The notes beneath the pieces were generated by a model. The model was not told the DNA's origin. It made no database searches and saw only the letters and a program-made list of their open reading frames with translations. 64,000 nt of DNA from Methylomonas sp. UP202 (GTDB lineage Bacteria > Pseudomonadota > Gammaproteobacteria > Methylococcales > Methylomonadaceae): assembly GCF_029910655.1 (NCBI RefSeq), contig NZ_CP123897.1, positions 3,523,547 through 3,587,546 of the forward strand. Direction: 5' to 3'. Position 1 is the stretch's first letter. Every line of letters begins with the position of its first letter. The position numbers and the translations under genes are program-made. Shown here piece after piece: positions 1 to 64,000 of this stretch.

Positions 1-79
1 AAATATCCGCCAGATTGGTTGCTATCAACCGTTCGGGACGAACCCGCTATTCGGCCATCACCACCACCGCGACGACCTG

Positions 80-874
80 ATGAGAAACCGATTCAAACGC
101 GCCTATCGACGTTATCGGCTACGCGGCCACGCCATTCCCTTCCAAACCTGGACCCAAGCCACCGCTGAGTTACCTTTACTGCAAGGACTGACGCCAATCG
201 AACTGGCCCGCTTACGGGTGATGAGCTCGTTGTTTCTCCGCGAAAAAAACCTGGTCGGCGTGGATATTGACCTAAATACCAACATGCGCATCGTCATCGC
301 GACACAGTGCTGCCTGCCGGTTTTGTATTTGGGCTTGGCGCTGCTGTCCGGCTGGCTGGATGTCGTGGTTTATCCCGACGCCTTCGTCGTGGCGCATGAA
401 GACGTCGACGACGCCGGCGTCGTACATCAAGAACAGCGAATTCTGACCGGGGAAGCTTGGTCGGCGGGACCGCTGATATTGTCCTGGCAAGAAATCCTGG
501 AAGACATCGAATATCCGGAATCCGGACAAAACGTAATCGTTCACGAGATCGCCCACAAGCTGGATATGCGCAATGGGGTCGGCAACGGTATGCCGCCGCT
601 GCACGCCGATATGTCGGTGAGCGAGTGGACGACCGCGTTATCCGCTGCCTTCCGCCAATTGCGCCAGTATCCCGAGTTGCCGATTTCGAGCTGGATCGAT
701 CCTTACGCGGCCACCGATCCAGCCGAATGCTTCGCGGTGTTTAGTGAAGCGTTCTTCTGCACGCCTGCGATTCTGTTGGAACATTGTCCGGCGGTGTTCC
801 GACAACTGAACCTCTATTACCGCCAACAGCCGCATCGGCGTCGCGATCGACAACTAAACATCGACCATCGTTAA
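80..874 (+). CDS. mtfA: MtfA-type zinc metallopeptidase (M90 family)
   Basis: A 264-residue protein resembling E. coli MtfA, a cytoplasmic zinc aminopeptidase that binds the repressor Mlc and so affects glucose PTS expression. The zinc motif HEIAHKLD is visible near residue 155, followed by the family-typical RNG and later by a DPAECFAVFSEAFF stretch that supplies the third ligand region. Length matches the family (about 265). The chosen ATG overlaps a TGA at 78-80 that closes another frame running in from the left edge, so it may be translationally coupled to a gene outside the window. The MtfA frame itself is also open up to the left edge, so a longer N-terminus cannot be excluded. A regulatory link to Mlc in this organism is not shown by the sequence. 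Confidence 0.88.
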   Translation: MRNRFKRAYRRYRLRGHAIPFQTWTQATAELPLLQGLTPIELARLRVMSSLFLREKNLVGVDIDLNTNMRIVIATQCCLPVLYLGLALLSGWLDVVVYPDAFVVAHEDVDDAGVVHQEQRILTGEAWSAGPLILSWQEILEDIEYPESGQNVIVHEIAHKLDMRNGVGNGMPPLHADMSVSEWTTALSAAFRQLRQYPELPISSWIDPYAATDPAECFAVFSEAFFCTPAILLEHCPAVFRQLNLYYRQQPHRRRDRQLNIDHR

Positions 875-937
875 GCCCCCCGACCGGAAGCGCGTTGCAG
901 GCTCATCCGAAACCGATGGAAATCCATTCGACCGCGC

Positions 938-968
938 AAAAAAAGAAGGCGCGGATAACCGCGCCTTC
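938..968 (-). terminator. Intrinsic terminator of the metzincin lipoprotein gene
   Basis: Perfect 10-bp inverted repeat (GAAGGCGCGG at 945-954 and its complement at 959-968) with a four-base loop. On the minus strand it is followed by seven T's (938-944). It lies 22 bp past the stop codon of the minus-strand gene that ends at 991. Confidence 0.9.
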
Positions 969-990
969 CGTTACAACAGCAAATATTAGC

Positions 991-3327
991 TTACCAAGTA
1001 AAACTCGCCGCCACCTGGCCGCTGCCGTCGTAGGTATAACCGTTTTTGACGACGTTGCTAACGGTGTAGGCACAGGTTCCGGAGCTGCTGGTGGGCAGGC
1101 TGGAACTGCTGATACTGGCGATACCGGTGGAACCGGTCACGGCGGATTTAGCCCAGGTTTTGGAAATGTTACCGGTACTGGTTTTCGCCGAACAACTCCA
1201 CGAGCCGTTCACCGTGGCGTTAGCCAATGTAGCTTCGCCATACTTAACGGTCACTTTGGCCAAACACTCCGATTTGCCGCCCGTCAACAATCTGCGGATT
1301 ATCGCGGTGTTCGAGACTTTCATGCTGACGTTTACCGGCGCCTGAGCGACATTGATCGATTGCGTGGCGCTGTTTTTCAAGCCGACGTTATCGGTCACCG
1401 TCAGCGTGGCAGTATAGTTGCCCGGAGTTCCGTAGGTATGATCGACACTGGCGGTACTGCCATTCGTACTTCCGTCGCCGTAATTCCAATCATAACCGAC
1501 GATGGTGCCGTCCGGGTCGCTAGAGCCCGTACCATTGAATGTTACCTTGGACGGCGCATCGCTCGCGGTCGGTAATGCTGAAATGACGGCCGTCGGCGGG
1601 ATCAGTTTCACGACGTTTTTCGGATAACTACCGGTAATCTGGTACTGGCCAAGGCTAGCGTAATCCGAATAGCCGGTCGTCAAGTCGCCTTTACCGACGC
1701 CATCGATTTGCAGGAAATATTGACCCGCGTTCAAGGTAGCGCTCAGCGACGCCGACAGACTATCGACCGGATTTACCTCGCTGACCGACTTACCGGAAGC
1801 ATCGAACAATTTCAGAGCAATATCCAAATTACCGGCCACCGAACCCGAGGCCGCATTGAACTGAACGTCGCCGCCATCGGTGTAAAAAGTGAAGACGTCC
1901 AGGTCGGTATTGCGTTCGATAATGCCGGTTTGAACCACCGAGGTGGGATCGCCCGACAAAGGTGCGGCCGAGGCCATGCTGTCCGGAAAATCGTCGACTC
2001 GGATCGGAGCACCCGCCGCACTAATGACCGCAAGGTCGTCCTGAGCGTTATTGGCCCCAGGGTATTCGCCCTTACTCCATTGCGAAACGGGTTTGTAATA
2101 ACCGACCCCCATCAGCGGCGCCCAACCGGTGGCGCCGCTGCCGTGCCCCGAATAGTAACCGACACTGGCGGTGCCGTCGTGGTAGAGACTCAGATTGTGG
2201 CCAACTTCGTGAGATACCGCCTCGGCCACATATTTGGGGTTGCCGTTACCCAATTTATCGAAGAAAGCCCAAGCCGGTTGATAGCGGTTGGGCGAAGTGG
2301 ACGAATAAGACGAAAAGACGTTGACATAAGCAACGCCACCGCAGACCTGGCCGCAAAGTTCCGGCATCGATCGAGTGATGACCGCGCGGGTGCCGTATTG
2401 AGTGTCGCTACTGGTAAGGCGTTGCATCGCATCCGCCGCCGGCTCTTGCGTCGTCACATCCACGTCGAACGGCGCGTAGTCTTCCGCCACGCGTTGCCAG
2501 ATTTCGCGGATGTTGTTCAACTCCGTGGTGCTGAATCCGTTGGGATTGCCATCCGTATCGTAGGCCTGAGCAGTCAACGTACCGTTGTACCAAGTGGTGT
2601 TGATGGCCTGATGACCGTTGAAATCCAGGTAAATGACGCGATTGGAATCGGGTTTGCTGTGCAGCGTGAACGGATCGGTCGTCGAGGCGGCGATCGCGGC
2701 GTAAGTACTGCCGCTTCCCTCCGCCGTCGCCGCGTCGGCGCTATCGGCGGTCGCGGTCTCGCCGGCACCCTGCTTGGGGTCGGGCTGGATATCCGACTCT
2801 ATGTATAGCAAGCGGCCGCCTTGATCGATCCAAGCGGTCTGGTCGCTTTTTAAAATATTCTCCAAGCGTTCGGCGGACATCCCATAGGCCTTGGCCACCA
2901 AGGCCAGATTGTCACCTAGGGCGTCGACGGCGGCCTGGCCGTTGAGCTTCTCCTTCAACGAGATTTGCGGAAACGGCGATTCGGTTTCGTCCGACGACGG
3001 CAAATCGCCAATGTTGGCCAACGATTTTTGCGAGTTCGCCTTAACCACGCTCAACGGATTTTCGAGACCGGAACCGTTCAAACCGGTGACGATGGCCTGT
3101 ACTCGGCCATTCGAAAGCAAAGTCAAGACATAGTTGTAGCCGACCAAAGCTTTAGCCGCATCGTCCTGATTGGAAAAATACAGTGTCTCTTTCAAGAGAC
3201 TACCGGTACCGGCGGGCGGATACGACTGGCTCACGTCGCCTTCCGTCTGAGCGGTCTGATCGGGAGTGACGGCACACCCTACAATAGTCGTGAGAGCGGC
3301 CGTGGCAACAAATAGTTTTGTATTCAT
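991..3327 (-). CDS. Secreted metzincin-like lipoprotein with PKD domain
   Basis: A 778-residue protein. The ATG at 3327 is chosen over an upstream in-frame TTG because GGAAG sits just upstream and it starts a clean lipoprotein signal peptide with lipobox IVGC (Cys18). A zincin motif HEVGHNLSLYHD (His373, Glu374, His377, His383) fits the metzincin pattern HExxHxxxxxHD, but the usual glycine at the eighth position is serine. PLMG about 30 residues later could be the Met-turn. A PKD domain spans about 577-660 (DPDG, DWNYGDG, YGTPGNYTATLTVTD), followed by a Ser/Thr-rich beta-type C-terminus. Inferred role: outer-membrane-anchored or surface protease or adhesin. Substrate unknown. It is monocistronic, with its own terminator just downstream. 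Confidence 0.82.
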   Translation of the reverse strand: MNTKLFVATAALTTIVGCAVTPDQTAQTEGDVSQSYPPAGTGSLLKETLYFSNQDDAAKALVGYNYVLTLLSNGRVQAIVTGLNGSGLENPLSVVKANSQKSLANIGDLPSSDETESPFPQISLKEKLNGQAAVDALGDNLALVAKAYGMSAERLENILKSDQTAWIDQGGRLLYIESDIQPDPKQGAGETATADSADAATAEGSGSTYAAIAASTTDPFTLHSKPDSNRVIYLDFNGHQAINTTWYNGTLTAQAYDTDGNPNGFSTTELNNIREIWQRVAEDYAPFDVDVTTQEPAADAMQRLTSSDTQYGTRAVITRSMPELCGQVCGGVAYVNVFSSYSSTSPNRYQPAWAFFDKLGNGNPKYVAEAVSHEVGHNLSLYHDGTASVGYYSGHGSGATGWAPLMGVGYYKPVSQWSKGEYPGANNAQDDLAVISAAGAPIRVDDFPDSMASAAPLSGDPTSVVQTGIIERNTDLDVFTFYTDGGDVQFNAASGSVAGNLDIALKLFDASGKSVSEVNPVDSLSASLSATLNAGQYFLQIDGVGKGDLTTGYSDYASLGQYQITGSYPKNVVKLIPPTAVISALPTASDAPSKVTFNGTGSSDPDGTIVGYDWNYGDGSTNGSTASVDHTYGTPGNYTATLTVTDNVGLKNSATQSINVAQAPVNVSMKVSNTAIIRRLLTGGKSECLAKVTVKYGEATLANATVNGSWSCSAKTSTGNISKTWAKSAVTGSTGIASISSSSLPTSSSGTCAYTVSNVVKNGYTYDGSGQVAASFTW

Positions 3328-4002
3328 AATCGACTTCCAAAGTATGAGCAAGATCCAGTCGATGAGTGCGAATCACGCGGCGCATCAAGACCAAAATCCT
3401 TGCGACAAAAATTAATCGAAAAAGCTGACCGCCAGTAGGGAGTATGTGTTTGTTTTAAGCTGAACTATCGAAACGCATATCCCTGGTGATCCGGAATTTG
3501 CATTAGAAGCTTGGCAATAAACCTCGCGCGACTTGGAGCGGTAAAAAGATTATTGAGTTAACGCCGTCGATTCTTGGCTAGCTAGCCTACTCAAATTCGA
3601 GTGTCTCTGGCACACCGGTTATAGGGAAATTTGACGACAGACAGGTTATAGCCCAACGCGGCCGATTCGGCTAGCCTGGATCTTGGAGCCGGTTTAGAAA
3701 ATGAAGCGTAGTTCCGATTCGCGATTTTAAAAGCCGCCGCGTTCGACGATTGCGATAATCTTTTCGCCCGCATCACGAACGCTGCCGCCTCGCCATACAA
3801 GAACGGTGTCCGATAGCGTTTACGCCGAGAAAATGCCCTATTCCACTTCGAATTCCGTGAGACTGTCGTTCAGCGCCGAAAGACGCCGCTCCACCAACGG
3901 CCCTCGGCATTCACGCTCGCTGATAGGAGTTTGGGCTATCCGTCTGCACGGGGTTCCAACACTCGCCGTCCAGGCGTGTTGATCGCCCGCAAGCCGCGCC
4001 GA
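3328..4002. other. Intergenic stretch without a convincing gene
   Basis: About 675 bp between the start of the metzincin lipoprotein gene and the end of a small membrane protein gene. Short open frames exist (for example 3591-3800 minus) but have no ribosome-binding site and no recognisable protein character. The part next to 3327 must hold the promoter of the lipoprotein gene, though I cannot pick out a clear -35/-10 pair. Confidence 0.5.
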
Positions 4003-4452
4003 TCAGCGATTATTCCGGTACATATCCTGCTGACGTTCGATGGCTTCGGTCAGGTTATAACCCTGGTCGTTGAGCAAATCGCCGACAAAAAACAAACGCA
4101 TCTCGAATATCCAGGCGATTTTCTTTTGCTTATTGTTTTCCACGACAATCGTCGCCAGCCTGGGGTTATTATCGACTACCTGACTTACGACGGTTTTCGG
4201 ATTATTCGGGTCTTCGTTCAACGCGCCGGATACGATCCGCTGTGCGTATTCCAGCGTCAATACCGAGCGAGTGGCCGGGGCCGCCGCATTTTTTTCGTCT
4301 ATCATCGACTGCGCTTTGAAATAGCCGATGTCATAGGCCAGTTTGGCGACAACACTCACGGCTATCGCGATTGCCCAGATCGACAAGCCGATCTTCAAGC
4401 GGCGTCTGACTTGGGGGTGGGAAAGTCTTCTAACTAAAACGCTAAACTTCAT
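4003..4452 (-). CDS. Hypothetical single-pass membrane protein
   Basis: A 149-residue protein if started at the ATG at 4452 (MKFSVLVRRL). Upstream in-frame starts would add up to 23 residues, so the start is uncertain. After a basic N-terminus there is one hydrophobic segment (WAIAIAVSVVAKLAYDIGYF, about residues 26-45), then a polar domain with LTLEYAQRIVSGAL and ATIVVENNKQKKIAWIFEMRLFF. This suggests an inner-membrane anchor with a soluble domain. I do not recognise the family. It lies 129 bp downstream of corA on the same strand and could be co-transcribed with it. Confidence 0.6.
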   Translation of the reverse strand: MKFSVLVRRLSHPQVRRRLKIGLSIWAIAIAVSVVAKLAYDIGYFKAQSMIDEKNAAAPATRSVLTLEYAQRIVSGALNEDPNNPKTVVSQVVDNNPRLATIVVENNKQKKIAWIFEMRLFFVGDLLNDQGYNLTEAIERQQDMYRNNR

Positions 4453-4581
4453 TGTATGGTGTTTCCGTGGCGCCATTCGCCGGTTTTTGATGGTTGAAAC
4501 AGTTGAGGGATTTAAAAACAAACATTCAATCAGGGCATCGGCTATCCATCATCTCTATAATTTGGTCCTTACGAACACGAC

Positions 4582-5571
4582 TCACAACCAGCCGGACCGC
4601 TTCAAGCGCCAATACAGCAGCAAGCTACTCAAGGCCACGCCGCCCAGCACCAACGGGTAACTAAAGGTCCACTCCAGCTCCGGCATGTGGCGGAAGTTCA
4701 TACCGTACCAACTGAACACCATCGTCGGGATCGCCAGAATCGCCCCCCAACCGGCCAGACCTTTGACCACTTCGTTCTGGCGCACGGTTTCGAAGGTCAG
4801 GTGAACCTGCATCGCTGCGATCAGCATCTCGCGCATGCCTTGAATCGATCGGTCTATGCGCTTGATATGGTCGGCGATGTCGCGAAAATAAAACCGCACG
4901 TCCTTCGGTATCAAGCCGTTATGAAAGCGCATCAATTCGTTGCAGATGTCGATCACCGGCGTGATCGCCGCTTCCAGCATCAACAGCTCGCGCTTTAGTT
5001 CGTACAAGCCTTCCATGGTCTGCCGACTGGGCCGTTGCTCGAAAATCGCCGACTCCAGTACCTCGAAGCGCTGTTGCAAGCCGTCGATCACCGGGACATA
5101 GTTATCGACGATAAAATCCATGATCGAATACAGCGCAAACCCCGGTCCCTTCGCCAATTGCTGCGGCATCGCCTCGCAACGCCCGCGCACCTTGGCGTGA
5201 CTCAGCGACGAACCGTGCCGCACCGTCACCAGAAATTTCGCCCCCATGAACAAGTGGGTTTCGCCGAATTCCACTTTGTCGTCGACCAGTCTGGCCGTAT
5301 GCAGCACGATGAACAACGAATCGGCGTATTCCTCGATTTTCGGTCGTTGGTGAGCGGCGCAGGCATCTTCGATTGCCAAATCGTGCAAACCGAACTCTTG
5401 TTGCAACTCGGCCAACAAGGCCGAATTGGTTTCGCGCAAGCCCAACCACACGAAGGTCTGATCCTGCCGGATCACTTCGCTAATGTCCGGAATCGACACC
5501 TCGCCGACGCTGACGCCGTTGTGGTAGGCCACGCATTTCATAATCATGCTGCTATCGATGGATTCGGCCAA
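4582..5571 (-). CDS. corA: CorA-family magnesium/cobalt channel
   Basis: A 329-residue protein with the CorA architecture: a large cytoplasmic alpha/beta N-terminal domain, a long helix, and two C-terminal transmembrane segments. The signature YGMNF sits at the end of the first (after AILAIPTMVFSW); the second is YPLVLGGVALSSLLLYW, and the tail is basic. The family mediates Mg2+ (and Co2+/Ni2+) influx as a pentamer in the inner membrane. The TTG at 5571 has AGGGG six bases upstream; ATGs at codons 9 and 11 have no comparable site, so TTG is preferred. It starts 10 bp after the stop of the upstream lipoprotein gene, which suggests one operon. Confidence 0.9.
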   Translation of the reverse strand: MAESIDSSMIMKCVAYHNGVSVGEVSIPDISEVIRQDQTFVWLGLRETNSALLAELQQEFGLHDLAIEDACAAHQRPKIEEYADSLFIVLHTARLVDDKVEFGETHLFMGAKFLVTVRHGSSLSHAKVRGRCEAMPQQLAKGPGFALYSIMDFIVDNYVPVIDGLQQRFEVLESAIFEQRPSRQTMEGLYELKRELLMLEAAITPVIDICNELMRFHNGLIPKDVRFYFRDIADHIKRIDRSIQGMREMLIAAMQVHLTFETVRQNEVVKGLAGWGAILAIPTMVFSWYGMNFRHMPELEWTFSYPLVLGGVALSSLLLYWRLKRSGWL

Positions 5572-5581
5572 AGGCTTCCCC

Positions 5582-6772
5582 TTATTTGGAAATCGTGATG
5601 ACGGGAGCCCCGGATTGGGCGAACTGGGTCATCGTCATTTGAAAAATCTGACAGAGCAGCCGAAAGCCTTCCCGGTTCCATTGATAGCCGGTTTCAGGGC
5701 GAAGCGAATAGTAACGGTCGCCCAAGCGCACGCTCAGATCGTCGTCGGGCTCGTCGCCCACCGTCAAGGCCAGCGTCTCCGCCGGATTTTCGCGAACTTC
5801 CGGCGTGGCCGGATGGCGGGCCACCGAATATTCGGGCATATCGCCCAAGGTTTGGCCGACGAAATTCAATACGTTGTGAAAACTGCGCAAGCGGAACACG
5901 CCGTGCAACGGCCACTCGCCACCCGGAAATCCGGGACGAATATCGACACTGACATCGTTGTCGGCGCCCTGCTCGGCTTCCTGCTGCAAACGCATCCGTT
6001 CCTCGTTGCTTAAGGTAGCCGGATCGTAATTGGTCAGCACGATCCGGCCGACCTCGCGCTTGGTCAATGTCAGTTGTTTACGCGCCGGATCGAAAGTCAC
6101 TTGGTAGTTTTTTTCGAGCGCCGCCAGTTGTTCGGCCGGCAACGCATCGGCCGGCAAAGTCCAACTACGTTCGAACAACAACGGCTCGACGAACAAGCGA
6201 TGACGGTCCTGAATCGACGATAAATGCAACACGGCCTGGCGAAATACCCGATAACCATCGGCGTCCGCAGGCAAGTTGCGATGGATGCCGGCTTGATCTC
6301 CGCCGGACAAGCGCAGCTCGCCGGCCAACAGGCGCAGTAACAAATCCACGTCCACGCCTTGCCTGAGCAACATCGTCAGCTTGCTTTCCTGAAACGGCGT
6401 CAACAAGCGGCGGGTGAATTCCTCGCCTTCGATCGGTACGATGCTAATGGTCGGATTCTCGGACAGGCTACCGCCGAACACCGGCGTCAACAGCGAGCCG
6501 GTCGGTCCGGTCAGCGCCGGCGTGGCGCCGGCATTGAGCTGGAAATTGAAGGTGGCGGCGATATTGGATACGCCGGTGAAATGCAGCGGTTGGTGTTGAT
6601 GGGCGCGGGCGATGTTTAGCAGCAACTGCTTCGCCAACACGTCGTTAGTGGCCTTATCGTACTCGATGACGGCCCTGTCCAGGGCCGGCGGCGAAACGCA
6701 TCCCGCCAAGCTCAACGCCAACCCCGCCGCCAACGCCCTGCGCCCGCCGGTCATCCCGTAGCCGCTCCACAT
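5582..6772 (-). CDS. Uncharacterised lipoprotein upstream of corA
   Basis: A 396-residue protein with a lipoprotein signal peptide (lipobox LAGC after a hydrophobic Leu/Ala run, about residues 14-25). The ATG at 6772 has GAGGAA six bases upstream; the internal ATG at 6754 is weaker. The mature protein begins with a helical segment (VIEYDKATNDVLAKQLLLNI), then a Gly/Thr/Ser-rich stretch and further mixed alpha/beta sequence. No catalytic motif is recognised. The short distance to corA on the same strand suggests co-expression. A functional link to metal transport is not shown by the sequence. Confidence 0.75.
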   Translation of the reverse strand: MWSGYGMTGGRRALAAGLALSLAGCVSPPALDRAVIEYDKATNDVLAKQLLLNIARAHQHQPLHFTGVSNIAATFNFQLNAGATPALTGPTGSLLTPVFGGSLSENPTISIVPIEGEEFTRRLLTPFQESKLTMLLRQGVDVDLLLRLLAGELRLSGGDQAGIHRNLPADADGYRVFRQAVLHLSSIQDRHRLFVEPLLFERSWTLPADALPAEQLAALEKNYQVTFDPARKQLTLTKREVGRIVLTNYDPATLSNEERMRLQQEAEQGADNDVSVDIRPGFPGGEWPLHGVFRLRSFHNVLNFVGQTLGDMPEYSVARHPATPEVRENPAETLALTVGDEPDDDLSVRLGDRYYSLRPETGYQWNREGFRLLCQIFQMTMTQFAQSGAPVITISK

Positions 6773-6937
6773 GTTTGCTTCCTCAAAACGTCATCCTACC
6801 GCGAACTCGCACTCTCAGACCGTTCATTTTATCAGCAATGCCCGATCCCGAGCAGCGTCGTCGCCGACATTTACCATCCGGAATCACTCGGCCACCGCTA
6901 AACTAAACGACACGCTAGCCGACCGCACGAAGCTACC

Positions 6938-9643
6938 ATGAAAATTCACCACCTAACGCCCGAGGAAGCCCTCGACAGTCTCGGTTCGGGCCCCAACGGC
7001 CTGGCCGATACGACAATTGAAGGCCGCTTGCGCGAGTTTGGTTTCAACCGTCTCGAAGAAACCCGAAAAAAATCGCAGTGGCTGTTGTTTGCAGGGGAGT
7101 TTTTACACTTCTTCGCGCTGATACTCTGGCTGGCGGCCGGTCTGGCCTTCTTCGCCGAGTCCCAACAACCCGGCGAAGGCATGGCGACGCTGGGTTACGC
7201 AATATTGGGCGTGATCGCGATCAACGGCTGCTTCTCGTTTTGGCAGCGCGTCCAGGCCGAGCAGGCCATTGCCGCGCTACGCAAATTATTGCCGAACCAG
7301 GTCAAAGTAGTGCGCGACGGCGCGCTGTGCCGAATTCTCGCGGACGAACTGGTGCCCGGCGACGTGCTGGTCTTGCAGGAGGGCGACAACGTCCCGGCCG
7401 ATTGCCGACTGCTGGAGGCTTTCAACCTGCGGGTGAATAACTCGACCATCACCGGCGAATCCCTACCCAAGGGCCGCGACGCTCTACCGTCGGCGGCCGA
7501 AGACCTGGCGCAAAGTCGTAACATTCTGCTGGCCGGCACCTCGGTGGTCGCCGGCGAGGCCAAGGCCGTGGTGTTCGCCACCGGCATGCACACCGAATTC
7601 GGCAAAATCGCCCACACGCTGAAAACCACGATCAAGGGCCAATCGCCGTTGCAACGCCAGATCGCTCGGCTGAGCCGCTTCGTCGCGCTACTGGCGCTGT
7701 TGCTGGGCGCGGCATTTTTTCTGATCGGCCAGGCCATCGGCCTGAGTTTCTGGGAAAATTTCATGTTCGCGATCGGCATCATCGTCGCCAACGTACCGGA
7801 AGGCCTACTGCCGACCGTGACACTGGCCTTGGCAATGGCCACCCAGCGCATGGCCAAGCGCAACGCCTTGATCCGCAATTTGCCGTCGGTGGAAACCCTG
7901 GGCTCGACCACGGTCATCTGCACCGATAAAACCGGCACGCTGACCCAGAACCGAATGGCGGTCAAACAACTATTTCTGGACAATCGCCACTGTCGACCGG
8001 ACGAATTGGGCCGCGACAGCCTGCGACACCATGCCGAGTTCCTGGCCTGCGCGGCCCTATGTCACGATCTGAAACGCGTCGAAGGCCAGCACTTGCTCGG
8101 CGACCCGATGGAAGTGGCGCTGGTCAATTTGGCTCACGACCAAGGCATGCGCGTGGCCTATCCCAAAATCGGCGAAGTGCCGTTCGACACCGACCGCAAG
8201 CGCATGTCCACGCTGCATGATACCCCGGCCGGCAAGCGGCTGTATTGCAAGGGCGCGCTGGAAATGGTGCTACCGCTGTGCTCGCAAATCGCCGTCGCCG
8301 ATCAGATTCTGCCGCTGGACGACGCCGGCCGCCGCACACTCCAGGACGCCTTGCAGACCATGGCCGATCAAGGCTTGCGGGTACTGGCCCTAGCCCACCG
8401 CCCACTGACCGACAGCGCTGGCGCCGACCCTGAAGCGGCGATGATCTTCAGCGGCCTGGTCGGCCTGGAAGATCCGCCGCGCCCGGAAGTCGCCGACGCC
8501 ATAACCCAATGCCGGATCGCCGGGATCAAAGTCATCATGGTCACCGGCGACCATCCGCACACGGCGGTCGCGATCGCCCGCCAAATCGGTCTGGTGCAAT
8601 CCGACCATCCCAAGGTCATCACCGGCGACCGGCTGAAAAAACTCACGCCCAGCCAATTGCAATTGGCCTTGGATGCGCCGGAAATTGTGTTCGCCAGGGT
8701 AGGCGCCGATCAGAAAATGCACATCGTCGAAGCGTTGCAGCGGAAGCGGCAAGTGGTCGCGGTGACCGGTGACGGCGTCAACGACGCGCCGGCCTTGAAG
8801 AAGGCCGACATCGGCATCGCGATGGGCCTGGCGGGCACCGACGTCGCCAAGGAGGCCGCCGACATGATTTTGCTGGACGACAATTTCGCCAGCATCGTCG
8901 CCGCGATCGAAGAAGGCCGCGCGGTGTTCGACAACATTCGCAAATTCTTGACCTACATCCTCACCTCCAACGTCCCGGAAGTGATTCCCTACCTGGCCTT
9001 CGTGCTGTTCAAGATTCCGCTGCCGTTGACCATCCTGCAAATTCTGGCGGTCGATCTGGGCACCGACATGCTGCCGGCCTTGGGGCTGGGCGTCGAGAAA
9101 CCCGATGCGGCGGCAATGCGCAAGCCTCCGCGCTCGAGCCAGGAGTCATTGATCGACTGGCGCCTGCTGGCCCGAGCTTACGGATTTCTCGGCTTGCTGG
9201 AAGCCGCGGCGGCAATGGCGGCGTTTTTCTTCGTGCTGAACGCTGCCGGCTGGGACTACGGTGCCAGCCTGCCGCGCCACGATCCGCTGTACCTGCGGGC
9301 CACGACCGCCTGCCTGACCGCGATCATTGTGATGCAAATCGCCAACGTGTTTCTGTGCAAGCAACGCCAGCGCGGCCTGCTGGCCACGCCCCTGCTGGAC
9401 AACCGGCTAATACTGGCCGGCGTCGGCGCGGAGATTGCGCTGATCCTCGCCATCGTCTACACGCCGTGGGGCAATCTGTTGTTCGGCACCGCGCCGCTCG
9501 GCCACGAAGTCTGGCTGTTCACGCTGCCGTTCGCGCTGGGCCTGCTAATCTGCGAAGAATTGCGTAAATGGCTGGTGCGCCGCTTCGCGCCGTTTCCGCG
9601 TCACGTTAAATCGCCTGTGCTCCGCCGAAGCCGGCGGTGTTAA
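6938..9643 (+). CDS. Type II cation-transporting P-type ATPase
   Basis: A 901-residue ion pump. Domains in order: cation ATPase N-terminal domain (about 3-75), TM1-2, actuator domain with TGES (residues about 173-176), TM3-4 with VPEGLLPTVT, phosphorylation motif DKTGTLTQNRM, nucleotide-binding domain with KGALE, hinge motifs TGD and GDGVNDAPALKKADIGIAMG, and a C-terminal group of membrane segments. The TM4 and DKTG surroundings (VANVPEGLL, ETLGSTTVICTDKTGTLTQNRM) resemble the Na+/K+-ATPase-like (IIC) branch more than SERCA-type Ca2+ pumps, so Na+, K+ or H+ is plausible. Transported ion not determinable by eye. It stands alone, convergent with mdtABC. Confidence 0.9.
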   Translation: MKIHHLTPEEALDSLGSGPNGLADTTIEGRLREFGFNRLEETRKKSQWLLFAGEFLHFFALILWLAAGLAFFAESQQPGEGMATLGYAILGVIAINGCFSFWQRVQAEQAIAALRKLLPNQVKVVRDGALCRILADELVPGDVLVLQEGDNVPADCRLLEAFNLRVNNSTITGESLPKGRDALPSAAEDLAQSRNILLAGTSVVAGEAKAVVFATGMHTEFGKIAHTLKTTIKGQSPLQRQIARLSRFVALLALLLGAAFFLIGQAIGLSFWENFMFAIGIIVANVPEGLLPTVTLALAMATQRMAKRNALIRNLPSVETLGSTTVICTDKTGTLTQNRMAVKQLFLDNRHCRPDELGRDSLRHHAEFLACAALCHDLKRVEGQHLLGDPMEVALVNLAHDQGMRVAYPKIGEVPFDTDRKRMSTLHDTPAGKRLYCKGALEMVLPLCSQIAVADQILPLDDAGRRTLQDALQTMADQGLRVLALAHRPLTDSAGADPEAAMIFSGLVGLEDPPRPEVADAITQCRIAGIKVIMVTGDHPHTAVAIARQIGLVQSDHPKVITGDRLKKLTPSQLQLALDAPEIVFARVGADQKMHIVEALQRKRQVVAVTGDGVNDAPALKKADIGIAMGLAGTDVAKEAADMILLDDNFASIVAAIEEGRAVFDNIRKFLTYILTSNVPEVIPYLAFVLFKIPLPLTILQILAVDLGTDMLPALGLGVEKPDAAAMRKPPRSSQESLIDWRLLARAYGFLGLLEAAAAMAAFFFVLNAAGWDYGASLPRHDPLYLRATTACLTAIIVMQIANVFLCKQRQRGLLATPLLDNRLILAGVGAEIALILAIVYTPWGNLLFGTAPLGHEVWLFTLPFALGLLICEELRKWLVRRFAPFPRHVKSPVLRRSRRC

Positions 9644-9895
9644 TTCGACGTTGACGGCCTCATGCGCACCCTTTCCCTGGCGGTTCGGCATGCAACTCGG
9701 CGAAACGATCTAAATGCGTTCCATCAAGGCGCCGCGACTCTCCTCCGAGCAGAGGCGGGTGGCGGCGCCGGGCCGATTTAGCTTGGTCGGAGCGGCCGGC
9801 CGGGACAAAACGCTGGAAATGCCCGGCTATCGGCATGATCTTGATCCCTGAGTCGCGCGCAGGCGACCAGGTCAAGTCACGCGGCCCCGTGTGCG

Positions 9896-12800
9896 TCAGG
9901 CTGGCAATGGCGTTGTGCCGAGCCGTAGCATCCGGAGCCGAAACCGATCCAGATATAAATAAACCACCGGCGTCGTGTATAAGGTCAATAGTTGGCTGAA
10001 TATCAAGCCGCCGACGATGGCGATGCCCAGCGGCTGGCGCAGTTCCGCGCCGTAACCGCTACCTAAGACCAAGGGCAACGCGCCGAACAGCGCGGCAAAC
10101 GTCGTCATCAGGATCGGTCTGAAGCGTAGCATGCACGCTTGAAAGATCGCCTCGCGCGAATCCAGCCCGCGCTCGCGCTCCGCCAGCAACGCAAAATCGA
10201 TCATCATGATCGCGTTTTTCTTGACGATGCCGATCAACAGGATCACGCCGATCAGCGCAACGATGCTGAACTCCTTACCGCAAACCATCAGAGCCAACAA
10301 CGCGCCGACGCCGGCCGACGGCAGCGTGGACAGTATAGTCAACGGATGCACCAGGCTTTCGTAAAGCACACCGAGCACAATGTAAATGCTGATCAGCGCC
10401 GCCAAAATGAGCCAGGGTTGATTGCGCAACGCGTCCTGAAAGGCTTTGCCGGAACCTTGAAAACTGCCGGTAACGGCCGCCGGCAAGCCGATGTCGCGTA
10501 AGGCTTGATCGATCGCCGCGCTGGCTCCGGACATTGCCACGCCGGGTTTTAAATTGAACGACAGCTCGCTGACCGCGAACTGGCCTTGATGGCGTACCGA
10601 CAACGGCGCGTTGCTGGGGGCGAAGCTGGCTAGCGCCGACAGCGGCACTTGGCGCGGCTGGCCGGTGCCGGCAGTACCGGGCTGGGCCGGCGCGCTGATA
10701 TACAGTTGTTTCAGACTGTCCGTCGATTGCCAATATTGCGGCGCCACTTCCATAATCACCCGGTATTGGTTGAGCGGATTGTAGATCACCGATACTTGGC
10801 GCTGGCCGAAGGCGCTGTTCAAGCTATTGTCGATCAAGGCCTGGCTGACGCCGTAGCGGGCGGCTAGATCGCGGTTGACGGTCAGGCCGATTTGTTCGCC
10901 CTTGTCCTGCTGACTGCTGTTGACATCAGTCAGTTCGGGCAAGCGGGCCAGCGCGGCCTGGACCTTGGGCGTCCATTCTTTCAACAAGGCCAAGTCGTCG
11001 GCTTGCAAGGTGTAATCGATCAAACCAAACGACATCCGCCCGCCGATGCGCAGCTCCTGGGCCGGAAACATATGCAAATTGGCGCCGGGGATTCGGCCGG
11101 CCGCCTTGCGCAATCGGTCCATCACGATCTCGATAGCTTCGCGCTCCCCGTGCGGCTTCAACGTGATAAACACCCGCGCGCTATTGCTGCTTTGCGAACT
11201 ACCGGCAAAGCCGGCGACATTGGTGACCGCGGGGTCTTTCAGCAAAATCTCGGAGATTTGCCCAAACTGCTTTTGCAGCGTTTGAAACGAGGTGTTTTGG
11301 TCGGTTTGTATCTCGCCCAACAAACGGCCGCCGTCCTGGGTCGGGAAAAAACCTTTGTCGATGGCGCCGTATAAATAAAAATTCAAGCCTATCGTCGCCA
11401 GCAACAGGCTCAGCATGATCCGACCATGACGCAAGGCCCAACTTAGGCTGATGCGATAATTGTCCTGCACCCAATCGAAGGCCGCGCCGATACCGCGATA
11501 GATCGGTCCGTGTTCCGTTGGCTCCTTGCCCAGCCAGCGCGCGCACAACATCGGCGTGGTGGTCAACGAGATCAGCAGCGAAACCAGCACCGCGGCCGAT
11601 AAAGTCACCGCGAATTCCCGAAACAGCCGGCCCGGCACGCCGCCCATCAATAGAATCGGCAGAAACACCGCGACCAGCGACACGCTCATCGCCAACACCG
11701 TGAAGCTCACTTCCTTGGCGGCCAGCAGCGCGGCCTTGAACGGTGCGATGCCGGCCTCGATATGCCGGTTGGTGTTTTCGACCACCACAATCGCATCGTC
11801 CACGACAAAGCCGGTGGCGATGGTCAAGGCCATCAAGGTCAAGTTGTTGACGCTAAAACCGCAGAAGTACATCACCGCGCAGGAACCCAGCAGCGAAGCC
11901 GGTACCGCGACGATCGGCACCGCCGCCGAACGCGGATTGCGCAGAAATACCAGCACCACCAAAATCACCAAGACCACCGCGACGAACAAGCCGTGCTCGA
12001 CTTCCCGGATAGACGCCCGAATCGACAACGATCTATCCACCACCACCGACAGTTCGATATTGCTGGGCAAAGCGGCCTTGAGTTGCGGCAACACCGCCAG
12101 CACTTGATCGACGGTTTGGATCACATTGGCCAAGGGTTGTTTGCGGATGATCAGCAACACCGAGGGTTTGCCGTTTTTCAGACCGACATTGCGCAAATCC
12201 TCGACCGAATCGACCGCTTCGCCCAGGTCGGCGATGCGCACTGGCGCGCCGTTACGGTAAGCGACGATCAGCGGCAGATATTCAGAAGCGGTGCGGGCCT
12301 GATCGTTAGCCTGGATTTGCCAGCGGGTGTCGGCACTTTCCAACACGCCCTTGGGCCGGGTGATGTTGGTTTGGGCGATGGTGTTGCGCACGTCGTCCAA
12401 ACCGATGCCGTATTTGCTCAAGGCGTTGGGATTCAGTTCCACCCGCACCGCCGGTAGGGTCGCGCCGCCGATTTGCACTTGGCCAATACCGGGAATTTGC
12501 GAAATTTTTTGCAGCAAAATCGTCGACGCGGAATCGTACAGCTGGCCGCGCGTGAAGCTGTCCGAGGTCAGCGCCAGGATCAGAATCGGCGAATCGGACG
12601 GATTGTCGCGCCGATAACTGGGCCGGTTGGGCATGCCGCTGGGCAGCATGCTGGCGGCGGCGTTGATCGCGGCCTGCACGTCGCGGCAGGCGCCATCGAT
12701 GTCGCGGTTTAAATCAAACTGCAACGTAATCGAAGTCGAGCCTTGCGAACTGTTGGAGGTCATTTCGGTGACGCCGGCGATGCGTCCCAACGCACGCTCC

Positions 12801-13000
12801 AGCGGCGTGGCGACCGTCGCGGCCATGGTTTCGGCGTTGGCGCCGGGCAATTGCGCCTGCACCGCAACGGTCGGAAAGTCCACCTGCGGCAGCGACGAAA
12901 CCGGCAGATTCAAAAACGCTAAAACCCCGCACAGGCTGATGGCGACGGTCAGCAAGGTGGTGGCGACCGGGCGGCGGATGAATAGCGCGGACAGATTCAT
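9896..13000 (-). CDS. mdtC: Multidrug efflux RND permease, MdtC type
   Basis: A 1034-residue inner-membrane RND transporter, proton-driven. The TM4 relay [15 protein letters not shown] and the TM10 stretch [15 protein letters not shown] are intact. It starts one base after the stop of mdtB, as in enterobacterial mdtABC, where MdtB and MdtC form a B2C heterotrimer. The order A-B-C and the two non-identical RND subunits support the MdtC assignment. In E. coli the system exports novobiocin and bile salts under BaeSR. No mdtD-like gene or two-component pair follows here; 250 bp of non-coding sequence separate it from the convergent P-type ATPase. Confidence 0.92.
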   Translation of the reverse strand: MNLSALFIRRPVATTLLTVAISLCGVLAFLNLPVSSLPQVDFPTVAVQAQLPGANAETMAATVATPLERALGRIAGVTEMTSNSSQGSTSITLQFDLNRDIDGACRDVQAAINAAASMLPSGMPNRPSYRRDNPSDSPILILALTSDSFTRGQLYDSASTILLQKISQIPGIGQVQIGGATLPAVRVELNPNALSKYGIGLDDVRNTIAQTNITRPKGVLESADTRWQIQANDQARTASEYLPLIVAYRNGAPVRIADLGEAVDSVEDLRNVGLKNGKPSVLLIIRKQPLANVIQTVDQVLAVLPQLKAALPSNIELSVVVDRSLSIRASIREVEHGLFVAVVLVILVVLVFLRNPRSAAVPIVAVPASLLGSCAVMYFCGFSVNNLTLMALTIATGFVVDDAIVVVENTNRHIEAGIAPFKAALLAAKEVSFTVLAMSVSLVAVFLPILLMGGVPGRLFREFAVTLSAAVLVSLLISLTTTPMLCARWLGKEPTEHGPIYRGIGAAFDWVQDNYRISLSWALRHGRIMLSLLLATIGLNFYLYGAIDKGFFPTQDGGRLLGEIQTDQNTSFQTLQKQFGQISEILLKDPAVTNVAGFAGSSQSSNSARVFITLKPHGEREAIEIVMDRLRKAAGRIPGANLHMFPAQELRIGGRMSFGLIDYTLQADDLALLKEWTPKVQAALARLPELTDVNSSQQDKGEQIGLTVNRDLAARYGVSQALIDNSLNSAFGQRQVSVIYNPLNQYRVIMEVAPQYWQSTDSLKQLYISAPAQPGTAGTGQPRQVPLSALASFAPSNAPLSVRHQGQFAVSELSFNLKPGVAMSGASAAIDQALRDIGLPAAVTGSFQGSGKAFQDALRNQPWLILAALISIYIVLGVLYESLVHPLTILSTLPSAGVGALLALMVCGKEFSIVALIGVILLIGIVKKNAIMMIDFALLAERERGLDSREAIFQACMLRFRPILMTTFAALFGALPLVLGSGYGAELRQPLGIAIVGGLIFSQLLTLYTTPVVYLYLDRFRLRMLRLGTTPLPA

Positions 13001-13001
13001 G

Positions 13002-16000
13002 TCAATGCAGGTCCTGTTCGACGGCGTCGCCGGACTCGACTCCTAGAGCCGTTTTGACCCGCCGCGCCAGCTTATCCATCGCCAGATAAATCACCGGCGT
13101 AGTGTATAAGGTCAGCAATTGGCTGAGCAGCAGGCCGCCGACCATCGTAATACCCAGCGGGTGGCGCAATTCCGAACCGACGCCGTTGCCCAGCATCAAC
13201 GGCAAGGCACCCAGCAGCGCGGCCAGCGTGGTCATCAGAATCGGCCGGAAGCGCAGCAAGCAGGCTTGGTAAATCGCCTGGTCCGGCGGCAGCCCCTGAT
13301 GGCGCTCGGCTTCCAGCGCAAAGTCGATCATCATGATGGCGTTTTTCTTGACGATGCCGATCAGCAAAATAATGCCGATGATGCCGATAATCCCCAGATC
13401 GCCGTCGGACAGCTCCAGCGCCAGCAAAGCGCCGACCCCGGCCGAGGGCAGCGTGGACAATATCGTCAGCGGATGAATGTAGCTTTCGTACAGCACGCCC
13501 AGCACGATGTACACGGTCACGATCGCCGCCAGGATCAGCAACAACGTGTTGTTGAGCGAAGCCTTGAAGGCCTGGGCGGCGCCTTGGTATTCGCTACGGA
13601 TCGCCAGCGGCAATTCGATTTGGCTCTTGGTGGCTTCGACCGCATTCACGGCGTCGCCGAGCGCATAGCCCGGCGCCAGGTTGAACGATACCGTGGCCAC
13701 CGGATACTGATCGAGGTGGTTGATCGCCAACGTGGTCGGCCGCTCGGACAACTCGGCGATGGCGGATAGCGGCACCTGGCTGCCGTTGGTCGACGGCACC
13801 CGCAATTCGTTCAGCGCCGCCGGACTGGTTTGTTCGGCCGGATCGACTTCCAACACGACCCGGTATTGGTTGGCCTGGGTGAATATCGTCGACACCAAGC
13901 GCTGGCCGTAAGCGCTGTACAGCGCATTGTCGATCGCGGCGGTGCTGACGCCCAAGCGGCTGGCGGTGGCTCGGTCGATGTTGACGAACACCTGCCGGCC
14001 CTGGTCGAGTACGTCGCTGACCACGTCGGCGAACTCCGGCCGGCCTTGCAATTGCGCCACCAATTTGCCGGTCCAGCGGTTCAATTCGTCCAGATCGGCG
14101 CCTTCCAAGGTAAATTGATATTGGGTGCGGGTGACGCGGTTTTCCATCGTCAAATCCTGCACCGGTTGCAAATACAGTTGTATACCGGGCAAATCGGCCA
14201 GCCGGTCTTTCAGACGGGCGATAATTTCGCGGGCCGGCGGCCGTTGGTCGTGGGGTTTTAGATTAATCAAAAACCGGCCGCTGTTCGGGGTGGCGTTGAT
14301 GCCGTCGACGCCGATAAACGACGACAAATTCTCTACCGACGGGTCTTCCAGGATGCGTTGCGCCAGCTTGCCCTGCTGTTCGGCCAGGGCTTGAAACGAC
14401 ACGGTCTGCGGCGCTTCGGAAAAACCTTGAATGATGCCGGTGTCCTGACTGGGGAAAAAGCCTTTGGGTATCCAGACGTACAGAGCGGCGGTCAGTACCA
14501 CGGTGGCGAAAAATACCAGCAAAGTCGCCGTTTGGCGTTGCATCACCCAGATCAGGCTGCGCCCGTAGAGTTTAATCAGCCGCTCGAACCAGTCGTCGCT
14601 GATTTCATTTTGGTGTTGATGAACTGCGCCGGGCCGTAATAGCTTGGCGCACATCATCGGCGTCAGGGTCAACGACACCACGGCGGAAATTAAAATCGCC
14701 ACCGCCAGCGTGATGGCGAATTCCCGAAACAGCCGGCCGACCACGTCGGACATAAACAGCAGCGGAATCAGCACCGCGACAAGCGAAAACGTCAGCGAAA
14801 TAATCGTAAAGCCAATTTGCTCCGAGCCTTTCAAGGCGGCTTTGAGAGGCGATTCGCCGCGCTCGATATAGCGCGAGATGTTTTCGATGACGACGATCGC
14901 ATCGTCCACGACAAAGCCGGTGGCGATGGTCAGCGCCATCAAGGTCAGGTTGTTGATACTGAATTCGGCCAGATACATCGCCGCGAAGGTGCCCACCAGC
15001 GATAGCGGCACCGCGACGCCGGGGATGATGGTCGCCGGAATGTTGCGCAGGAACAGAAAAATCACCATCACCACCAGGGCCACGGCCAGCAGCAATTCGA
15101 ATTGTACGTCGTGGACCGACGCGCGGATCGTCACGGTGCGGTCGGTCAGCGCGTCGACTTCGACGCCACTCGGCAGCGAGGCTTGCAGCTTGGGCAGCAA
15201 GGCCTGGATGCGGTCTACCACCTCGATCACGTTGGCGCCGGGCTGGCGCTGAATGTTGACGATGATGGCGGCCTTGTCGTTGGCCCAGGCCGCCAACCGG
15301 ACATTCTCGGCGCCGTCGATCACGCTGGCGACATCGGTCAATTTGACCGGTGCGCCGTTTTTGTAAGCCACCACCAGGTCGCGGTACTCGGCGGCCGAGC
15401 GCAGCTGGTCGTTGCTGTCTATCGTCGCGGCGCGGGTCGGGCCGTTGATCGAGCCCTTGGGCTGGCTGACGTTGGCGGCGGCGATCGCAGAGCGCACATC
15501 TTCCAAACTGATGCCGTAAGCCGCCAACGCCTTGTGGTTGGCTTGAATCCGCACCGCCGGCCGTTGGCCGCCGCTGATGCTGACCATGCCGACGCCGGGC
15601 AATTGGGCGATCTTCTGCGCCAGGCGGGTGTCTACCAGGTCTTCGACCTTGAACAAAGGCATGGATTCGGCGCTGACTGCCAGCGTCATGATCGGCGTGT
15701 CGGCCGGATTGACCTTGCTGTAGATCGGCGCTTGCGGCAGGTCGCTGGGCAGGAAATTATTGGCGGCATTGATCGCGGCCTGTACGCTTTGCTCGGCCAC
15801 GTCCAGGTCCAGACTCAGATTGAATTGCAGCGTGATCACCGAGGCGCCACCGGAACTGGTCGAGGTCATTTGGGTCAGGCCCGGCATTTGCCCGAATTGC
15901 CGTTCCAGCGGTGCGGTGACAATCGCGGTCATCACCTCCGGACTGGCGCCGGGATACAGCGTGGTGACCTGTATCGTCGGATAATCGACCTGCGGCAGCG

Positions 16001-16136
16001 CCGAGACCGGCAGCAGCCGGTAGGCCAACACGCCGACCAGCAACAGCGCCACCATGAGCAGCGAGGTGGCAACCGGCCGCAGAATGAACAGTCGAGACGG
16101 ATTGAAGCCCGCCTTGCCGGGATCGCTGAAACTCAT
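13002..16136 (-). CDS. mdtB: Multidrug efflux RND permease, MdtB type
   Basis: A 1044-residue RND permease, paralogous to the next gene. TM4 relay [15 protein letters not shown] and TM10 [19 protein letters not shown] are present, so the protonation site is complete. N-terminal sequence [29 protein letters not shown] is a typical RND first membrane segment. It starts three bases after the mdtA stop codon and ends one base before the mdtC start, so the three genes are almost certainly one message. Expected partner: MdtC in a heterotrimer, MdtA as periplasmic adaptor and a TolC-like channel encoded elsewhere. Confidence 0.92.
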
Positions 16137-16139
16137 GGC

Positions 16140-17411
16140 TTAACCGCGCCGCCGACGTTGGCCGGATTCGTCTGCCGGCTTGGGCTGTAGTTCCGGCCTT
16201 GCCGCCACTGCCTGACCGTCTTTTTCGGCGACATCGACCACTCCACCATCCTTGACCCGGTCGATGCCGGTAACGATCAAGGTTTCGCCCGGCGCAATCC
16301 GCTTCTCGATCGCGACCTTTTCGCCTTCGCTGGGCCCCGGTTCCACCCGGCGCAGATGAGCGATGTTTTCGGCATCGACCACGTAGACAAAGGCGCCCTG
16401 ACTGTCGTGCTGCAGCGCGGCGCTCGGTATTTGAGTGACGCCGCGCAAGGTGTCCAGATGCATGCGGATATTGACGAACTGGTTGGCGAACAGGGTTTGC
16501 TCGCGGTTGTCGAATTGGGCCTTCAATTTTAGGGTGCCGGTGGTCGGATCGATTTGATTGTCCAGTGCGATCAGTTTGCCGTCGGCCAGCTTGGTTTTCC
16601 CGGCGCGGTCGTAAGCTTCGATGCCAATGTCCCGGCCTTCTCGATAGCGTTTTACCACGTCCGGCAGCTTGTCTTCCGGCAAGGTAAACACCACGCTGAT
16701 CGGTTGCAGTTGGGTAATCACCACCAAGCCGTTGGCATCGCCGGCTCTGACGAGGTTGCCTTGGTCCACTTGCCGCAAGCCGACCCGGCCGGAAATCGGC
16801 GCGGTCAGTTTGGCGTAACCGAGTTGCAGTTTGGCATTATCGACCAGGGCCTGGTCCATTTCGACATTGCCGCGATATTGTTTGACCTGGGATTCTTGGG
16901 TGACGGTTTGTTGGGCGGCAATCGAATCCTGTTCCAGCAAGGTTTGATAGCGGGCCCGGTCCAGTTCGGCGTTTTGCAGCAAGGCCTGGTCGCGGGTCAG
17001 CTGGCCCTGGGCTTGCTGCAATTGTACTTGAAACGGACGCGGGTCGATTTCGGCCAACAGATCGCCGGCTTTAACCATTTGCCCTTCGCTGAAGTTCACT
17101 TTCACCAGTTCGCCGTCAACGCGCGACTTGACGGTGACGGTGCGTAGCGCGGTGACAGTGCCTAGCGCGTGCAAATACACCGGAAAATCGCCGCTATCGG
17201 CGGATTGGATGGCCACGACAGCCGGTGCGTCCGGCCGCTCGCCGAACGGCGGCCGGTTTTTGGAGCCGCGCTCGGCTTTAGTATCGGGCGCGGCCTGACC
17301 GAATTGCAGATAGACCAGAATACCGATCACGCAGAGGGTAGAAAGTGCGCCGCGCCAATACCAGCGAGAGCGGCGCCGGATAGAAGCATCGATGGGGGTT
17401 GGGTTAGTCAT
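16140..17411 (-). CDS. mdtA: RND efflux periplasmic adaptor, MdtA type
   Basis: A 423-residue membrane fusion protein: basic N-terminus (RRRSRWYWRG), one membrane anchor (about 20-38), lipoyl-like half motifs (VKVNFSEGQMVKAGDLLAEIDPRPF and later KLTAPISGRVGLRQVDQGN), an alpha-hairpin between them, then beta-barrel and membrane-proximal domains. The C-terminus is Pro/Lys/Arg-rich. It links the MdtBC pump to an outer-membrane channel. No Shine-Dalgarno sequence is visible upstream of the ATG, and a promoter-like pair ends only 7 bases before it (see that entry). First gene of the mdtABC operon. Confidence 0.92.
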   Translation of the reverse strand: MTNPTPIDASIRRRSRWYWRGALSTLCVIGILVYLQFGQAAPDTKAERGSKNRPPFGERPDAPAVVAIQSADSGDFPVYLHALGTVTALRTVTVKSRVDGELVKVNFSEGQMVKAGDLLAEIDPRPFQVQLQQAQGQLTRDQALLQNAELDRARYQTLLEQDSIAAQQTVTQESQVKQYRGNVEMDQALVDNAKLQLGYAKLTAPISGRVGLRQVDQGNLVRAGDANGLVVITQLQPISVVFTLPEDKLPDVVKRYREGRDIGIEAYDRAGKTKLADGKLIALDNQIDPTTGTLKLKAQFDNREQTLFANQFVNIRMHLDTLRGVTQIPSAALQHDSQGAFVYVVDAENIAHLRRVEPGPSEGEKVAIEKRIAPGETLIVTGIDRVKDGGVVDVAEKDGQAVAARPELQPKPADESGQRRRRG

Positions 17412-17418
17412 GCAAGGG

Positions 17419-17446
17419 ATTCTATATGAGGATATAAGGTTGCCAA
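17419..17446 (-). promoter_or_regulatory. Putative sigma-70 promoter immediately upstream of mdtA
   Basis: On the minus strand TTGGCA (17446-17441), a 16-base spacer, then TAGAAT (17424-17419). The predicted start of transcription falls at or next to the A of the mdtA ATG at 17411. That would give a leaderless message and agrees with the lack of a ribosome-binding site. Motif-based only. Confidence 0.4.
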
Positions 17447-17824
17447 GGTATTGTCGTTATTAGGCGTGCGAAGCGGCCGCCGGTTCCGCCGAGAGTCGAA
17501 AAACGGTTGCATTGCAAGGCGAGCCGGCCGGGCTTCAAGCGGTAACGATTAATCGCTGGAACCTGGACACTGACGACGGCGTCGCGGCGGTTAGCCTGCT
17601 AACGGAGTTGAAGCCGCGGCTTGGCCATCGTTTGGTATTTCCCTTTGGCAAACATTGTTTCACGAACCTTAGGTCGACAGCGGCGATTTAGTTCCCGCCT
17701 CGGCCAGTGGCTTGGAGAGCCAACTCTTATTGGGTTCGGCAAAAGGTATGGCAGCGGTTTGTACGGCACGCCAGCAACAACTCTTCTGTTTGTGAGTGGC
17801 GGGCAACGCCGCTCGGCGAACTGG
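17447..17824. other. Gene-poor stretch, left part
   Basis: About 380 bp upstream of mdtA with no gene I can support. Short overlapping frames on both strands (for example 17599-17838 minus) look like random GC-rich translation. No transposase remnant or clear repeat was seen. Confidence 0.45.
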
Positions 17825-18127
17825 CTACAGTCCATCAATTCGCCGTCCCTGGCCGGGAAGTACCGCCCGGCTCGACCATCTGGCCGCAGGCGATCCGCAC
17901 CCTGATGCTGGTATCGTAATTAAAGCTGTCAACCGCGACCGGAGGTCTAGACAAATCCGGCGCGGGCGCCTGGCCGAACTGAAACCAACAGCCGACACCG
18001 GAACATTCGATGCCCTTATCAGAGCGACACCGGCCGATTCGCTGGTCAGTTTAACCTTATCTTGGGATAAACCGGCGCGGCCGGCCAGAGCGGTACCGAG
18101 GCTGGCGGAGTTGAAGGAAATGCGCAT
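17825..18127 (-). pseudogene. Possible small gene, perhaps frameshifted
   Basis: The ATG at 18127 is preceded by AGGAG at five-base spacing, one of the best ribosome sites in this region. The first 50 or so residues (MRISFNSASLGTALAGRAGL, then SQDKVKLTSESAGV) look like a real, moderately polar protein. After about residue 52 this frame turns Arg/Pro-rich and unconvincing. The frame beginning with GGC one base earlier reads a balanced sequence (GQAPAPDLSRPPVAVDSFNY, then DTSIRVRIACGQMVEPGG) and ends in TGA near 17836. A single frameshift, by mutation, sequencing error or programmed, would join the two into a protein of about 100 residues. Family not recognised. Confidence 0.35.
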
Positions 18128-19130
18128 GGTGACTCCTGGTCAGATGTCGGATGAATGGCGATGCCGATGCTCCGTCAAAGGGCAAAACTTATGCCATGCG
18201 CTGAAATGGCGTGCTATCCGGACGGAAAAACAACGGTTGCTACCGCGCCATGCGATGATCCCTGAATAGTCCAACCCGGCGTCTTTGCTCGGTCGCGCTT
18301 TGAATCCGGAGCGTCGAACCTAGGTTTGACACTCCGTAATAGGCCGTGACGAGAATACGATCGGGACCTGGAGGTAACGCCGAACCCGGCCGTCGAATGT
18401 CGGCGGATTGTTGCTGCAGGATCGGCGATTGCTGGACGACTGCTGTTTCGGCAACAACGCGGCGTGGTCCCAGTCGACTACTGTCACAGCAAGTCTTCAC
18501 CGATCATGACTACTTCACACCGGAATCAATCGACATGTCGGGCATCGCCCCAACCGTCATTGCCCCAGCGTTCTGTGTTGGATCGACACGTTCTGGCTAG
18601 CCGTTCAGGAAAACGGCCTGCGTCAATTGCTTGGTGTGTGACGGAATTGGTATATCTCAACAGGCCAGCCTGACGATCGAACCGCCCGTGGCCGACAAAA
18701 TCCGCCCAGTCGGTTCCGAACGCTCACGAACCGCGGCGGCGCGGACAACTTGGCCGCAATCGGCGCAGCGGCCTGCCGAATTGATGGGCGCCGGCGGTCG
18801 GGCCGACATCCGGACTGCCGAGTGTACGGCTTGTCTCTGGGCTGGCGAGGTGAAACGTTGGGCGCGCCTTATTTGCGCATGCCGACCTTTTGGGATCGCC
18901 GCATCGCTTTACCCAGCCGAGGACACCCACCCTGGCCATGCCCTACATCCGTCTAGCGGATTTGGGGGCGAGGAGAAACTTAAGCCACAAAGGAATTTAG
19001 GCGCCCAAACGACGTGGGTTGGGAAACACTTCTAAACGAACGCCCCTATAAAACACGAATAGCTTACGTCTCCCAGGCCCGGAATGCCGGCGTGACGAAT
19101 TAAGCGAGTGGGTATCTCAATCCACCGGAC
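18128..19130. other. Gene-poor stretch, right part
   Basis: About 1 kb without a supportable gene. Open frames on both strands are Arg/Pro-rich shadows with no ribosome sites. I found no tRNA-like arm, no IS end and no clear tandem repeat. It could be decayed sequence. Confidence 0.45.
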
Positions 19131-19165
19131 AAAAAAACGGCCGCGGGCATGAAGCCCGCGGCCGT
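19131..19165 (-). terminator. Intrinsic terminator of the 116-residue unknown gene
   Basis: Perfect 12-bp inverted repeat (ACGGCCGCGGGC at 19137-19148, complement at 19154-19165) with a five-base loop. On the minus strand it is followed by a run of T's (19131-19137). It lies 28 bp past the stop codon at 19194. Confidence 0.9.
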
Positions 19166-19193
19166 CGTAAAATACCTATATATGCAGCTGAGA

Positions 19194-19544
19194 TTAGCCT
19201 AACAAACCGCCAACGTTGATGCGCGTGCCGTTGCCTTGAGCGGCGTAGAAAGCCGCCGGGTTGGCCGCGCTGGAGCTCACCAGATCCTCGGCGGCCCGGC
19301 GCGCTTCGGCGCTGGAATTCAGCGCCGGTTGCGCGTCGGTCTTCGATTGGTTTTGCGCCAAGCGCAACGAGGCTTGGGAAAAGCTCACGGTATCGCCAAC
19401 GGCCTGATTGTCGCTATCGGAATCGCGATCCGGCGTCGTAACCGATTTGGGCTCCGCCGATTCGGCGCTTTTGGGTGCTTTAAGATCGCGGGTTGCCTGA
19501 GTGGTCAGGGCGCTGGATTGCGAGTATTGGGTATTGATGTCCAT
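19194..19544 (-). CDS. Small Ser/Ala-rich hypothetical protein
   Basis: A 116-residue protein starting at the ATG at 19544 (MDINTQYSQSSALTTQATRD), with GGAGG just upstream; the longer in-frame start is ignored. The sequence is hydrophilic, rich in Ser, Ala, Gln and Asp, with no signal peptide or membrane segment, and ends GTRINVGGLLG. It is probably partly disordered and partly helical (SFSQASLRLAQNQSKTD). A strong dedicated terminator shows it is a transcribed single gene. The family is not recognised and I propose no function. Confidence 0.7.
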   Translation of the reverse strand: MDINTQYSQSSALTTQATRDLKAPKSAESAEPKSVTTPDRDSDSDNQAVGDTVSFSQASLRLAQNQSKTDAQPALNSSAEARRAAEDLVSSSAANPAAFYAAQGNGTRINVGGLLG

Positions 19545-19673
19545 GGGGGCCTCCAGATCTTTACGGAGCGAGGGCGTTGTGCCATCGTTGCGTCGAATTC
19601 TAATCCAATCCGCCGGCAATTGCCGAATTTAATCGTTTTCTTATTATGACGCCCCACATCCCGGAGTTTATTG

Positions 19674-20996
19674 ATGAAATGTTTGCAGATCACTATGTTA
19701 GCGACCGGCGCGCTGCTGTCTACGGTGGCATCGTCCGCCGATTTATCGCGCATCGAGCACATCCTGGTGATCTATCTGGAAAATCGCAGTTTCGACAATG
19801 TGTTCGGCCTGTTCCCCGGCGCCAACGGCCTCAGCAACGCCCAATCGGCACCGCCGCAAATCGACGAATTCGGTAGGCCCTACGGCACGCTGCCGCCGAT
19901 TCGCAGCGACGGCAAAAACGACGAGCGCTTCCCGGCCGATCTCGCCAACGCCCCATTCGATATAGGCCGTTACATCAGCCCCAACCAACGTCACCCGGAT
20001 CTGACTCACCGGTTTTTCATCCACCAGATGCAAATCAACGCCGGCCGTAACGACCGTTTCGCGCAATTATCGTCGGCCGGCGGACTGACCCAAGGCTACT
20101 ACAATCTGGCCGGTACGGCGCTGTGGCAATATGCCAAGGAGTTCACGCTGGCCGACCATTTTTTCCAGGCGGCTTACGGCGGCTCGTTTTTAAATCATCA
20201 ATGGCTGATCTGCGCCTGCACGCCGCGTTTCGAAAATGCGCCGGACGAAATGTTGCACTGGCAGGCAGACCCGGCCACCGGCAAGCCGGTCGGCGATCCC
20301 AGCGTCACCAGCGACGGCTACGCGGTCGGCACGATACAACCGTTTTTCCCACCGCACGACGACAAACACCCCGAACGGCGTCTGCCGATACAAACCGCGC
20401 CAACCATCGGCGATCGCCTGTCGGACAAGGGCGTGAGTTGGGCCTGGTATGCTGGCGGTTGGGACGACGCCGTGGCCGGCCGCGACCTTGGCGACAACTT
20501 TCAGTACCACCACCAACCCTTTATCTACTACGCCAACTACGCGCCGAACAGCGCCGGCCGCGCCGAGCATTTGCGCGACAAACAGCGCTTGTTCGCGGAC
20601 CTGAAAACCGGCTTTCCGCAAGTCGCGTTTTACAAACCGGTCGGGCGCAGCAACCAACACCCCGGCTACTCCAGCATCCTGGAAGCCGACCGGGATGTTC
20701 GCGACGTGGTCGAAGCAATTCGCGCCAGCCCGATCTGGTCCTCCACCGCCATCGTCATCACCTACGACGAATACGGCGGTTTGTGGGATCACGTCGCCCC
20801 ACCCGAGGGCGACCGTTGGGGACCCGGTACGCGGATTCCGGCCGTCGTGGTTTCGCCGTTCGCGAAAAAACACTACATCGACCACACTCGCTACGACACG
20901 ACGGCCATCCTAAAGCTGATCGAAACCCGCTTCGGCCTGGCGCCGCTCGGCGAACGAGACGCCAACTCGGAAGGCTTGCTGGGCGCGTTCGAATGA
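19674..20996 (+). CDS. Secreted phosphoesterase (acid phosphatase / phospholipase C family)
   Basis: A 440-residue protein of the phosphoesterase family that includes AcpA and non-haemolytic phospholipase C. The ATG at 19674 has GGAG seven bases upstream and opens a Sec signal peptide (TMLATGALLSTVASSA). The family metal and catalytic motif HILVIYLENRSFDNVFG follows, with the later metal-site stretch ITYDEYGGLWDHVAPP and RIPAVVVSPFAKKHYIDHTRYD. It probably acts in the periplasm or outside the cell on phosphomonoesters or phospholipid head groups. Substrate class cannot be decided here. It stands alone, divergent from the small gene at 19194. Confidence 0.88.
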   Translation: MKCLQITMLATGALLSTVASSADLSRIEHILVIYLENRSFDNVFGLFPGANGLSNAQSAPPQIDEFGRPYGTLPPIRSDGKNDERFPADLANAPFDIGRYISPNQRHPDLTHRFFIHQMQINAGRNDRFAQLSSAGGLTQGYYNLAGTALWQYAKEFTLADHFFQAAYGGSFLNHQWLICACTPRFENAPDEMLHWQADPATGKPVGDPSVTSDGYAVGTIQPFFPPHDDKHPERRLPIQTAPTIGDRLSDKGVSWAWYAGGWDDAVAGRDLGDNFQYHHQPFIYYANYAPNSAGRAEHLRDKQRLFADLKTGFPQVAFYKPVGRSNQHPGYSSILEADRDVRDVVEAIRASPIWSSTAIVITYDEYGGLWDHVAPPEGDRWGPGTRIPAVVVSPFAKKHYIDHTRYDTTAILKLIETRFGLAPLGERDANSEGLLGAFE

Positions 20997-21313
20997 ATCG
21001 CCGGATTAATAGGCCCGAAGCAAAACTATCGCCGACCTCGCGCCGATCGCTCGTTGTCGCCCATCCCTGGGTAGCCGCGGTCGCTTTACAGACGAACACG
21101 GCTTTTTATATGAGGCCGATATTTGCACTCCGTTTTCGAGTGGCTTAAGCTCTGCCGCGTCCAGCCGATTCAGGCTTGCCGCCAGTCCGGCGGCTCGCGG
21201 CTCGCCCCCGCCTGTCGATGTCAAGGTTCGGCCGTTTCCGGGACAGAGACGGCGAATTTCCGGTTTTCAGTTAGTATTTGCAATCGTACGCCACCAAGCA
21301 GGGAGACCCTCCG
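20997..21313. other. Intergenic region upstream of the EF-hand protein
   Basis: 317 bp with no supportable gene. The last bases before 21314 contain GGGAG, the ribosome site of the next gene. No convincing promoter or terminator was identified. Confidence 0.45.
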
Positions 21314-23599
21314 ATGAATCAAGCCTATCCACGCCAACCCGCCGAAAAATGGCGTTTCGCCAAACTCGGCGGTTTCGACCAAGTGGAACTGAAGCGCGCC
21401 AGCGATTTACTGGCGCTGCCGGAACTCGATCAGAAATTGTGGGCGGCGCTGAGTTGTCCGACCCACGGTCTGTACTTCGACGAACGCACGCTGCAACTGC
21501 TCGACAGCGACGGCGACGGCCGGATTCGGGTACCGGAGGTGCTGGCGGCGGTACGCTGGGTCGGTAAGGTCTTGAAAAACCCGGCCGATTTGCTGCAACA
21601 AAAAGCCAGCCTGCCGCTGGCGGCGATCAACGACCACGATGAGGAAGGCAAGCAGCTGCTGGCTTGCGCCAAGGAAGTACTGAAAAATCTGGGCAAACCG
21701 CAAGCAAGCGAAATCACCGACGAAGATTTGGCCGACATGGCGAAAATCTTTGCCGAAACCCGTTTTAACGGCGACGGCATCGTCCCGGCCAAAGCCGCCG
21801 ACGACGAAACCGGCCAAGCGGCTATTAGCGACATCATGGCCTGCCAAGGCGAGTTGATCGACCGTTGCGGCGAACCCGGCATCGACGCCGAAAAACTGAC
21901 GCAATTCTTCGCGGACGCCCAGGCCTATTACGACTGGTGGCGGGAATGCGACCGGGAAGCCGCCCAGGTGCGCGGCAACATCGCCGACCCGGAATCGGCG
22001 GCAGCCTCGCTGGACAAAATCAAGGCCAAAATCGACGATTATTTTACCCGTTGCCGGCTGGCGGCCTTCGACGAACGCGCCGCCACGGCACTGAATCCCA
22101 GCGACGCCCGCTACGAACAACTGGCCGGATTCGATCTGGCGCCTGAGCTGGAAGCGGTGGCGCAACTGCCGTTGGCCACCATCGCGCCCGACCGCGATCT
22201 GCCGCTGGGCGGCGGGCTCAATCCGGCCTGGAGCGATGCGTTGGCGCAATTACGCGCCGACGTGCTGACGCCCTTACTCGGCACGCTGGAAAGTTTGAGC
22301 TACGCCCAATGGCGGGACGTACTCGGCCGGTTTGCCGACTACCGGGCCTGGCTGGCGCAAAAGCCGGCCAGCGCGGCCGCCGGCCTGCCGATCGCCAGCG
22401 TCAAAACCTATCTGGAAAGCGGCACCCAAGCCAAGCTGGCGGCGTTGATCGAACAGGATCTGGCCCTGAAGGCCGAAGCCGACGCGATCGACGGCCTGAG
22501 CCGCTTGCTGCACTATCACCGCGACCTGTACCGGCTGCTGAACAACTTCGTCTCCTTCCGCGATTTTTACACCGCCGAGCCGCACGCGATCTTTCAGGCC
22601 GGTACCTTGTATCTGGACGGCCGGGCTTGCCGTCTGTGCGTTAAGGTCGACGACGTCGCCACCCACGGCAAACTGGCCGAACTGAGCAAGATTTTTCTGG
22701 CGTACTGCGAATGCCGACGCCAGGGCAGCAGCGAGAAACTGACGATTGCCGCCGCGTTCACCGACGGCGACAGCGACAATTTGCGGGTCGGCCGCAACGG
22801 CGTGTTTTACGACCGCGCCGGACAGGACTGGGACGCGACCGTCGTTAAGATTATCGAAAACCCGATCAGCATCCAGCAAGCCTTCTGGGCTCCCTATAAA
22901 CGGGTGGCACGGATGATTAACGAACAATTGGAAAAAAGCGCCAGCGCCCGCGACAAGGCGGCCCACGAAGGCGCATTCAAGGGTATCAACGAAGCCGGCG
23001 CACAGGCCGGCGAAGGCAAGGCGCCGGCCGCGACCGCTTTCGACGTCGGCAAGTTCGCCGGGATCTTCGCGGCCATAGGTCTGGCGATCGGCGCGATCGG
23101 CACCGCGCTGGCTTCGGTATTTAGCGGCTTTTTGGCCTTGCAATGGTGGCAAATGCCGCTGGTGATCGCCGGCATCATGATGGCGGTTTCCGGACCATCG
23201 ATGTTCATCGCCTTTCTGAAACTACGCCAACGCAATCTGGCGCCGTTGCTGGACGCCTGCGGCTGGGCGGTCAACGCCAAGGCCTACATCAACATTCCGT
23301 TCGGCCATTTGCTGACCGACGTCGCCAAACTACCCAAGGACGCCGAAACCCATCTGGCCGATCCGTTCGGCGAAAAACCCAGCCGCTGGCCCGCGCTGTT
23401 GTTGCTGCTCGCGTTGCTGGCCGGCGCCGGCTGGGCTTGGCGACAAGGCTATATCGGACCCGCTACCGCCCCGCCGACCGCTGACGAAACCCCGGCAACC
23501 GCACCGGCGCCGGCGAACGGGCCGATCGCACCGCCAGGGCCGGCGACCCCAACGCCCGCGCCGGAAGCCGCCAAACCAACCGCGAAACCCGCCAAATAA
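21314..23599 (+). CDS. Large EF-hand-containing membrane protein, unknown function
   Basis: A 761-residue protein. The ATG at 21314 is preceded by GGGAG; an upstream in-frame start at 21278 has no such site. A textbook EF-hand loop DSDGDGRIRVPE lies at residues 64-75 (acidic at 1, 3, 5, Gly at 6, Glu at 12). A second, degenerate loop-like NGDGIV lies near residue 155. The long middle is soluble and mostly helical. Hydrophobic segments near the C-terminus (FAGIFAAIGLAIGAIGTALA; MPLVIAGIMMAVSGPSMFIA; ALLLLLALLAGAGWAW) imply membrane anchoring, and the tail is Pro/Ala-rich. Ca2+ binding is inferred from the loop alone. Family function not known to me. It is convergent with ppk2, 10 bp away. Confidence 0.75.
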   Translation: MNQAYPRQPAEKWRFAKLGGFDQVELKRASDLLALPELDQKLWAALSCPTHGLYFDERTLQLLDSDGDGRIRVPEVLAAVRWVGKVLKNPADLLQQKASLPLAAINDHDEEGKQLLACAKEVLKNLGKPQASEITDEDLADMAKIFAETRFNGDGIVPAKAADDETGQAAISDIMACQGELIDRCGEPGIDAEKLTQFFADAQAYYDWWRECDREAAQVRGNIADPESAAASLDKIKAKIDDYFTRCRLAAFDERAATALNPSDARYEQLAGFDLAPELEAVAQLPLATIAPDRDLPLGGGLNPAWSDALAQLRADVLTPLLGTLESLSYAQWRDVLGRFADYRAWLAQKPASAAAGLPIASVKTYLESGTQAKLAALIEQDLALKAEADAIDGLSRLLHYHRDLYRLLNNFVSFRDFYTAEPHAIFQAGTLYLDGRACRLCVKVDDVATHGKLAELSKIFLAYCECRRQGSSEKLTIAAAFTDGDSDNLRVGRNGVFYDRAGQDWDATVVKIIENPISIQQAFWAPYKRVARMINEQLEKSASARDKAAHEGAFKGINEAGAQAGEGKAPAATAFDVGKFAGIFAAIGLAIGAIGTALASVFSGFLALQWWQMPLVIAGIMMAVSGPSMFIAFLKLRQRNLAPLLDACGWAVNAKAYINIPFGHLLTDVAKLPKDAETHLADPFGEKPSRWPALLLLLALLAGAGWAWRQGYIGPATAPPTADETPATAPAPANGPIAPPGPATPTPAPEAAKPTAKPAK

Positions 23600-23609
23600 C
23601 GGTCGCCGG

Positions 23610-24383
23610 CTAAGGCGCGATCATGCCGTTATGCAAATAGCTTTCTTCGTAGTTGAAGACGATATTGCCGTCCGGCAAGATCAGTTCCTCGTCGCGGCCC
23701 TTGTAATCCAGTCGCGACAATAAATCCTTGATAATGTTGACGCGCGCCGCCTGCTTGTCGTCGGCGCGCACCACGGTCCAGGGTGCCGATAGATGATGGG
23801 TCCGGGCGAACATGATGTTGCGCGCCTCGCTGTATTGGCGCCAATGCTTTTGGGCGGCTTTGTCGATCGGGCTGATCTTCCATTGTTTCAGCGGATCGTC
23901 CAGCCGCGCCTTCAGACGCTTTTTTTGCTCTTCCTTACTGATATCCAGATAGTACTTAAATAGCTTGATGCCGGAACGCACCAGCAATTGCTCGTAATGC
24001 GCGACGGTTTCGATGAACTCGTGGTAATCGGCGTCGCTGCAAAATCCCATGACCCGTTCCACGCCGGCCCGGTTGTACCAACTGCGGTTGAACAGCACCA
24101 TTTCTTGCGCGGCCGGCAGATGCTCGGTATAGCGCTGAAAATACCAGCTCCCCAGGTCGCGATCCGACGGTTTGCCCAAGGCCACCACTCGAGTCTCGCG
24201 CGGGCTCAGATGCTGAATGATGCGCTTGATGGTGCCGTCCTTGCCACCGGCGTCCCGGCCCTCGAACAGGATCAAAATCTTATCGCCGTGCTTGATGATA
24301 TGGCTTTGCAGTTTGACCAGTTCTACCTGCAACTGCCGCAGCACGTCCTTGTAATTCGGTCGTTCGGATTTCTTTTTGCCCAT
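23610..24383 (-). CDS. ppk2: Polyphosphate kinase 2
   Basis: A 257-residue PPK2-family enzyme that transfers phosphate between polyphosphate and nucleotides. The P-loop stretch LFEGRDAGGKDGTIKRI (about residues 38-54), the lid/Walker B region LFNRSWYNRAGVERVMGF, and YYLDISKEEQKKRLKARLDDPLKQWK are all family hallmarks. The start is the ATG at 24383 (MGKKKSERPN), with GAGG upstream; a 53-residue extension in the same frame is not supported. Single-domain length fits one-domain PPK2, but direction (ADP or AMP phosphorylation) is not decidable. It is divergent from the nitrate operon; the two share a 400-bp upstream region. Confidence 0.92.
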   Translation of the reverse strand: MGKKKSERPNYKDVLRQLQVELVKLQSHIIKHGDKILILFEGRDAGGKDGTIKRIIQHLSPRETRVVALGKPSDRDLGSWYFQRYTEHLPAAQEMVLFNRSWYNRAGVERVMGFCSDADYHEFIETVAHYEQLLVRSGIKLFKYYLDISKEEQKKRLKARLDDPLKQWKISPIDKAAQKHWRQYSEARNIMFARTHHLSAPWTVVRADDKQAARVNIIKDLLSRLDYKGRDEELILPDGNIVFNYEESYLHNGMIAP

Positions 24384-24452
24384 GGCTGCATCCTCGAAAG
24401 TGAATTGGCTGACTACCAGTGTAGCGGTTTCGCCGCATCGCGCTATCGTTCC

Positions 24453-24467
24453 GCACCACAAGCGTGC
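24453..24467 (+). promoter_or_regulatory. Candidate NtrC-binding dyad
   Basis: GCAC-N7-GTGC (24453-24467), the half-site spacing of the NtrC consensus TGCACC-N5-GGTGCA. It lies about 180-190 bp upstream of the predicted sigma-54 transcription start, a usual enhancer distance. A single match of this kind can occur by chance; position and pathway context raise its value. Confidence 0.4.
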
Positions 24468-24618
24468 AAAATGTCGTAAACCGTACCGATTGAGTGCAAC
24501 TTTGATCCCACTTGGCCACACACCGACAAGCCACACCGACAACCGCGACCGACCGAACTCAAGTCATATTATTGATTTTTAATTAAATTATCGCAAAGCG
24601 ACTCAGAAATATCGGTTT

Positions 24619-24634
24619 TGGCATCCGAATTGCT
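24619..24634 (+). promoter_or_regulatory. Sigma-54 (-24/-12) promoter of the nitrate operon
   Basis: TGGCAT-N5-TTGCT at 24619-24634, with GG and GC separated by exactly 10 bases. It matches the sigma-54 consensus TGGCAC-N5-TTGCW except for one T. Predicted transcription start is around 24645, four bases before the first leader hairpin and about 140 bp before the nrtA ATG. Sigma-54 promoters need an activator such as NtrC, which suits nitrogen-limitation control. Confidence 0.7.
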
Positions 24635-24648
24635 TTCGGGCTAACGTA

Positions 24649-24692
24649 GCTCCGTGATAGGAGCCGACTGAATTTAGGCTCGACGTAGAGCC
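24649..24692 (+). ncRNA. Leader RNA with two hexaloop hairpins (ANTAR-type candidate)
   Basis: Two consecutive hairpins, each with a perfect 5-bp stem and six-base loop: GCTCC/GGAGC closing GTGATA (24649-24664) and GGCTC/GAGCC closing GACGTA (24677-24692), separated by 12 bases. They lie between the predicted transcription start and the leader terminator, as the paired hexaloop target of ANTAR antiterminators (NasR, NasT) does in nitrate operons. The usual A at loop position 1 and G at position 4, as I recall the consensus, are only partly met: the second loop has G4, the first has neither. Confidence 0.5.
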
Positions 24693-24700
24693 GACAGACA

Positions 24701-24752
24701 AAGGCGTCTAACTCTCGTTTCGGTAACGAAACGGGGTAGACGCCTTTTTTTT
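24701..24752 (+). terminator. Leader terminator (attenuator) of the nitrate operon
   Basis: Outer stem AAGGCGTCTA (24701-24710) pairs perfectly with 24737-24746. A nested 7-bp stem CGTTTCG/CGAAACG closes a GTAA tetraloop (24716-24733), and a run of eight T's covers 24745-24752. It stands 34 bp before the nrtA start codon and inside the predicted transcript, so it must be read through for the operon to be expressed. The upstream neighbour ppk2 is divergent, so the hairpin is not terminating an upstream gene. Confidence 0.88.
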
Positions 24753-24785
24753 GGCCTGACTTTTTCAAACCCACGGGAATCCGCC

Positions 24786-26171
24786 ATGACTTATCGCACG
24801 ACATTCGCTCCGAAATCTCTGATCGCGGCCTTGGCTACGCTGATCGCCGCCGGCCTGGCCGGTTCGGCCTGGGCGGCCGGCAAGCCGGAAAAAGAAGACC
24901 TGAAATTCGGCTTCATAAAACTGACCGACATGGCGCCGTTGGCCGTCGCCGCCGAGAAAGGCTTTTTCGAGGACGAAGGCCTGTTCGTGCAACTGGAAGC
25001 CCAAGCCAATTGGAAAGTGGTAATGGACCGGGTCGTCAACGGCGAACTGGACGGTTCGCACATGCTGGCGCCGGCGCCGCTGGCGGCCAGCATCGGCTTC
25101 GGCACCAAGGCCGACATCGTGACTGCCTTCAGCATGGGTTTTAACGGCAACGCCATCACCATTTCCAACGACATCTGGAAGCAAATGAAGCCCAACGTGC
25201 CGATGGACGGCGGCAAACCGGTTCACCCGATCAAAGCCGACGCGTTAAAACCGGTCGTGGACAAATACAAGGCCGAAGGCAAGCCGTTCAACATGGCGAT
25301 GACCTTCCCGGCCGGCTCGCACAATCTGAAACTGCGCTACTGGCTGGCGGCCGGCGGCATCCATCCCGGTTTCTACGCACCGCCCCAAGACATTTCCGGC
25401 CAGATCAACGCCGACGCACTGCTGTCGGTAACGCCGCCGCCGCAAATGCCGGCCACTCTGGAATCCGGCACCATCTTCGGCTATTGCGTCGGCGAACCAT
25501 GGAATCAGCAAGCGGTATTCAAAGGCATCGGCGTGCCGGTGATCACCGACGAGGAACTGTGGAAAGACACGCCGGAAAAAGTCTTCGGCGTCACCAAGAC
25601 CTGGGCCGATAAATACCCAAACACCTATCTGGCGGTGACCAAGGCGCTGATCCGCGCCTCGATCTGGCTGGACGCCGAGAACAACAAAAACCGCAAGGAA
25701 GCCATCGAAATGCTGTCGCAAAAACAATACGTCGGCGCCGACGTCGAGGTACTGGCGGCCAGCATGAACGGCAGCTTCGAGTACGAGAAAGGCGACAAGC
25801 GTTCGCTACCCGACTTCAACACCTTTTTCCGCCACGGCGCCAGCTATCCATCCTACGGCAGCGCGGTCTGGTATCTGACCCAATTGCGCCGCTGGGGCAT
25901 GATCAACGAAGCCAAACCGGACAACTGGTATCTGGAAACCGCGAAAAATGTCTACCGCCCCGACATTTATCTGGCCGCGGCGAAGGAGCTCGTCGCCGAA
26001 GGCAAGGCCAAGGCCGAGGACTTTCCGGCCGACACCGCCATCAAGCCTTCGCAAAACTTCTTCATCGACAAAGTACCGTTCGATGCCAATAAGCCCAACG
26101 ATTATCTGGCCAAGTTCGCGATCGGCTTGAAAGGCAAACAAACAGTTTCCGGCGGCAAGGTCGTCGACTAA
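24786..26171 (+). CDS. nrtA: Nitrate ABC transporter substrate-binding protein
   Basis: A 461-residue periplasmic solute-binding protein of the NrtA/CmpA type. A Sec signal peptide (LIAALATLIAAGLAGSAWA, cleavage near residue 31) precedes the mature start. The fold opens with LKFGFIKLTDMAPLAVAAEKGFFEDEGL, typical of nitrate and bicarbonate binding members. NrtB-type permease and fused ATPases follow in the same direction, and a nitrate reductase lies further down, so nitrate (or nitrite) is the likely ligand rather than bicarbonate or cyanate. No lipobox was seen, unlike cyanobacterial NrtA. Its expression is probably gated by the leader terminator just upstream. Confidence 0.88.
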   Translation: MTYRTTFAPKSLIAALATLIAAGLAGSAWAAGKPEKEDLKFGFIKLTDMAPLAVAAEKGFFEDEGLFVQLEAQANWKVVMDRVVNGELDGSHMLAPAPLAASIGFGTKADIVTAFSMGFNGNAITISNDIWKQMKPNVPMDGGKPVHPIKADALKPVVDKYKAEGKPFNMAMTFPAGSHNLKLRYWLAAGGIHPGFYAPPQDISGQINADALLSVTPPPQMPATLESGTIFGYCVGEPWNQQAVFKGIGVPVITDEELWKDTPEKVFGVTKTWADKYPNTYLAVTKALIRASIWLDAENNKNRKEAIEMLSQKQYVGADVEVLAASMNGSFEYEKGDKRSLPDFNTFFRHGASYPSYGSAVWYLTQLRRWGMINEAKPDNWYLETAKNVYRPDIYLAAAKELVAEGKAKAEDFPADTAIKPSQNFFIDKVPFDANKPNDYLAKFAIGLKGKQTVSGGKVVD

Positions 26172-26209
26172 GAACCTTTGGTGGGTGCTCAAAAGCAGGG
26201 ACGCGATTT

Positions 26210-26231
26210 GATGCAGGGAGGCATCTTTTTT
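26210..26231 (+). terminator. Weak hexaloop hairpin followed by six T's
   Basis: GATGC/GCATC (26210-26214 and 26221-26225) closes the loop AGGGAG and is followed by TTTTTT (26226-26231), 39 bp after the nrtA stop codon. The stem is only 5 bp, so termination would be partial at best. It may lower expression of the permease and ATPase genes relative to the binding protein. Confidence 0.35.
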
Positions 26232-26258
26232 ACCAACCGAAATTTTGCAGCAAGCGCA

Positions 26259-26327
26259 GGGTACCCACCGCGTACCTTGCCAGCCGATCCGATTGTCAAG
26301 ACCGAAAAAAGGTACGCGGTGCGTATC
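26259..26327. repeat. Paired palindromic repeat between nrtA and nrtB
   Basis: GGGTACCCACCGCGTACCTT at 26259-26278 and, in reverse complement with two mismatches, AAGGTACGCGGTGCGTATC at 26309-26327. The arms are about 19 bp with a 30-base loop, and each arm is itself a partial palindrome of the form GGTACGC-N3-GCGTACC. A second pair of the same family lies at 29139-29206. It probably belongs to a dispersed REP/MITE-like repeat and forms a hairpin in the nrt message. Confidence 0.75.
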
Positions 26328-26354
26328 TACGACATCACATACAGAGGTATCCAG

Positions 26355-27368
26355 ATGACTAACAAACTCATCAAATTCTTCAACATCACCGGCCTGACCT
26401 GGTTCGTGCCGCTGGTCAAAATCGCCGCCGGCGAAAATCCGGCCCAACAACTGCGGCAACTGTTCTTGGTAATGGGCGTGCCGATGATTGCCTTCGCGCT
26501 GTTTCTGGGACTGTGGAGCGTGTCGGCCTCCGGTGTCAATACCAGCCTGGGCACGATTCCAGGTCCGGTCGCGGTGTGGGACGAAGTCGGCGGTCTGATA
26601 GCCGAACACACCGCCGAACAAACCAAGAAGGCCGAGTTCTACCAGCGCCAAGCCCAGCGCAATAAGGAAAAGCTGGCCGAAGACCCCAAAGCCGACATTA
26701 AAACCCGGCCTTACACCGGTAAACCGACCTATCTCGACAAAATCCTGACCAGTCTGCGCACCGTGTTCGCCGGCTTCGTCATCGCGACCTTGATCGCGGT
26801 GCCGATCGGTATCCTGTGCGGCATGAGCCCGGTGCTCAATACCGCCTTCAATCCGTTGATCCAGATTTTCAAACCGGTATCGCCGTTGGCCTGGCTGCCC
26901 ATCGTCACGCTGGTGGTCAGCGCCGCCTACGTGACGACCGACGACTCCTGGTTCGAGAAATCCTTCATCACCTCGGCGATTACCGTGACCTTATGCTCGC
27001 TATGGCCGACGCTGATCAACACCGCCGTCGGCGTGTCGTCCATCGATCGCGACCTGGTCAACGTCGGCAAGGTATTGCGGCTGGACTGGATGACCCAGAT
27101 CAAGCGCATCATTCTGCCGTCGGCCCTGCCCTTCATTTTCACCGGCATGCGCTTGTCGCTGGGCGTGGGCTGGATGGTGCTGATCGCCGCCGAAATGCTG
27201 GCGCAGAATCCGGGTCTGGGTAAGTTCGTTTGGGACGAGTTCCAAAACGGCAGTTCCAATTCGCTAAGCCGCATCATGGTGGCGGTGTTCACGATCGGCT
27301 TCATCGGCTTCGCGCTGGACCGCATCATGCACTCGTTGCAAAACCTATTCTCTTTCCAAAAAGTGTAA
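26355..27368 (+). CDS. nrtB: Nitrate ABC transporter permease
   Basis: A 337-residue inner-membrane permease. The ATG at 26355 has AGAGG at seven-base spacing; the in-frame upstream stretch is the repeat region and is not coding. A first membrane segment ([20 protein letters not shown]) precedes an insert rich in Lys/Glu (about 85-125), then five more segments. The cytoplasmic EAA-type loop [20 protein letters not shown], followed by [20 protein letters not shown], docks the ATPases. It resembles NrtB/CmpB/TauC-type permeases. It lies 183 bp after nrtA and 10 bp before the ATPase gene. Confidence 0.88.
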
Positions 27369-27378
27369 GGCCGCCGCC

Positions 27379-29130
27379 ATGAATGCCCCCGCCAAAATCA
27401 TCGAACTTTCCATGCAAAAAACCGCGACCAACCAACCCGCCAACGACGCGCGCGCGCCGCTGGTCGAATTGAAAAATGTCTGTAAATCCTACGGCGAGGG
27501 CCGGAGCAAGACCTCGATCCTGAAAGACATCAATCTGGACATACAAGAAGGTGAATTCATCGCCATCGTCGGCTTTTCCGGCAGCGGCAAAACCACGTTG
27601 GTGTCGCTGATCGCCGGCCTGATCCGGGCCGACGCCGGCGAGTTGCTGAAAAACGGCGCGGCGATCCGCGAACCCGGACCGGACCGAGGCGTGGTGTTTC
27701 AAAACTATTCGCTGATGCCGTGGCTGACCGTTTACGAAAACGTGGCGTTGGCCGTCGATGCGATCTTCAAGGACTGGACGCCGGCGCAACGCCGCGCCCA
27801 CGCCGAAAAATACGTCAAGATGGTCAATCTGGGCCGAGCCATGGACAAGCGCCCGGCCGAACTGTCCGGCGGCATGCGCCAACGGGTCAATGTCGCCCGC
27901 GCCTTGGCAGCCAACCCCGATATTTTATTGCTGGACGAACCGCTCAGCGCGCTGGACGCTCTGACGCGCGGCAACTTGCAGGACGAGATTCTGCAAATCT
28001 GGGAGCAGGACAAGAAGACCGTCATTCTGATCACCAACGACGTCGACGAAGCCATCTACATGGCCGACCGGGTGATCCCGCTGAAACCCGGCCCTGACGC
28101 CACCTTCGGCCCGGATTTCGTCATCGATCTGGAACGGCCGCGCGATCGCGCCGCGTTGAACCACGATCCGGAGTTCAAACGTCTGCGTGCCGAAATCACC
28201 CGCTATCTGATGGACATCGGCCTGCAAAAAGCCCAAGCCGAAGTCGGCGACCGGGTCAAGCTGCCGGACGTGCGTCCGAACACCAGCAACGACTGGAAAC
28301 TCGATACCTCGGCGCTCAAGCCCAGCCAAACCGATCTGGGTAAGGCCCGCTATCTGGAGTTCGCCAACCTGTCGAAAATCTATCCGACCCCGGACGGCAA
28401 CAGCACCGTCAAGGTGGTCGACGGTTTTGACTTGCGGATGAAAAAAGGCGAATTCGTGTCGATCATCGGCCATTCCGGTTGCGGTAAATCCACAGTGTTG
28501 TCGATGACCGCCGGCCTCAACGATATTTCCGAAGGCGGCATCATTCTGGATAACCGCGAAATCGACGGTGCCGGCCCGGATCGCGGCGTGGTGTTTCAGG
28601 CGCCGAGTTTGTTTCCGTGGCTGACCGCGTTCGACAACGTGATGCTGGGTGTGGACAAAGTCTATCCACACGCCAGCCAGGACGAGCGCGACGACATCGT
28701 CGAATACTACTTAACCCGAGTGGGCCTGGCCGACTCGATGTTCAAGAAAGCCGCCGACCTGTCCAACGGCATGCGCCAACGAGTCGGCATTGCCAGGGCC
28801 TTCGCGCTGTCGCCGAAACTGCTGTTGCTCGACGAACCCTTCGGCATGCTGGATTCGCTAACCCGCTGGGAATTGCAGGAGGTGTTGATGGAAGTGTGGG
28901 AACGCACCCACGTCACCGCCATCGTCGTCACCCATGACGTCGACGAAGCGATTCTGCTGGCCGACCGGGTGGTGATGATGACCAACGGACCGCACGCCAA
29001 GATCGGCAAGATACAAGACATCGATCTACCGCGGCCGCGCAGCCGCAAGGCGCTGCTGGAGCATCCGGACTACTACCGTTACCGGGAAAGCCTGCTGACC
29101 TTTCTGGCGGAGTGCGACCACACCCATTAG
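27379..29130 (+). CDS. Nitrate ABC transporter, two fused ATPase domains (NrtC/NrtD-like)
   Basis: A 583-residue protein made of two complete ABC ATPases. First domain: Walker A GFSGSGKT (65-72), signature LSGGM (162-166), Walker B ILLLDEP, and ITND with Asn220 where the switch histidine is expected. Second domain (from about 325): Walker A GHSGCGKS (364-371), signature LSNGM (461-465), Walker B LLLLDEP, and a normal THD (His519). Both deviations fall in the same composite ATP site (Walker motifs of domain 1 with signature of domain 2), so one site may be non-hydrolytic. Cyanobacteria encode NrtC and NrtD separately; here one chain supplies both. The NrtA-like C-terminal domain of cyanobacterial NrtC is absent. 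Confidence 0.88.
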
Positions 29131-29138
29131 ATATTGTT

Positions 29139-29206
29139 GGGTACGCATCCCGTACCTTTTCAAGCCATGAACAAACCGAATTCAACCAGGTACGCGCTGC
29201 GTACCC
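29139..29206. repeat. Paired palindromic repeat between the ATPase and porin genes
   Basis: GGGTACGCATCCCGTACCTT at 29139-29158 and AGGTACGCGCTGCGTACCC at 29188-29206, reverse complements over 19 bp with two mismatches. Each arm is again near-palindromic (GGTACGC-N3-GCGTACC). Same family and similar overall size (68 versus 69 bp) as the element at 26259-26327. Confidence 0.75.
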
Positions 29207-29292
29207 TAGGACGCTTTGTGCCGAAATTCCCGCCTTGCAGGCTTAGGCGGATGGCAAACCGACTTTCGACCGACCACAGACCAGGAGACATC

Positions 29293-30585
29293 ATGTTCAA
29301 ATCCACACACATCTTGCCGGCCGGCGTGCTGGCGATCGCCGGAGCCGGCACGCCGGCCCAAGCCGACATCACCAAGGAGGTGGAGGACGCGCTGAATTTT
29401 TACCACTACGGCAGTAACGGCGCCGTCAAAATGGATTTGAACTACCGCTGGGAAAACGTCGATCAGGACAAAGGCCCCATCATCCCCGGCAAGGCGCCGA
29501 AACGGGTGGAAACCGCGAACGCCAATACCGCCCGCTTACGCTTGGGCCTGCTGTCGCCGACTTTTTACGATTTCCAAGCCTACGCCGAATACGAAGGCAA
29601 TTACGCGCTACAGGAGGACTACGATCAGGGCGGCACGACGTTGAACCGTCACCGCGACTACTCGCTGATCGCCGACCCTGACCGTAGCGAGCTCAACCAG
29701 TTCTGGCTCAGTTACAAGGGCATCGCCGACACCTTGATCAAGGTCGGCCGGCAACGCATCAAATTCGACGACGACCGCTTCATCGGCAACGTCGGCTGGC
29801 GGCAAATGGAGTCGACCTACGACTCGGTGCTGGTTACTCACAACAACCAAACCCTGTTCGGCTTAACCGTCAACGCCGGTTACCTGGACCACGTGCAAAA
29901 CATTTTCGGCGAAACCGACACCTTGAACGCGCCGGTGCTGAATCTGAATTACAAAGTCGGCGATTGGGGTAACCTGATCGGTTACGGCTATTGGCTGGAC
30001 TTCCGCGAGCGCGCCAATTACGCCAAATCCTCGCAAACCTACGGCCTGCGCTTCGACGGCAAATCGCCGCAGTTCTTCGATACCGTGAATTTTCTGTACA
30101 CCGCCGAATGGGGCAAGCAATCCAATTACGCCGACAACCCCAACCATTACCAGGCCGACCGCATCAACCTGATGGGCGGTCTATCGGCTTTCAACCTGAC
30201 CTTGCAAGGCGCGATGGAACAGCTGAACGGTTACGGATTGAACAAGACCTTCAACACGCCGTTGGGCACCAACCACGCCTTCCAGGGCTGGGCCGATTTG
30301 TTCATCAATCCGTTGGGCAACGCCACCTTGGGCCAGGGTATCCGCGACGTGTTCGCCACCGCCAGCTATAAGGCGATGAACGATACGTTGATCGTCACCG
30401 GCATGTATCACGATTTCTACGACGACACCGGCGGCGTCGAATACGGCAGCGAGTGGGATTTCTCGATTTTGAAAAAATTCGGCAAGCACTACTCGCTGCT
30501 GGCCAAGTACGCCAATTTCAACACCGAAAACGCCGCGTTTACCGATACCCAGAAAATCTGGCTGCAGGCCAACGTCAGTTTTTAA
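29293..30585 (+). CDS. Outer-membrane beta-barrel porin (alginate-export-like family)
   Basis: A 430-residue outer-membrane protein. The ATG at 29293 has AGGAG at five-base spacing. A signal peptide (LPAGVLAIAGAGTPAQA) is followed by alternating amphipathic strands (MDLNYRWENVD, NTARLRLGLLSPTFYDFQAY, FWLSYKGIADTLIKVGRQRI) and a terminal phenylalanine (LQANVSF), the outer-membrane insertion signal. The KVGRQRIKFDDDRFIGNVGW region resembles alginate-export-like porins. Its place between nitrate transporter and nitrate reductase genes suggests it admits nitrate to the periplasm; this is inference from neighbourhood. Confidence 0.82.
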   Translation: MFKSTHILPAGVLAIAGAGTPAQADITKEVEDALNFYHYGSNGAVKMDLNYRWENVDQDKGPIIPGKAPKRVETANANTARLRLGLLSPTFYDFQAYAEYEGNYALQEDYDQGGTTLNRHRDYSLIADPDRSELNQFWLSYKGIADTLIKVGRQRIKFDDDRFIGNVGWRQMESTYDSVLVTHNNQTLFGLTVNAGYLDHVQNIFGETDTLNAPVLNLNYKVGDWGNLIGYGYWLDFRERANYAKSSQTYGLRFDGKSPQFFDTVNFLYTAEWGKQSNYADNPNHYQADRINLMGGLSAFNLTLQGAMEQLNGYGLNKTFNTPLGTNHAFQGWADLFINPLGNATLGQGIRDVFATASYKAMNDTLIVTGMYHDFYDDTGGVEYGSEWDFSILKKFGKHYSLLAKYANFNTENAAFTDTQKIWLQANVSF

Positions 30586-30594
30586 CGACTTAGC

Positions 30595-30626
30595 ACGGGA
30601 ACCGGCCGTTAGCGGCCGGCTCCCGT
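30595..30626 (+). other. GC-rich intercistronic hairpin after the porin gene
   Basis: A 14-bp inverted repeat with one mismatch (ACGGGAACCGGCCG, loop TTAG, complement to 30626) and no T-run. It lies 10 bp after the porin stop and 26 bp before the next start. Without T's it is more likely an mRNA-stabilising or processing hairpin than a terminator. Confidence 0.55.
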
Positions 30627-30651
30627 GGCGCAACGTTATCGAGGCAAGAAC

Positions 30652-31872
30652 ATGAAACCGAAACTCGTCGTCGTCGGCAACGGCATGGCCGGCATGCGGA
30701 CCGTCGAACAACTGCTGCAAATCGCCCCCGACCTTTACGACATCACCGTATTCGGCGCCGAACCGCACGGCAACTACAACCGCATCATGCTGACGCCGGT
30801 ACTGTACGGCGCGAAAAATTTCGCCGACATCGTGATCCACGACTTCGACTGGTACCGGAGCCGCGCCATCACGCTACATTGCGGTCCCGCCAAAACCGTG
30901 GTCGCCATCGACCGGACGCGACGCCAAGTCATAGCGCGCGACGGCACGACGGCGGACTACGATAAACTGCTGATCGCCACCGGTTCGCTACCGCTGCTGC
31001 TGGACATTCCGGGTCGCGACTGCGACGGCGTGATGGGCTTTCGCGACATCGCCGACGTCGAGACGATGATCGCCAAATCGGCCCGGCGCCGTCACGCGGT
31101 GGTGCTGGGCGGCGGCCTGCTGGGACTGGAAGCGGCCAACGGCTTGTTGAAACGCGGCATGCAAGTCACCGTGGTCAACCGCGCCGACCACTTGCTGAAC
31201 CGGCAACTCGACGCCCAGGCCGGCGAATTCCTGCGCCGGCACCTGGCCGAAACCGGCATGGAATTCCAACTCGGCGCCACGATCGCGGCGATTGTCAGCC
31301 GCGCCGGCCACGTCGTCGAGGTCGAACTGGACAACGGTCAAAAACTACCCGCCGATTTGCTGGTGATGGCTACCGGCATTCGGCCGAATATCGGGCTGGC
31401 CGAGGCCGCCGGCCTGGAATGCCGGCGCGGCATCGTTGTCGACGATGCGATGCAAACCAGCGATCCGGCCGTGTACTCGGTCGGCGAATGCATCGAACAT
31501 CGCGGCGAATTGTTCGGCTTGGTGGCGCCGGTCTACGAACAAGCCAGAATCTGCGCCGACCAACTGGCCGGCGGCACGGGCAGCTATCGGACCGGTTTCG
31601 CCGCGACCATGTTGAAAGTCACCGGCATCGATTTATTTTCGGTTGGCGACTTCGACGGCGATGCCGACAGCGAAACCCTGCGCTTCGTCGATTATGGCCT
31701 CGGCATCTATAAAAAAGTGGTACTGCGCGGCGACGTGCCGATCGGCGTGATTCTGTACGGCGATACCGGCGATGCCAATGGCTATCTGCGCTTGGTCCGC
31801 GACGGCGTGCCGGTGAGCGACAGACGCCGGCGCTTACTGTTTGGCGGCGCGACAACCGCCGAGGCCGCCTGA
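30652..31872 (+). CDS. FAD/NAD(P)H oxidoreductase, nitrate reductase electron-transfer subunit
   Basis: A 406-residue pyridine nucleotide-disulfide-type flavoprotein resembling the N-terminal half of NirB and small nitrate-assimilation reductases (NasB/NasC-like). FAD-binding VVVGNGMAGMRTVEQL is at the N-terminus; NAD(P)H-binding VVLGGGLLGLEAANGL is near residue 150; the flavin-contacting DDAMQTSDPAVYSVGEC follows. It has no C-terminal [2Fe-2S] or sirohaem domain, so it is not a nitrite reductase. Probable job: pass electrons from NAD(P)H to the nitrate reductase encoded 12 bp downstream, whose C-terminus carries a BFD-type [2Fe-2S] domain. The ATG at 30652 has GAGG upstream. Confidence 0.85.
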   Translation: MKPKLVVVGNGMAGMRTVEQLLQIAPDLYDITVFGAEPHGNYNRIMLTPVLYGAKNFADIVIHDFDWYRSRAITLHCGPAKTVVAIDRTRRQVIARDGTTADYDKLLIATGSLPLLLDIPGRDCDGVMGFRDIADVETMIAKSARRRHAVVLGGGLLGLEAANGLLKRGMQVTVVNRADHLLNRQLDAQAGEFLRRHLAETGMEFQLGATIAAIVSRAGHVVEVELDNGQKLPADLLVMATGIRPNIGLAEAAGLECRRGIVVDDAMQTSDPAVYSVGECIEHRGELFGLVAPVYEQARICADQLAGGTGSYRTGFAATMLKVTGIDLFSVGDFDGDADSETLRFVDYGLGIYKKVVLRGDVPIGVILYGDTGDANGYLRLVRDGVPVSDRRRRLLFGGATTAEAA

Positions 31873-31884
31873 GACAATAGCACC

Positions 31885-34560
31885 ATGAGTCCAACCACCA
31901 TCGTCAAGACCACTTGCCCTTACTGCGGTGTCGGCTGCGGCATCTCGGCCGAAATCGAGGATGCCGCCGGCCACCGCGTCCGGATTGCCGGCGATCCGGA
32001 GCATCCGGCCAATTTCGGCCGGTTATGTTCCAAGGGCGCCGCACTGGCCGACACCGTGTCCTTGGAAAACCGCCTGCTCTATCCGCGTATCGGCGGTGCC
32101 CGCGCCGATTGGGACAGCGCGCTGGACCTGGTCGCCGAGCGTTTCCGAGCCGCGATCGCCGAGCACGGCCCGGATTCGGTGGCCTTCTACGTGTCCGGCC
32201 AATTGCTGACCGAGGATTACTACGTCGCCAACAAATTGATGAAGGGCTTCATCGGCTCGGCCAATATCGATACCAACTCGCGGCTGTGCATGTCGTCGGC
32301 GGTGGTTGGTTATAAACGGGCCTTCGGCGCCGACGCGGTGCCGTGCAATTACGAAGACCTGGAATTGGCCGATTTGATCGTGCTGGTCGGCTCCAACGCG
32401 GCATGGTGTCACCCGGTGGCCTTCCAGCGCATCCGCAAGGCCAAGGAACGCAATCCGGCGTTGAAAATCGTCGTGGTCGATCCGCGCCGCACCGCCAGTT
32501 GCGACATCGCCGATCTGCATCTGCCGATTCAACCCGGCATGGACGCGCTGCTGTTCGACGGCCTGCTCGGTCATTTGGCGGCGATCGCCGCCACCGACGC
32601 CGCCTATATTACCGCTTATACCGAAGGCTTCGAGGCGGCCTTGGCGCAAGCGCGAAGCGCCGCGCCGGACATCGCCGCCACCGCCGCGAATTGCGGTCTG
32701 GCCGCCGCCGACGTCGGTTTGCTGTTCGACTGGTTCGCCGCGACCGAAAAAACCGTCACGGTGTACTCGCAAGGCATCAATCAATCCAGTTCCGGTTCGG
32801 ACAAATGCAACGCCATCATCAACTGTCATCTGGCCACCGGCCGCATCGGCCGGCCCGGCATGGGGCCGTTTTCGTTCACCGGCCAACCCAACGCGATGGG
32901 CGGCCGCGAGGTCGGCGGCCTGGCCAACATGCTGGCCGCGCACATGGATTTGGACAATCCGGTCCATGTGGATCGAGTCGGCCGATTTTGGGGTAGCCAG
33001 CGGGTCGCCGACCGCCAGGGCCTGAAAGCGCTGGAACTGTTCGACGCGGTCGCCGCCGGCAAGATCAAGGCAATCTGGATCGTCGCCACCAATCCGGTCG
33101 CGTCGATGCCGGACGCCGACCGGGTCAGGCAGGCGTTGCAGGCTTGCGATTTCGTGGTGGTGTCCGATTGCATCGCCGATACCGACACCACTCGATTGGC
33201 GCACGTGCTGCTGCCGGCCACCGGCTGGAGCGAAAAAGACGGCAGCGTCACCAATCTGGAGCGGCGGATTTCCCGCCAACGCGCGTTGTTCGCGCCGTCC
33301 GGCGAGGCCCGCCACGACTGGTGGATCTTCAGCCAGGTGGCGCAACGCCTGGGATTTGGCGAAGCCTTCGCCTACCGATCCAGCGCCGAGATTTTCCGCG
33401 AACACGCCGCGCTGTCGGCTTTCGAAAACGATGCCGCCTACGGTCGCCGCGACTTCGATCTGTCCGGTCTGGCCGAGCTGAGCGATCCGGCCTATTCCAA
33501 CCTGCAACCGCTACAATGGCCGGTGAGCGCAGCCGGCGGCACTGCCCGGCTGTTCGGCGACGGCCGGTTTTTCACGGCCAACGGCAAAGCCCACTTCGTG
33601 CCGGTGTCGCCCCGCCCTCCCCGCCACGTGCCCGACGCCAACTATCCGTTCACGCTGAATACCGGCCGCTTGCGCGACCAGTGGCACACGATGACCCGCA
33701 CCGGCCTGGCCGCCAAACTGAACACCCACCAAGTCGAACCTTGCGTCGAAATCCATCCGGACGACGCCGCCCGCCTGCGGTTGCCGGCCGGCGCCATCGC
33801 CAAACTGACCAGCCGCTGGGGCGGCATGCTCGCCAAGATCGCGATCAGCGCCGAACAACGGCCCGGCAGCTTGTTCGTGCCGATGCACTGGACCGGCGTC
33901 AACAGCAGCCACGGCCGGATGGGCGCGTTGGTCAATCCGGTGGTCGATCCGTTGTCCGGTCAGCCGGAAAGCAAGCAAACGCCGGTCGCCATCGAAGCCT
34001 GGCCGGCCGGCTGGCATGCCGTACTGTTGTCGCGGCAAGCCTTGCCGCTATCGGACTGCGAATACCGGGTGGAGATGCGCGGCGACGGTTTTTACCGTTA
34101 CCAACTGGCCGGCGGCCATACCGGCCGGGACTGGCGAACCTGGAGTCGCCACCGGCTGGCCGCCAATGCGGCCGAACGGTTGGACCGCCACTGGCTGGAA
34201 TACAGCGATCCGCCATCCGGCGACTTTCGGACTGCTCTGATCACCGAAGCCGGCCTGCAAGCTTGTTTATTCGTCGGCGCCGGGCCGGAATTGCCGGAAC
34301 CCGGCTGGATCGCGACCTTGTTCGGCAAAACGGCCTTGAGCCGGGGCGAACGCCTGAGTCTGTTGAGCGGCGCACCGCCCGCCGGCGAAGCCGATATTGG
34401 CCGAATCGTCTGTTCGTGTTTCAATGTAGGCGAGAAAACCATTCGGCAAGCGGTTCGCGACCGCAAGCTCGGCAATGTCGCCGAGATCGGCGCCTGCCTG
34501 GGGGCGGGTACCGGCTGCGGTTCCTGCCTGCCCGAGTTGAAGGTTTTTCTAGCGACCTGA
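31885..34560 (+). CDS. nasA: Assimilatory nitrate reductase, molybdenum catalytic subunit
   Basis: An 891-residue molybdopterin oxidoreductase that reduces nitrate to nitrite in the cytoplasm. The N-terminal [4Fe-4S] motif TCPYCGVGCGI continues to a fourth Cys in GRLCSKGAAL (about residue 50). Molybdopterin-domain landmarks include NIDTNSRLCMSSAVVGYK, GINQSSSGSDKCNAIINCHL and GPFSFTGQPNAMGGREVGGL. After the molydopterin dinucleotide-binding domain (NTGRLRDQWHTMTRTG) comes a BFD-like [2Fe-2S] domain at the C-terminus (VCSCFNVGEKTI ... GAGTGCGSCLPEL), as in Klebsiella NasA. Needs Mo-bis-MGD; mobB and moeA lie 17 kb downstream. Confidence 0.95.
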   Translation: MSPTTIVKTTCPYCGVGCGISAEIEDAAGHRVRIAGDPEHPANFGRLCSKGAALADTVSLENRLLYPRIGGARADWDSALDLVAERFRAAIAEHGPDSVAFYVSGQLLTEDYYVANKLMKGFIGSANIDTNSRLCMSSAVVGYKRAFGADAVPCNYEDLELADLIVLVGSNAAWCHPVAFQRIRKAKERNPALKIVVVDPRRTASCDIADLHLPIQPGMDALLFDGLLGHLAAIAATDAAYITAYTEGFEAALAQARSAAPDIAATAANCGLAAADVGLLFDWFAATEKTVTVYSQGINQSSSGSDKCNAIINCHLATGRIGRPGMGPFSFTGQPNAMGGREVGGLANMLAAHMDLDNPVHVDRVGRFWGSQRVADRQGLKALELFDAVAAGKIKAIWIVATNPVASMPDADRVRQALQACDFVVVSDCIADTDTTRLAHVLLPATGWSEKDGSVTNLERRISRQRALFAPSGEARHDWWIFSQVAQRLGFGEAFAYRSSAEIFREHAALSAFENDAAYGRRDFDLSGLAELSDPAYSNLQPLQWPVSAAGGTARLFGDGRFFTANGKAHFVPVSPRPPRHVPDANYPFTLNTGRLRDQWHTMTRTGLAAKLNTHQVEPCVEIHPDDAARLRLPAGAIAKLTSRWGGMLAKIAISAEQRPGSLFVPMHWTGVNSSHGRMGALVNPVVDPLSGQPESKQTPVAIEAWPAGWHAVLLSRQALPLSDCEYRVEMRGDGFYRYQLAGGHTGRDWRTWSRHRLAANAAERLDRHWLEYSDPPSGDFRTALITEAGLQACLFVGAGPELPEPGWIATLFGKTALSRGERLSLLSGAPPAGEADIGRIVCSCFNVGEKTIRQAVRDRKLGNVAEIGACLGAGTGCGSCLPELKVFLAT

Positions 34561-34596
34561 ACTATCAACGCGCATGCGAGCAGCCACCAGGGAACG

Positions 34597-35769
34597 ATGC
34601 AAGCCAAACTACAGTTATTTCCGTATTTTCAACCTATCATTTCCACCGCCAGCGGCCAGATCGTCGGCTACGAGGCGCTGGCCCGCCAACACGACGCTAA
34701 CGGCCGCGTGGTTTCGGCCGGCGCTTGGTTTTCCTCGGCCGACATCGACGCCAAGCAGCGAACCGAACTCGACCGCCAGGTGCGTTGGCAGGCCTTGCAA
34801 AAATTTGCCGAACACGCCGATCCCAACAGTTTTCTGGCCATCAATATCTCGGCGGCCTGGATAGACAATCTGCGCCAGCTGAACGCGGTGCCGACGGTGC
34901 GGATGCTGGAAGAACTGAATATCGACCGCGGCCGGGTCATCGTCGAAATCTCCGACGCCCCCGCCGATCCGCAAAAACTCAAGCAAATCGTCCAGCGCTA
35001 CCGCAAACACGGCCTGAGCGTGGCGATCGGCGATTTCGGCGCCGGTTCCTCACAACTCGAACGGCTGATCGCGGTCCAGCCCGACATTATCAAGATCGAC
35101 ATGCGCTTGTTCAAGCAAGCCGCCAAGGGCGGCATCGCCGGCGACATCATGCAAGTGTTGTCGCGACTGGGCAAGCGCACCGGCGCCCGGCTGACCTGCG
35201 AAGGGGTCGAAACCGACGAGGAATTCTGGTTCGGGTTGGACTGCGGCGCGCAATATATGCAGGGTTTTTTGTTCGGCAAGGCCGAGGCCGATTTCAAGCC
35301 GGCCCAGCAATATCAGCAACACATTGCCTCGCTGCGCGGCAAGTTTCTAAAACAAACCCTGGTCCGCGAAGAACGCAAAATCAACGCCATCAACACCCTC
35401 AAGAGCTTGGCCTATCGGCTGGCGGAGGCTTTGCAAGACGATTTCAATCTCAACGAATTGGTCAGTTGGAATTTCGCGGAAAGCGGCGTAATCCGCTTTT
35501 ATCTGTGCAACAACCTGGGCGACCAGATTTCCCCCGACTTCAATTTCAGCGCCAACCGCTGGTTTACCGATCCGCGCAAGATCGGCTTCAATTGGTCGTG
35601 GCGGCCTTATTTCTTTCAACTGTTGGCACTGGAACATTGCGGCGACCGCGACCGCATCGTCAGTTCCGAACGCTATCGCGATTTCGAGACCAACCTGCTC
35701 TGTAAAACGCTGGCATTACGGCTGGACGGCGACCGATTATTGCTGGTCGATACCGTCGCGGTCGATTAA
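34597..35769 (+). CDS. EAL-domain protein with YkuI-like C-terminal sensor
   Basis: A 390-residue protein. The EAL domain fills residues 5-245: EAL motif at 26-28, Asn83 (AINIS), Glu117 (VEIS), Lys166 (IKID), Glu202 (CEGVE) and Gln222 (MQGF) are all present. The loop-6 motif normally DDFG reads GDFG (Gly145-Asp146), losing one metal-binding aspartate, so c-di-GMP hydrolysis may be weak or absent and the protein may act as a receptor. Residues 260-390 form a second domain with NWSWRPYFFQL, similar in layout to the PAS-like C-terminus of Bacillus YkuI. It starts 36 bp after nasA on the same strand, with AGGGA upstream. Confidence 0.8.
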   Translation: MQAKLQLFPYFQPIISTASGQIVGYEALARQHDANGRVVSAGAWFSSADIDAKQRTELDRQVRWQALQKFAEHADPNSFLAINISAAWIDNLRQLNAVPTVRMLEELNIDRGRVIVEISDAPADPQKLKQIVQRYRKHGLSVAIGDFGAGSSQLERLIAVQPDIIKIDMRLFKQAAKGGIAGDIMQVLSRLGKRTGARLTCEGVETDEEFWFGLDCGAQYMQGFLFGKAEADFKPAQQYQQHIASLRGKFLKQTLVREERKINAINTLKSLAYRLAEALQDDFNLNELVSWNFAESGVIRFYLCNNLGDQISPDFNFSANRWFTDPRKIGFNWSWRPYFFQLLALEHCGDRDRIVSSERYRDFETNLLCKTLALRLDGDRLLLVDTVAVD

Positions 35770-35957
35770 GCGGTCTATACTCTTTCCAGCGGCGGCGCAT
35801 CAGGAAGCGGGTTTAGGCCCGGGTCGGCGCTTTTCGTGCGTCCGTTCCCGCGATTGAAGGCATTCCGGGTTTTTCAGGCGTGTAGGCGACCAAACCTCCC
35901 CGCGCCGAAAACCGGTGATCGCAACGCTTTACGGCGCGTACCTACCGAGCTTACGGA

Positions 35958-37409
35958 ATGACCAAGCCATCGCGCATCCCCACTTCACTTTCATTCGCTA
36001 TCCTGGCCGCGGGCCTGGGACTGTTGTTCCCACTGGGTACTAGCGCCTTTCTGTTGAATGGCGAGGACTTCCAGCTTGATCTGACCACTCTCGCCTCCTT
36101 GCACCGGCTCCACCCCGAACTGTGGGTCATCTGGGGCGCTCCGCTGGTTCTGGGACTAGCCGGCTATCTGCTGGGCCGTCAAAACGAAACACTGCAACAA
36201 AAAATGCGCAGTTTGGAGCGGCAAACCAGCCAACTGAACACAATTCTGGATACCGCGCCCAGCGCGATCATCACCATCGATCAAACCGGAGCGATCCGAA
36301 GTTTCAATCGCGGCGCGGAACGCATTTTCGGTTACTCCGCCGGACAAATGGTGGGCGAAAACGTCAAACGGCTGATGCCGGCCGACATTGCAAGCCGACA
36401 CGACGGTTATTTGGCGCAATATATCGCGACGCGGGAAAGCAGCGCCATGAACCAGCGCCGCGAGTTCCAGGGTCGCCGTGCCTCCGGCGAAATTTTTGCG
36501 GTGCAATTGCACATCAGCCCCATCGAAATCGACGGCGAGACGCTGTTTTGCGGCATCCTCGACGACGTCAGCGAAACCAAGGCGCTGCAAACCCAACTGA
36601 CCCAAGCTCAAAAACTGGAAGCCATCGGCCAACTGGCGTCCGGCGTGGCTCACGAAATCAACACGCCGATTCAATATATCGGCGACAACCTGGCCGCGTT
36701 GCAAAACTACTTCGCCGACCTGAGTGCCTGGCAGTCGGCGGTTTACCAACAAGCCGACCCGGCCTCGAAAACCCGGCTAGACGATCTCGGCGAGCAATTC
36801 GATCTGGCCTATATTCTGGACGACAGTCCCAAAGCCATCGGCCAAGCGCTGGAAGGCGTGACCAGGGTCGCCGAAATCGTCAAGGCCATGAAGACTTTTT
36901 CGCACGTCGAACCCAACCAATCCCGGCAAGCGGTCAACCTGAACGACACCGTCGCCGGCGCGATCACGATCAGCCGCAACGCCTGCAAATACATTGCCGA
37001 CGTCGAAACCGATCTCGCCGCCGATTTGCCTGCCGTGCCCTGCTACGCCAACGAACTCAGCCAGGTCCTGCTCAATCTGATCATCAACGCCGCCCATGCC
37101 ATCGAAGAAAAAGGCGGCGAACGCGGCGTGATCCAGATTGCCACCCGCAAGCTCGGCGATATGGCGGAAATCCGCATCCGCGACAATGGCGCGGGCATTC
37201 CGGCCGAGATTCGGGAGAAAGTCTTCAACCTGTTTTTCACGACCAAACCGGTCGGCAAGGGCACCGGCCAGGGGCTGAGCCTGGCCCACAACATTATCGT
37301 GGAGCGACACCGAGGCAGACTATACTTCGAATCCGAGGCGGGACTCGGCACCACCTTCCACGTACTGTTGCCGCTCGACCTGCAGGCACCGGTTACCGAA
37401 AATGACTAA
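35958..37409 (+). CDS. PAS sensor histidine kinase
   Basis: A 483-residue membrane kinase. Two membrane segments (about 12-33 and 55-72) bracket a short periplasmic loop. A PAS domain (about 92-205, with LDTAPSAIITIDQTGAIRSF and a GEIFAVQLHISPI end) is followed by a HisKA-like helix with phospho-acceptor His232 in GVAHEINTPIQYI and an insert that lengthens the dimerisation region. The ATPase domain has N-box LLNLIINAAHAIEE, G1 DNGAGIP, F-box FFTTKP and G2 GTGQGLSLAHNI. It overlaps the following response regulator by 8 bp, so the two are cognate. Confidence 0.9.
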   Translation: MTKPSRIPTSLSFAILAAGLGLLFPLGTSAFLLNGEDFQLDLTTLASLHRLHPELWVIWGAPLVLGLAGYLLGRQNETLQQKMRSLERQTSQLNTILDTAPSAIITIDQTGAIRSFNRGAERIFGYSAGQMVGENVKRLMPADIASRHDGYLAQYIATRESSAMNQRREFQGRRASGEIFAVQLHISPIEIDGETLFCGILDDVSETKALQTQLTQAQKLEAIGQLASGVAHEINTPIQYIGDNLAALQNYFADLSAWQSAVYQQADPASKTRLDDLGEQFDLAYILDDSPKAIGQALEGVTRVAEIVKAMKTFSHVEPNQSRQAVNLNDTVAGAITISRNACKYIADVETDLAADLPAVPCYANELSQVLLNLIINAAHAIEEKGGERGVIQIATRKLGDMAEIRIRDNGAGIPAEIREKVFNLFFTTKPVGKGTGQGLSLAHNIIVERHRGRLYFESEAGLGTTFHVLLPLDLQAPVTEND

Positions 37410-38628
37410 GAAGCACATACTGTTTGTCGACGACCAGGAATTGGTTATTCAAGGCATACAACGCCAATTGCGGCCCTACCGCGAGCAATGGCGGCTGTAT
37501 TTCGCGACGAGCGGCGCGCAAGCCCTAGCCATCATGGCGGCTGAGAAAATCGACTTGGTGGTCAGCGATATGATGATGCCGGGGATGCACGGCTACGAAT
37601 TGCTGAAGACCGTCGCCGAGCGCTATCCCGGCGTGGTTAGAATCATGTTGAGCGGCTACACCGACGAAAACAACCTAAAACAGAGCCTGGAAGTCGCCCA
37701 CCAGTATTTGAGCAAGCCTTGCAGCGCCGAAACCTTGCGGGAAGCGCTGAGCCAAATCTTCAAAATCCAAGATTGCATCAACGATCCGCTGATCGCCGGC
37801 ACCCTCGGGGATGCCAACGCCCTGCCCAGCCTGCCCGCGATCTACCGGGAGTTGAACGCGGCGATCGCCGACGAAAACACCACCACCAAGGACATCGCCG
37901 ACATTTTCGCCCGCGACATGGTGCTGTCGGCCCGCTTGCTGCAACTGATCAACTCGCCCTATTTCGGACTGAACCGGGTGGTCTCCAGCCTGACCGACGC
38001 CATCAACCTGATCGGCATCAAGCGCCTGAACAATCTGGTCTTGTCGGTACATGTGAAGACTGCGTTTCCGATCGCCAGTCCGGAATTGGAGCGAAAAATG
38101 GAATATTTGTGGCAAAACGCCGGCCGGGTCGGCGAGTTGGCACGCCTGATCGCGCTAGCCGAACATCAGCGGGAAGACCGTCCGGACCAAGCCTACCTGG
38201 GCGGCTTGCTGCACAATATGGGCTTGCTGCTTTTTCTGTCGCGCGGCGGCGGCAAAACTCTGGAATTGTTGGCGCGCGCCAAACGCCACGAGCAACCGAT
38301 AACGGCCTTGGAAACCGAGATTTTCGGCTTCAATCGCTGTCAGGCGGCGGCCTATGTGTTGAGCCTGTGGAAAATCCCGCCGCGCATCATCGAAGCGATT
38401 TTGTTGCATTACACCCCCAACGAGACCGATTACGACGGCGTCAACGCATTAACCGCCGTTCACGTCGCCGCTTGCCTGTTGCAGCCGGCGAATCCGAACG
38501 ACTACAGCCATTTGTTCGAAATGCAATTGGACGAAGCCTATCTGCGGCGTTTGGGCAAATGGGAACGTCTTGCGGAATGGCGGGCGTTGGCGGAAAAAGT
38601 CGCGGAACAAGCCGGAGGCAGCCGATGA
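37402..38628 (+). CDS. Response regulator with HDOD output domain
   Basis: A 408-residue protein: receiver domain (1-125, phospho-acceptor Asp56 in LVVSDMMMPG, conserved Lys in LSKPC), then an HDOD domain (about 140-340, SLPAIYRELNAAIADENTTT and ARLLQLINSPYFGLNRVVSS, with GGLLHNMGLLLF). HDOD domains are non-catalytic relatives of HD phosphohydrolases and usually act in signalling. The start codon overlaps the end of the kinase gene, and its own TGA overlaps the ATG of the next regulator. No DNA-binding domain. Confidence 0.9.
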   Translation: MTKKHILFVDDQELVIQGIQRQLRPYREQWRLYFATSGAQALAIMAAEKIDLVVSDMMMPGMHGYELLKTVAERYPGVVRIMLSGYTDENNLKQSLEVAHQYLSKPCSAETLREALSQIFKIQDCINDPLIAGTLGDANALPSLPAIYRELNAAIADENTTTKDIADIFARDMVLSARLLQLINSPYFGLNRVVSSLTDAINLIGIKRLNNLVLSVHVKTAFPIASPELERKMEYLWQNAGRVGELARLIALAEHQREDRPDQAYLGGLLHNMGLLLFLSRGGGKTLELLARAKRHEQPITALETEIFGFNRCQAAAYVLSLWKIPPRIIEAILLHYTPNETDYDGVNALTAVHVAACLLQPANPNDYSHLFEMQLDEAYLRRLGKWERLAEWRALAEKVAEQAGGSR

Positions 38629-40271
38629 CCTTACCCAGCAATCCGACCGCCGAGCCGGCCGCCTTACCCGAGATCAGCCGGAAAATCCTGTTCGTCGACG
38701 ACGAAATCCTGCTGTTGGAGGGCATCAAGCGCCAATTGCGCCGCGATTTCGACCTGACCGTCGCCGACGGCGGCGCGGCCGGTTTGCGCATCCTGGCCGA
38801 GCGGGGACCGTTCGCGGTGGTGGTGTCCGATTACAACATGCCGGATATGGACGGCATCGCTTTTTTAAATGCGGTGTATCGGCAGTATCCCAATACGGTC
38901 TTGGTCATGTTGACCGGGCGGGCCGAATTGGACATCGCCGTCAACGCGCTACACAGCGCTCATATCGCCCGCTTTTTAAACAAACCCTGTCCGCCGGAAA
39001 TTCTGCGCGAGACCTTGAACGACGGCTTGGAGCAATATCGCCTGAAAATGGCCGAACAAATCCTGCAAAGCCAGTTGCAGCAAGCCAACCATCAACTCGG
39101 CCAACTCAACGCGCACCTCGAAGACTTGGTGGCCAAGAAAACCCGCGCCCTCGCCTTGCAATATCGCTACGTGGCCAACATGACCCGCTTGAACGACTCG
39201 AGAGGCGTGGTATCGGCACTGATCGCCGCGTTGACCGAGCTGATCGGTAGCAATGCGATCGGTTTATGGTTAAGTCCGGGGGCCGATCAACAGTTTCGCT
39301 GCTTCCATCCGCAAAACGGCGAACCGAACCAGTTCGCCGTCGCCGATCTGCCCGAGGGCGCGATTCGCCGCGCGATCGCCGAGAACCGGCGTTGGCAATT
39401 CGGATCGCCGCTGGACGGCGGCGGCATCGCCTGGTTTACCGGCCAGCCGCTGGCCTGTCTGCCGATGGTCAGTTCTCGCGGCGTCATCGGCCTGGTCACC
39501 CTGGCCGGCGACGGACCTTCCCTGACGGCCGACACCTTGTCGACATTGATCGGCATGCTGAACGTCACCGCCACCGCGTTACAGAGCCACTGGCACCGCG
39601 AAGCCTTTATCGAAGCTCAAGACGCCATCATCACCGCGTTGGCTAAACTGTCCGAATACCGCGATCCGGAAACCGGCTCGCACCTATTGCGTCTGAAAAA
39701 ATACTGCGAGCTGATTTGCCGCCACATGAGCCGCACCGAGCGTTATGCCGCCAGCGTGACCGCCGAATTCACTCAGGATCTGGTGCGCTCGTCGCCGCTG
39801 CACGACATCGGCAAGGTCGGCATCCCCGACGCGATTTTGAAAAAGCCCGGCCGGCTGACGCCGGAAGAATTTCAGATCATGAAAACCCACGCGGCGATCG
39901 GCGGCGATACGCTGCGTTCGGTTTACGAGCAATATCCGTCGCAGGGCTTCATAAAATGCGGCATGGACGTCGCCTACGGCCACCACGAGCGCTGGGACGG
40001 CAGCGGCTATCCGCTGGGCTTGCGAGGCGAGGACATTCCGCTGGCCGCCAGAATCCTAGCCTTGGTCGATGTATACGACGCGCTGACCAGCCGCCGGGTT
40101 TACAAAGCACCGATGCCGCGCGGCGAAGCGATGAACTTGATCGTCGAAGGTAACGGCAGCCACTTCGATCCCGACATCGTCGCGGCCTTCCAGGAACTCG
40201 AACCGCAATTTCATCGCATCGCCGAAACTTACGCCGACCACGTCGAGGTACTTGCACCCGACGACCAATAG
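38625..40271 (+). CDS. Response regulator with HD-GYP phosphodiesterase domain
   Basis: A 548-residue protein starting at the ATG at 38625, which overlaps the previous stop (ATGA) and has GGAGG upstream; the same frame is open far upstream but that part is only a shadow. Receiver domain 18-130 (Asp69 in VVSDYNMPDMDG, Lys120 in LNKPC), a coiled coil (about 140-180), a GAF-like region (185-325), then an HD-GYP domain with HDIGK (393-397), HHERWDGSGYPLGLRGEDIP and ALVDVYDALTS. All hallmark residues are present, so active c-di-GMP hydrolysis is expected, controlled by phosphorylation from the upstream kinase. Confidence 0.9.
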   Translation: MTLPSNPTAEPAALPEISRKILFVDDEILLLEGIKRQLRRDFDLTVADGGAAGLRILAERGPFAVVVSDYNMPDMDGIAFLNAVYRQYPNTVLVMLTGRAELDIAVNALHSAHIARFLNKPCPPEILRETLNDGLEQYRLKMAEQILQSQLQQANHQLGQLNAHLEDLVAKKTRALALQYRYVANMTRLNDSRGVVSALIAALTELIGSNAIGLWLSPGADQQFRCFHPQNGEPNQFAVADLPEGAIRRAIAENRRWQFGSPLDGGGIAWFTGQPLACLPMVSSRGVIGLVTLAGDGPSLTADTLSTLIGMLNVTATALQSHWHREAFIEAQDAIITALAKLSEYRDPETGSHLLRLKKYCELICRHMSRTERYAASVTAEFTQDLVRSSPLHDIGKVGIPDAILKKPGRLTPEEFQIMKTHAAIGGDTLRSVYEQYPSQGFIKCGMDVAYGHHERWDGSGYPLGLRGEDIPLAARILALVDVYDALTSRRVYKAPMPRGEAMNLIVEGNGSHFDPDIVAAFQELEPQFHRIAETYADHVEVLAPDDQ

Positions 40272-40316
40272 CGGAGACAATGCCGACAACGCTAGCCACC
40301 GCCTCGAGGAACCGAG

Positions 40317-40775
40317 ATGAACTATTGGTTGATGAAATCCGAACCGGACACTTTCGGCATCGACGACTTGCAACGCAAACCCGAGCAAACCGAGCATTGG
40401 GACGGCGTCCGCAACTATCAGGCCCGCAACATGATGCGCGACGACATGCAGCCGGGCGACCTGGTGTTTTTCTACCATTCCAACTGCGCCGAACCGGGCA
40501 TCGTCGGCATCATGCAGGTCGTCAAGGCCGGCTATCCGGACTTCACCGCCTTCGATCCGGACAATATTCATTTCGACCCGAAAAGCCGTCCGGACAATCC
40601 GACCTGGTTCATGGTGGACGTCAAATTCGTCCGCGAATTGGCGCGTAACATCACCCTCAAGGAGTTGAAGGAAAAGTCCGAACTGGCCGAATTGGCCTTG
40701 CTGCGCCGCGGCAACCGCTTGTCCGTGATGCCGGTCGGCGCCGCGCACTGGGACTTCATCCTCGGCCTGGAATAA
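40317..40775 (+). CDS. EVE-domain protein
   Basis: A 152-residue single-domain protein of the EVE (PUA-like) family related to human thymocyte nuclear protein 1. Characteristic features are the N-terminal NYWLMKSEPDTFGIDDL, then WDGVRNYQARNMMRDDMQPGDLVFFYHS and GIVGIMQVVKAGYPDFTAFD. EVE domains are thought to bind modified bases in DNA or RNA. The ATG has GAGGAA close upstream. It lies 45 bp after the HD-GYP gene and 15 bp before the FliK-like gene. Confidence 0.92.
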   Translation: MNYWLMKSEPDTFGIDDLQRKPEQTEHWDGVRNYQARNMMRDDMQPGDLVFFYHSNCAEPGIVGIMQVVKAGYPDFTAFDPDNIHFDPKSRPDNPTWFMVDVKFVRELARNITLKELKEKSELAELALLRRGNRLSVMPVGAAHWDFILGLE

Positions 40776-40790
40776 CCGGCCGGCCGTGCC

Positions 40791-42569
40791 ATGGCTGACA
40801 TCACGGCATCCGGATCGGCGCCGCCGGCTTACGCCGAACTCCCGGCCCTCGCCGAAGCGGTACGCATCATCCTAAACCTGACGGCTGCCGGCCAAGGGGA
40901 AGTCATGGATATCAACCTGCCGTTGGACGCCCGCTTGCAAGCCAGCTTGAACAAAGTCGCGGAGGACTTTCCCGAACTCAAGCTCAATCAATTGCTGGAA
41001 GCCAAAATCACGCTGGTGGATGGCCCAAATCAGGCTGTGACGGTGACAATCGGCGAGCGCAACCTGCTGTTGCAAAACCCCGCGCGAATGCCGGTCCAAG
41101 TCGGCCAGACCCTGCAACTCCAAGTCGTCAAATTGGCGCCGACCGCCGAACTGCGCCTGGTGGCGGTCAGTCAGCCGAATCGAAACGAATTTTTGCCGGT
41201 AGCCGGCGCTAGCAACGGCGGCGTTTTCAAACTGCCAACCGCGCTGGCGAATTTAGGCGCGGCGACCTCAGCGAACCCCGCCAGCTCGGCGACTTCCTCT
41301 CCCTCCACGACCTTGGCGGCCGGGACCGCCGGGGCGGTGCCCGCCTCTGCTCCGGCGAACTCAAACCCGGCCGCCGGCGTGACGGCGGTCGTGGTCAGGG
41401 CCGAGGCCGGTCGATTGACCTTGCAATTGCTGCCCGCCGCCAACCCGGCATCGCCGATGCCACCATCGCCAACGCCAACGCCACCGCTTTCGCCATCGCC
41501 ATCGTTTTCGCCACCGCTTTCGGGCAATCCGACGGCCAGCCCGCCAAACCCGCGCGCCGATCTGATTACGCTGACCGACAAACAATGGACGTGGTCCCAG
41601 CCGGCCAGCAGCACCGGTAATGCGCCGACCAGCGTCTCCGCGCCGCCCGCGCCGGGTCAGACCGTAACGCTACACATCGTTAAAACCGCCGACGGGCCGA
41701 TGGTCGCGCTATCGCCGCGCGGCGCGGATACCGAAGCCTTGGTCGCCGCCGCTTACAAACAACTGCTACCGATGCAAACCCCGCCGGCCCAGTTCGCCAG
41801 CCATCTGGCACGCGTGGTAACGGCCGACTTCGCCGGCGCGAATGTCGGTGAAACCCTGAAACGCGCCGCGCTCAATCTGCTGGCCGCGATACCGCCCCGC
41901 GCGGCCTTGCTCGAACCCGCGCCGCTACGGCAAGCGATTCGCGGCTCCGGCCTGTTCATGGAAAGCGACTGGTTCGGCAGCCGGCATCCGCCGCCCGATC
42001 AAACGCCGCCGCCCGAGGACTTCAAGTTGAAGTTGAGCAAATTCGTCGCCTTGCTGCAGCGGGAACTGGCCGAACAAACCGCGCTACCCGCCGCCGAGCG
42101 CGAACCGCTCAGCGAAACGCTGCAAAAAGCTCAGGGCGGCCTAGCCAAATTGACGCTCGATCAACTGAATTCGCTACCCAGGGACGACGCGACCAAACAG
42201 GTCTGGTTTCTAGAACTACCCTTCTTCAACACCGACCAAGCCGACAGCCTGCGGCTGTGCATCGAACGCGACCAAACCGGCGGGAGCGAGGAACATAAGG
42301 ACGCCTGGACCGTCAGCATTAGCCTAAGCCCGCCGCTTATTGGTACAATACATTGCAAAATTTCCTGCTACGACGGCAGCGTCAACACCCGCTTCTGGAG
42401 CGAGTCGCCCCGCACCGTCGAGCTGATCGACAGCCGCCTGCCCGAACTCAGGCAACAATTTGAACAAAAAGGATTAACGCCCGGATTTATGGACGCACAA
42501 CAAGGCCGACCCGCCCAGCCCCAACCGCCCGCGTTACCGCCGCAAACGCTGTTAAGCGAAAAAGTTTGA
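40791..42569 (+). CDS. FliK-like flagellar hook-length control domain protein
   Basis: A 592-residue protein with three parts: an N-terminal region ([24 protein letters not shown], then a beta-rich stretch with [14 protein letters not shown]), a Pro/Ser/Ala-rich linker (about 135-290) encoded by hexanucleotide repeats, and a C-terminal Flg_hook-like domain (about 470-565, [20 protein letters not shown], then [16 protein letters not shown] and [15 protein letters not shown]). True FliK measures hook length through such a linker and switches export by its C-terminus. No other flagellar gene lies in the window, so this could be an orphan paralogue. The start is uncertain, having no clear ribosome site. 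Confidence 0.7.
41461..41523 (+). repeat. Degenerate hexanucleotide microsatellite in the FliK-like gene
   Basis: Imperfect tandem units of the type CCATCG/CCAACG/CCACCG, interrupted by CTTTCG and GTTTTCG, encoding alternating Pro-Ser and Pro-Thr residues. Unit length is a multiple of three, so slippage would change linker length without breaking the frame. Confidence 0.65.
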
Positions 42570-42696
42570 ACGCCCCGATGAAACCATTCCCGGCCACCCC
42601 TTCGCGCCGCGCGCCGACCGATTTCCGACCAGCCATCGGTCGCGCGCAAGCGTTGCGCCCGAACCCCTATTCGAATACCCGACGGAGAATCACCGC

Positions 42697-43713
42697 ATGA
42701 CCAACCAAGTCACCCTGACCCAGTTCATCATCGAACAGCAGCGCGGACTGCCGGAGGCCTCGGGTACCTTCACGCTATTGCTGAACAACATCGTCACCGC
42801 CTGCAAGCAAATCTCGCACCGGGTTAACTGCGGCGCGTTGATCGGCGTGTTGGGCAGCGCGGAATCGGAAAACGTCCAGGGCGAAGTCCAAAAAAAGCTG
42901 GACATCATCACCAACGACATCATGGTCCGGGCGCTGGACTGGAGCGGTTCGCTGGGCGGCATGGCTTCCGAGGAAATCAACGACCCTATCCAGATTCCCA
43001 AGCAATATCCCAAGGGCAAATACCTGGTGTTGTTCGATCCGCTGGACGGCTCGTCCAACATCGACATCAATCTGACCGTCGGTACCATCTTCTCCATCCT
43101 GCGCTGCCGGGAAGGCGTCGAGCCGGAACCCGAGGATTTTCTGCGCAAGGGTAGCGAACAAGTCTGCGCCGGCTTTGTGCTGTACGGCCCCTCGACGATG
43201 CTGGTGCTGACCACCGGCAACGGCGTCAACGGCTTTACCTTGGACCAGGACGTCGGCGAATTCATCCTGACCCACTGCAACATGAAGATACCCGAAGACG
43301 CCAGCGAATTCGCGATCAACATGTCCAACCAGCGTTTCTGGGAAGCCCCGATCAAACGCTATGTGGACGAATGCGTCGCCGGCTCCGACGGCCCGCGCGA
43401 GCGCGACTTCAACATGCGCTGGGTGGCGTCGCTGGTCGCCGAGGTGTACCGGATTTTGAATCGCGGCGGCGTGTTCATGTACCCGTTCGACCTGCGCGAT
43501 CCGGCCAAGCCCGGCAAGCTGCGCCTGCTGTACGAAGCCAACCCGATGGCCTTCATCATCGAGCAGGCCGGCGGAGCCTGCAGCACCGGCCGGGAACGGG
43601 TACTGGACGTCAAGCCCACCAGCATCCATCAACGGGTGCCGTTGATCCTGGGCTCGAAAAACGAGGTGGAACGCATCGTCGGCTACCACCGGGACACGGA
43701 CGGAGCAGCCTAA
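42697..43713 (+). CDS. fbp: Class 1 fructose-1,6-bisphosphatase
   Basis: A 338-residue enzyme that hydrolyses fructose 1,6-bisphosphate to fructose 6-phosphate, in gluconeogenesis and in sugar-phosphate cycles. The metal-binding signature [11 protein letters not shown] is at residues 113-123, with MASEEINDP before it and the C-terminal [19 protein letters not shown]. Length is usual for bacterial class 1 enzymes. In a ribulose-monophosphate methanotroph it would help regenerate the C1 acceptor (inference). Its stop codon overlaps the start of an FNR-type regulator gene (TAATG). Confidence 0.95.
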
Positions 43714-44468
43714 TGAACAACCTGCAACATTGCGACTCGGCCGGCGGCGACGCCAAGGTCGTCGCCCTTAACAAGCAAGTCAGTTGCGCCAATTGCAGCC
43801 TGGACAACATTTGCCTGCCGCGCGGCTTGTCGCAATCCGAGATCGCCAACATCAGCCAAGTCATCCGCGCCCGCAAAACCCTGCAACGCGGCGATTTCAT
43901 CTACCGCGAGGGCGATAATTTTCGCGGCATTCTGGCGATCAAGTCCGGCAGCGCCAAACTGGTCGCCAACGACAACCACGGCAACGAACACATTCTGAAC
44001 ATCCTGCTGCCCGGCGAACTGCTCGGCTTCGACGGCCTGTCCGGCGCCAAGCACGGCTGCGCGGCGATCGCGCTGGAAACCATGAGTTTCTGCATCCTGC
44101 CGGCCGACAGCATGGAAGAATTGTTCCAAAACGTACCCAGCCTGACCCGCGAACTGTTCCGCCATACCGGCGAAAAAATGATAGAGGACAAAAACCAACT
44201 GGTGCTCAGCAAGCGCCCGGCCGAGGAAAGGCTGGCTTATTTCCTGATCAGCCTGTCCGAGCGCCTGAAGCGGCGCGGCTTCTCATCGTCCGAATTCAAA
44301 TTGTCGCTGACCCGCCAGGAAGTCGGCAACCACCTGGGTCTGGCGCTGGAAACGGTCAGCCGGATGCTGAAAAAATTTCAGGACGACGATCTGATCAGCG
44401 TGCAAAACCGCTTCATCGCCATCAAAAACCCGACCGCGCTGCGCAAACTGCTGCAATCGACCGATTGA
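43713..44468 (+). CDS. fnr: FNR-type oxygen-responsive Crp-family regulator
   Basis: A 251-residue regulator starting at the ATG overlapping the fbp stop; the longer frame upstream is antisense-like shadow of fbp. N-terminal cysteines Cys25, Cys28 and Cys34 (CANCSLDNIC) plus Cys127 (LETMSFCILP) match the four [4Fe-4S] ligands of E. coli FNR (Cys20, 23, 29, 122). A cyclic-nucleotide-binding-like fold and a helix-turn-helix follow (LTRQEVGNHLGLALETVSRMLKKF); the recognition helix carries Glu, Ser and Arg as in FNR, so a TTGAT-N4-ATCAA-type site is expected. It probably controls the shift to low oxygen. Confidence 0.9.
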   Translation: MNNLQHCDSAGGDAKVVALNKQVSCANCSLDNICLPRGLSQSEIANISQVIRARKTLQRGDFIYREGDNFRGILAIKSGSAKLVANDNHGNEHILNILLPGELLGFDGLSGAKHGCAAIALETMSFCILPADSMEELFQNVPSLTRELFRHTGEKMIEDKNQLVLSKRPAEERLAYFLISLSERLKRRGFSSSEFKLSLTRQEVGNHLGLALETVSRMLKKFQDDDLISVQNRFIAIKNPTALRKLLQSTD

Positions 44469-44561
44469 ACGACCGCTTGGCCGCGCCCGGCCTCCGGATC
44501 GCAATCCCGGCATTTTAGACTTTCAGCAGGCACGGATTCGCTTAAACGGTCCGAAACGGTC

Positions 44562-45326
44562 TCAGTTTTTGATGCCGACGCCTTTGTGCAGCAACCACAA
44601 ACTCAGGCCTATCAGCAGCGCGATGACGCCGGCCGTCATTTCGAAGGCCAGCAGGATGGGAACGTCGCTGACACCTATCATGCCGTAGCGGAAGGCGTTG
44701 ATCATGTACAGGATCGGATTGGCCCGAGCCACCTGTTGCCAGACCTCGGGTAACATCGCCACCGAATAGAACACGCCGCCCAGGTAGCTGAGCGGCGTCA
44801 GTACGAAGTTGGGGATGATCGAGATGTCGTCGAAACTGTCGGCGAACACCGCATTGATGAAGCCGGCCAGCGCGAACAAGGTCGCGGTCAACACGAACAC
44901 CACGCAAACCAGGTCCCAATGCAGCACTTGGATCTTGGTAAACAGCATCGAAATCCCCGCCACCACCAAGCCGACCAACACGCCGCGGGCGATGCCGCCG
45001 CACACGTAGCCGGCCAAAATTACGTAATTCGGCACCGGCGCCACCAGCAATTCCTCGATATGGTGTTGAAACTTGGTCGAATAAAACGACGACACCACGT
45101 TGGAATAGGAATGGCTGATCACCGACATCAAAATAATGCCCGGTACGATGTAATCCATGTAGCTGACGCCGTGCACCAAGCCGATGCGCTCGCCGATCAG
45201 CTTGCCGAAGATCAAAAAGTACAATGCGGTCGTGATCGCCGGCGGCAACAAGGTTTGCGGCCAGATGCGAGTGAAGCGGCGAATCTCCTTGCCCAGGATC
45301 GTCCAAAACGCGACGGAGTACCTCAT
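44562..45326 (-). CDS. yadH: ABC-2 type transporter permease, YadH-like
   Basis: A 254-residue inner-membrane protein with six hydrophobic segments (for example LLPPAITTALYFLIFGKLIG, YIVPGIILMSVISHSYSNVV, LVCVVFVLTATLFALAGF). The ABC-2 signature region NFVLTPLSYLGGVFYSVAML followed by NPILYMINAFRYGMIG is characteristic of the YadH/NodJ group of exporters. Its ATG overlaps the stop of the ATPase gene, so both are made from one message. Exported substrate unknown. Confidence 0.88.
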   Translation of the reverse strand: MRYSVAFWTILGKEIRRFTRIWPQTLLPPAITTALYFLIFGKLIGERIGLVHGVSYMDYIVPGIILMSVISHSYSNVVSSFYSTKFQHHIEELLVAPVPNYVILAGYVCGGIARGVLVGLVVAGISMLFTKIQVLHWDLVCVVFVLTATLFALAGFINAVFADSFDDISIIPNFVLTPLSYLGGVFYSVAMLPEVWQQVARANPILYMINAFRYGMIGVSDVPILLAFEMTAGVIALLIGLSLWLLHKGVGIKN

Positions 45327-46228
45327 TGCACCAGATCCATGAACATTTGCTCCAAGCGGTTGGATTTATTTCTAAGGCTCAGCACTTCGATGCCCCGCGC
45401 CGACAACTCCTGAAACAGGCGGTTCAGCCCCAGCGCCTTGGGTACCGAAACGTCCAGCACGCGCTCCCCGGCCAACGCGATCACGCAACCGGCAATGGCC
45501 GGTGCCTCGCGGAGCGGTTCGGCAATATCCAGCACGAAATGGTCGGTATGCAGCTTGGCCAGCAGATCGCTCATCGCCGAATGCTCAACGATCCGGCCAT
45601 CGTCGATGATGGCGATGTTGCGGCACAGGCTTTCGGCTTCTTCCAGATAATGGGTGGTCAGGATGATCGTCGTCCCCTGCTGGTTGACCTCTTGCATCAT
45701 GTCCCACATCGCTCGGCGAATTTCAATGTCGACGCCGGCGGTGGGCTCGTCCAGGATTAGCAGACGCGGCTCGTGCACCATGGCTCTGGCGATCATCAGC
45801 CGCCGTTTCATGCCGCCCGACAAGCGCCGCGATACGGTATCGCGTTTGTCCCACAATTCCATTAGCCGCAGGCAAATCTCGGTGCGCCTCAGGGCTTGCT
45901 TGCGGGGAATGCCGTAGTAGCCGGCTTGGTTCATGACCACGCCATGCGCTGTCTCGAATTGGTTGAAGTTGACTTCCTGCGGCACCAAACCGATACAGCG
46001 TTTGGCGCCGGCCGTGTCGCGATCCAAGTCGTGACCGAAGATTTCGACGGTCCCACTGGATTTGTTGACCAGCGAACTGACGATGCCGATCAACGTGGAT
46101 TTGCCGGCGCCATTCGGGCCGAGCAATGCGAAAAAATCGCCGAGTTCCACGTCCAAGTCCACGCCGTTCAAGGCCTGGAAGCCATTGTTATAGGTTTTTT
46201 TTAGGTTGCGGATGGATAAAGCCGTCAT
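45323..46228 (-). CDS. yadG: ABC transporter ATP-binding protein, YadG-like
   Basis: A 301-residue ATPase with Walker A GPNGAGKST (about 37-45), Q-loop LVPQEVNF, signature LSGGMKRRL, Walker B LLILDEPTAGVD and switch His in LTTHYLEEAE. The C-terminal 80 residues are an accessory domain typical of ABC-2 exporters. It pairs with the permease gene that overlaps its 3' end by 4 bp. It is divergent from ppx across about 118 bp. Confidence 0.9.
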   Translation of the reverse strand: MTALSIRNLKKTYNNGFQALNGVDLDVELGDFFALLGPNGAGKSTLIGIVSSLVNKSSGTVEIFGHDLDRDTAGAKRCIGLVPQEVNFNQFETAHGVVMNQAGYYGIPRKQALRRTEICLRLMELWDKRDTVSRRLSGGMKRRLMIARAMVHEPRLLILDEPTAGVDIEIRRAMWDMMQEVNQQGTTIILTTHYLEEAESLCRNIAIIDDGRIVEHSAMSDLLAKLHTDHFVLDIAEPLREAPAIAGCVIALAGERVLDVSVPKALGLNRLFQELSARGIEVLSLRNKSNRLEQMFMDLVQ

Positions 46229-46346
46229 GCTCTAGTTTATAATGCCCGGCGGTAGTGATGACGTTCCGGCGCGGATCGCCGGCCGTAAAAACGGTCGATT
46301 CTATCAGAATTGGCATTTACTCAGCAGCCAGAACAGGAATACTACT

Positions 46347-47849
46347 TTGCCATTTCCGATACCGACCAGCGTTGCCGCCGTGGACCTGGGTTCGAACAGC
46401 TTCCACATGATTATCTGCAGCTTGATGAACGGCAAACTACAAACCGTGGACCGTTTAAAGGAGATGGTGCGTCTGGCGGCGGGTCTGGATCAAAACCGCA
46501 ATCTGGAACCGGCCACTCAGGAACGGGCGCTGGCCTGCCTGGAGCGATTCGGCCAACGTATCCGCAATTTTCCGCCACACAGCGTGGCGATCGTCGGCAC
46601 CAACACGTTGCGCATCGCCCGCAATTCCCAGCAATTCATCAACAAGGCCGAAAAAGCCCTGGGCCACCCGATCCACATCATTTCCGGCATCGAGGAAGCC
46701 CGTTTGATTTACCAGGGCGTCGCCCATAGCCTGGGCAGCGATGCCAACAATCGTTTCGTGATGGATATCGGCGGCAGCAGCACCGAATACATCATCGGCC
46801 GCGAAGATGTCGCCCATATCAAGGAAAGCCTGAACATGGGCTGCGTCACGGTCAGCCAAGCATTTTTCAAAAGCGGCAAAATCAACAAGAAAGCCTTTCG
46901 CAACGCGACGTTGTTTGCCGAACACCATTTGGAGCCGTTTCAGGACACCTTCAACCGCAAGCAATGGGACGAGGCAATCGGCGCTTCCGGCAGTCTGAAA
47001 GCAGTCAGTAACGTATTGCAAACCTCCGGCTGGAGCAACAACGGCATTACGATGGCGGGACTGGACGCGCTGGTCGAACACCTGTTGAAACTGAACGATA
47101 TTGCCGAGATCGACTTTCCGGCGCTCAGCATCGAGCGCCGGCCGGTCTTCGTCGGTGCGGTAGCCATCGTGTACGCGACCTTCAAGACGCTGAACATCGA
47201 ACAAATGACCGTCGCGGACGGCGCGCTGCGAGAAGGTTTGGTCCACGATTTGTTGGGTCGAATCTATAACCACGATATTCGCGGCCAAACCTGCGAATTG
47301 ATAACCGCCCGCTACCACACCGATCGCCGCCATAGCGAACAACTCAAGGAGACGTTGCGTTACATGGCGGCGCAGTTGGAATACCATCCCTGCTTTAGCG
47401 ACAATCCGGCGGCGTTACAATTTCTGGAATGGGCGGCCGATTTACACGAAATCGGTTTCGAGATTGCACACAGCCAGTATCACAAACACAGCGCTTACAT
47501 CATCGAGAATGGCGATCTGGCCGGTTTTTCCAAACAAGATCAATTGTTGCTGGCGTCGCTGGTCCGCAGCCACCGGAAGAAATTCAAGGCCTGCCGCTTC
47601 GAAGACCTGCCCATGCCTTGGCGCCAACACGCGCCGATCATGGCGATCTTGTTCAGACTGGCCACGCTACTGCATCGCAATCGGCATAGTCCGCGCCCTG
47701 ACTTCAAACTGAACGTCGAAGATCGCGACATCCGGATCGATTTTCCGCAAGGCTGGCTCGAACAGGCGCCGTTAACCGACGCCGATCTTAGAAAAGAAAT
47801 GCTGTATTTAAAGGAAAGCCGCTTCAATTTGATCTTCGATCAATGCTGA
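46347..47849 (+). CDS. ppx: Exopolyphosphatase (Ppx/GppA family)
   Basis: A 500-residue enzyme if begun at the TTG at 46347, which has AGGA seven bases upstream and places the actin-like phosphate 1 loop VAAVDLGSNSFHMIIC at the usual N-terminal position. The longer in-frame start is poorly supported. Phosphate 2 region VMDIGGSSTEYIIG and the C-terminal HD-type domain (WAADLHEIGFEIAHSQYHKHSAYII) are present. Full length agrees with E. coli Ppx (about 510), so polyphosphate hydrolysis is preferred over pppGpp hydrolysis. The next gene begins within its last codons. Confidence 0.92.
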   Translation: MPFPIPTSVAAVDLGSNSFHMIICSLMNGKLQTVDRLKEMVRLAAGLDQNRNLEPATQERALACLERFGQRIRNFPPHSVAIVGTNTLRIARNSQQFINKAEKALGHPIHIISGIEEARLIYQGVAHSLGSDANNRFVMDIGGSSTEYIIGREDVAHIKESLNMGCVTVSQAFFKSGKINKKAFRNATLFAEHHLEPFQDTFNRKQWDEAIGASGSLKAVSNVLQTSGWSNNGITMAGLDALVEHLLKLNDIAEIDFPALSIERRPVFVGAVAIVYATFKTLNIEQMTVADGALREGLVHDLLGRIYNHDIRGQTCELITARYHTDRRHSEQLKETLRYMAAQLEYHPCFSDNPAALQFLEWAADLHEIGFEIAHSQYHKHSAYIIENGDLAGFSKQDQLLLASLVRSHRKKFKACRFEDLPMPWRQHAPIMAILFRLATLLHRNRHSPRPDFKLNVEDRDIRIDFPQGWLEQAPLTDADLRKEMLYLKESRFNLIFDQC

Positions 47850-49081
47850 AACGCCTGCTCTATTCGCTACTGGGACTAGCGCTATCGATTACGATATTAC
47901 TGTGTTTTGCATTGGATGACAGCCCATCGCCGCAAATCCAACAAAGCCTGAACCGCGACGACATCCAACGCGCCAAGCAATTGCTGAACGTTAGCGCCGA
48001 TGAACGCGACTCTGTAAAAACAGTCAATTTAAACCAAAAAGACTTAAATATCGCGGTCAGCTATCTGCTTAACCACTTCGTCGAAAACACCACCCAGATT
48101 CAGTTGCTCAACGACCGCCTACAGGCGCAAATCGCGATTTTCGTACCGGAAAACCCGTGGGGCCGCTATTTGGACATCAACTTCAGCCTTCGGCAAGCCG
48201 ACCGCGGTATCCGCATCAAATCCTTTAAAATCGGGGAAATATCCATCCCGGATCCGGCCGCGAATGTGCTGATACCCGCCATCGTGGAATACCCGCCCCT
48301 AAAAAAATATTGGCTGGTCGCCAGCCAATACGTGCAAAACGTCAGGATCACCCCGAACGCGCTGGAAATCAGTTATCTTGGCTCGGTGGTCGAATCGGCG
48401 AAGCAGTTGGCCATCCAAAAACATCGGGAATACCCCAATCTGCACCGCTATCAGCAGCAGATCAATACTATCGTCAGCCAACACGATCCGGCCTGGCGCT
48501 TGTCATTGATCGATCTGCTACAACCCTTGTTCGATTTTGCCTACCGCAATACCGAAGCAGCCGACGCGATTCGGGAAAACCGCGCGATCATTATCGCGGT
48601 CGGCAGTTACATTTATAAAAGCGAGCTACGCCGCTTTTTGCCGATCGGCTTGGTGTACAGCAAGGAACTTCCGGTCTACGCCTATAAACGCGTCGATATT
48701 CCGCAACATTTCATTGCATCGGCGCTACTGGCGGCGGTCGATGCCAAACTCTTAGGCGAACAACTTGGCGTGGACAAGGAATTGGGCGATGCGGAAAAAG
48801 GCAGCGGCTTTAGCTTTATCGACTTGAGCGCGGACCGGGCCGGTACCAAGTTCGGCACTCTGGCAATTTCGACTACCGAGCGGGCCAGGGAATTACAGAA
48901 GGTCCTCTCGCAAATCAAGGACTATTCCGCGATTATCCCCGACGTGCAAGACTTGCCCGAGCACATGGACGCCCAGACATTCAAAAACCGTTACCAGACA
49001 GTTGGAAGTCCGAAATACGCCGCTACGGTAGCGGAAATCGACCGAAGGATTTCCGACTTACCGCTCTACCGCACCGACTAA
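47843..49081 (+). CDS. Hypothetical membrane-anchored protein downstream of ppx
   Basis: A 412-residue protein whose ATG overlaps the ppx stop by 7 bp, so it is translationally coupled. An N-terminal hydrophobic anchor (LLYSLLGLALSITILLCFAL, residues 5-24) leads to a long soluble domain, presumably periplasmic. Recognisable stretches are IQRAKQLLNVSADERDSVKT and SFSLxxxDRGIRIKSFKIGE-like beta sequence around residue 120. The C-terminal third has an alpha/beta look (AVDAKLLGEQLGVDKELGDA, GSGFSFIDLSADRAGTKFG). No family recognised. A role near polyphosphate metabolism is suggested only by the overlap. Confidence 0.8.
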   Translation: MLKRLLYSLLGLALSITILLCFALDDSPSPQIQQSLNRDDIQRAKQLLNVSADERDSVKTVNLNQKDLNIAVSYLLNHFVENTTQIQLLNDRLQAQIAIFVPENPWGRYLDINFSLRQADRGIRIKSFKIGEISIPDPAANVLIPAIVEYPPLKKYWLVASQYVQNVRITPNALEISYLGSVVESAKQLAIQKHREYPNLHRYQQQINTIVSQHDPAWRLSLIDLLQPLFDFAYRNTEAADAIRENRAIIIAVGSYIYKSELRRFLPIGLVYSKELPVYAYKRVDIPQHFIASALLAAVDAKLLGEQLGVDKELGDAEKGSGFSFIDLSADRAGTKFGTLAISTTERARELQKVLSQIKDYSAIIPDVQDLPEHMDAQTFKNRYQTVGSPKYAATVAEIDRRISDLPLYRTD

Positions 49082-49156
49082 CGAAAAAACTCCGCTCCGA
49101 TCCTGGCGAAGAGAACGAAACGTCCGCTACACCAGAATAACAAACGGGCAGTCGAG

Positions 49157-50137
49157 TTAATTAAAAATGGATTCGAACGAATAACCGTTGGTTTCCAGGA
49201 TTTCTTTCAAGCGCTTTAAGCCATCCATCTGGATCTGTCTGACCCGCTCGCGAGTGACGCCCATTTCCAGCGCGACTTGTTCAAGGGTGGCGTTTTCGAA
49301 GCCGCACAGGCCGTAACGACGGCAAATCACTTCGCGTTGTTTTTCGCCTAGTTGATACACCCAATGGGTGACGTTGTTTTGAATGAAGTCTTCCTGCAGG
49401 ATTTCAGCCGGACTGCGGCTCTCTTCCTCGGAGATGGTTTCCAATAGAGGCTTGTCGAAATCCTTGCCGAACGATACGTCGACCGAGGTCACTCTCTCAT
49501 TCAATTTCAGCATCTTGCTGACGGTTTTCGCGGGTTTGTCCAAATGCTTGGCGATTTCGTCCACGGTGGGCTCGTGATCGAGTTGTTGCGCCAAACTGCG
49601 TTGAGCCTTCAGGTAAACGTTCATTTCCTTGACGATGTGAATCGGCAAGCGAATCGTGCGGGTCTGATTCATGATAGCCCGTTCTATCGTTTGCCTGATC
49701 CACCATGTCGCGTAGGTGGAAAACCTGAATCCGCGATCGGGATCGAATTTTTCGACTGCCCGAATCAAACCGAGATTGCCTTCCTCGATCAGATCCAGCA
49801 GCGGAAGGCCACGGTTTAAGTAGCGCCTGGAAATTTTCACAACCAGACGCAAATTGCTTTCAATCATGATTTTGCGGGCTTGAGGATCGCCTTGTTGCGT
49901 GCGCCGACCGTAAATTTTTTCTTCATCGGCGGTCAGCAGTTGGGATTTGCTAAGTTCGTTAAGATAGGCTCGGGTCGCGTCGAAAGTCCCTTCGTTTTGC
50001 GAGTCGCTGGTGTCGATTTCCGCTAGTTTGAACGTTTCCGCGGAATCGACCTCTTCGATTTCGTCCTCCACTTCATCGAAAGAAATGAAATCGGGCATAT
50101 CCATGTCTTTTATTACATCTATCGCTTCTTCCATCAT
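49157..50137 (-). CDS. rpoS: Stationary-phase sigma factor RpoS
   Basis: A 326-residue sigma-70-family factor of RpoS length. Region 1.2 begins [21 protein letters not shown]. Region 2 contains [40 protein letters not shown] and [20 protein letters not shown]. Region 3 follows, and region 4 ends with the helix-turn-helix [20 protein letters not shown]. The acidic short N-terminus fits RpoS rather than RpoD. Two tandem ATGs (50137 and 50134) follow GGGAG. Unlike in E. coli, no nlpD homologue lies upstream; a 450-bp non-coding leader does. Confidence 0.93.
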
Positions 50138-50589
50138 GATTAGTCTCCCAGGTATTTGGCTTGCTGATTCAGTTATTGTTCTGTTCGGGCCGTCCCTAAT
50201 AGGAAATCGGCCTTCAATCTCAAATACGGATTAGAGTGCAATCCTTACGTCGCCTAGTCCGGCCCGATAGGACGGTCCGACCAACTGCAACCCTCATCTC
50301 CCTTTTTTTTCGCCTTAGCATAAACTCAGAAATTATCCCTGTTTACGGCGAGCGCCAGTATAACTTTAATTTTTTTATCCTATGAGTTGAATTTCCAGGT
50401 TTTTTTGTGGCTCACATCTCCTTTTTGGAATTGATCCGGCGACTGCAGAATATCGAAACCGCGACTATTTCACACTAAGTTCAAAATCAAAATCTGACTT
50501 CGATCAGATTTATCTTTCGTTCAGAGTGATGCGCTTCACATAAATTCGAAATTCAAACTCAATAGCGGTTTGGCACGATGCCGTCACGA
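50138..50589. other. Long AT-rich upstream region of rpoS
   Basis: About 450 bp without a gene, clearly more AT-rich than its surroundings (for example the A/T runs around 50297-50305 and 50360-50410). It separates the rpoS start from the end of the J-domain gene on the same strand. It probably holds the rpoS promoter and a long 5' leader, the kind of leader through which small RNAs act in other species. I could not assign a promoter with confidence. Confidence 0.45.
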
Positions 50590-51099
50590 TCAGTTTTTCA
50601 GCAGCACCCGCTTCGCCAAATTAATCCGCGCGGCCAAATAGTCGGACCCGCCACGGTCGGGATGCACCCGCGAAATCAGCTTGCGATGGGCTTGCACAAT
50701 GTCGGCCTGACTGGCGCCGATTTTCAGTCCCAAAACCTCCAGGGCTTCAGCCTCGCTCATTGCAGCGGTCTTACCGCCGCGCCCTTGCCCTGAGCCAGCC
50801 TGCCCCGACCGACCGGAATCGCGGCGACTGGTTTGAAACCAAAGCCACAAGCGCTGCAATTGCGGCGCCGCTCTGATCAATATCGGTAAACCGCGCCAGA
50901 CAAACGCCGCCGCCACACCCAGCGCGCCGAACAACCAACCCAGACGACCGCTCAACGCTAAAACCGCCAACAGTAGGACGCCGCCAATCGTCAACCATTG
51001 ACGCAATTTGTCGCCCGATGGTTTAGCCGGCAACGCCATCCACCAACGTACCGCGAAAAACAAGCCGACCACCAGCAATAACAAAACGATGCGTATCAC
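50590..51099 (-). CDS. Membrane-anchored J-domain protein
   Basis: A 169-residue protein. The GTG at 51099 is chosen because GGAGG lies four bases upstream; a further ATG at 51132 would add 11 residues including that site. Two hydrophobic segments (VLLLLVVGLFFAVRWWMAL; LTIGGVLLLAVLALSGRLG and LFGALGVAAAFVW) precede a Gly/Ser/Arg linker. A C-terminal J domain follows (EALEVLGLKIGASQADIVQA, HPD in SRVHPDRGGSDYLAARINLA). The layout resembles TIM14/DjlA-like membrane co-chaperones, which stimulate DnaK. It is divergent from mobB. Confidence 0.82.
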   Translation of the reverse strand: MIRIVLLLLVVGLFFAVRWWMALPAKPSGDKLRQWLTIGGVLLLAVLALSGRLGWLFGALGVAAAFVWRGLPILIRAAPQLQRLWLWFQTSRRDSGRSGQAGSGQGRGGKTAAMSEAEALEVLGLKIGASQADIVQAHRKLISRVHPDRGGSDYLAARINLAKRVLLKN

Positions 51100-51176
51100 C
51101 CCACCTCCGGACCGCCACCCAAGGCTAGCCATAATACCTTAGAATACCCGGCTTTCTTGCGCTTCCGAGACCCGCG

Positions 51177-51701
51177 ATGCTTCAGCCGCCGCCGCTGTTG
51201 GGATTCGCCGCCTACAGCGGCACCGGCAAAACCACGCTCTTAACTCGTCTGTTGCCGCTGCTCAAGGCAAACCGGCTGAAGGTCGGCGTGATCAAGCACA
51301 GTCACCACGATTTCGAAATCGACCAACCCGGCAAGGACAGTTACCGGCTCAGACTAGCCGGCGCGACACCGGTCATGTTGGTATCTCGCTTCCGACGCGC
51401 GATCATCAGCGAATTGTCGGCCGCTACCGAGGTCACGCTAGCCGAGCAATTAGCGGCATTTCCTAGCGCCGGCCTAGACTTGATTTTGGTGGAAGGCTTT
51501 CGAGACGAACGCTATCCCAAAATCGAATTGCACCGATCGGCGCTGGGCAAACCGTTGCTGTATCCGAGCGATCCCAGCATTATCGCAATTGCCTGCGATA
51601 CCCGACTGCAGCCAGAACCGCCGATACCCAAACTCGACCTCAACGACCCGTCGGCGATTGCCGACTTTATTCTCAACACCTATTTGAGCTCGCTATCGTG
51701 A
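51177..51701 (+). CDS. mobB: Molybdopterin-guanine dinucleotide biosynthesis adaptor MobB
   Basis: A 174-residue P-loop GTP-binding protein with Walker A AYSGTGKTTL (about 10-19), then KVGVIKHSHHDFEIDQPGKD and DLILVEGFRDERYPKIELHR, all typical of MobB. The protein assists MobA in attaching GMP to molybdopterin. Its TGA overlaps the GTG start of moeA. Together with moeA it would supply the cofactor for the nitrate reductase encoded upstream. Confidence 0.93.
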   Translation: MLQPPPLLGFAAYSGTGKTTLLTRLLPLLKANRLKVGVIKHSHHDFEIDQPGKDSYRLRLAGATPVMLVSRFRRAIISELSAATEVTLAEQLAAFPSAGLDLILVEGFRDERYPKIELHRSALGKPLLYPSDPSIIAIACDTRLQPEPPIPKLDLNDPSAIADFILNTYLSSLS

Positions 51702-52951
51702 CCAACCTTTGTTACCCAAGCCATAAACCGTTACTCAGCGCCGAACAAGCCTTGGAGCGGATCGCCTCGGCAATAATCCCGCTATCGGAAACCGAAACCG
51801 TCGCGCTGTCGGACGCACTTGGCCGTGTGATCGCGGAAAGTCCGCAAGCGCCTCAAGATATTCCGCCGCAAGCCAACGCGGCGATGGACGGTTACGGTTT
51901 AAACAGTGCGCAGATATTGCCGAGTCAAACCTTCCGCTTGCGCGTCGTCGGTACTGCGTGGGCCGGCCAACCCTTCGTCGGCGAACTGGCGGATGGCGAA
52001 TGCGTCAGAATATTCACCGGCGCGGTGGTACCCGACGGGGTCGATAGCGTGGTCCAGCAAGAGCAAGTCGATAGGGACGGCGAGTTTGCGCTGTTCGGCG
52101 CCGATTGTCCCGCCGGCAGAAACGTCCGCGCCATCGGTAGCGACGTGCATCGCGGCGATACCTTGATCAGCGCGCCGAAAAAATTGACCGCCAGCGATCT
52201 GGCCTTGTTAGCCGGCGCAGGCATCGCCGACATTCGCGCCCGTCGCCGTCTGAATATCGGCTTTTTCTCGACCGGCGACGAATTGACACCGCTCGGAGAG
52301 CCATTGGGACACGGCAAAATCTACGACAGCAACCGCTATCTGCTATCCGGCCTGTTGGCCGACGCCAACCATCGAGTCGTCGATCTTGGCATCGTCAGAG
52401 ACGATCCGGCTCTGCTCGAGCAAACCTTGCTCGACGCCGCCGATCGTTTCGATGTCGTCTTGTCCACCGGCGGCGCCTCGGTCGGCGACGCCGATTACGT
52501 TCAAGAAACCCTGGCCAAATGCGGCCAGGTCGAGTTCTGGAAATTGGCGATCAAACCCGGCAAGCCGCTAGCTTTCGGCAAAATCGGCGCCAGCTGGTTT
52601 TTCGGACTACCGGGCAACCCGGCCGCCGTATTGGTCACTTTCCGGAAGTTCGTGGCGCCGGCCTTGCGTCAACTGGCCGGCGAACCGGCCGCCGGGCCTT
52701 TGCAATTGCTGGCCCGTTGCGACAGCCGGCTGAAAAAATCGGCCGGCCGTCAGGAATATCAACGCGGCATCGTCAGCCAAATCGCGCCGGGCCAGTACGC
52801 AGTCAAGCTCGCGGGCGGCCAAGAGTCGCATCAATTGACAGTAGCCAGTCACGCCAACTGCTTCATTGTGCTGGACGCAGACTGTGCCGGCGTCAAACCG
52901 GGCGAGTCAGTCATCGTCGAGCCCTTCAGCACCAACTTGCCACCGCTCTGA
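51698..52951 (+). CDS. moeA: Molybdopterin molybdenumtransferase MoeA
   Basis: A 417-residue enzyme that inserts molybdate into adenylylated molybdopterin. Landmarks are the domain I/II entry ALGRVIAESPQAPQDIPPQA, NAAMDGYG, the MoCF domain motif STGGASVGDADYVQETLAKC, and GLPGNPAAVLVTFRKFVAPA. The GTG start at 51698 overlaps the mobB stop (GTGA). Length and order of domains are normal. It is convergent with uup. Confidence 0.95.
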   Translation: MTNLCYPSHKPLLSAEQALERIASAIIPLSETETVALSDALGRVIAESPQAPQDIPPQANAAMDGYGLNSAQILPSQTFRLRVVGTAWAGQPFVGELADGECVRIFTGAVVPDGVDSVVQQEQVDRDGEFALFGADCPAGRNVRAIGSDVHRGDTLISAPKKLTASDLALLAGAGIADIRARRRLNIGFFSTGDELTPLGEPLGHGKIYDSNRYLLSGLLADANHRVVDLGIVRDDPALLEQTLLDAADRFDVVLSTGGASVGDADYVQETLAKCGQVEFWKLAIKPGKPLAFGKIGASWFFGLPGNPAAVLVTFRKFVAPALRQLAGEPAAGPLQLLARCDSRLKKSAGRQEYQRGIVSQIAPGQYAVKLAGGQESHQLTVASHANCFIVLDADCAGVKPGESVIVEPFSTNLPPL

Positions 52952-52976
52952 TTCTGACTCGGCCGCCGGCAACTTT

Positions 52977-54869
52977 TCAGCCCTGCAACGCATCCAACTC
53001 GTCCCAACGGCTGTAAGCGGCGGCCAGTTCGGTTTCCACCGACTGCAATTCCGCCAAACTGGCCGCGACGGCCTCTTGCGTTTGCTTGTAAAACTCGCCG
53101 CCGCCAATGGTCGCGGTCAGTTCAGCTTGGCGGCTTTCCAGTTGTTCGATGCGTTCCGGCAGTTGCTCCAGCTCGCGCTGTTCCTTGAAGCTAAGTTTCT
53201 TGGCCGGCGCGGTTTTGGGCTTGTCTTTCTTGGCCGCCGCTTCGGCGACTTTCGCCACCTCGGCTTGTTGTTTTTTATTGCGCTCGGACAGCGCAAACCA
53301 ATCGGCGTAACCGCCGATGTATTCCTCCACCCTGCCCTCGCCCTCGAACACCAACACGCTGGTGACCACGTTATCCAGAAACTCGCGATCATGGCTGACC
53401 AACAATAAGGTGCCCTGGTACTCGACCAGTTTTTCTTCGAGGATTTCCAGGGTTTCCAAATCCAGGTCGTTGGTCGGTTCGTCCATGACGATCAGGTTGG
53501 CCGGCTTGGTAAACAAGCGCGCCAACAGCAAGCGGTTTTTCTCGCCGCCGGATAGACTCTTGACCGGCGAACGAGCCCGCGCCGGCGCGAACAGAAAGTC
53601 GGCCAGATAACTCATCACATGGCGCCGGCCGCCGGGCAGGTCGATGAATTCGCCGCCGTCGAGCACGCTGTCGGCCACCGAAATTTCCGGATCGAGCTGT
53701 TCGCGCAATTGGTCGAAATAGGCGATTTGCAGATTGGTACCCAGTTCGACCGTGCCTTGCGTCGGCTGCAGCTGACCGAGCAACAGCTTCAACAAGGTCG
53801 ATTTGCCGGCGCCGTTGTTGCCGATCAAACCGATCTTGTCGCCGCGATCGATGCGAAGCGAGAAATCGCGGATGATAGTGCGGTCGCCATAGCTGAACTC
53901 GACATCGACCGCCTCGATGACCTTCTTGCCGGATACCTCGCCCTTATTCAACGATAGTTTGGCGGTGCCCTGGGTGTTGCGGCGCTCGGCGCGTTCGGCG
54001 CGCAATTTTTTCAGCGCCCGTACCCGGCCTTCGTTGCGGGTGCGTCTGGCCTTGATACCTTGGCGTATCCAGACCTCCTCCTTGGCCAGCTTCTTGTCGA
54101 ATTCGGCATTCTGATTGGCTTCGTCTTCCAGTGCCGCCGCCTTGCGCACCAGGTAATCCTGATAATTGCCGGCCCACGACGTCAACTGACCGCGATCCAG
54201 ATCGATGATGCGGGTCGCCAGTTTTTGCAAAAAAGCCCGGTCGTGGGTCACGAACAGCACCGCGCCGGCGAAGTTCAACAACTGTTCTTCCAGCCAGGTG
54301 ATGCTTTCGAAATCCAGATGGTTGGTCGGTTCGTCGAGCAGCAACACCTCCGGATCAATCACCAAGGCCCGCGCCAAGGCCACTCGCCGCTTCCAGCCGC
54401 CGGACAGACTACTAACCTTAACATCGGCCGGCAATTGCAAGCGGCTCAATACCGCCTCGACCCGCTGTTGAAACTGCCAGCCGTTACCGGCTTCCAATTT
54501 GTGCTGGACTTCGCCCAGCGCCTCCAGAGACGCTTCGCTACCGTCCATGTGCGTCAACAACTCGTGGTAGCGGGCAATTAGTCCGCCCAATTCACCCAAA
54601 CCGCCGGCCACGGCTTCGTAGATCGTATCGCCGTCATTCAGATTCGGCTGCTGTTCCAGCCAAGCCAACCGCAATTCCGGCTGCTTCCAGATTTCGCCGT
54701 GGTCGGCATGAATGTCGCCGGCGATGATTTTCATCAACGTCGATTTGCCCTCGCCGTTGCGACCCAACAGCCCGACCCGCTCGCCCGGATCGAGCTGAAA
54801 ATCGGCATGATCGAGCAAGGCATGGGTGCCGAAGGCGATGGAAACGTTGGTCAGGCGAATTAAGGGCAT
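52977..54869 (-). CDS. uup: ABC-F ATPase Uup
   Basis: A 630-residue protein with two ABC domains on one chain and no membrane segment: Walker A GRNGEGKST (first) and GNNGAGKST (second), signatures LSGGWKRRV and LSGGEKNRL, and Walker B LLLDEPTNHLD and IVMDEPTNDLD. The inter-domain linker and a C-terminal coiled coil (about 545-630, charged Lys/Glu/Gln-rich) fit Uup rather than EttA. Uup acts at the ribosome or on branched DNA and lowers precise excision of transposons in E. coli. It overlaps the end of the cinA-like gene by 10 bp. Confidence 0.92.
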   Translation of the reverse strand: MPLIRLTNVSIAFGTHALLDHADFQLDPGERVGLLGRNGEGKSTLMKIIAGDIHADHGEIWKQPELRLAWLEQQPNLNDGDTIYEAVAGGLGELGGLIARYHELLTHMDGSEASLEALGEVQHKLEAGNGWQFQQRVEAVLSRLQLPADVKVSSLSGGWKRRVALARALVIDPEVLLLDEPTNHLDFESITWLEEQLLNFAGAVLFVTHDRAFLQKLATRIIDLDRGQLTSWAGNYQDYLVRKAAALEDEANQNAEFDKKLAKEEVWIRQGIKARRTRNEGRVRALKKLRAERAERRNTQGTAKLSLNKGEVSGKKVIEAVDVEFSYGDRTIIRDFSLRIDRGDKIGLIGNNGAGKSTLLKLLLGQLQPTQGTVELGTNLQIAYFDQLREQLDPEISVADSVLDGGEFIDLPGGRRHVMSYLADFLFAPARARSPVKSLSGGEKNRLLLARLFTKPANLIVMDEPTNDLDLETLEILEEKLVEYQGTLLLVSHDREFLDNVVTSVLVFEGEGRVEEYIGGYADWFALSERNKKQQAEVAKVAEAAAKKDKPKTAPAKKLSFKEQRELEQLPERIEQLESRQAELTATIGGGEFYKQTQEAVAASLAELQSVETELAAAYSRWDELDALQG

Positions 54870-56080
54870 AACTTTTGTAAATAGCGGCGGAGTAAGTCCA
54901 GGGTCAGCCAGGCTGATTGGGTTTGTTTGGTAGTTGCGGTGCCGGCCAGTGTATGCTGTTTGCCATACCAGCCGGCTGGGCTTAGCAGGCCATTATAAAG
55001 GACGATGGCGGCATCGCGGTTGCGGTAATCGTCCAGGCTGCCTCGATACAGCTGCACCAAGGCCAGATCCGCGCCACGCGCTTGCAGGCTTTCGGCCAGT
55101 CGTTGCGCAGCCAGTTCGAGAGGCTCGTTCTCGGTAGAAACCTCTAATTGCCGGCCGGCTTGAGCCGCATCGCGACAGACTAAGGTTGAATCCAACCAGG
55201 CGTAAGACTGGCATTCGGCCGCCAGCCGGCCGCCGCTGGCGGTTTCCAGTATCGCCACGCGGCTATCGGCTGGTAGCAATCGATCGACAACCGTCGGTAA
55301 ATCGCCGCCCGCTTCGCCGTCCAGACCATCGATCGCAAACACGCAGTCGCCGATCGCCGCGCGTACCCGGCCGGCCCAGTCGCGAATATCGGCCAGCGGA
55401 AAGTCGGCCGCAAACAGTAACTTGGTTTGCACCTCGTCCGGCGCGGCTCTAAACCCCAGTTGCACGCCGCCGGGTAATGGAATACCGGCCAAGGTTTGCT
55501 GTATCGCCGACTCGCCGATCCCAACGCTGCGCAACATCACCAAGCGATCCGGCCGCAACCTGAAGCGATGCTGCAACTGCCGCCCCACGTCGGCAAACAG
55601 CGTTTTCATTTCCATCGGTACGCCCGGCAAAAAGGCGAACCAACAACGGCCGATTTGCAACGAGAATCCCGGCGCGGTGCCGACCGGATTATCGATACGC
55701 ACCGCGCCGCGCGGCAAATACGCCTGTTTGCGGTTGGCGGCCGGCATGACCCGCTGCCGATTGGCGTAATAGCGTTCGATATGGCTCAGGGCTTGTTCGT
55801 CCAGCACCAGCGGCAAATCGGCGGCGATGCTCACCGCTTCGGCGGTCAAATCGTCGACGGTGGGTCCCAGACCGCCGGTGCAGACGCAACAATCGGCGCG
55901 GCCGGCGATCTCTCGAACCAATGCTACCAGATCGTCCAGTTTGTCGCCGACCGCGGTGTGCCGAGTCACGCTGAAACCCAGCTCCACCAAGCGTTGCGAT
56001 AACCAGGCGGCGTTGCTGTCCACCACCTGGCCGGTGACGACTTCCTCGCCTTGCGAAAACACTTCGGCAATGGCCTTCAT
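54860..56080 (-). CDS. CinA-family protein
   Basis: A 406-residue protein. The ATG at 56080 (MKAIAEVFSQGEEVVTGQVV) follows GAGG; five extra residues are possible. The N-terminal MoCF-like domain has GQVVDSNAAWLSQRLVELGF, CVCTGGLGPTVDDLTAEAVS and GFSLQIGRCWFAFLPGVPME, as in CinA. The C-terminal part (from about 255, LPTVVDRLLPADSRVAILET-ASGGRLAA) corresponds to the CinA/PncC amidohydrolase domain. Typical residues there look altered, so NMN deamidase activity is uncertain. Overlaps with the transporter gene upstream and uup downstream suggest a three-gene operon. Confidence 0.85.
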   Translation of the reverse strand: MKAIAEVFSQGEEVVTGQVVDSNAAWLSQRLVELGFSVTRHTAVGDKLDDLVALVREIAGRADCCVCTGGLGPTVDDLTAEAVSIAADLPLVLDEQALSHIERYYANRQRVMPAANRKQAYLPRGAVRIDNPVGTAPGFSLQIGRCWFAFLPGVPMEMKTLFADVGRQLQHRFRLRPDRLVMLRSVGIGESAIQQTLAGIPLPGGVQLGFRAAPDEVQTKLLFAADFPLADIRDWAGRVRAAIGDCVFAIDGLDGEAGGDLPTVVDRLLPADSRVAILETASGGRLAAECQSYAWLDSTLVCRDAAQAGRQLEVSTENEPLELAAQRLAESLQARGADLALVQLYRGSLDDYRNRDAAIVLYNGLLSPAGWYGKQHTLAGTATTKQTQSAWLTLDLLRRYLQKLCP

Positions 56081-56991
56081 AACACCTCGAACCAAAACGG
56101 CAAACTAAACAAACTCAGTCCAGTCGTGACGGTCACGGCCGTGGCATACAACGAACTATCCAGTTGGTAGCGGTCGCACAGCACCACGCCCAACACCATG
56201 CTCGGCATCGCGATATCCAAAATCGCCGCCGCCCGAAACGGATTTTCGAGCTGCAAGACATCGGCGATGTAAATGCCGGCCCACGGAAACCACATTAATT
56301 TAATAAGCACCACCGGCGGGATATAGGGCAGATTGCGCCACCGTACCGCTCGCCAACTCAAGGCCAATCCCAATGAAAAGATCATCAGCGGCGCCACCGC
56401 GGCCGACAGCATCGTCAGCAATCCGGCCAACCACAACGGTGCGGGCAGGTGATTCAGATTCAAAACCACCGCCAGCAAGGCCGCCCAAAACGGCGGCGCG
56501 TTAAAAAATCCCAGCCGGGACTTGGGCTGGTCTTTTTCGGCGGCGCCGTAGTGGCGCGCCAGCAGGATACCGACCGTGAACACCATTGGCGCCGCCGCGA
56601 ACAAGTCCATCTGTATCACCACCGAGCGCGACCAACCTCCGTAGGCTTGCTCCAGCACCGGCAATCCCAGATAAGTCGTGTTCGGAAACGCCGCGGCAAG
56701 TATCATCGCACCGGTCTGGGGCCGCTGGAAACGGAGCAGCTTGGCGATCAACCCGCTGACGACAACCGCCAACAAGATGCTGGAACAACCCAACAGGCTG
56801 AATTTCAACGACTGCCAGCCGATGTCGGCCTTCCAAAGTACCTCCAGCACCATGGCCGGCAATAAAAAATAATAAACGACGCTGGTCAACACCAGCCGGG
56901 TTTGATCGGCCGCGAGTTTATTCGGGCACAGGACTCTCCAGGCCGCGCCGCACAGCATTAGCACGGTCATCTGGATCAAAGTGGTCGTCAT
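56077..56991 (-). CDS. AEC-family auxin efflux carrier-type permease
   Basis: A 304-residue protein with about ten hydrophobic segments in the AEC (auxin efflux carrier/malonate permease) pattern. Examples are LVLTSVVYYFLLPAMVLEVL, TGAMILAAAFPNTTYLGLPVLEQAYG, MLSAAVAPLMIFSLGLALSW and AILDIAMPSMVLGVVLCDRY. Bacterial members move organic acids or other metabolites; the substrate cannot be inferred here. Its TGA overlaps the start of the cinA-like gene, and its ATG directly follows the stop of a small upstream reading frame (TAAATG). Confidence 0.88.
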   Translation of the reverse strand: MTTTLIQMTVLMLCGAAWRVLCPNKLAADQTRLVLTSVVYYFLLPAMVLEVLWKADIGWQSLKFSLLGCSSILLAVVVSGLIAKLLRFQRPQTGAMILAAAFPNTTYLGLPVLEQAYGGWSRSVVIQMDLFAAAPMVFTVGILLARHYGAAEKDQPKSRLGFFNAPPFWAALLAVVLNLNHLPAPLWLAGLLTMLSAAVAPLMIFSLGLALSWRAVRWRNLPYIPPVVLIKLMWFPWAGIYIADVLQLENPFRAAAILDIAMPSMVLGVVLCDRYQLDSSLYATAVTVTTGLSLFSLPFWFEVL

Positions 56992-57195
56992 TTAGGGATT
57001 TAGTTCGATGGGCAAAGCCGGCAGTATAGGCAAAAACCCCTTCCGAATCGAACGCCGCAGCAACTTGTCGCAAACCCGACATTTGTCGAGACCGCCACGC
57101 GCCGGCACCCGGCAAACCTCGGCAAATCGGCATTCCCGCGCTTGGTATCGCTCTTGCTTAATCGCTAATAATTTGTGTAGCCCCGGAATCGCCAT
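56992..57195 (-). CDS. Possible small Cys-containing protein coupled to the AEC gene
   Basis: A 67-residue open frame whose stop codon touches the ATG of the AEC-permease gene (TAAATG), a spacing that often reflects translational coupling. It has four cysteines in two pairs (ECRFAEVC and KCRVC, about residues 21-44), a possible zinc or iron-sulphur knuckle, within a basic sequence (MAIPGLHKLLAIKQERYQ). Ribosome site is weak (GGGCGG). No family recognised; it could be non-coding leader. Confidence 0.4.
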   Translation of the reverse strand: MAIPGLHKLLAIKQERYQARECRFAEVCRVPARGGLDKCRVCDKLLRRSIRKGFLPILPALPIELNP

Positions 57196-57249
57196 GACAA
57201 ACCGCCCAACTCACCGCCGCGCGACCACCTCGGACCCTGGAGTTCGCCG

Positions 57250-57612
57250 ATGAGCGCGACGCCGCTGCAAATCGCCGTCGCCACCAAGGATGGCATCTCT
57301 ATCAACGAACATTTCGGTCACGCCAAACACTTTGCGATCTATCGCTTGACGCCGGACCATTGCGAGCACCTGGAAAGCCGCGACGTCGATCATTACTGCC
57401 ACGGCCAACACGGCGATCAGAACGCGCTGGCCGGCATACTGGAAACCATCAAGGATTGCGACGCCGTGTTCGTGGCGCGCATCGGCGACGGCCCGACCGC
57501 CAAGGTGAACGCCATCGGCGTCGCGGCGGTCGCCGACTACGCCTATCTGGCGGTCGAGGAGTCGTTACTCGATTACGCCAAACGGCTGGCCGCCGGCGAG
57601 GCCGTCGGATGA
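57250..57612 (+). CDS. NifX/NifB-C-like dinitrogenase iron-molybdenum cofactor-binding protein
   Basis: A 120-residue single-domain protein of the NifX/NafY/NifB C-terminal family, which binds iron-molybdenum cofactor or its precursor. The pattern IAVATKDGISINEHFGHAKH at the N-terminus and DCDAVFVARIGDGPTAKVNAIGV in the middle are characteristic. The ATG has GGAG seven bases upstream. Its TGA overlaps the next start (ATGA). No nitrogenase gene lies in the window, so it is either a satellite of a nif cluster elsewhere or a related metal-cofactor carrier. Confidence 0.85.
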   Translation: MSATPLQIAVATKDGISINEHFGHAKHFAIYRLTPDHCEHLESRDVDHYCHGQHGDQNALAGILETIKDCDAVFVARIGDGPTAKVNAIGVAAVADYAYLAVEESLLDYAKRLAAGEAVG

Positions 57613-57983
57613 CGCCGGAAACCGTAGCCGCCTGGGTGGCGGCGCACCCGCTGACCCCGCTGCATGTCGATTGCGCAGTGACGGTGATGCTGAAAATCAT
57701 CGACGGCAAATGCAAAATGCGCGCCGACGAAAAAGTCGTGATGAGTTTGTTGTACGACCAAATCTGCGACCTGCCCGGTCAGTTGTTGGAGCCGGAGTTG
57801 CATGCATTGATCGCGACGGCCCGCGCCGCGCCGGACGACGAAGATCTGAAGAACGGAATCTACGAAAAGCGCTTGTTCGCCGAAACGGCGCTCTCCAGAC
57901 CGGTGATGAAAGGCTTCAAGGCCATGCTTCGCGAGCAAGGGTTGTTGGAAAAACGCCAGAAAGACGAGGATGCGGACGCTTGA
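57609..57983 (+). CDS. Hypothetical helical protein coupled to the NifX-like gene
   Basis: A 124-residue protein starting at the ATG that overlaps the NifX-like stop; the longer upstream frame is a shadow. It is predicted mostly helical and charged (MLKIIDGKCKMRADEKVVMS, LLEPELHALIATARAAPDDE, GFKAMLREQGLLEKRQKDED). No known motif or membrane segment. The 4-bp overlap suggests partner function with the cofactor-binding protein. Confidence 0.75.
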   Translation: MTPETVAAWVAAHPLTPLHVDCAVTVMLKIIDGKCKMRADEKVVMSLLYDQICDLPGQLLEPELHALIATARAAPDDEDLKNGIYEKRLFAETALSRPVMKGFKAMLREQGLLEKRQKDEDADA

Positions 57984-58058
57984 TGCACCGAGCTTAACCC
58001 GGTTCTACCGTACCCGCCTCGAGCCTGCGCCATTGCCCGCAAGCCGCGCGACCAGCTT

Positions 58059-59135
58059 TCACTCGAAAAAGTCAAAACTCATCTGCCCGCCGGCCGCCGG
58101 CTTGCGGAATAAGTCGGTGCGGAGCGGCGGTAATCCGCGTTCCAGGCCGAGTTTTTTCCGGATTAACCCGAAGCGCTGCGCAATCAAATCGGCGTAGACA
58201 CCCTCGCCGCGCAAACGCCGATGAAAGCTCGGGTCGTAGACCTTGCCGCCCCGGCTGTCGCGCACCCGGTTCATCACGTGCTCGGCCTTCAGCGGGTAAT
58301 GCTCACGCAACCATTCCTCGAATAAGTCGGCCACTTCCAGCGGCAGGCGCAGCAGAATGTATTCCGCGCTGATCGCTCCGGCCCGCTTCGCGGCCGACAC
58401 GATGGCTTCCAATTCGTAATCGGTCAACACCGGAATCAACGGCGCAACCATCACGCCGACCGGCACGCCGGCTTCGCTCAAACGAGTCAGCGTTTCCAAG
58501 CGGCGCTCGGGCGCGGCGGCGCGGGGTTCCAGCGTCCGCGCCAAGCGGCGATCCAGGGTCGTGATCGACACGCACACCGACGCCAAGCCCTGGCCGGCCA
58601 TCTCGGCCAGGATGTCGATATCCCGTTCGATCAGCGCCGATTTGGTGACGATGCCGACCGGATGCCGGGTTTCCCGCAGCACTTCCAAAATGTCGCGCAT
58701 GGTGCGCTGGCGGCGCTCCAACGGCTGATAGGGATCGGTATTGGTACCCAGCGCCAGCGGCGCGCAACGGTATTGGCGCTTGCCGAGTTCCGCGCGCAGC
58801 AACGTCGCGGCGTCGGGTTTGACCAAGATACGGCTTTCGAAATCCAACCCCGGCGAATAGCCAAGATACGCGTGGGTCGGCCGCGCGAAGCAATACACGC
58901 AACCGTGTTCGCAACCCCGGTACGGGTTGACGGAACGGTCGAACGGAATATCCGGCGAATCGTTATAGGTGATCACCGATTTGCTGGCATCGACGATGAT
59001 TTCGGTCGCCAGCGGCGGCAAGTCGACATCCAAGCTCCCCCAGCCGTCGTCCTCGGCCTGGCTTCGTTGTTTTTCGTAGCGGCCGGCGGCATTGCTGACG
59101 GCACCGCGACCTTTGTGAATCAGAGGCTTGGACAT
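58059..59135 (-). CDS. Radical SAM protein, PA0069 family
   Basis: A 358-residue radical SAM enzyme with cluster motif CEHGCVYC (C-x3-C-x2-C) after SVITYNDSPDIPFDRSVNPY. Further family marks are RPTHAYLGYSPGLDFESRIL, ALGTNTDPYQPLERRQRTMR and GIVTKSALIERDIDIL. This is the PA0069/Rv2578c group, related to spore photoproduct lyase; the reaction is unknown. The ATG at 59135 is preferred over an in-frame TTG four codons earlier, but neither has a clear ribosome site. It is separated from the first chemoreceptor gene by a divergent intergenic region. Confidence 0.88.
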   Translation of the reverse strand: MSKPLIHKGRGAVSNAAGRYEKQRSQAEDDGWGSLDVDLPPLATEIIVDASKSVITYNDSPDIPFDRSVNPYRGCEHGCVYCFARPTHAYLGYSPGLDFESRILVKPDAATLLRAELGKRQYRCAPLALGTNTDPYQPLERRQRTMRDILEVLRETRHPVGIVTKSALIERDIDILAEMAGQGLASVCVSITTLDRRLARTLEPRAAAPERRLETLTRLSEAGVPVGVMVAPLIPVLTDYELEAIVSAAKRAGAISAEYILLRLPLEVADLFEEWLREHYPLKAEHVMNRVRDSRGGKVYDPSFHRRLRGEGVYADLIAQRFGLIRKKLGLERGLPPLRTDLFRKPAAGGQMSFDFFE

Positions 59136-59502
59136 GACAAAAACCAAAGGAAGAAACGCGTGCGCACCCTTGGATTCCGGGCGGCCGGTCGTCTAGCGCG
59201 GCAAACGCTCGGTTGGGCGACTTCGTCTATCTTGGCAAACTTCGAACCGGCGCGCAAAGCATTTTCGGCCATCGAACCTCCACAGCGCCTAGGTGCAACC
59301 CTCCGGGTAACCGTTTCGAATTTGCCTACCCAAACTGGATAGCAACTCAAAATGGTCTAAGCTAATCCGAGAAAAACCGTAAGCCCCGGCCAAAGCCTAG
59401 CGTTTCGCGAAGCGCGGACAAATTTGATCGAACGCGCGCTACGGCCCGCCGCAGCGTTCCGCCCACATTTCCGACCTTCAACGACATCCACGGAGAAACC
59501 CC
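59136..59502. other. Divergent intergenic region before the first chemoreceptor gene
   Basis: 367 bp between the radical SAM gene and the chemoreceptor gene. It includes a near-palindrome centred on TTCGCGAA (59404-59411, within GCGTTTCGCGAAGCGC) and, at the right end, GGAGAAA as the ribosome site. No convincing -35/-10 pair was found. Confidence 0.45.
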
Positions 59503-61965
59503 ATGACTGTTAAACAGAGACTTTTACTCCTATCGTCGTCCGCCATGCTGGGCTTGGTCGGACTGGCGCTGTTAGGCTATATCCAGCTCGCGAAAGTTTA
59601 CGACGCGGCGAGTTATGCCGGCGTCAACACGGTACCGACCTATCGGATATTTTTCGAGATTCGAAAACAACTGGCCGATTTGAGGGAATATTCGTTGTTT
59701 CACGTCATCATCACCGATCCGGCCGGCATGGCGACATTGGAGCCGAAAATCGCCGAAGCCCGCGCGAAATTGGACGACACGTTGAAGCGCTATACCTTGG
59801 ACGCCTGCAACGGCGCCAGTTGCCTTTCGGACGCCAAGGAACAGGCCATGCTCGACAACGTCAAATCGCTATTGGCGGCGTACGATATTCCGCGTCTAAA
59901 AGTTTTCGATTTCTCTAGGCAAAACCGCACCAAGGAGGCCGAGACGATCGTCAGAGAAGAATTGATGCCGGCCGTTAAAAAACTGCAGGACGCCATCCAA
60001 ACCGAGTTGGATTACAACTCCCAATTGGCCGACCAAGGGATGCTCGAAGCGAGCCGAATCCAGCAAAGCGCCACCACTATTTCGGTCGCTATCGCGGTGC
60101 TGATCACGCTGCTAGTCGGAATTATGAGCTGGATGATCATCCGCAATTTGATGCGCCAACTCGGCGGCGAACCGGACGCGGTCGCCGGTCTGGCCAATCA
60201 AATCGCTGTCGGCGATCTCAGCGGCACCATCGTGTTGCAAGCCGGCGATAACGCCAGCGTCATGGCCGCGATGAAACATATGAGCGACACCATCAAAACG
60301 CTACTCGCCGCGATGGACCACATGTCCAAGGAGCACGACAAAGGCGAAATCGACGCCGTCGTCGATGCCGCTAAGTTTCAAGGCAGTTTTAGAACCATGG
60401 CGCAAGGCGTCAACGACATGGTCGGCGCCCACATCGGCGTCAAGAAAAAAGCCATTGGTGTGTTCATGGCCTTCGGTAACGGCAACTTCGACGCCGACAT
60501 CGAAAAACTGCCGGGCAAAAAGGTGTTTATCAACGAAGCCATCGATCTAGTTCGCGGCAATCTGAAAAGTTTTATCGCCGACATGAACCGAATGGCCGGG
60601 CAGCACGACGCCGGCGAAATCGATTTCAAGATCGATACCGGCAAATTCCAAGGCGAATTCGCGACGATGGCTAAAGGCGTCAACGACATGGTCGGCGCCC
60701 ACATCGCCGTCAACCAAAAAGCCATCGCCTGCTTCGAGCAATTCGGCCAAGGCAACCTGGATGCCGATATTGAAAAACTTCCCGGCAAACTGATCTTTAT
60801 CAATAACGCCATCGATAAAATCCGCGCCAATTTGCGCGCGGTCATCGGCGACACCGATACCCTGATCAAAGCCGCCGCCGAGGGCCGCCTGGACGTCCGC
60901 GCCGACGCCGCCAAGCACCAAGGCGACTTCCGCAGATTGGTTCAAGGCATCAACGATATCATCGACGGCATCGTGTTGCCGGTTAACGAAGCGGTGGAAG
61001 TGTTGGGTCTGGTCGAGCAAGGCGACCTGACGCGGATCGTCAAAGGCAACTACCAAGGCCAACTCGGCGAATTCAAGGACACCGTCAACAATACCATCGC
61101 CAAACTGTCCGAGACCATCGCCGAGGTCGTCTCGGCGACCAATCAGTTAAGCAACGCTTCCGAACAAATCCAATCCACCTCGCAATCGCTGTCGCAAGCC
61201 GCCAGCGAACAAGCCGCCGGCGTTGAACAAACCAGCGCCAGCATCGAGGAAATGGCCGCCAGCATCGGCCAGAACGCCGAAAACGCCAAGGTCACCGACG
61301 GCATGGCCACCAAGGCCTCGCAAGAAGCGGTCGAGGGCGGCGCCGCCGTCAAGCAAACCGTCGAGGCGATGAAAAGCATCGCCGGCAAAATCGGCATCAT
61401 CGACGACATCGCCTATCAAACCAATATGCTGGCCTTGAACGCCGCGATCGAGGCCGCCAGGGCCGGCGACCACGGCAAGGGCTTCGCGGTGGTGGCCGCC
61501 GAGGTACGCAAACTGGCCGAGCGCAGTCAGATCGCCGCCCAGGAAATCGGCCAATTGGCCGAAACCAGCGTCAGCACCGCCGAAAGCGCCGGCCGCTTGC
61601 TGGACGCCATCGTGCCCAGCATCGCCAAAACCTCCGATCTGGTGCAGGAAATCGCCGCCGCCTCGCAGGAACAATCAGCCGGCGTCAGCCAAGTCAATAC
61701 CGCGATGAATCAGATGAACCAAATCACCCAGCAAAATGCCGCCGCCAGTGAAGAATTGGCTTCCACCGCCGAGGAAATGACCGGTCAGGCCGAGCAATTG
61801 CAAGGCTTGATGAGTTTCTTCAAGATCAGCGGCGCGACGGGCAACACCGGCGGCGGGCAACGCCGAACCGCTCATACAACCCAAGCCAAGATCAAACACG
61901 CACCCACCAACCCGAACGACCCGACCCACCTGGATTTGAATCTGCATCAATTCGAACGGTTCTAG
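59503..61965 (+). CDS. Methyl-accepting chemotaxis protein with repeated HAMP-like modules
   Basis: An 820-residue inner-membrane receptor. TM1 (about 8-28) and TM2 (192-213) flank a helical periplasmic domain of about 160 residues with a 4-helix-bundle look. The cytoplasmic part starts with [20 protein letters not shown], a HAMP-like unit. Two copies of a 90-residue module follow, beginning at the ATGs at 60313 and 60583 (shared motif [18 protein letters not shown] and [10 protein letters not shown]), then further HAMP-like units. The signalling hairpin ([34 protein letters not shown]) is intact. No C-terminal CheR/CheB pentapeptide. The ligand is unknown. Confidence 0.9.
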
Positions 61966-62004
61966 GTTCGCCCGCGAATAAGTAAAACGCCGTTACAATG
62001 CGCT

Positions 62005-62039
62005 GCTTTTACCCCGGCACGAAAAGCCGGGGTAAAAGC
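62005..62039. terminator. Perfect 14-bp hairpin after the first chemoreceptor gene
   Basis: GCTTTTACCCCGGC (62005-62018) pairs perfectly with 62026-62039 around the loop ACGAAAA, 40 bp after the stop codon. No T-run follows on either strand beyond the TTTT inside the arm, so termination may be Rho-assisted or the structure may protect the 3' end. Confidence 0.6.
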
Positions 62040-62102
62040 CCCCCTCCGCTAGATTAATCACCTTACGATAAATGTCGTGAGGCACAACGTGCGGACATGC
62101 CG

Positions 62103-62129
62103 TTGTAGGAGCCGCCCATGATCGCGGCT
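62103..62129 (+). repeat. REP-like palindrome
   Basis: TTGTAGGAGCCGC ... GCGGCT, with a 6-bp stem AGCCGC/GCGGCT around an 8-base loop. It resembles the TGTAGGAGC-type repetitive extragenic palindromes common in gammaproteobacteria. Only one copy was noticed in the window, so membership in a repeat family is unproven. Confidence 0.35.
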
Positions 62130-62608
62130 AACGCCGCCCCCACGCACTAACTTACTTTTCCGAGACGATCCCCGGCGGCGGTTTCAAAATCGTTCGCCCG
62201 GCAGCTCCGCTCAGCTAATCGCCAAGCGCGCTCGCGGCCTCGTATCTCCGAGGGTCTTCGCTACACCTCAGACGCCCCTGATCGATAGTCGGCGTCTAAT
62301 TTATCAACTCCATCGCCAAACATAACAGCAAACTATACCGCGTAGATTTAACGCTGGCCTCAAATTCCTCAGCATCGAATACATTCGTCGGAAACGACAA
62401 TAGCCCAACGCTGGACTCACTCAAATACCGAGGACACCGGCAACCCAATTTTTTCATCAACCACCTGTAAAACAATTGATTTTTTTTCATTAACGAAACC
62501 AGTTACTCCGAACAAACGCCGCACTTTCGCGGCACCACGTGGAGCGCTCGGCAATGAGTAGCTCGCTAACTCACCGCACTTTAGCTAACGCGTAAAAAGA
62601 TTATTTTT

Positions 62609-62637
62609 TTGAACCCCATGGCATAGCGCATGATAAT
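62609..62637 (+). promoter_or_regulatory. Sigma-70 promoter for the second chemoreceptor gene
   Basis: TTGAAC (62609-62614), an exact 17-base spacer, then GATAAT (62632-62637). The start codon lies 155 bp downstream. An upstream T-run (62601-62610) is consistent with an AT-rich region next to the promoter. Confidence 0.55.
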
Positions 62638-62792
62638 AGGCTATAGATATTTAGCGCAAAACAAGGCATTCTAAAATGCCGCACCCGACAAGCTATCCGG
62701 CGACCTCGGTCCAGCAGGCTCAAAGAACACGGGGTCCGTCATGGAACGGCCGGCCGAATCAAGTCAGGGAAGCTCAACATCGGGAGGTCCAC

Positions 62793-64000
62793 ATGTCCAT
62801 CGTACAACGCATGTCGCTTTTGATCGGAATCGCTTTACTAGGCCTGTCCAGTCTGGCGGGCGTCAGTTATCAACAATTGGATAGTGTCTTTACGGCCGCC
62901 AACTACGCCAACGCCAATAGCGTGCCCTCGCTGATTGCGCTGAATCGCCAATTCAAAACCTTCGGTCAAGTTCGAGCCAGACTTTATCGGCACGTATCGA
63001 ATACCGATCCGGACAAGATCGCCGAATTAAATCAATCGATAACCGAGGCACTCAGCGCATTCGAAACCAGCCTGAAGCAGTACGACGCTCTGGTATCCGA
63101 CGCCGAGGACAAGCGCCTGTACACCGCTAACCTCGCGGCCTTCGAAAAATACCGGGCCGGCGTCGATACCGTCCTGGCGCTGTCCAAGCAAAACCGTAAG
63201 GACCAAGCGCTAGCGGCGCTGGAGCAAATGACTCCGCTAAGCGCGACACTCCAAGATGCACTCGAACAGCAAGGACAATATAACGGCAATCTGGCCGAAC
63301 AAAGTGCCGGCCAAGCCAAGGACATCAAAGCCCACGCCTCGATATGGCTAGCGGTCATCGCACTACTGGCGTTGGCGACGATCGCACTATTAGGCTGGTT
63401 TGTGACCCGCAAACTGAGCCGCCAATTGGGCGGCGAACCGGACGAAGTCGCTCGATTGGCGGGCAGGATAGCCGTCGGCGATCTGAGCGGCGAGATTCGG
63501 ATTGACGCCACCGATACCGCCAGCGTCATGGCTGCGATGAAACATATGAGCGACACGATTAAATCCCTGCTGGCCGACATGAACCGGATGGCCGCCGAAC
63601 ACGAGCAAGGCAATATCGACGCGGTCGTCGACAGCCAACGCTTTCAAGGCAGCTTTCGACAAATGGCGCAAGGCGTCAACGACATGGTGTCTGGACATAT
63701 CGCCGTCAAGAAGAAAGCGATGGCGGTGTTCAAGGCCTTCGGCGAAGGCGATTTCGACGCCCCAATGGAGAAACTACCCGGCAAGAAAGCGTTTATCAAC
63801 GACACGATAGAACTGGTGCGCGGCAATCTGAAAGGCTTTATCGCCGATATGAATCACATGAGCAAACAACACGAAGCCGGCGACATCGACGTGTTGATGA
63901 ATACCCAAAAATTCCAAGGCGATTTCAGCGTCATGGCGCAAGGCGTCAACGACATGGTGTCTGGACATATCGCCGTCAAGAAGAAAGCGATGGCGGTGTT
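62793..64000 (+). CDS. Methyl-accepting chemotaxis protein, second copy, cut by the window end
   Basis: The ATG at 62793 has GGGAGG at a short spacing. The frame is open to position 64000 (402 codons, no stop), so the gene is truncated only by the window. It parallels the previous receptor: TM1 (MSLLIGIALLGLSSLAGVSY), a periplasmic helical domain, TM2 (SIWLAVIALLALATIALLGW), then [20 protein letters not shown] and the same 90-residue modules (ATGs at 63579 and 63849). The kinase-control hairpin must lie beyond the window. A tandem paralogue with diverged sensor domain. Confidence 0.88.
   Translation, partial: MSIVQRMSLLIGIALLGLSSLAGVSYQQLDSVFTAANYANANSVPSLIALNRQFKTFGQVRARLYRHVSNTDPDKIAELNQSITEALSAFETSLKQYDALVSDAEDKRLYTANLAAFEKYRAGVDTVLALSKQNRKDQALAALEQMTPLSATLQDALEQQGQYNGNLAEQSAGQAKDIKAHASIWLAVIALLALATIALLGWFVTRKLSRQLGGEPDEVARLAGRIAVGDLSGEIRIDATDTASVMAAMKHMSDTIKSLLADMNRMAAEHEQGNIDAVVDSQRFQGSFRQMAQGVNDMVSGHIAVKKKAMAVFKAFGEGDFDAPMEKLPGKKAFINDTIELVRGNLKGFIADMNHMSKQHEAGDIDVLMNTQKFQGDFSVMAQGVNDMVSGHIAVKKKAMAV
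63663..64000 (+). repeat. 68-bp exact direct repeat inside the second chemoreceptor gene
   Basis: Positions 63663-63730 recur identically at 63933-64000, offset by exactly 270 bp (90 codons), and the second copy may continue past the window. It encodes [20 protein letters not shown]. The sequence between the copies is diverged. Confidence 0.9.

Follow-up and report, generated by a model that had tools for sequence, protein, structure and literature searches.

A conserved ANTAR-type attenuator with three hexaloops behind a predicted sigma-54 promoter of a methanotroph nitrate operon

The window (the whole stretch of 64,000 nucleotides that was analyzed) stems from a Methylomonas koyamae-like genome, whose NrtA is 100% identical to that of strain R-45383. 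It holds a set of nitrate genes on the plus strand, preceded by a promoter and a structured leader. The features are as follows:

24453-24467, no strand assigned: putative NtrC-type dyad GCACCACAAGCGTGC (GCAC-N7-GTGC), 166 bp upstream of the -24 element; from sequence
24619-24634, plus: sigma-54 -24/-12 promoter TGGCATCCGAATTGCT (TGGCAT-N5-TTGCT); from the sequence pattern, relatives and RpoN
24649-24664, plus: H1, first hexaloop, GCTCC[GTGATA]GGAGC; stem intact, loop without A1 and G4; from fold and alignment
24677-24692, plus: H2, second hexaloop, GGCTC[GACGTA]GAGCC; G1 and G4; from fold and alignment
24696-24709, plus: H3, third hexaloop, AGAC[AAAGGC]GTCT; A1/G4; probable antiterminator; from fold
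24700-24752, plus: intrinsic terminator (stem 24700-24747, U8 24745-24752); from fold
24786-26171, plus: substrate-binding protein of nrtA type, N terminus signal-peptide-like (PF13379, 326 bits)
26178-29130, plus: nrtB-type permease, scoring under the NCBIfam cut-off, and a protein of nrtC type that has two ABC domains and scores over the cut-off
29134-34560, plus: porin-like protein, NirB-like flavoprotein and nasA-type molybdoprotein; from family matches
30625-31872, plus: the NirB-like flavoprotein; from family matches
31885-34560, plus: the nasA-type molybdoprotein; under the NCBIfam cut-offs
34597-35769, plus: protein with EAL and YkuI_C domains, 37 bp after nasA, a speculative candidate signalling partner; from domain matches and linkage

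The ATG of nrtA at 24786 was read directly from the sequence. Family matches under the NCBIfam cut-offs, together with Pfam and context, are the basis for the names nrtA, nrtB and nasA, and the genes at 29134-34560 are taken as the remainder of the operon, judged from gene order. In the stretch 30625-34560, a 415-residue protein resembling the N-terminal part of NirB is followed by the nasA-type protein, in which a stretch (residues 840-889) likewise matches part of NirB.

A first-pass annotation of this DNA had named the dyad, the -24/-12 element, the first two hairpins, the terminator and the nrtA start. All of these could be read directly where it had placed them, and its assignment of the promoter to the sigma-54/NtrC type is supported. 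The pattern TGGCAY-N5-TTGCW occurs once in the 64 kb (0.15 expected), and the looser TGGCAY-N6-TGCW likewise once (0.6 expected). The dyad pattern GCAC-N7-GTGC is not unusual, with 2 occurrences against 3.3 expected in the 64 kb; these chance expectations were derived from 20 first-order random sequences. A TGGCN-N7-TGC element is kept in 23/23 relatives, all of which also carry an NtrC-type core (TGGTGC/GCACCA) at most 230 bp upstream of the -24 element, against 9.7% expected; the set of 23 excludes L050, L053 and L058 of the methanotroph group described below. The genome encodes RpoN as well as an NtrC with a full score (742 bits, cut-off 558.6). Judged by sequence, the -24/-12 element, RpoN, NtrC and the upstream site would all be at hand, and transcription is predicted to start at about 24645. 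Sigma-70-like and terminator-like matches on the minus strand were rejected.

The same annotation had described the leader as a two-hairpin motif. Both H1 and H2 are real, but they are not the whole motif: neither overlaps the terminator, and H3 was absent from its list. It is H3, the last of the three short hexaloop hairpins, that overlaps the intrinsic terminator. The two have 24700-24709 in common, i.e. ten bases of the 5' arm of the terminator. When the predicted transcript was cut at 70 nt, before the 3' arm of the terminator, and then folded, H1, H2 and H3 were obtained in both the minimum-energy and the centroid structure (z = -2.0 only, with 9/200 shuffles as good). In the fold of the 108-nt leader (-50 kcal/mol, z = -6.0) the terminator replaces H3. 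In the folding model H3 and the terminator are thus mutually exclusive, and H3 is the probable antiterminator hairpin. The linker between H2 and H3 measures 3 nt in the window, and 3-6 nt between 4-bp stems in the family. In an earlier study, shortening a linker to that same 3-nt length hurt eutP induction (PMC3369931). A simple terminator scan did not report the terminator at 24700-24752. Tandem pairs of 5-bp hexaloop hairpins are not clearly unusual by count (each strand has 4, against 2.0 expected from the same random sequences); it is because of the fold and the conservation that the leader elements are more than chance. As extra targets, two more GACAAAGGCGTC sites of the genome were considered and rejected, both lying inside long coding frames.

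A search of related genomes for the leader, which the first-pass annotation had proposed as a check, was positive. The three-hairpin model (R1) matched in 85/151 genomes of the family, and an ANTAR protein is encoded in 88/151. Leader and ANTAR gene occur together in 82 genomes, the leader alone in 3, the ANTAR gene alone in 6 and neither in 60 (Fisher p 3.8e-31, a value that ignores relatedness). E-values were calculated per genome, so that chance alone should give 1-2 matches in 151 genomes and about 4 in 369. In a class-wide scan the model matched in 37/369 genomes, among them the source genome and one member each of the family and the order. In four genomes (G042, G083, G110 and G144) three or four leader matches each were observed, mostly within one nitrate gene cluster, which suggests a small ANTAR regulon.

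For the alignment of 40 leaders, window included, rows were chosen by the H3 pattern and the sigma-54 pattern; H1 and H2 were not selected for. In this alignment 96% of the cells pair. Both sides vary in 7 of the 13 pairs (4 in H1, 2 in H2 and 1 in H3), and the covariation amounts to 0.274, compared to 0.160 in shuffled and at most 0.107 in slid alignments. The helices of H1 and H2 covary; the inner pairs of H3 contribute no covariation because they hardly vary. This covariation, the co-occurrence with the ANTAR gene and the bases shared by H3 and the terminator all argue against a constitutive attenuator or sRNA source in which the hairpins would be bystanders unbound by NasT. The related Rfam family P11 is catalogued as an sRNA, which speaks for such a role, yet this explanation is judged to be highly improbable. 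As a conserved attenuator of the ANTAR (NasT) type that follows a sigma-54/NtrC-type promoter, the leader is a known kind of switch in an unusual layout.

In the window, the A1/G4 loop rule is kept by H3, followed at G4 only by H2 and at neither position by H1. That H3 has A1/G4 in 40/40 aligned rows is circular, because the rows were picked on the H3 pattern. The H2 loops are A1/G4 in 36 rows, G1/G4 in three (the window, L033 and L034) and five bases long in one. This last case (AGTTT in L125:1227-1293) is a naturally occurring deviation from the hexaloop rule. The H1 loops are A1/G4 in 30 rows (28 as aligned and 2 once shifted by one column), while 7 rows have G1/G4 and 2 have G1/A4 (the window and L033, from the same species); in L056 the loop is lost. 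In L034 the minimum-energy fold closes the H1 loop to four bases. Loop position 1 is therefore a purine and not strictly A in part of the 40-leader set. The first-pass annotation had raised the possibility that the odd loops point to a different recognized sequence or another factor. GTGATA and GACGTA do depart from A1/G4, but they belong to a series in which most relatives have A1/G4, and the main RNA contacts of NasT are as in such relatives (see below).

The number of hexaloops differs between groups. The methanotroph group was taken to comprise 27 loci (the window and L033-L058, among which L034, L054 and L058 are only generally named). H3 is found in 24/27 of its nrtA leaders, of which 20/24 carry two further hexaloops of the R1/G4 type (purine at position 1). 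Among the other loci H3 is found in 25/54, with no further R1/G4 hexaloop in 11, one in 9 and two or more in 5; these outside counts are rough, because some outside "H3" picks resemble a first hairpin (e.g. L077 and L097). The difference in leaders with three R1/G4 hexaloops (20/24 versus 5/25) gives a p of 1.2e-5, under a loop rule that was fixed after the loops had been seen; the shuffled background for two is at most 0.1%. The window itself is scored with one further loop, because its H1 lacks G4. Outside the group, triple arrays are scattered over other Gammaproteobacteria (L183, L185, L191, L192, L196 and L205, in 28 loci examined). Within it, H3 is present without other loops in L041. 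L050 and L053 have nrtA with a sigma-54 element and no H3 was found in them, an apparent loss of the attenuator. A literature search by title brought up no work on methanotroph NasT or on ANTAR leaders with three hexaloops, which is not proof of absence.

These counts bear on the role of H1. The chances are about even that only H2 and H3 are used and that H1 is a relic, so that this species would have an ordinary two-hexaloop ANTAR leader. In both strains the H1 loop (GTGATA/GCGATA) is without A1 and G4, L056 has lost H1 too, and a single further hexaloop or none is what most leaders outside the methanotroph group show. On the other hand, the stem of H1 is intact and has one additional pair in the nearest strain, and most leaders of the methanotroph group keep both upstream hexaloops. 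H1 may simply be decaying in this species.

A search for nasT or nasR elsewhere in the genome, also proposed by the first-pass annotation, yielded one NasT behind narK. It is the single ANTAR protein of the genome, with 192 residues and a receiver-like plus an ANTAR domain, as in the NasT of NasST systems. In Pfam only Response_reg and ANTAR were matched; the NIT domain that marks a NasR system was not found. With the chosen start codon, nasT begins 2 nt past the narK stop, and the narK-nasT pair diverges from nirB. This arrangement is found in 11/11 genus genomes opened (12 in the set). In L227 and L230, nasT, leader and nrtABC stand in succession, with the leader between nasT and nrtA. By alignment to EutV, the phospho-acceptor position of NasT is occupied by Asn, as in all 11 genus genomes opened. 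The RNA contacts were taken from the EutV-RNA structure, as described in PMC8934654. R142, K143, K149, E160, Y164, R168 and M172 are conserved in NasT, and K147R, N173D, R175N and R177A are altered (numbering placed by hand). At the main contact positions, NasT does not differ from the NasT of relatives whose loops are A1/G4 (33 of 46 sequences compared; 13 were unmatched by the search pattern). A changed recognition code is therefore unnecessary for H2. A koyamae-specific change in the RNA contacts was also considered and rejected: at the position of EutV R177 this NasT has Ala, and other rows likewise carry Ala, Ser, Thr or Pro. In the 33 sequences, Arg at this position is limited to the NasST-type rows L228 and L229.

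Taken together, the nrtABC-nasA operon is very probably under double control, with an NtrC/sigma-54 start and NasT antitermination at a three-hexaloop leader. Under nitrogen shortage, phosphorylated NtrC and sigma-54 would start transcription at about 24645. The nascent leader would then form the three tandem hexaloop hairpins. NasT from the distant narK-nasT pair would bind the loops one after another and hold H3, the 3' half of which is the 5' arm of the terminator. With H3 held, the RNA polymerase would read through. Without active NasT, the common 10-base segment would join the stronger terminator and transcription would stop before nrtA. H2 and H3 would form the core pair, and H1 would be an extra upstream loading site that is common in these methanotrophs and degenerating in this species. 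What the sequences show is the anatomy of the leader, its mutually exclusive folds, its conservation, the covariation of H1 and H2 and the joint occurrence with an ANTAR gene; we infer the binding of NasT, the read-through and the inducing signal. Whether the operon is read probably depends on a single RNA-binding protein.

Several known systems resemble this one in part. The consensus of Rfam P11, which we take to be NalA, has a hexaloop hairpin followed by GGACAAAGGCGUCC that runs into the terminator stem; the window leader is built alike, and H3 resembles GGACAAAGGCGUCC. Against the P11 model it scores 23 bits, below the gathering score of 70. In contrast to NalA/P11, the window has an extra upstream hexaloop and precedes nrtABC-nasA, and a NasS was not found in the genome. 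For NalA (Pseudomonas nirBD, NasST), a sigma-54/NtrC promoter combined with NasT as antiterminator is described, as proposed here (PMC12830290). For the nasF leader of Klebsiella oxytoca, the target of NasR, three sources likewise describe tandem hexaloops with C:G closing pairs and a terminator at a nitrate operon (PMC7496416, PMC3369931, PMC5424462). The SELEX results for NasR (PMC7496416) are in line with the C:G closing pair and with A1/G4. NasR, however, senses nitrate itself by its NIT domain, whereas NasT is here receiver-like plus ANTAR without NIT. The eut leaders of Enterococcus faecalis also have a second hexaloop that overlaps the terminator, and EutV has ANTAR contacts in common with NasT. 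EutV responds to an ethanolamine/phosphorylation signal, while NasT has Asn for the phospho-Asp and changes at K147, N173, R175 and R177. For the nasA leader of Paracoccus denitrificans and its NasTS, a two-level control by NtrC and NasT with leader hairpins is described (PMC5424462). There NasS is present and co-transcribed with NasT, whereas it was not found here. Loops that deviate from A1/G4 have already been published for actinobacterial ANTAR-target RNAs, in which these positions are just over 50% conserved and single variations are allowed (PMC8164766). These targets are described as dual stem-loops, few of them at terminators. It was proposed that an ANTAR dimer visits the hexaloops one at a time (PMC8934654). 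The natural series of two- or three-loop targets with A1/G4 departures bears on this proposal.

The first-pass annotation had suggested that the same dual logic as in Klebsiella operates here, in response to nitrate. In its outline this logic is correct: the sigma-54/NtrC-type promoter and the ANTAR-type attenuation are supported, while the nitrate-sensing step is not. With a NasT without NIT domain and no second NrtA/NasS-family protein found, sensing as in Klebsiella or by NasST is unsupported. NrtA is the sole NMT1_2 match in the genome (E 0.001); as it alone matches the NrtA/NasS family, the usual nitrate sensor was not found here. Among the 88 ANTAR-positive family genomes, NMT1_2 proteins of at least 280 bits number two in 5, one in 72 and none in 11. 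A weaker paralogue of 164-172 bits is found in several genomes (e.g. G061, G029, G053, G065 and G129), and in G082 a further fragment lies beside nasT. Two of the five genomes with two matches were opened (L228 and L229). In both, the second protein adjoins a different NasT, which is a classical NasS-NasT pair. This NasT is only 35% identical to the narK-coupled one, i.e. two NasT lineages occur in one family. The system raises the question of the nitrate input of NasT when NasS is missing.

The EAL/YkuI-like gene behind nasA suggests, speculatively, c-di-GMP as a signal to NasT. Orthologues (E at most 1e-60) were found in 55/151 family genomes, with 56 matches. Of these, 24 lie within 12 kb of nasT, nrtA or a leader (a rough 2% would be expected), 22 of them on the same strand; 10 others are farther off on the same contig and 22 are on contigs without a listed element. 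In G025, G090 and G134, from three genera, the EAL match begins 37-50 bp after the ANTAR match. According to a review, c-di-GMP inhibits the NasT of P. putida (PMC12830290). It is conceivable, though unlikely, that the leader is set by NasT abundance or by c-di-GMP and not by nitrate through NasS, with the EAL/YkuI-like protein setting the signal. The linkage, the P. putida inhibition and the single NMT1_2 protein in most ANTAR-positive genomes fit such a scheme. However, the linked cases are not independent events, because 9/24 are from Methylomonas, and in the genus members G094 and G117 the gene is far from the nas genes. In the EAL domain, Gly also stands at the position of the first DDFG Asp, and YkuI is the closest relative with a solved structure. 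Its enzymatic activity is therefore doubtful, and the protein may bind c-di-GMP rather than cut it. A broader proposal would be that Methylomonadaceae-type methanotrophs harbor a NasS-less NasT branch. In this genus, the three-hexaloop array would then be read by a narK-coupled NasT that lacks the phospho-Asp, and the activity of this NasT would be set by c-di-GMP through a nas-linked EAL/YkuI-type protein instead of by a nitrate-binding NasS. This is quite unlikely as a whole; if true, the c-di-GMP state would gate nitrate use in these methanotrophs. Their nitrate use in turn bears on methane consumption.

A second leader of the same genome was also compared. The nirB leader (L002 12600-12740) and those of L218-L227 show a sigma-54-like element and GGAC[AAAGGC]GTCC with a terminator. 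The three-hairpin model gave 14.2 bits on the nirB leader, for the H3 part only, and did not find the whole leader; its fold is no better than shuffles (z +0.47). In several Methylomonas, the first hairpin of the nirB leader has a loop of seven bases (AAGTCT[TGTCGTT]AGACTT type) and not a hexaloop.
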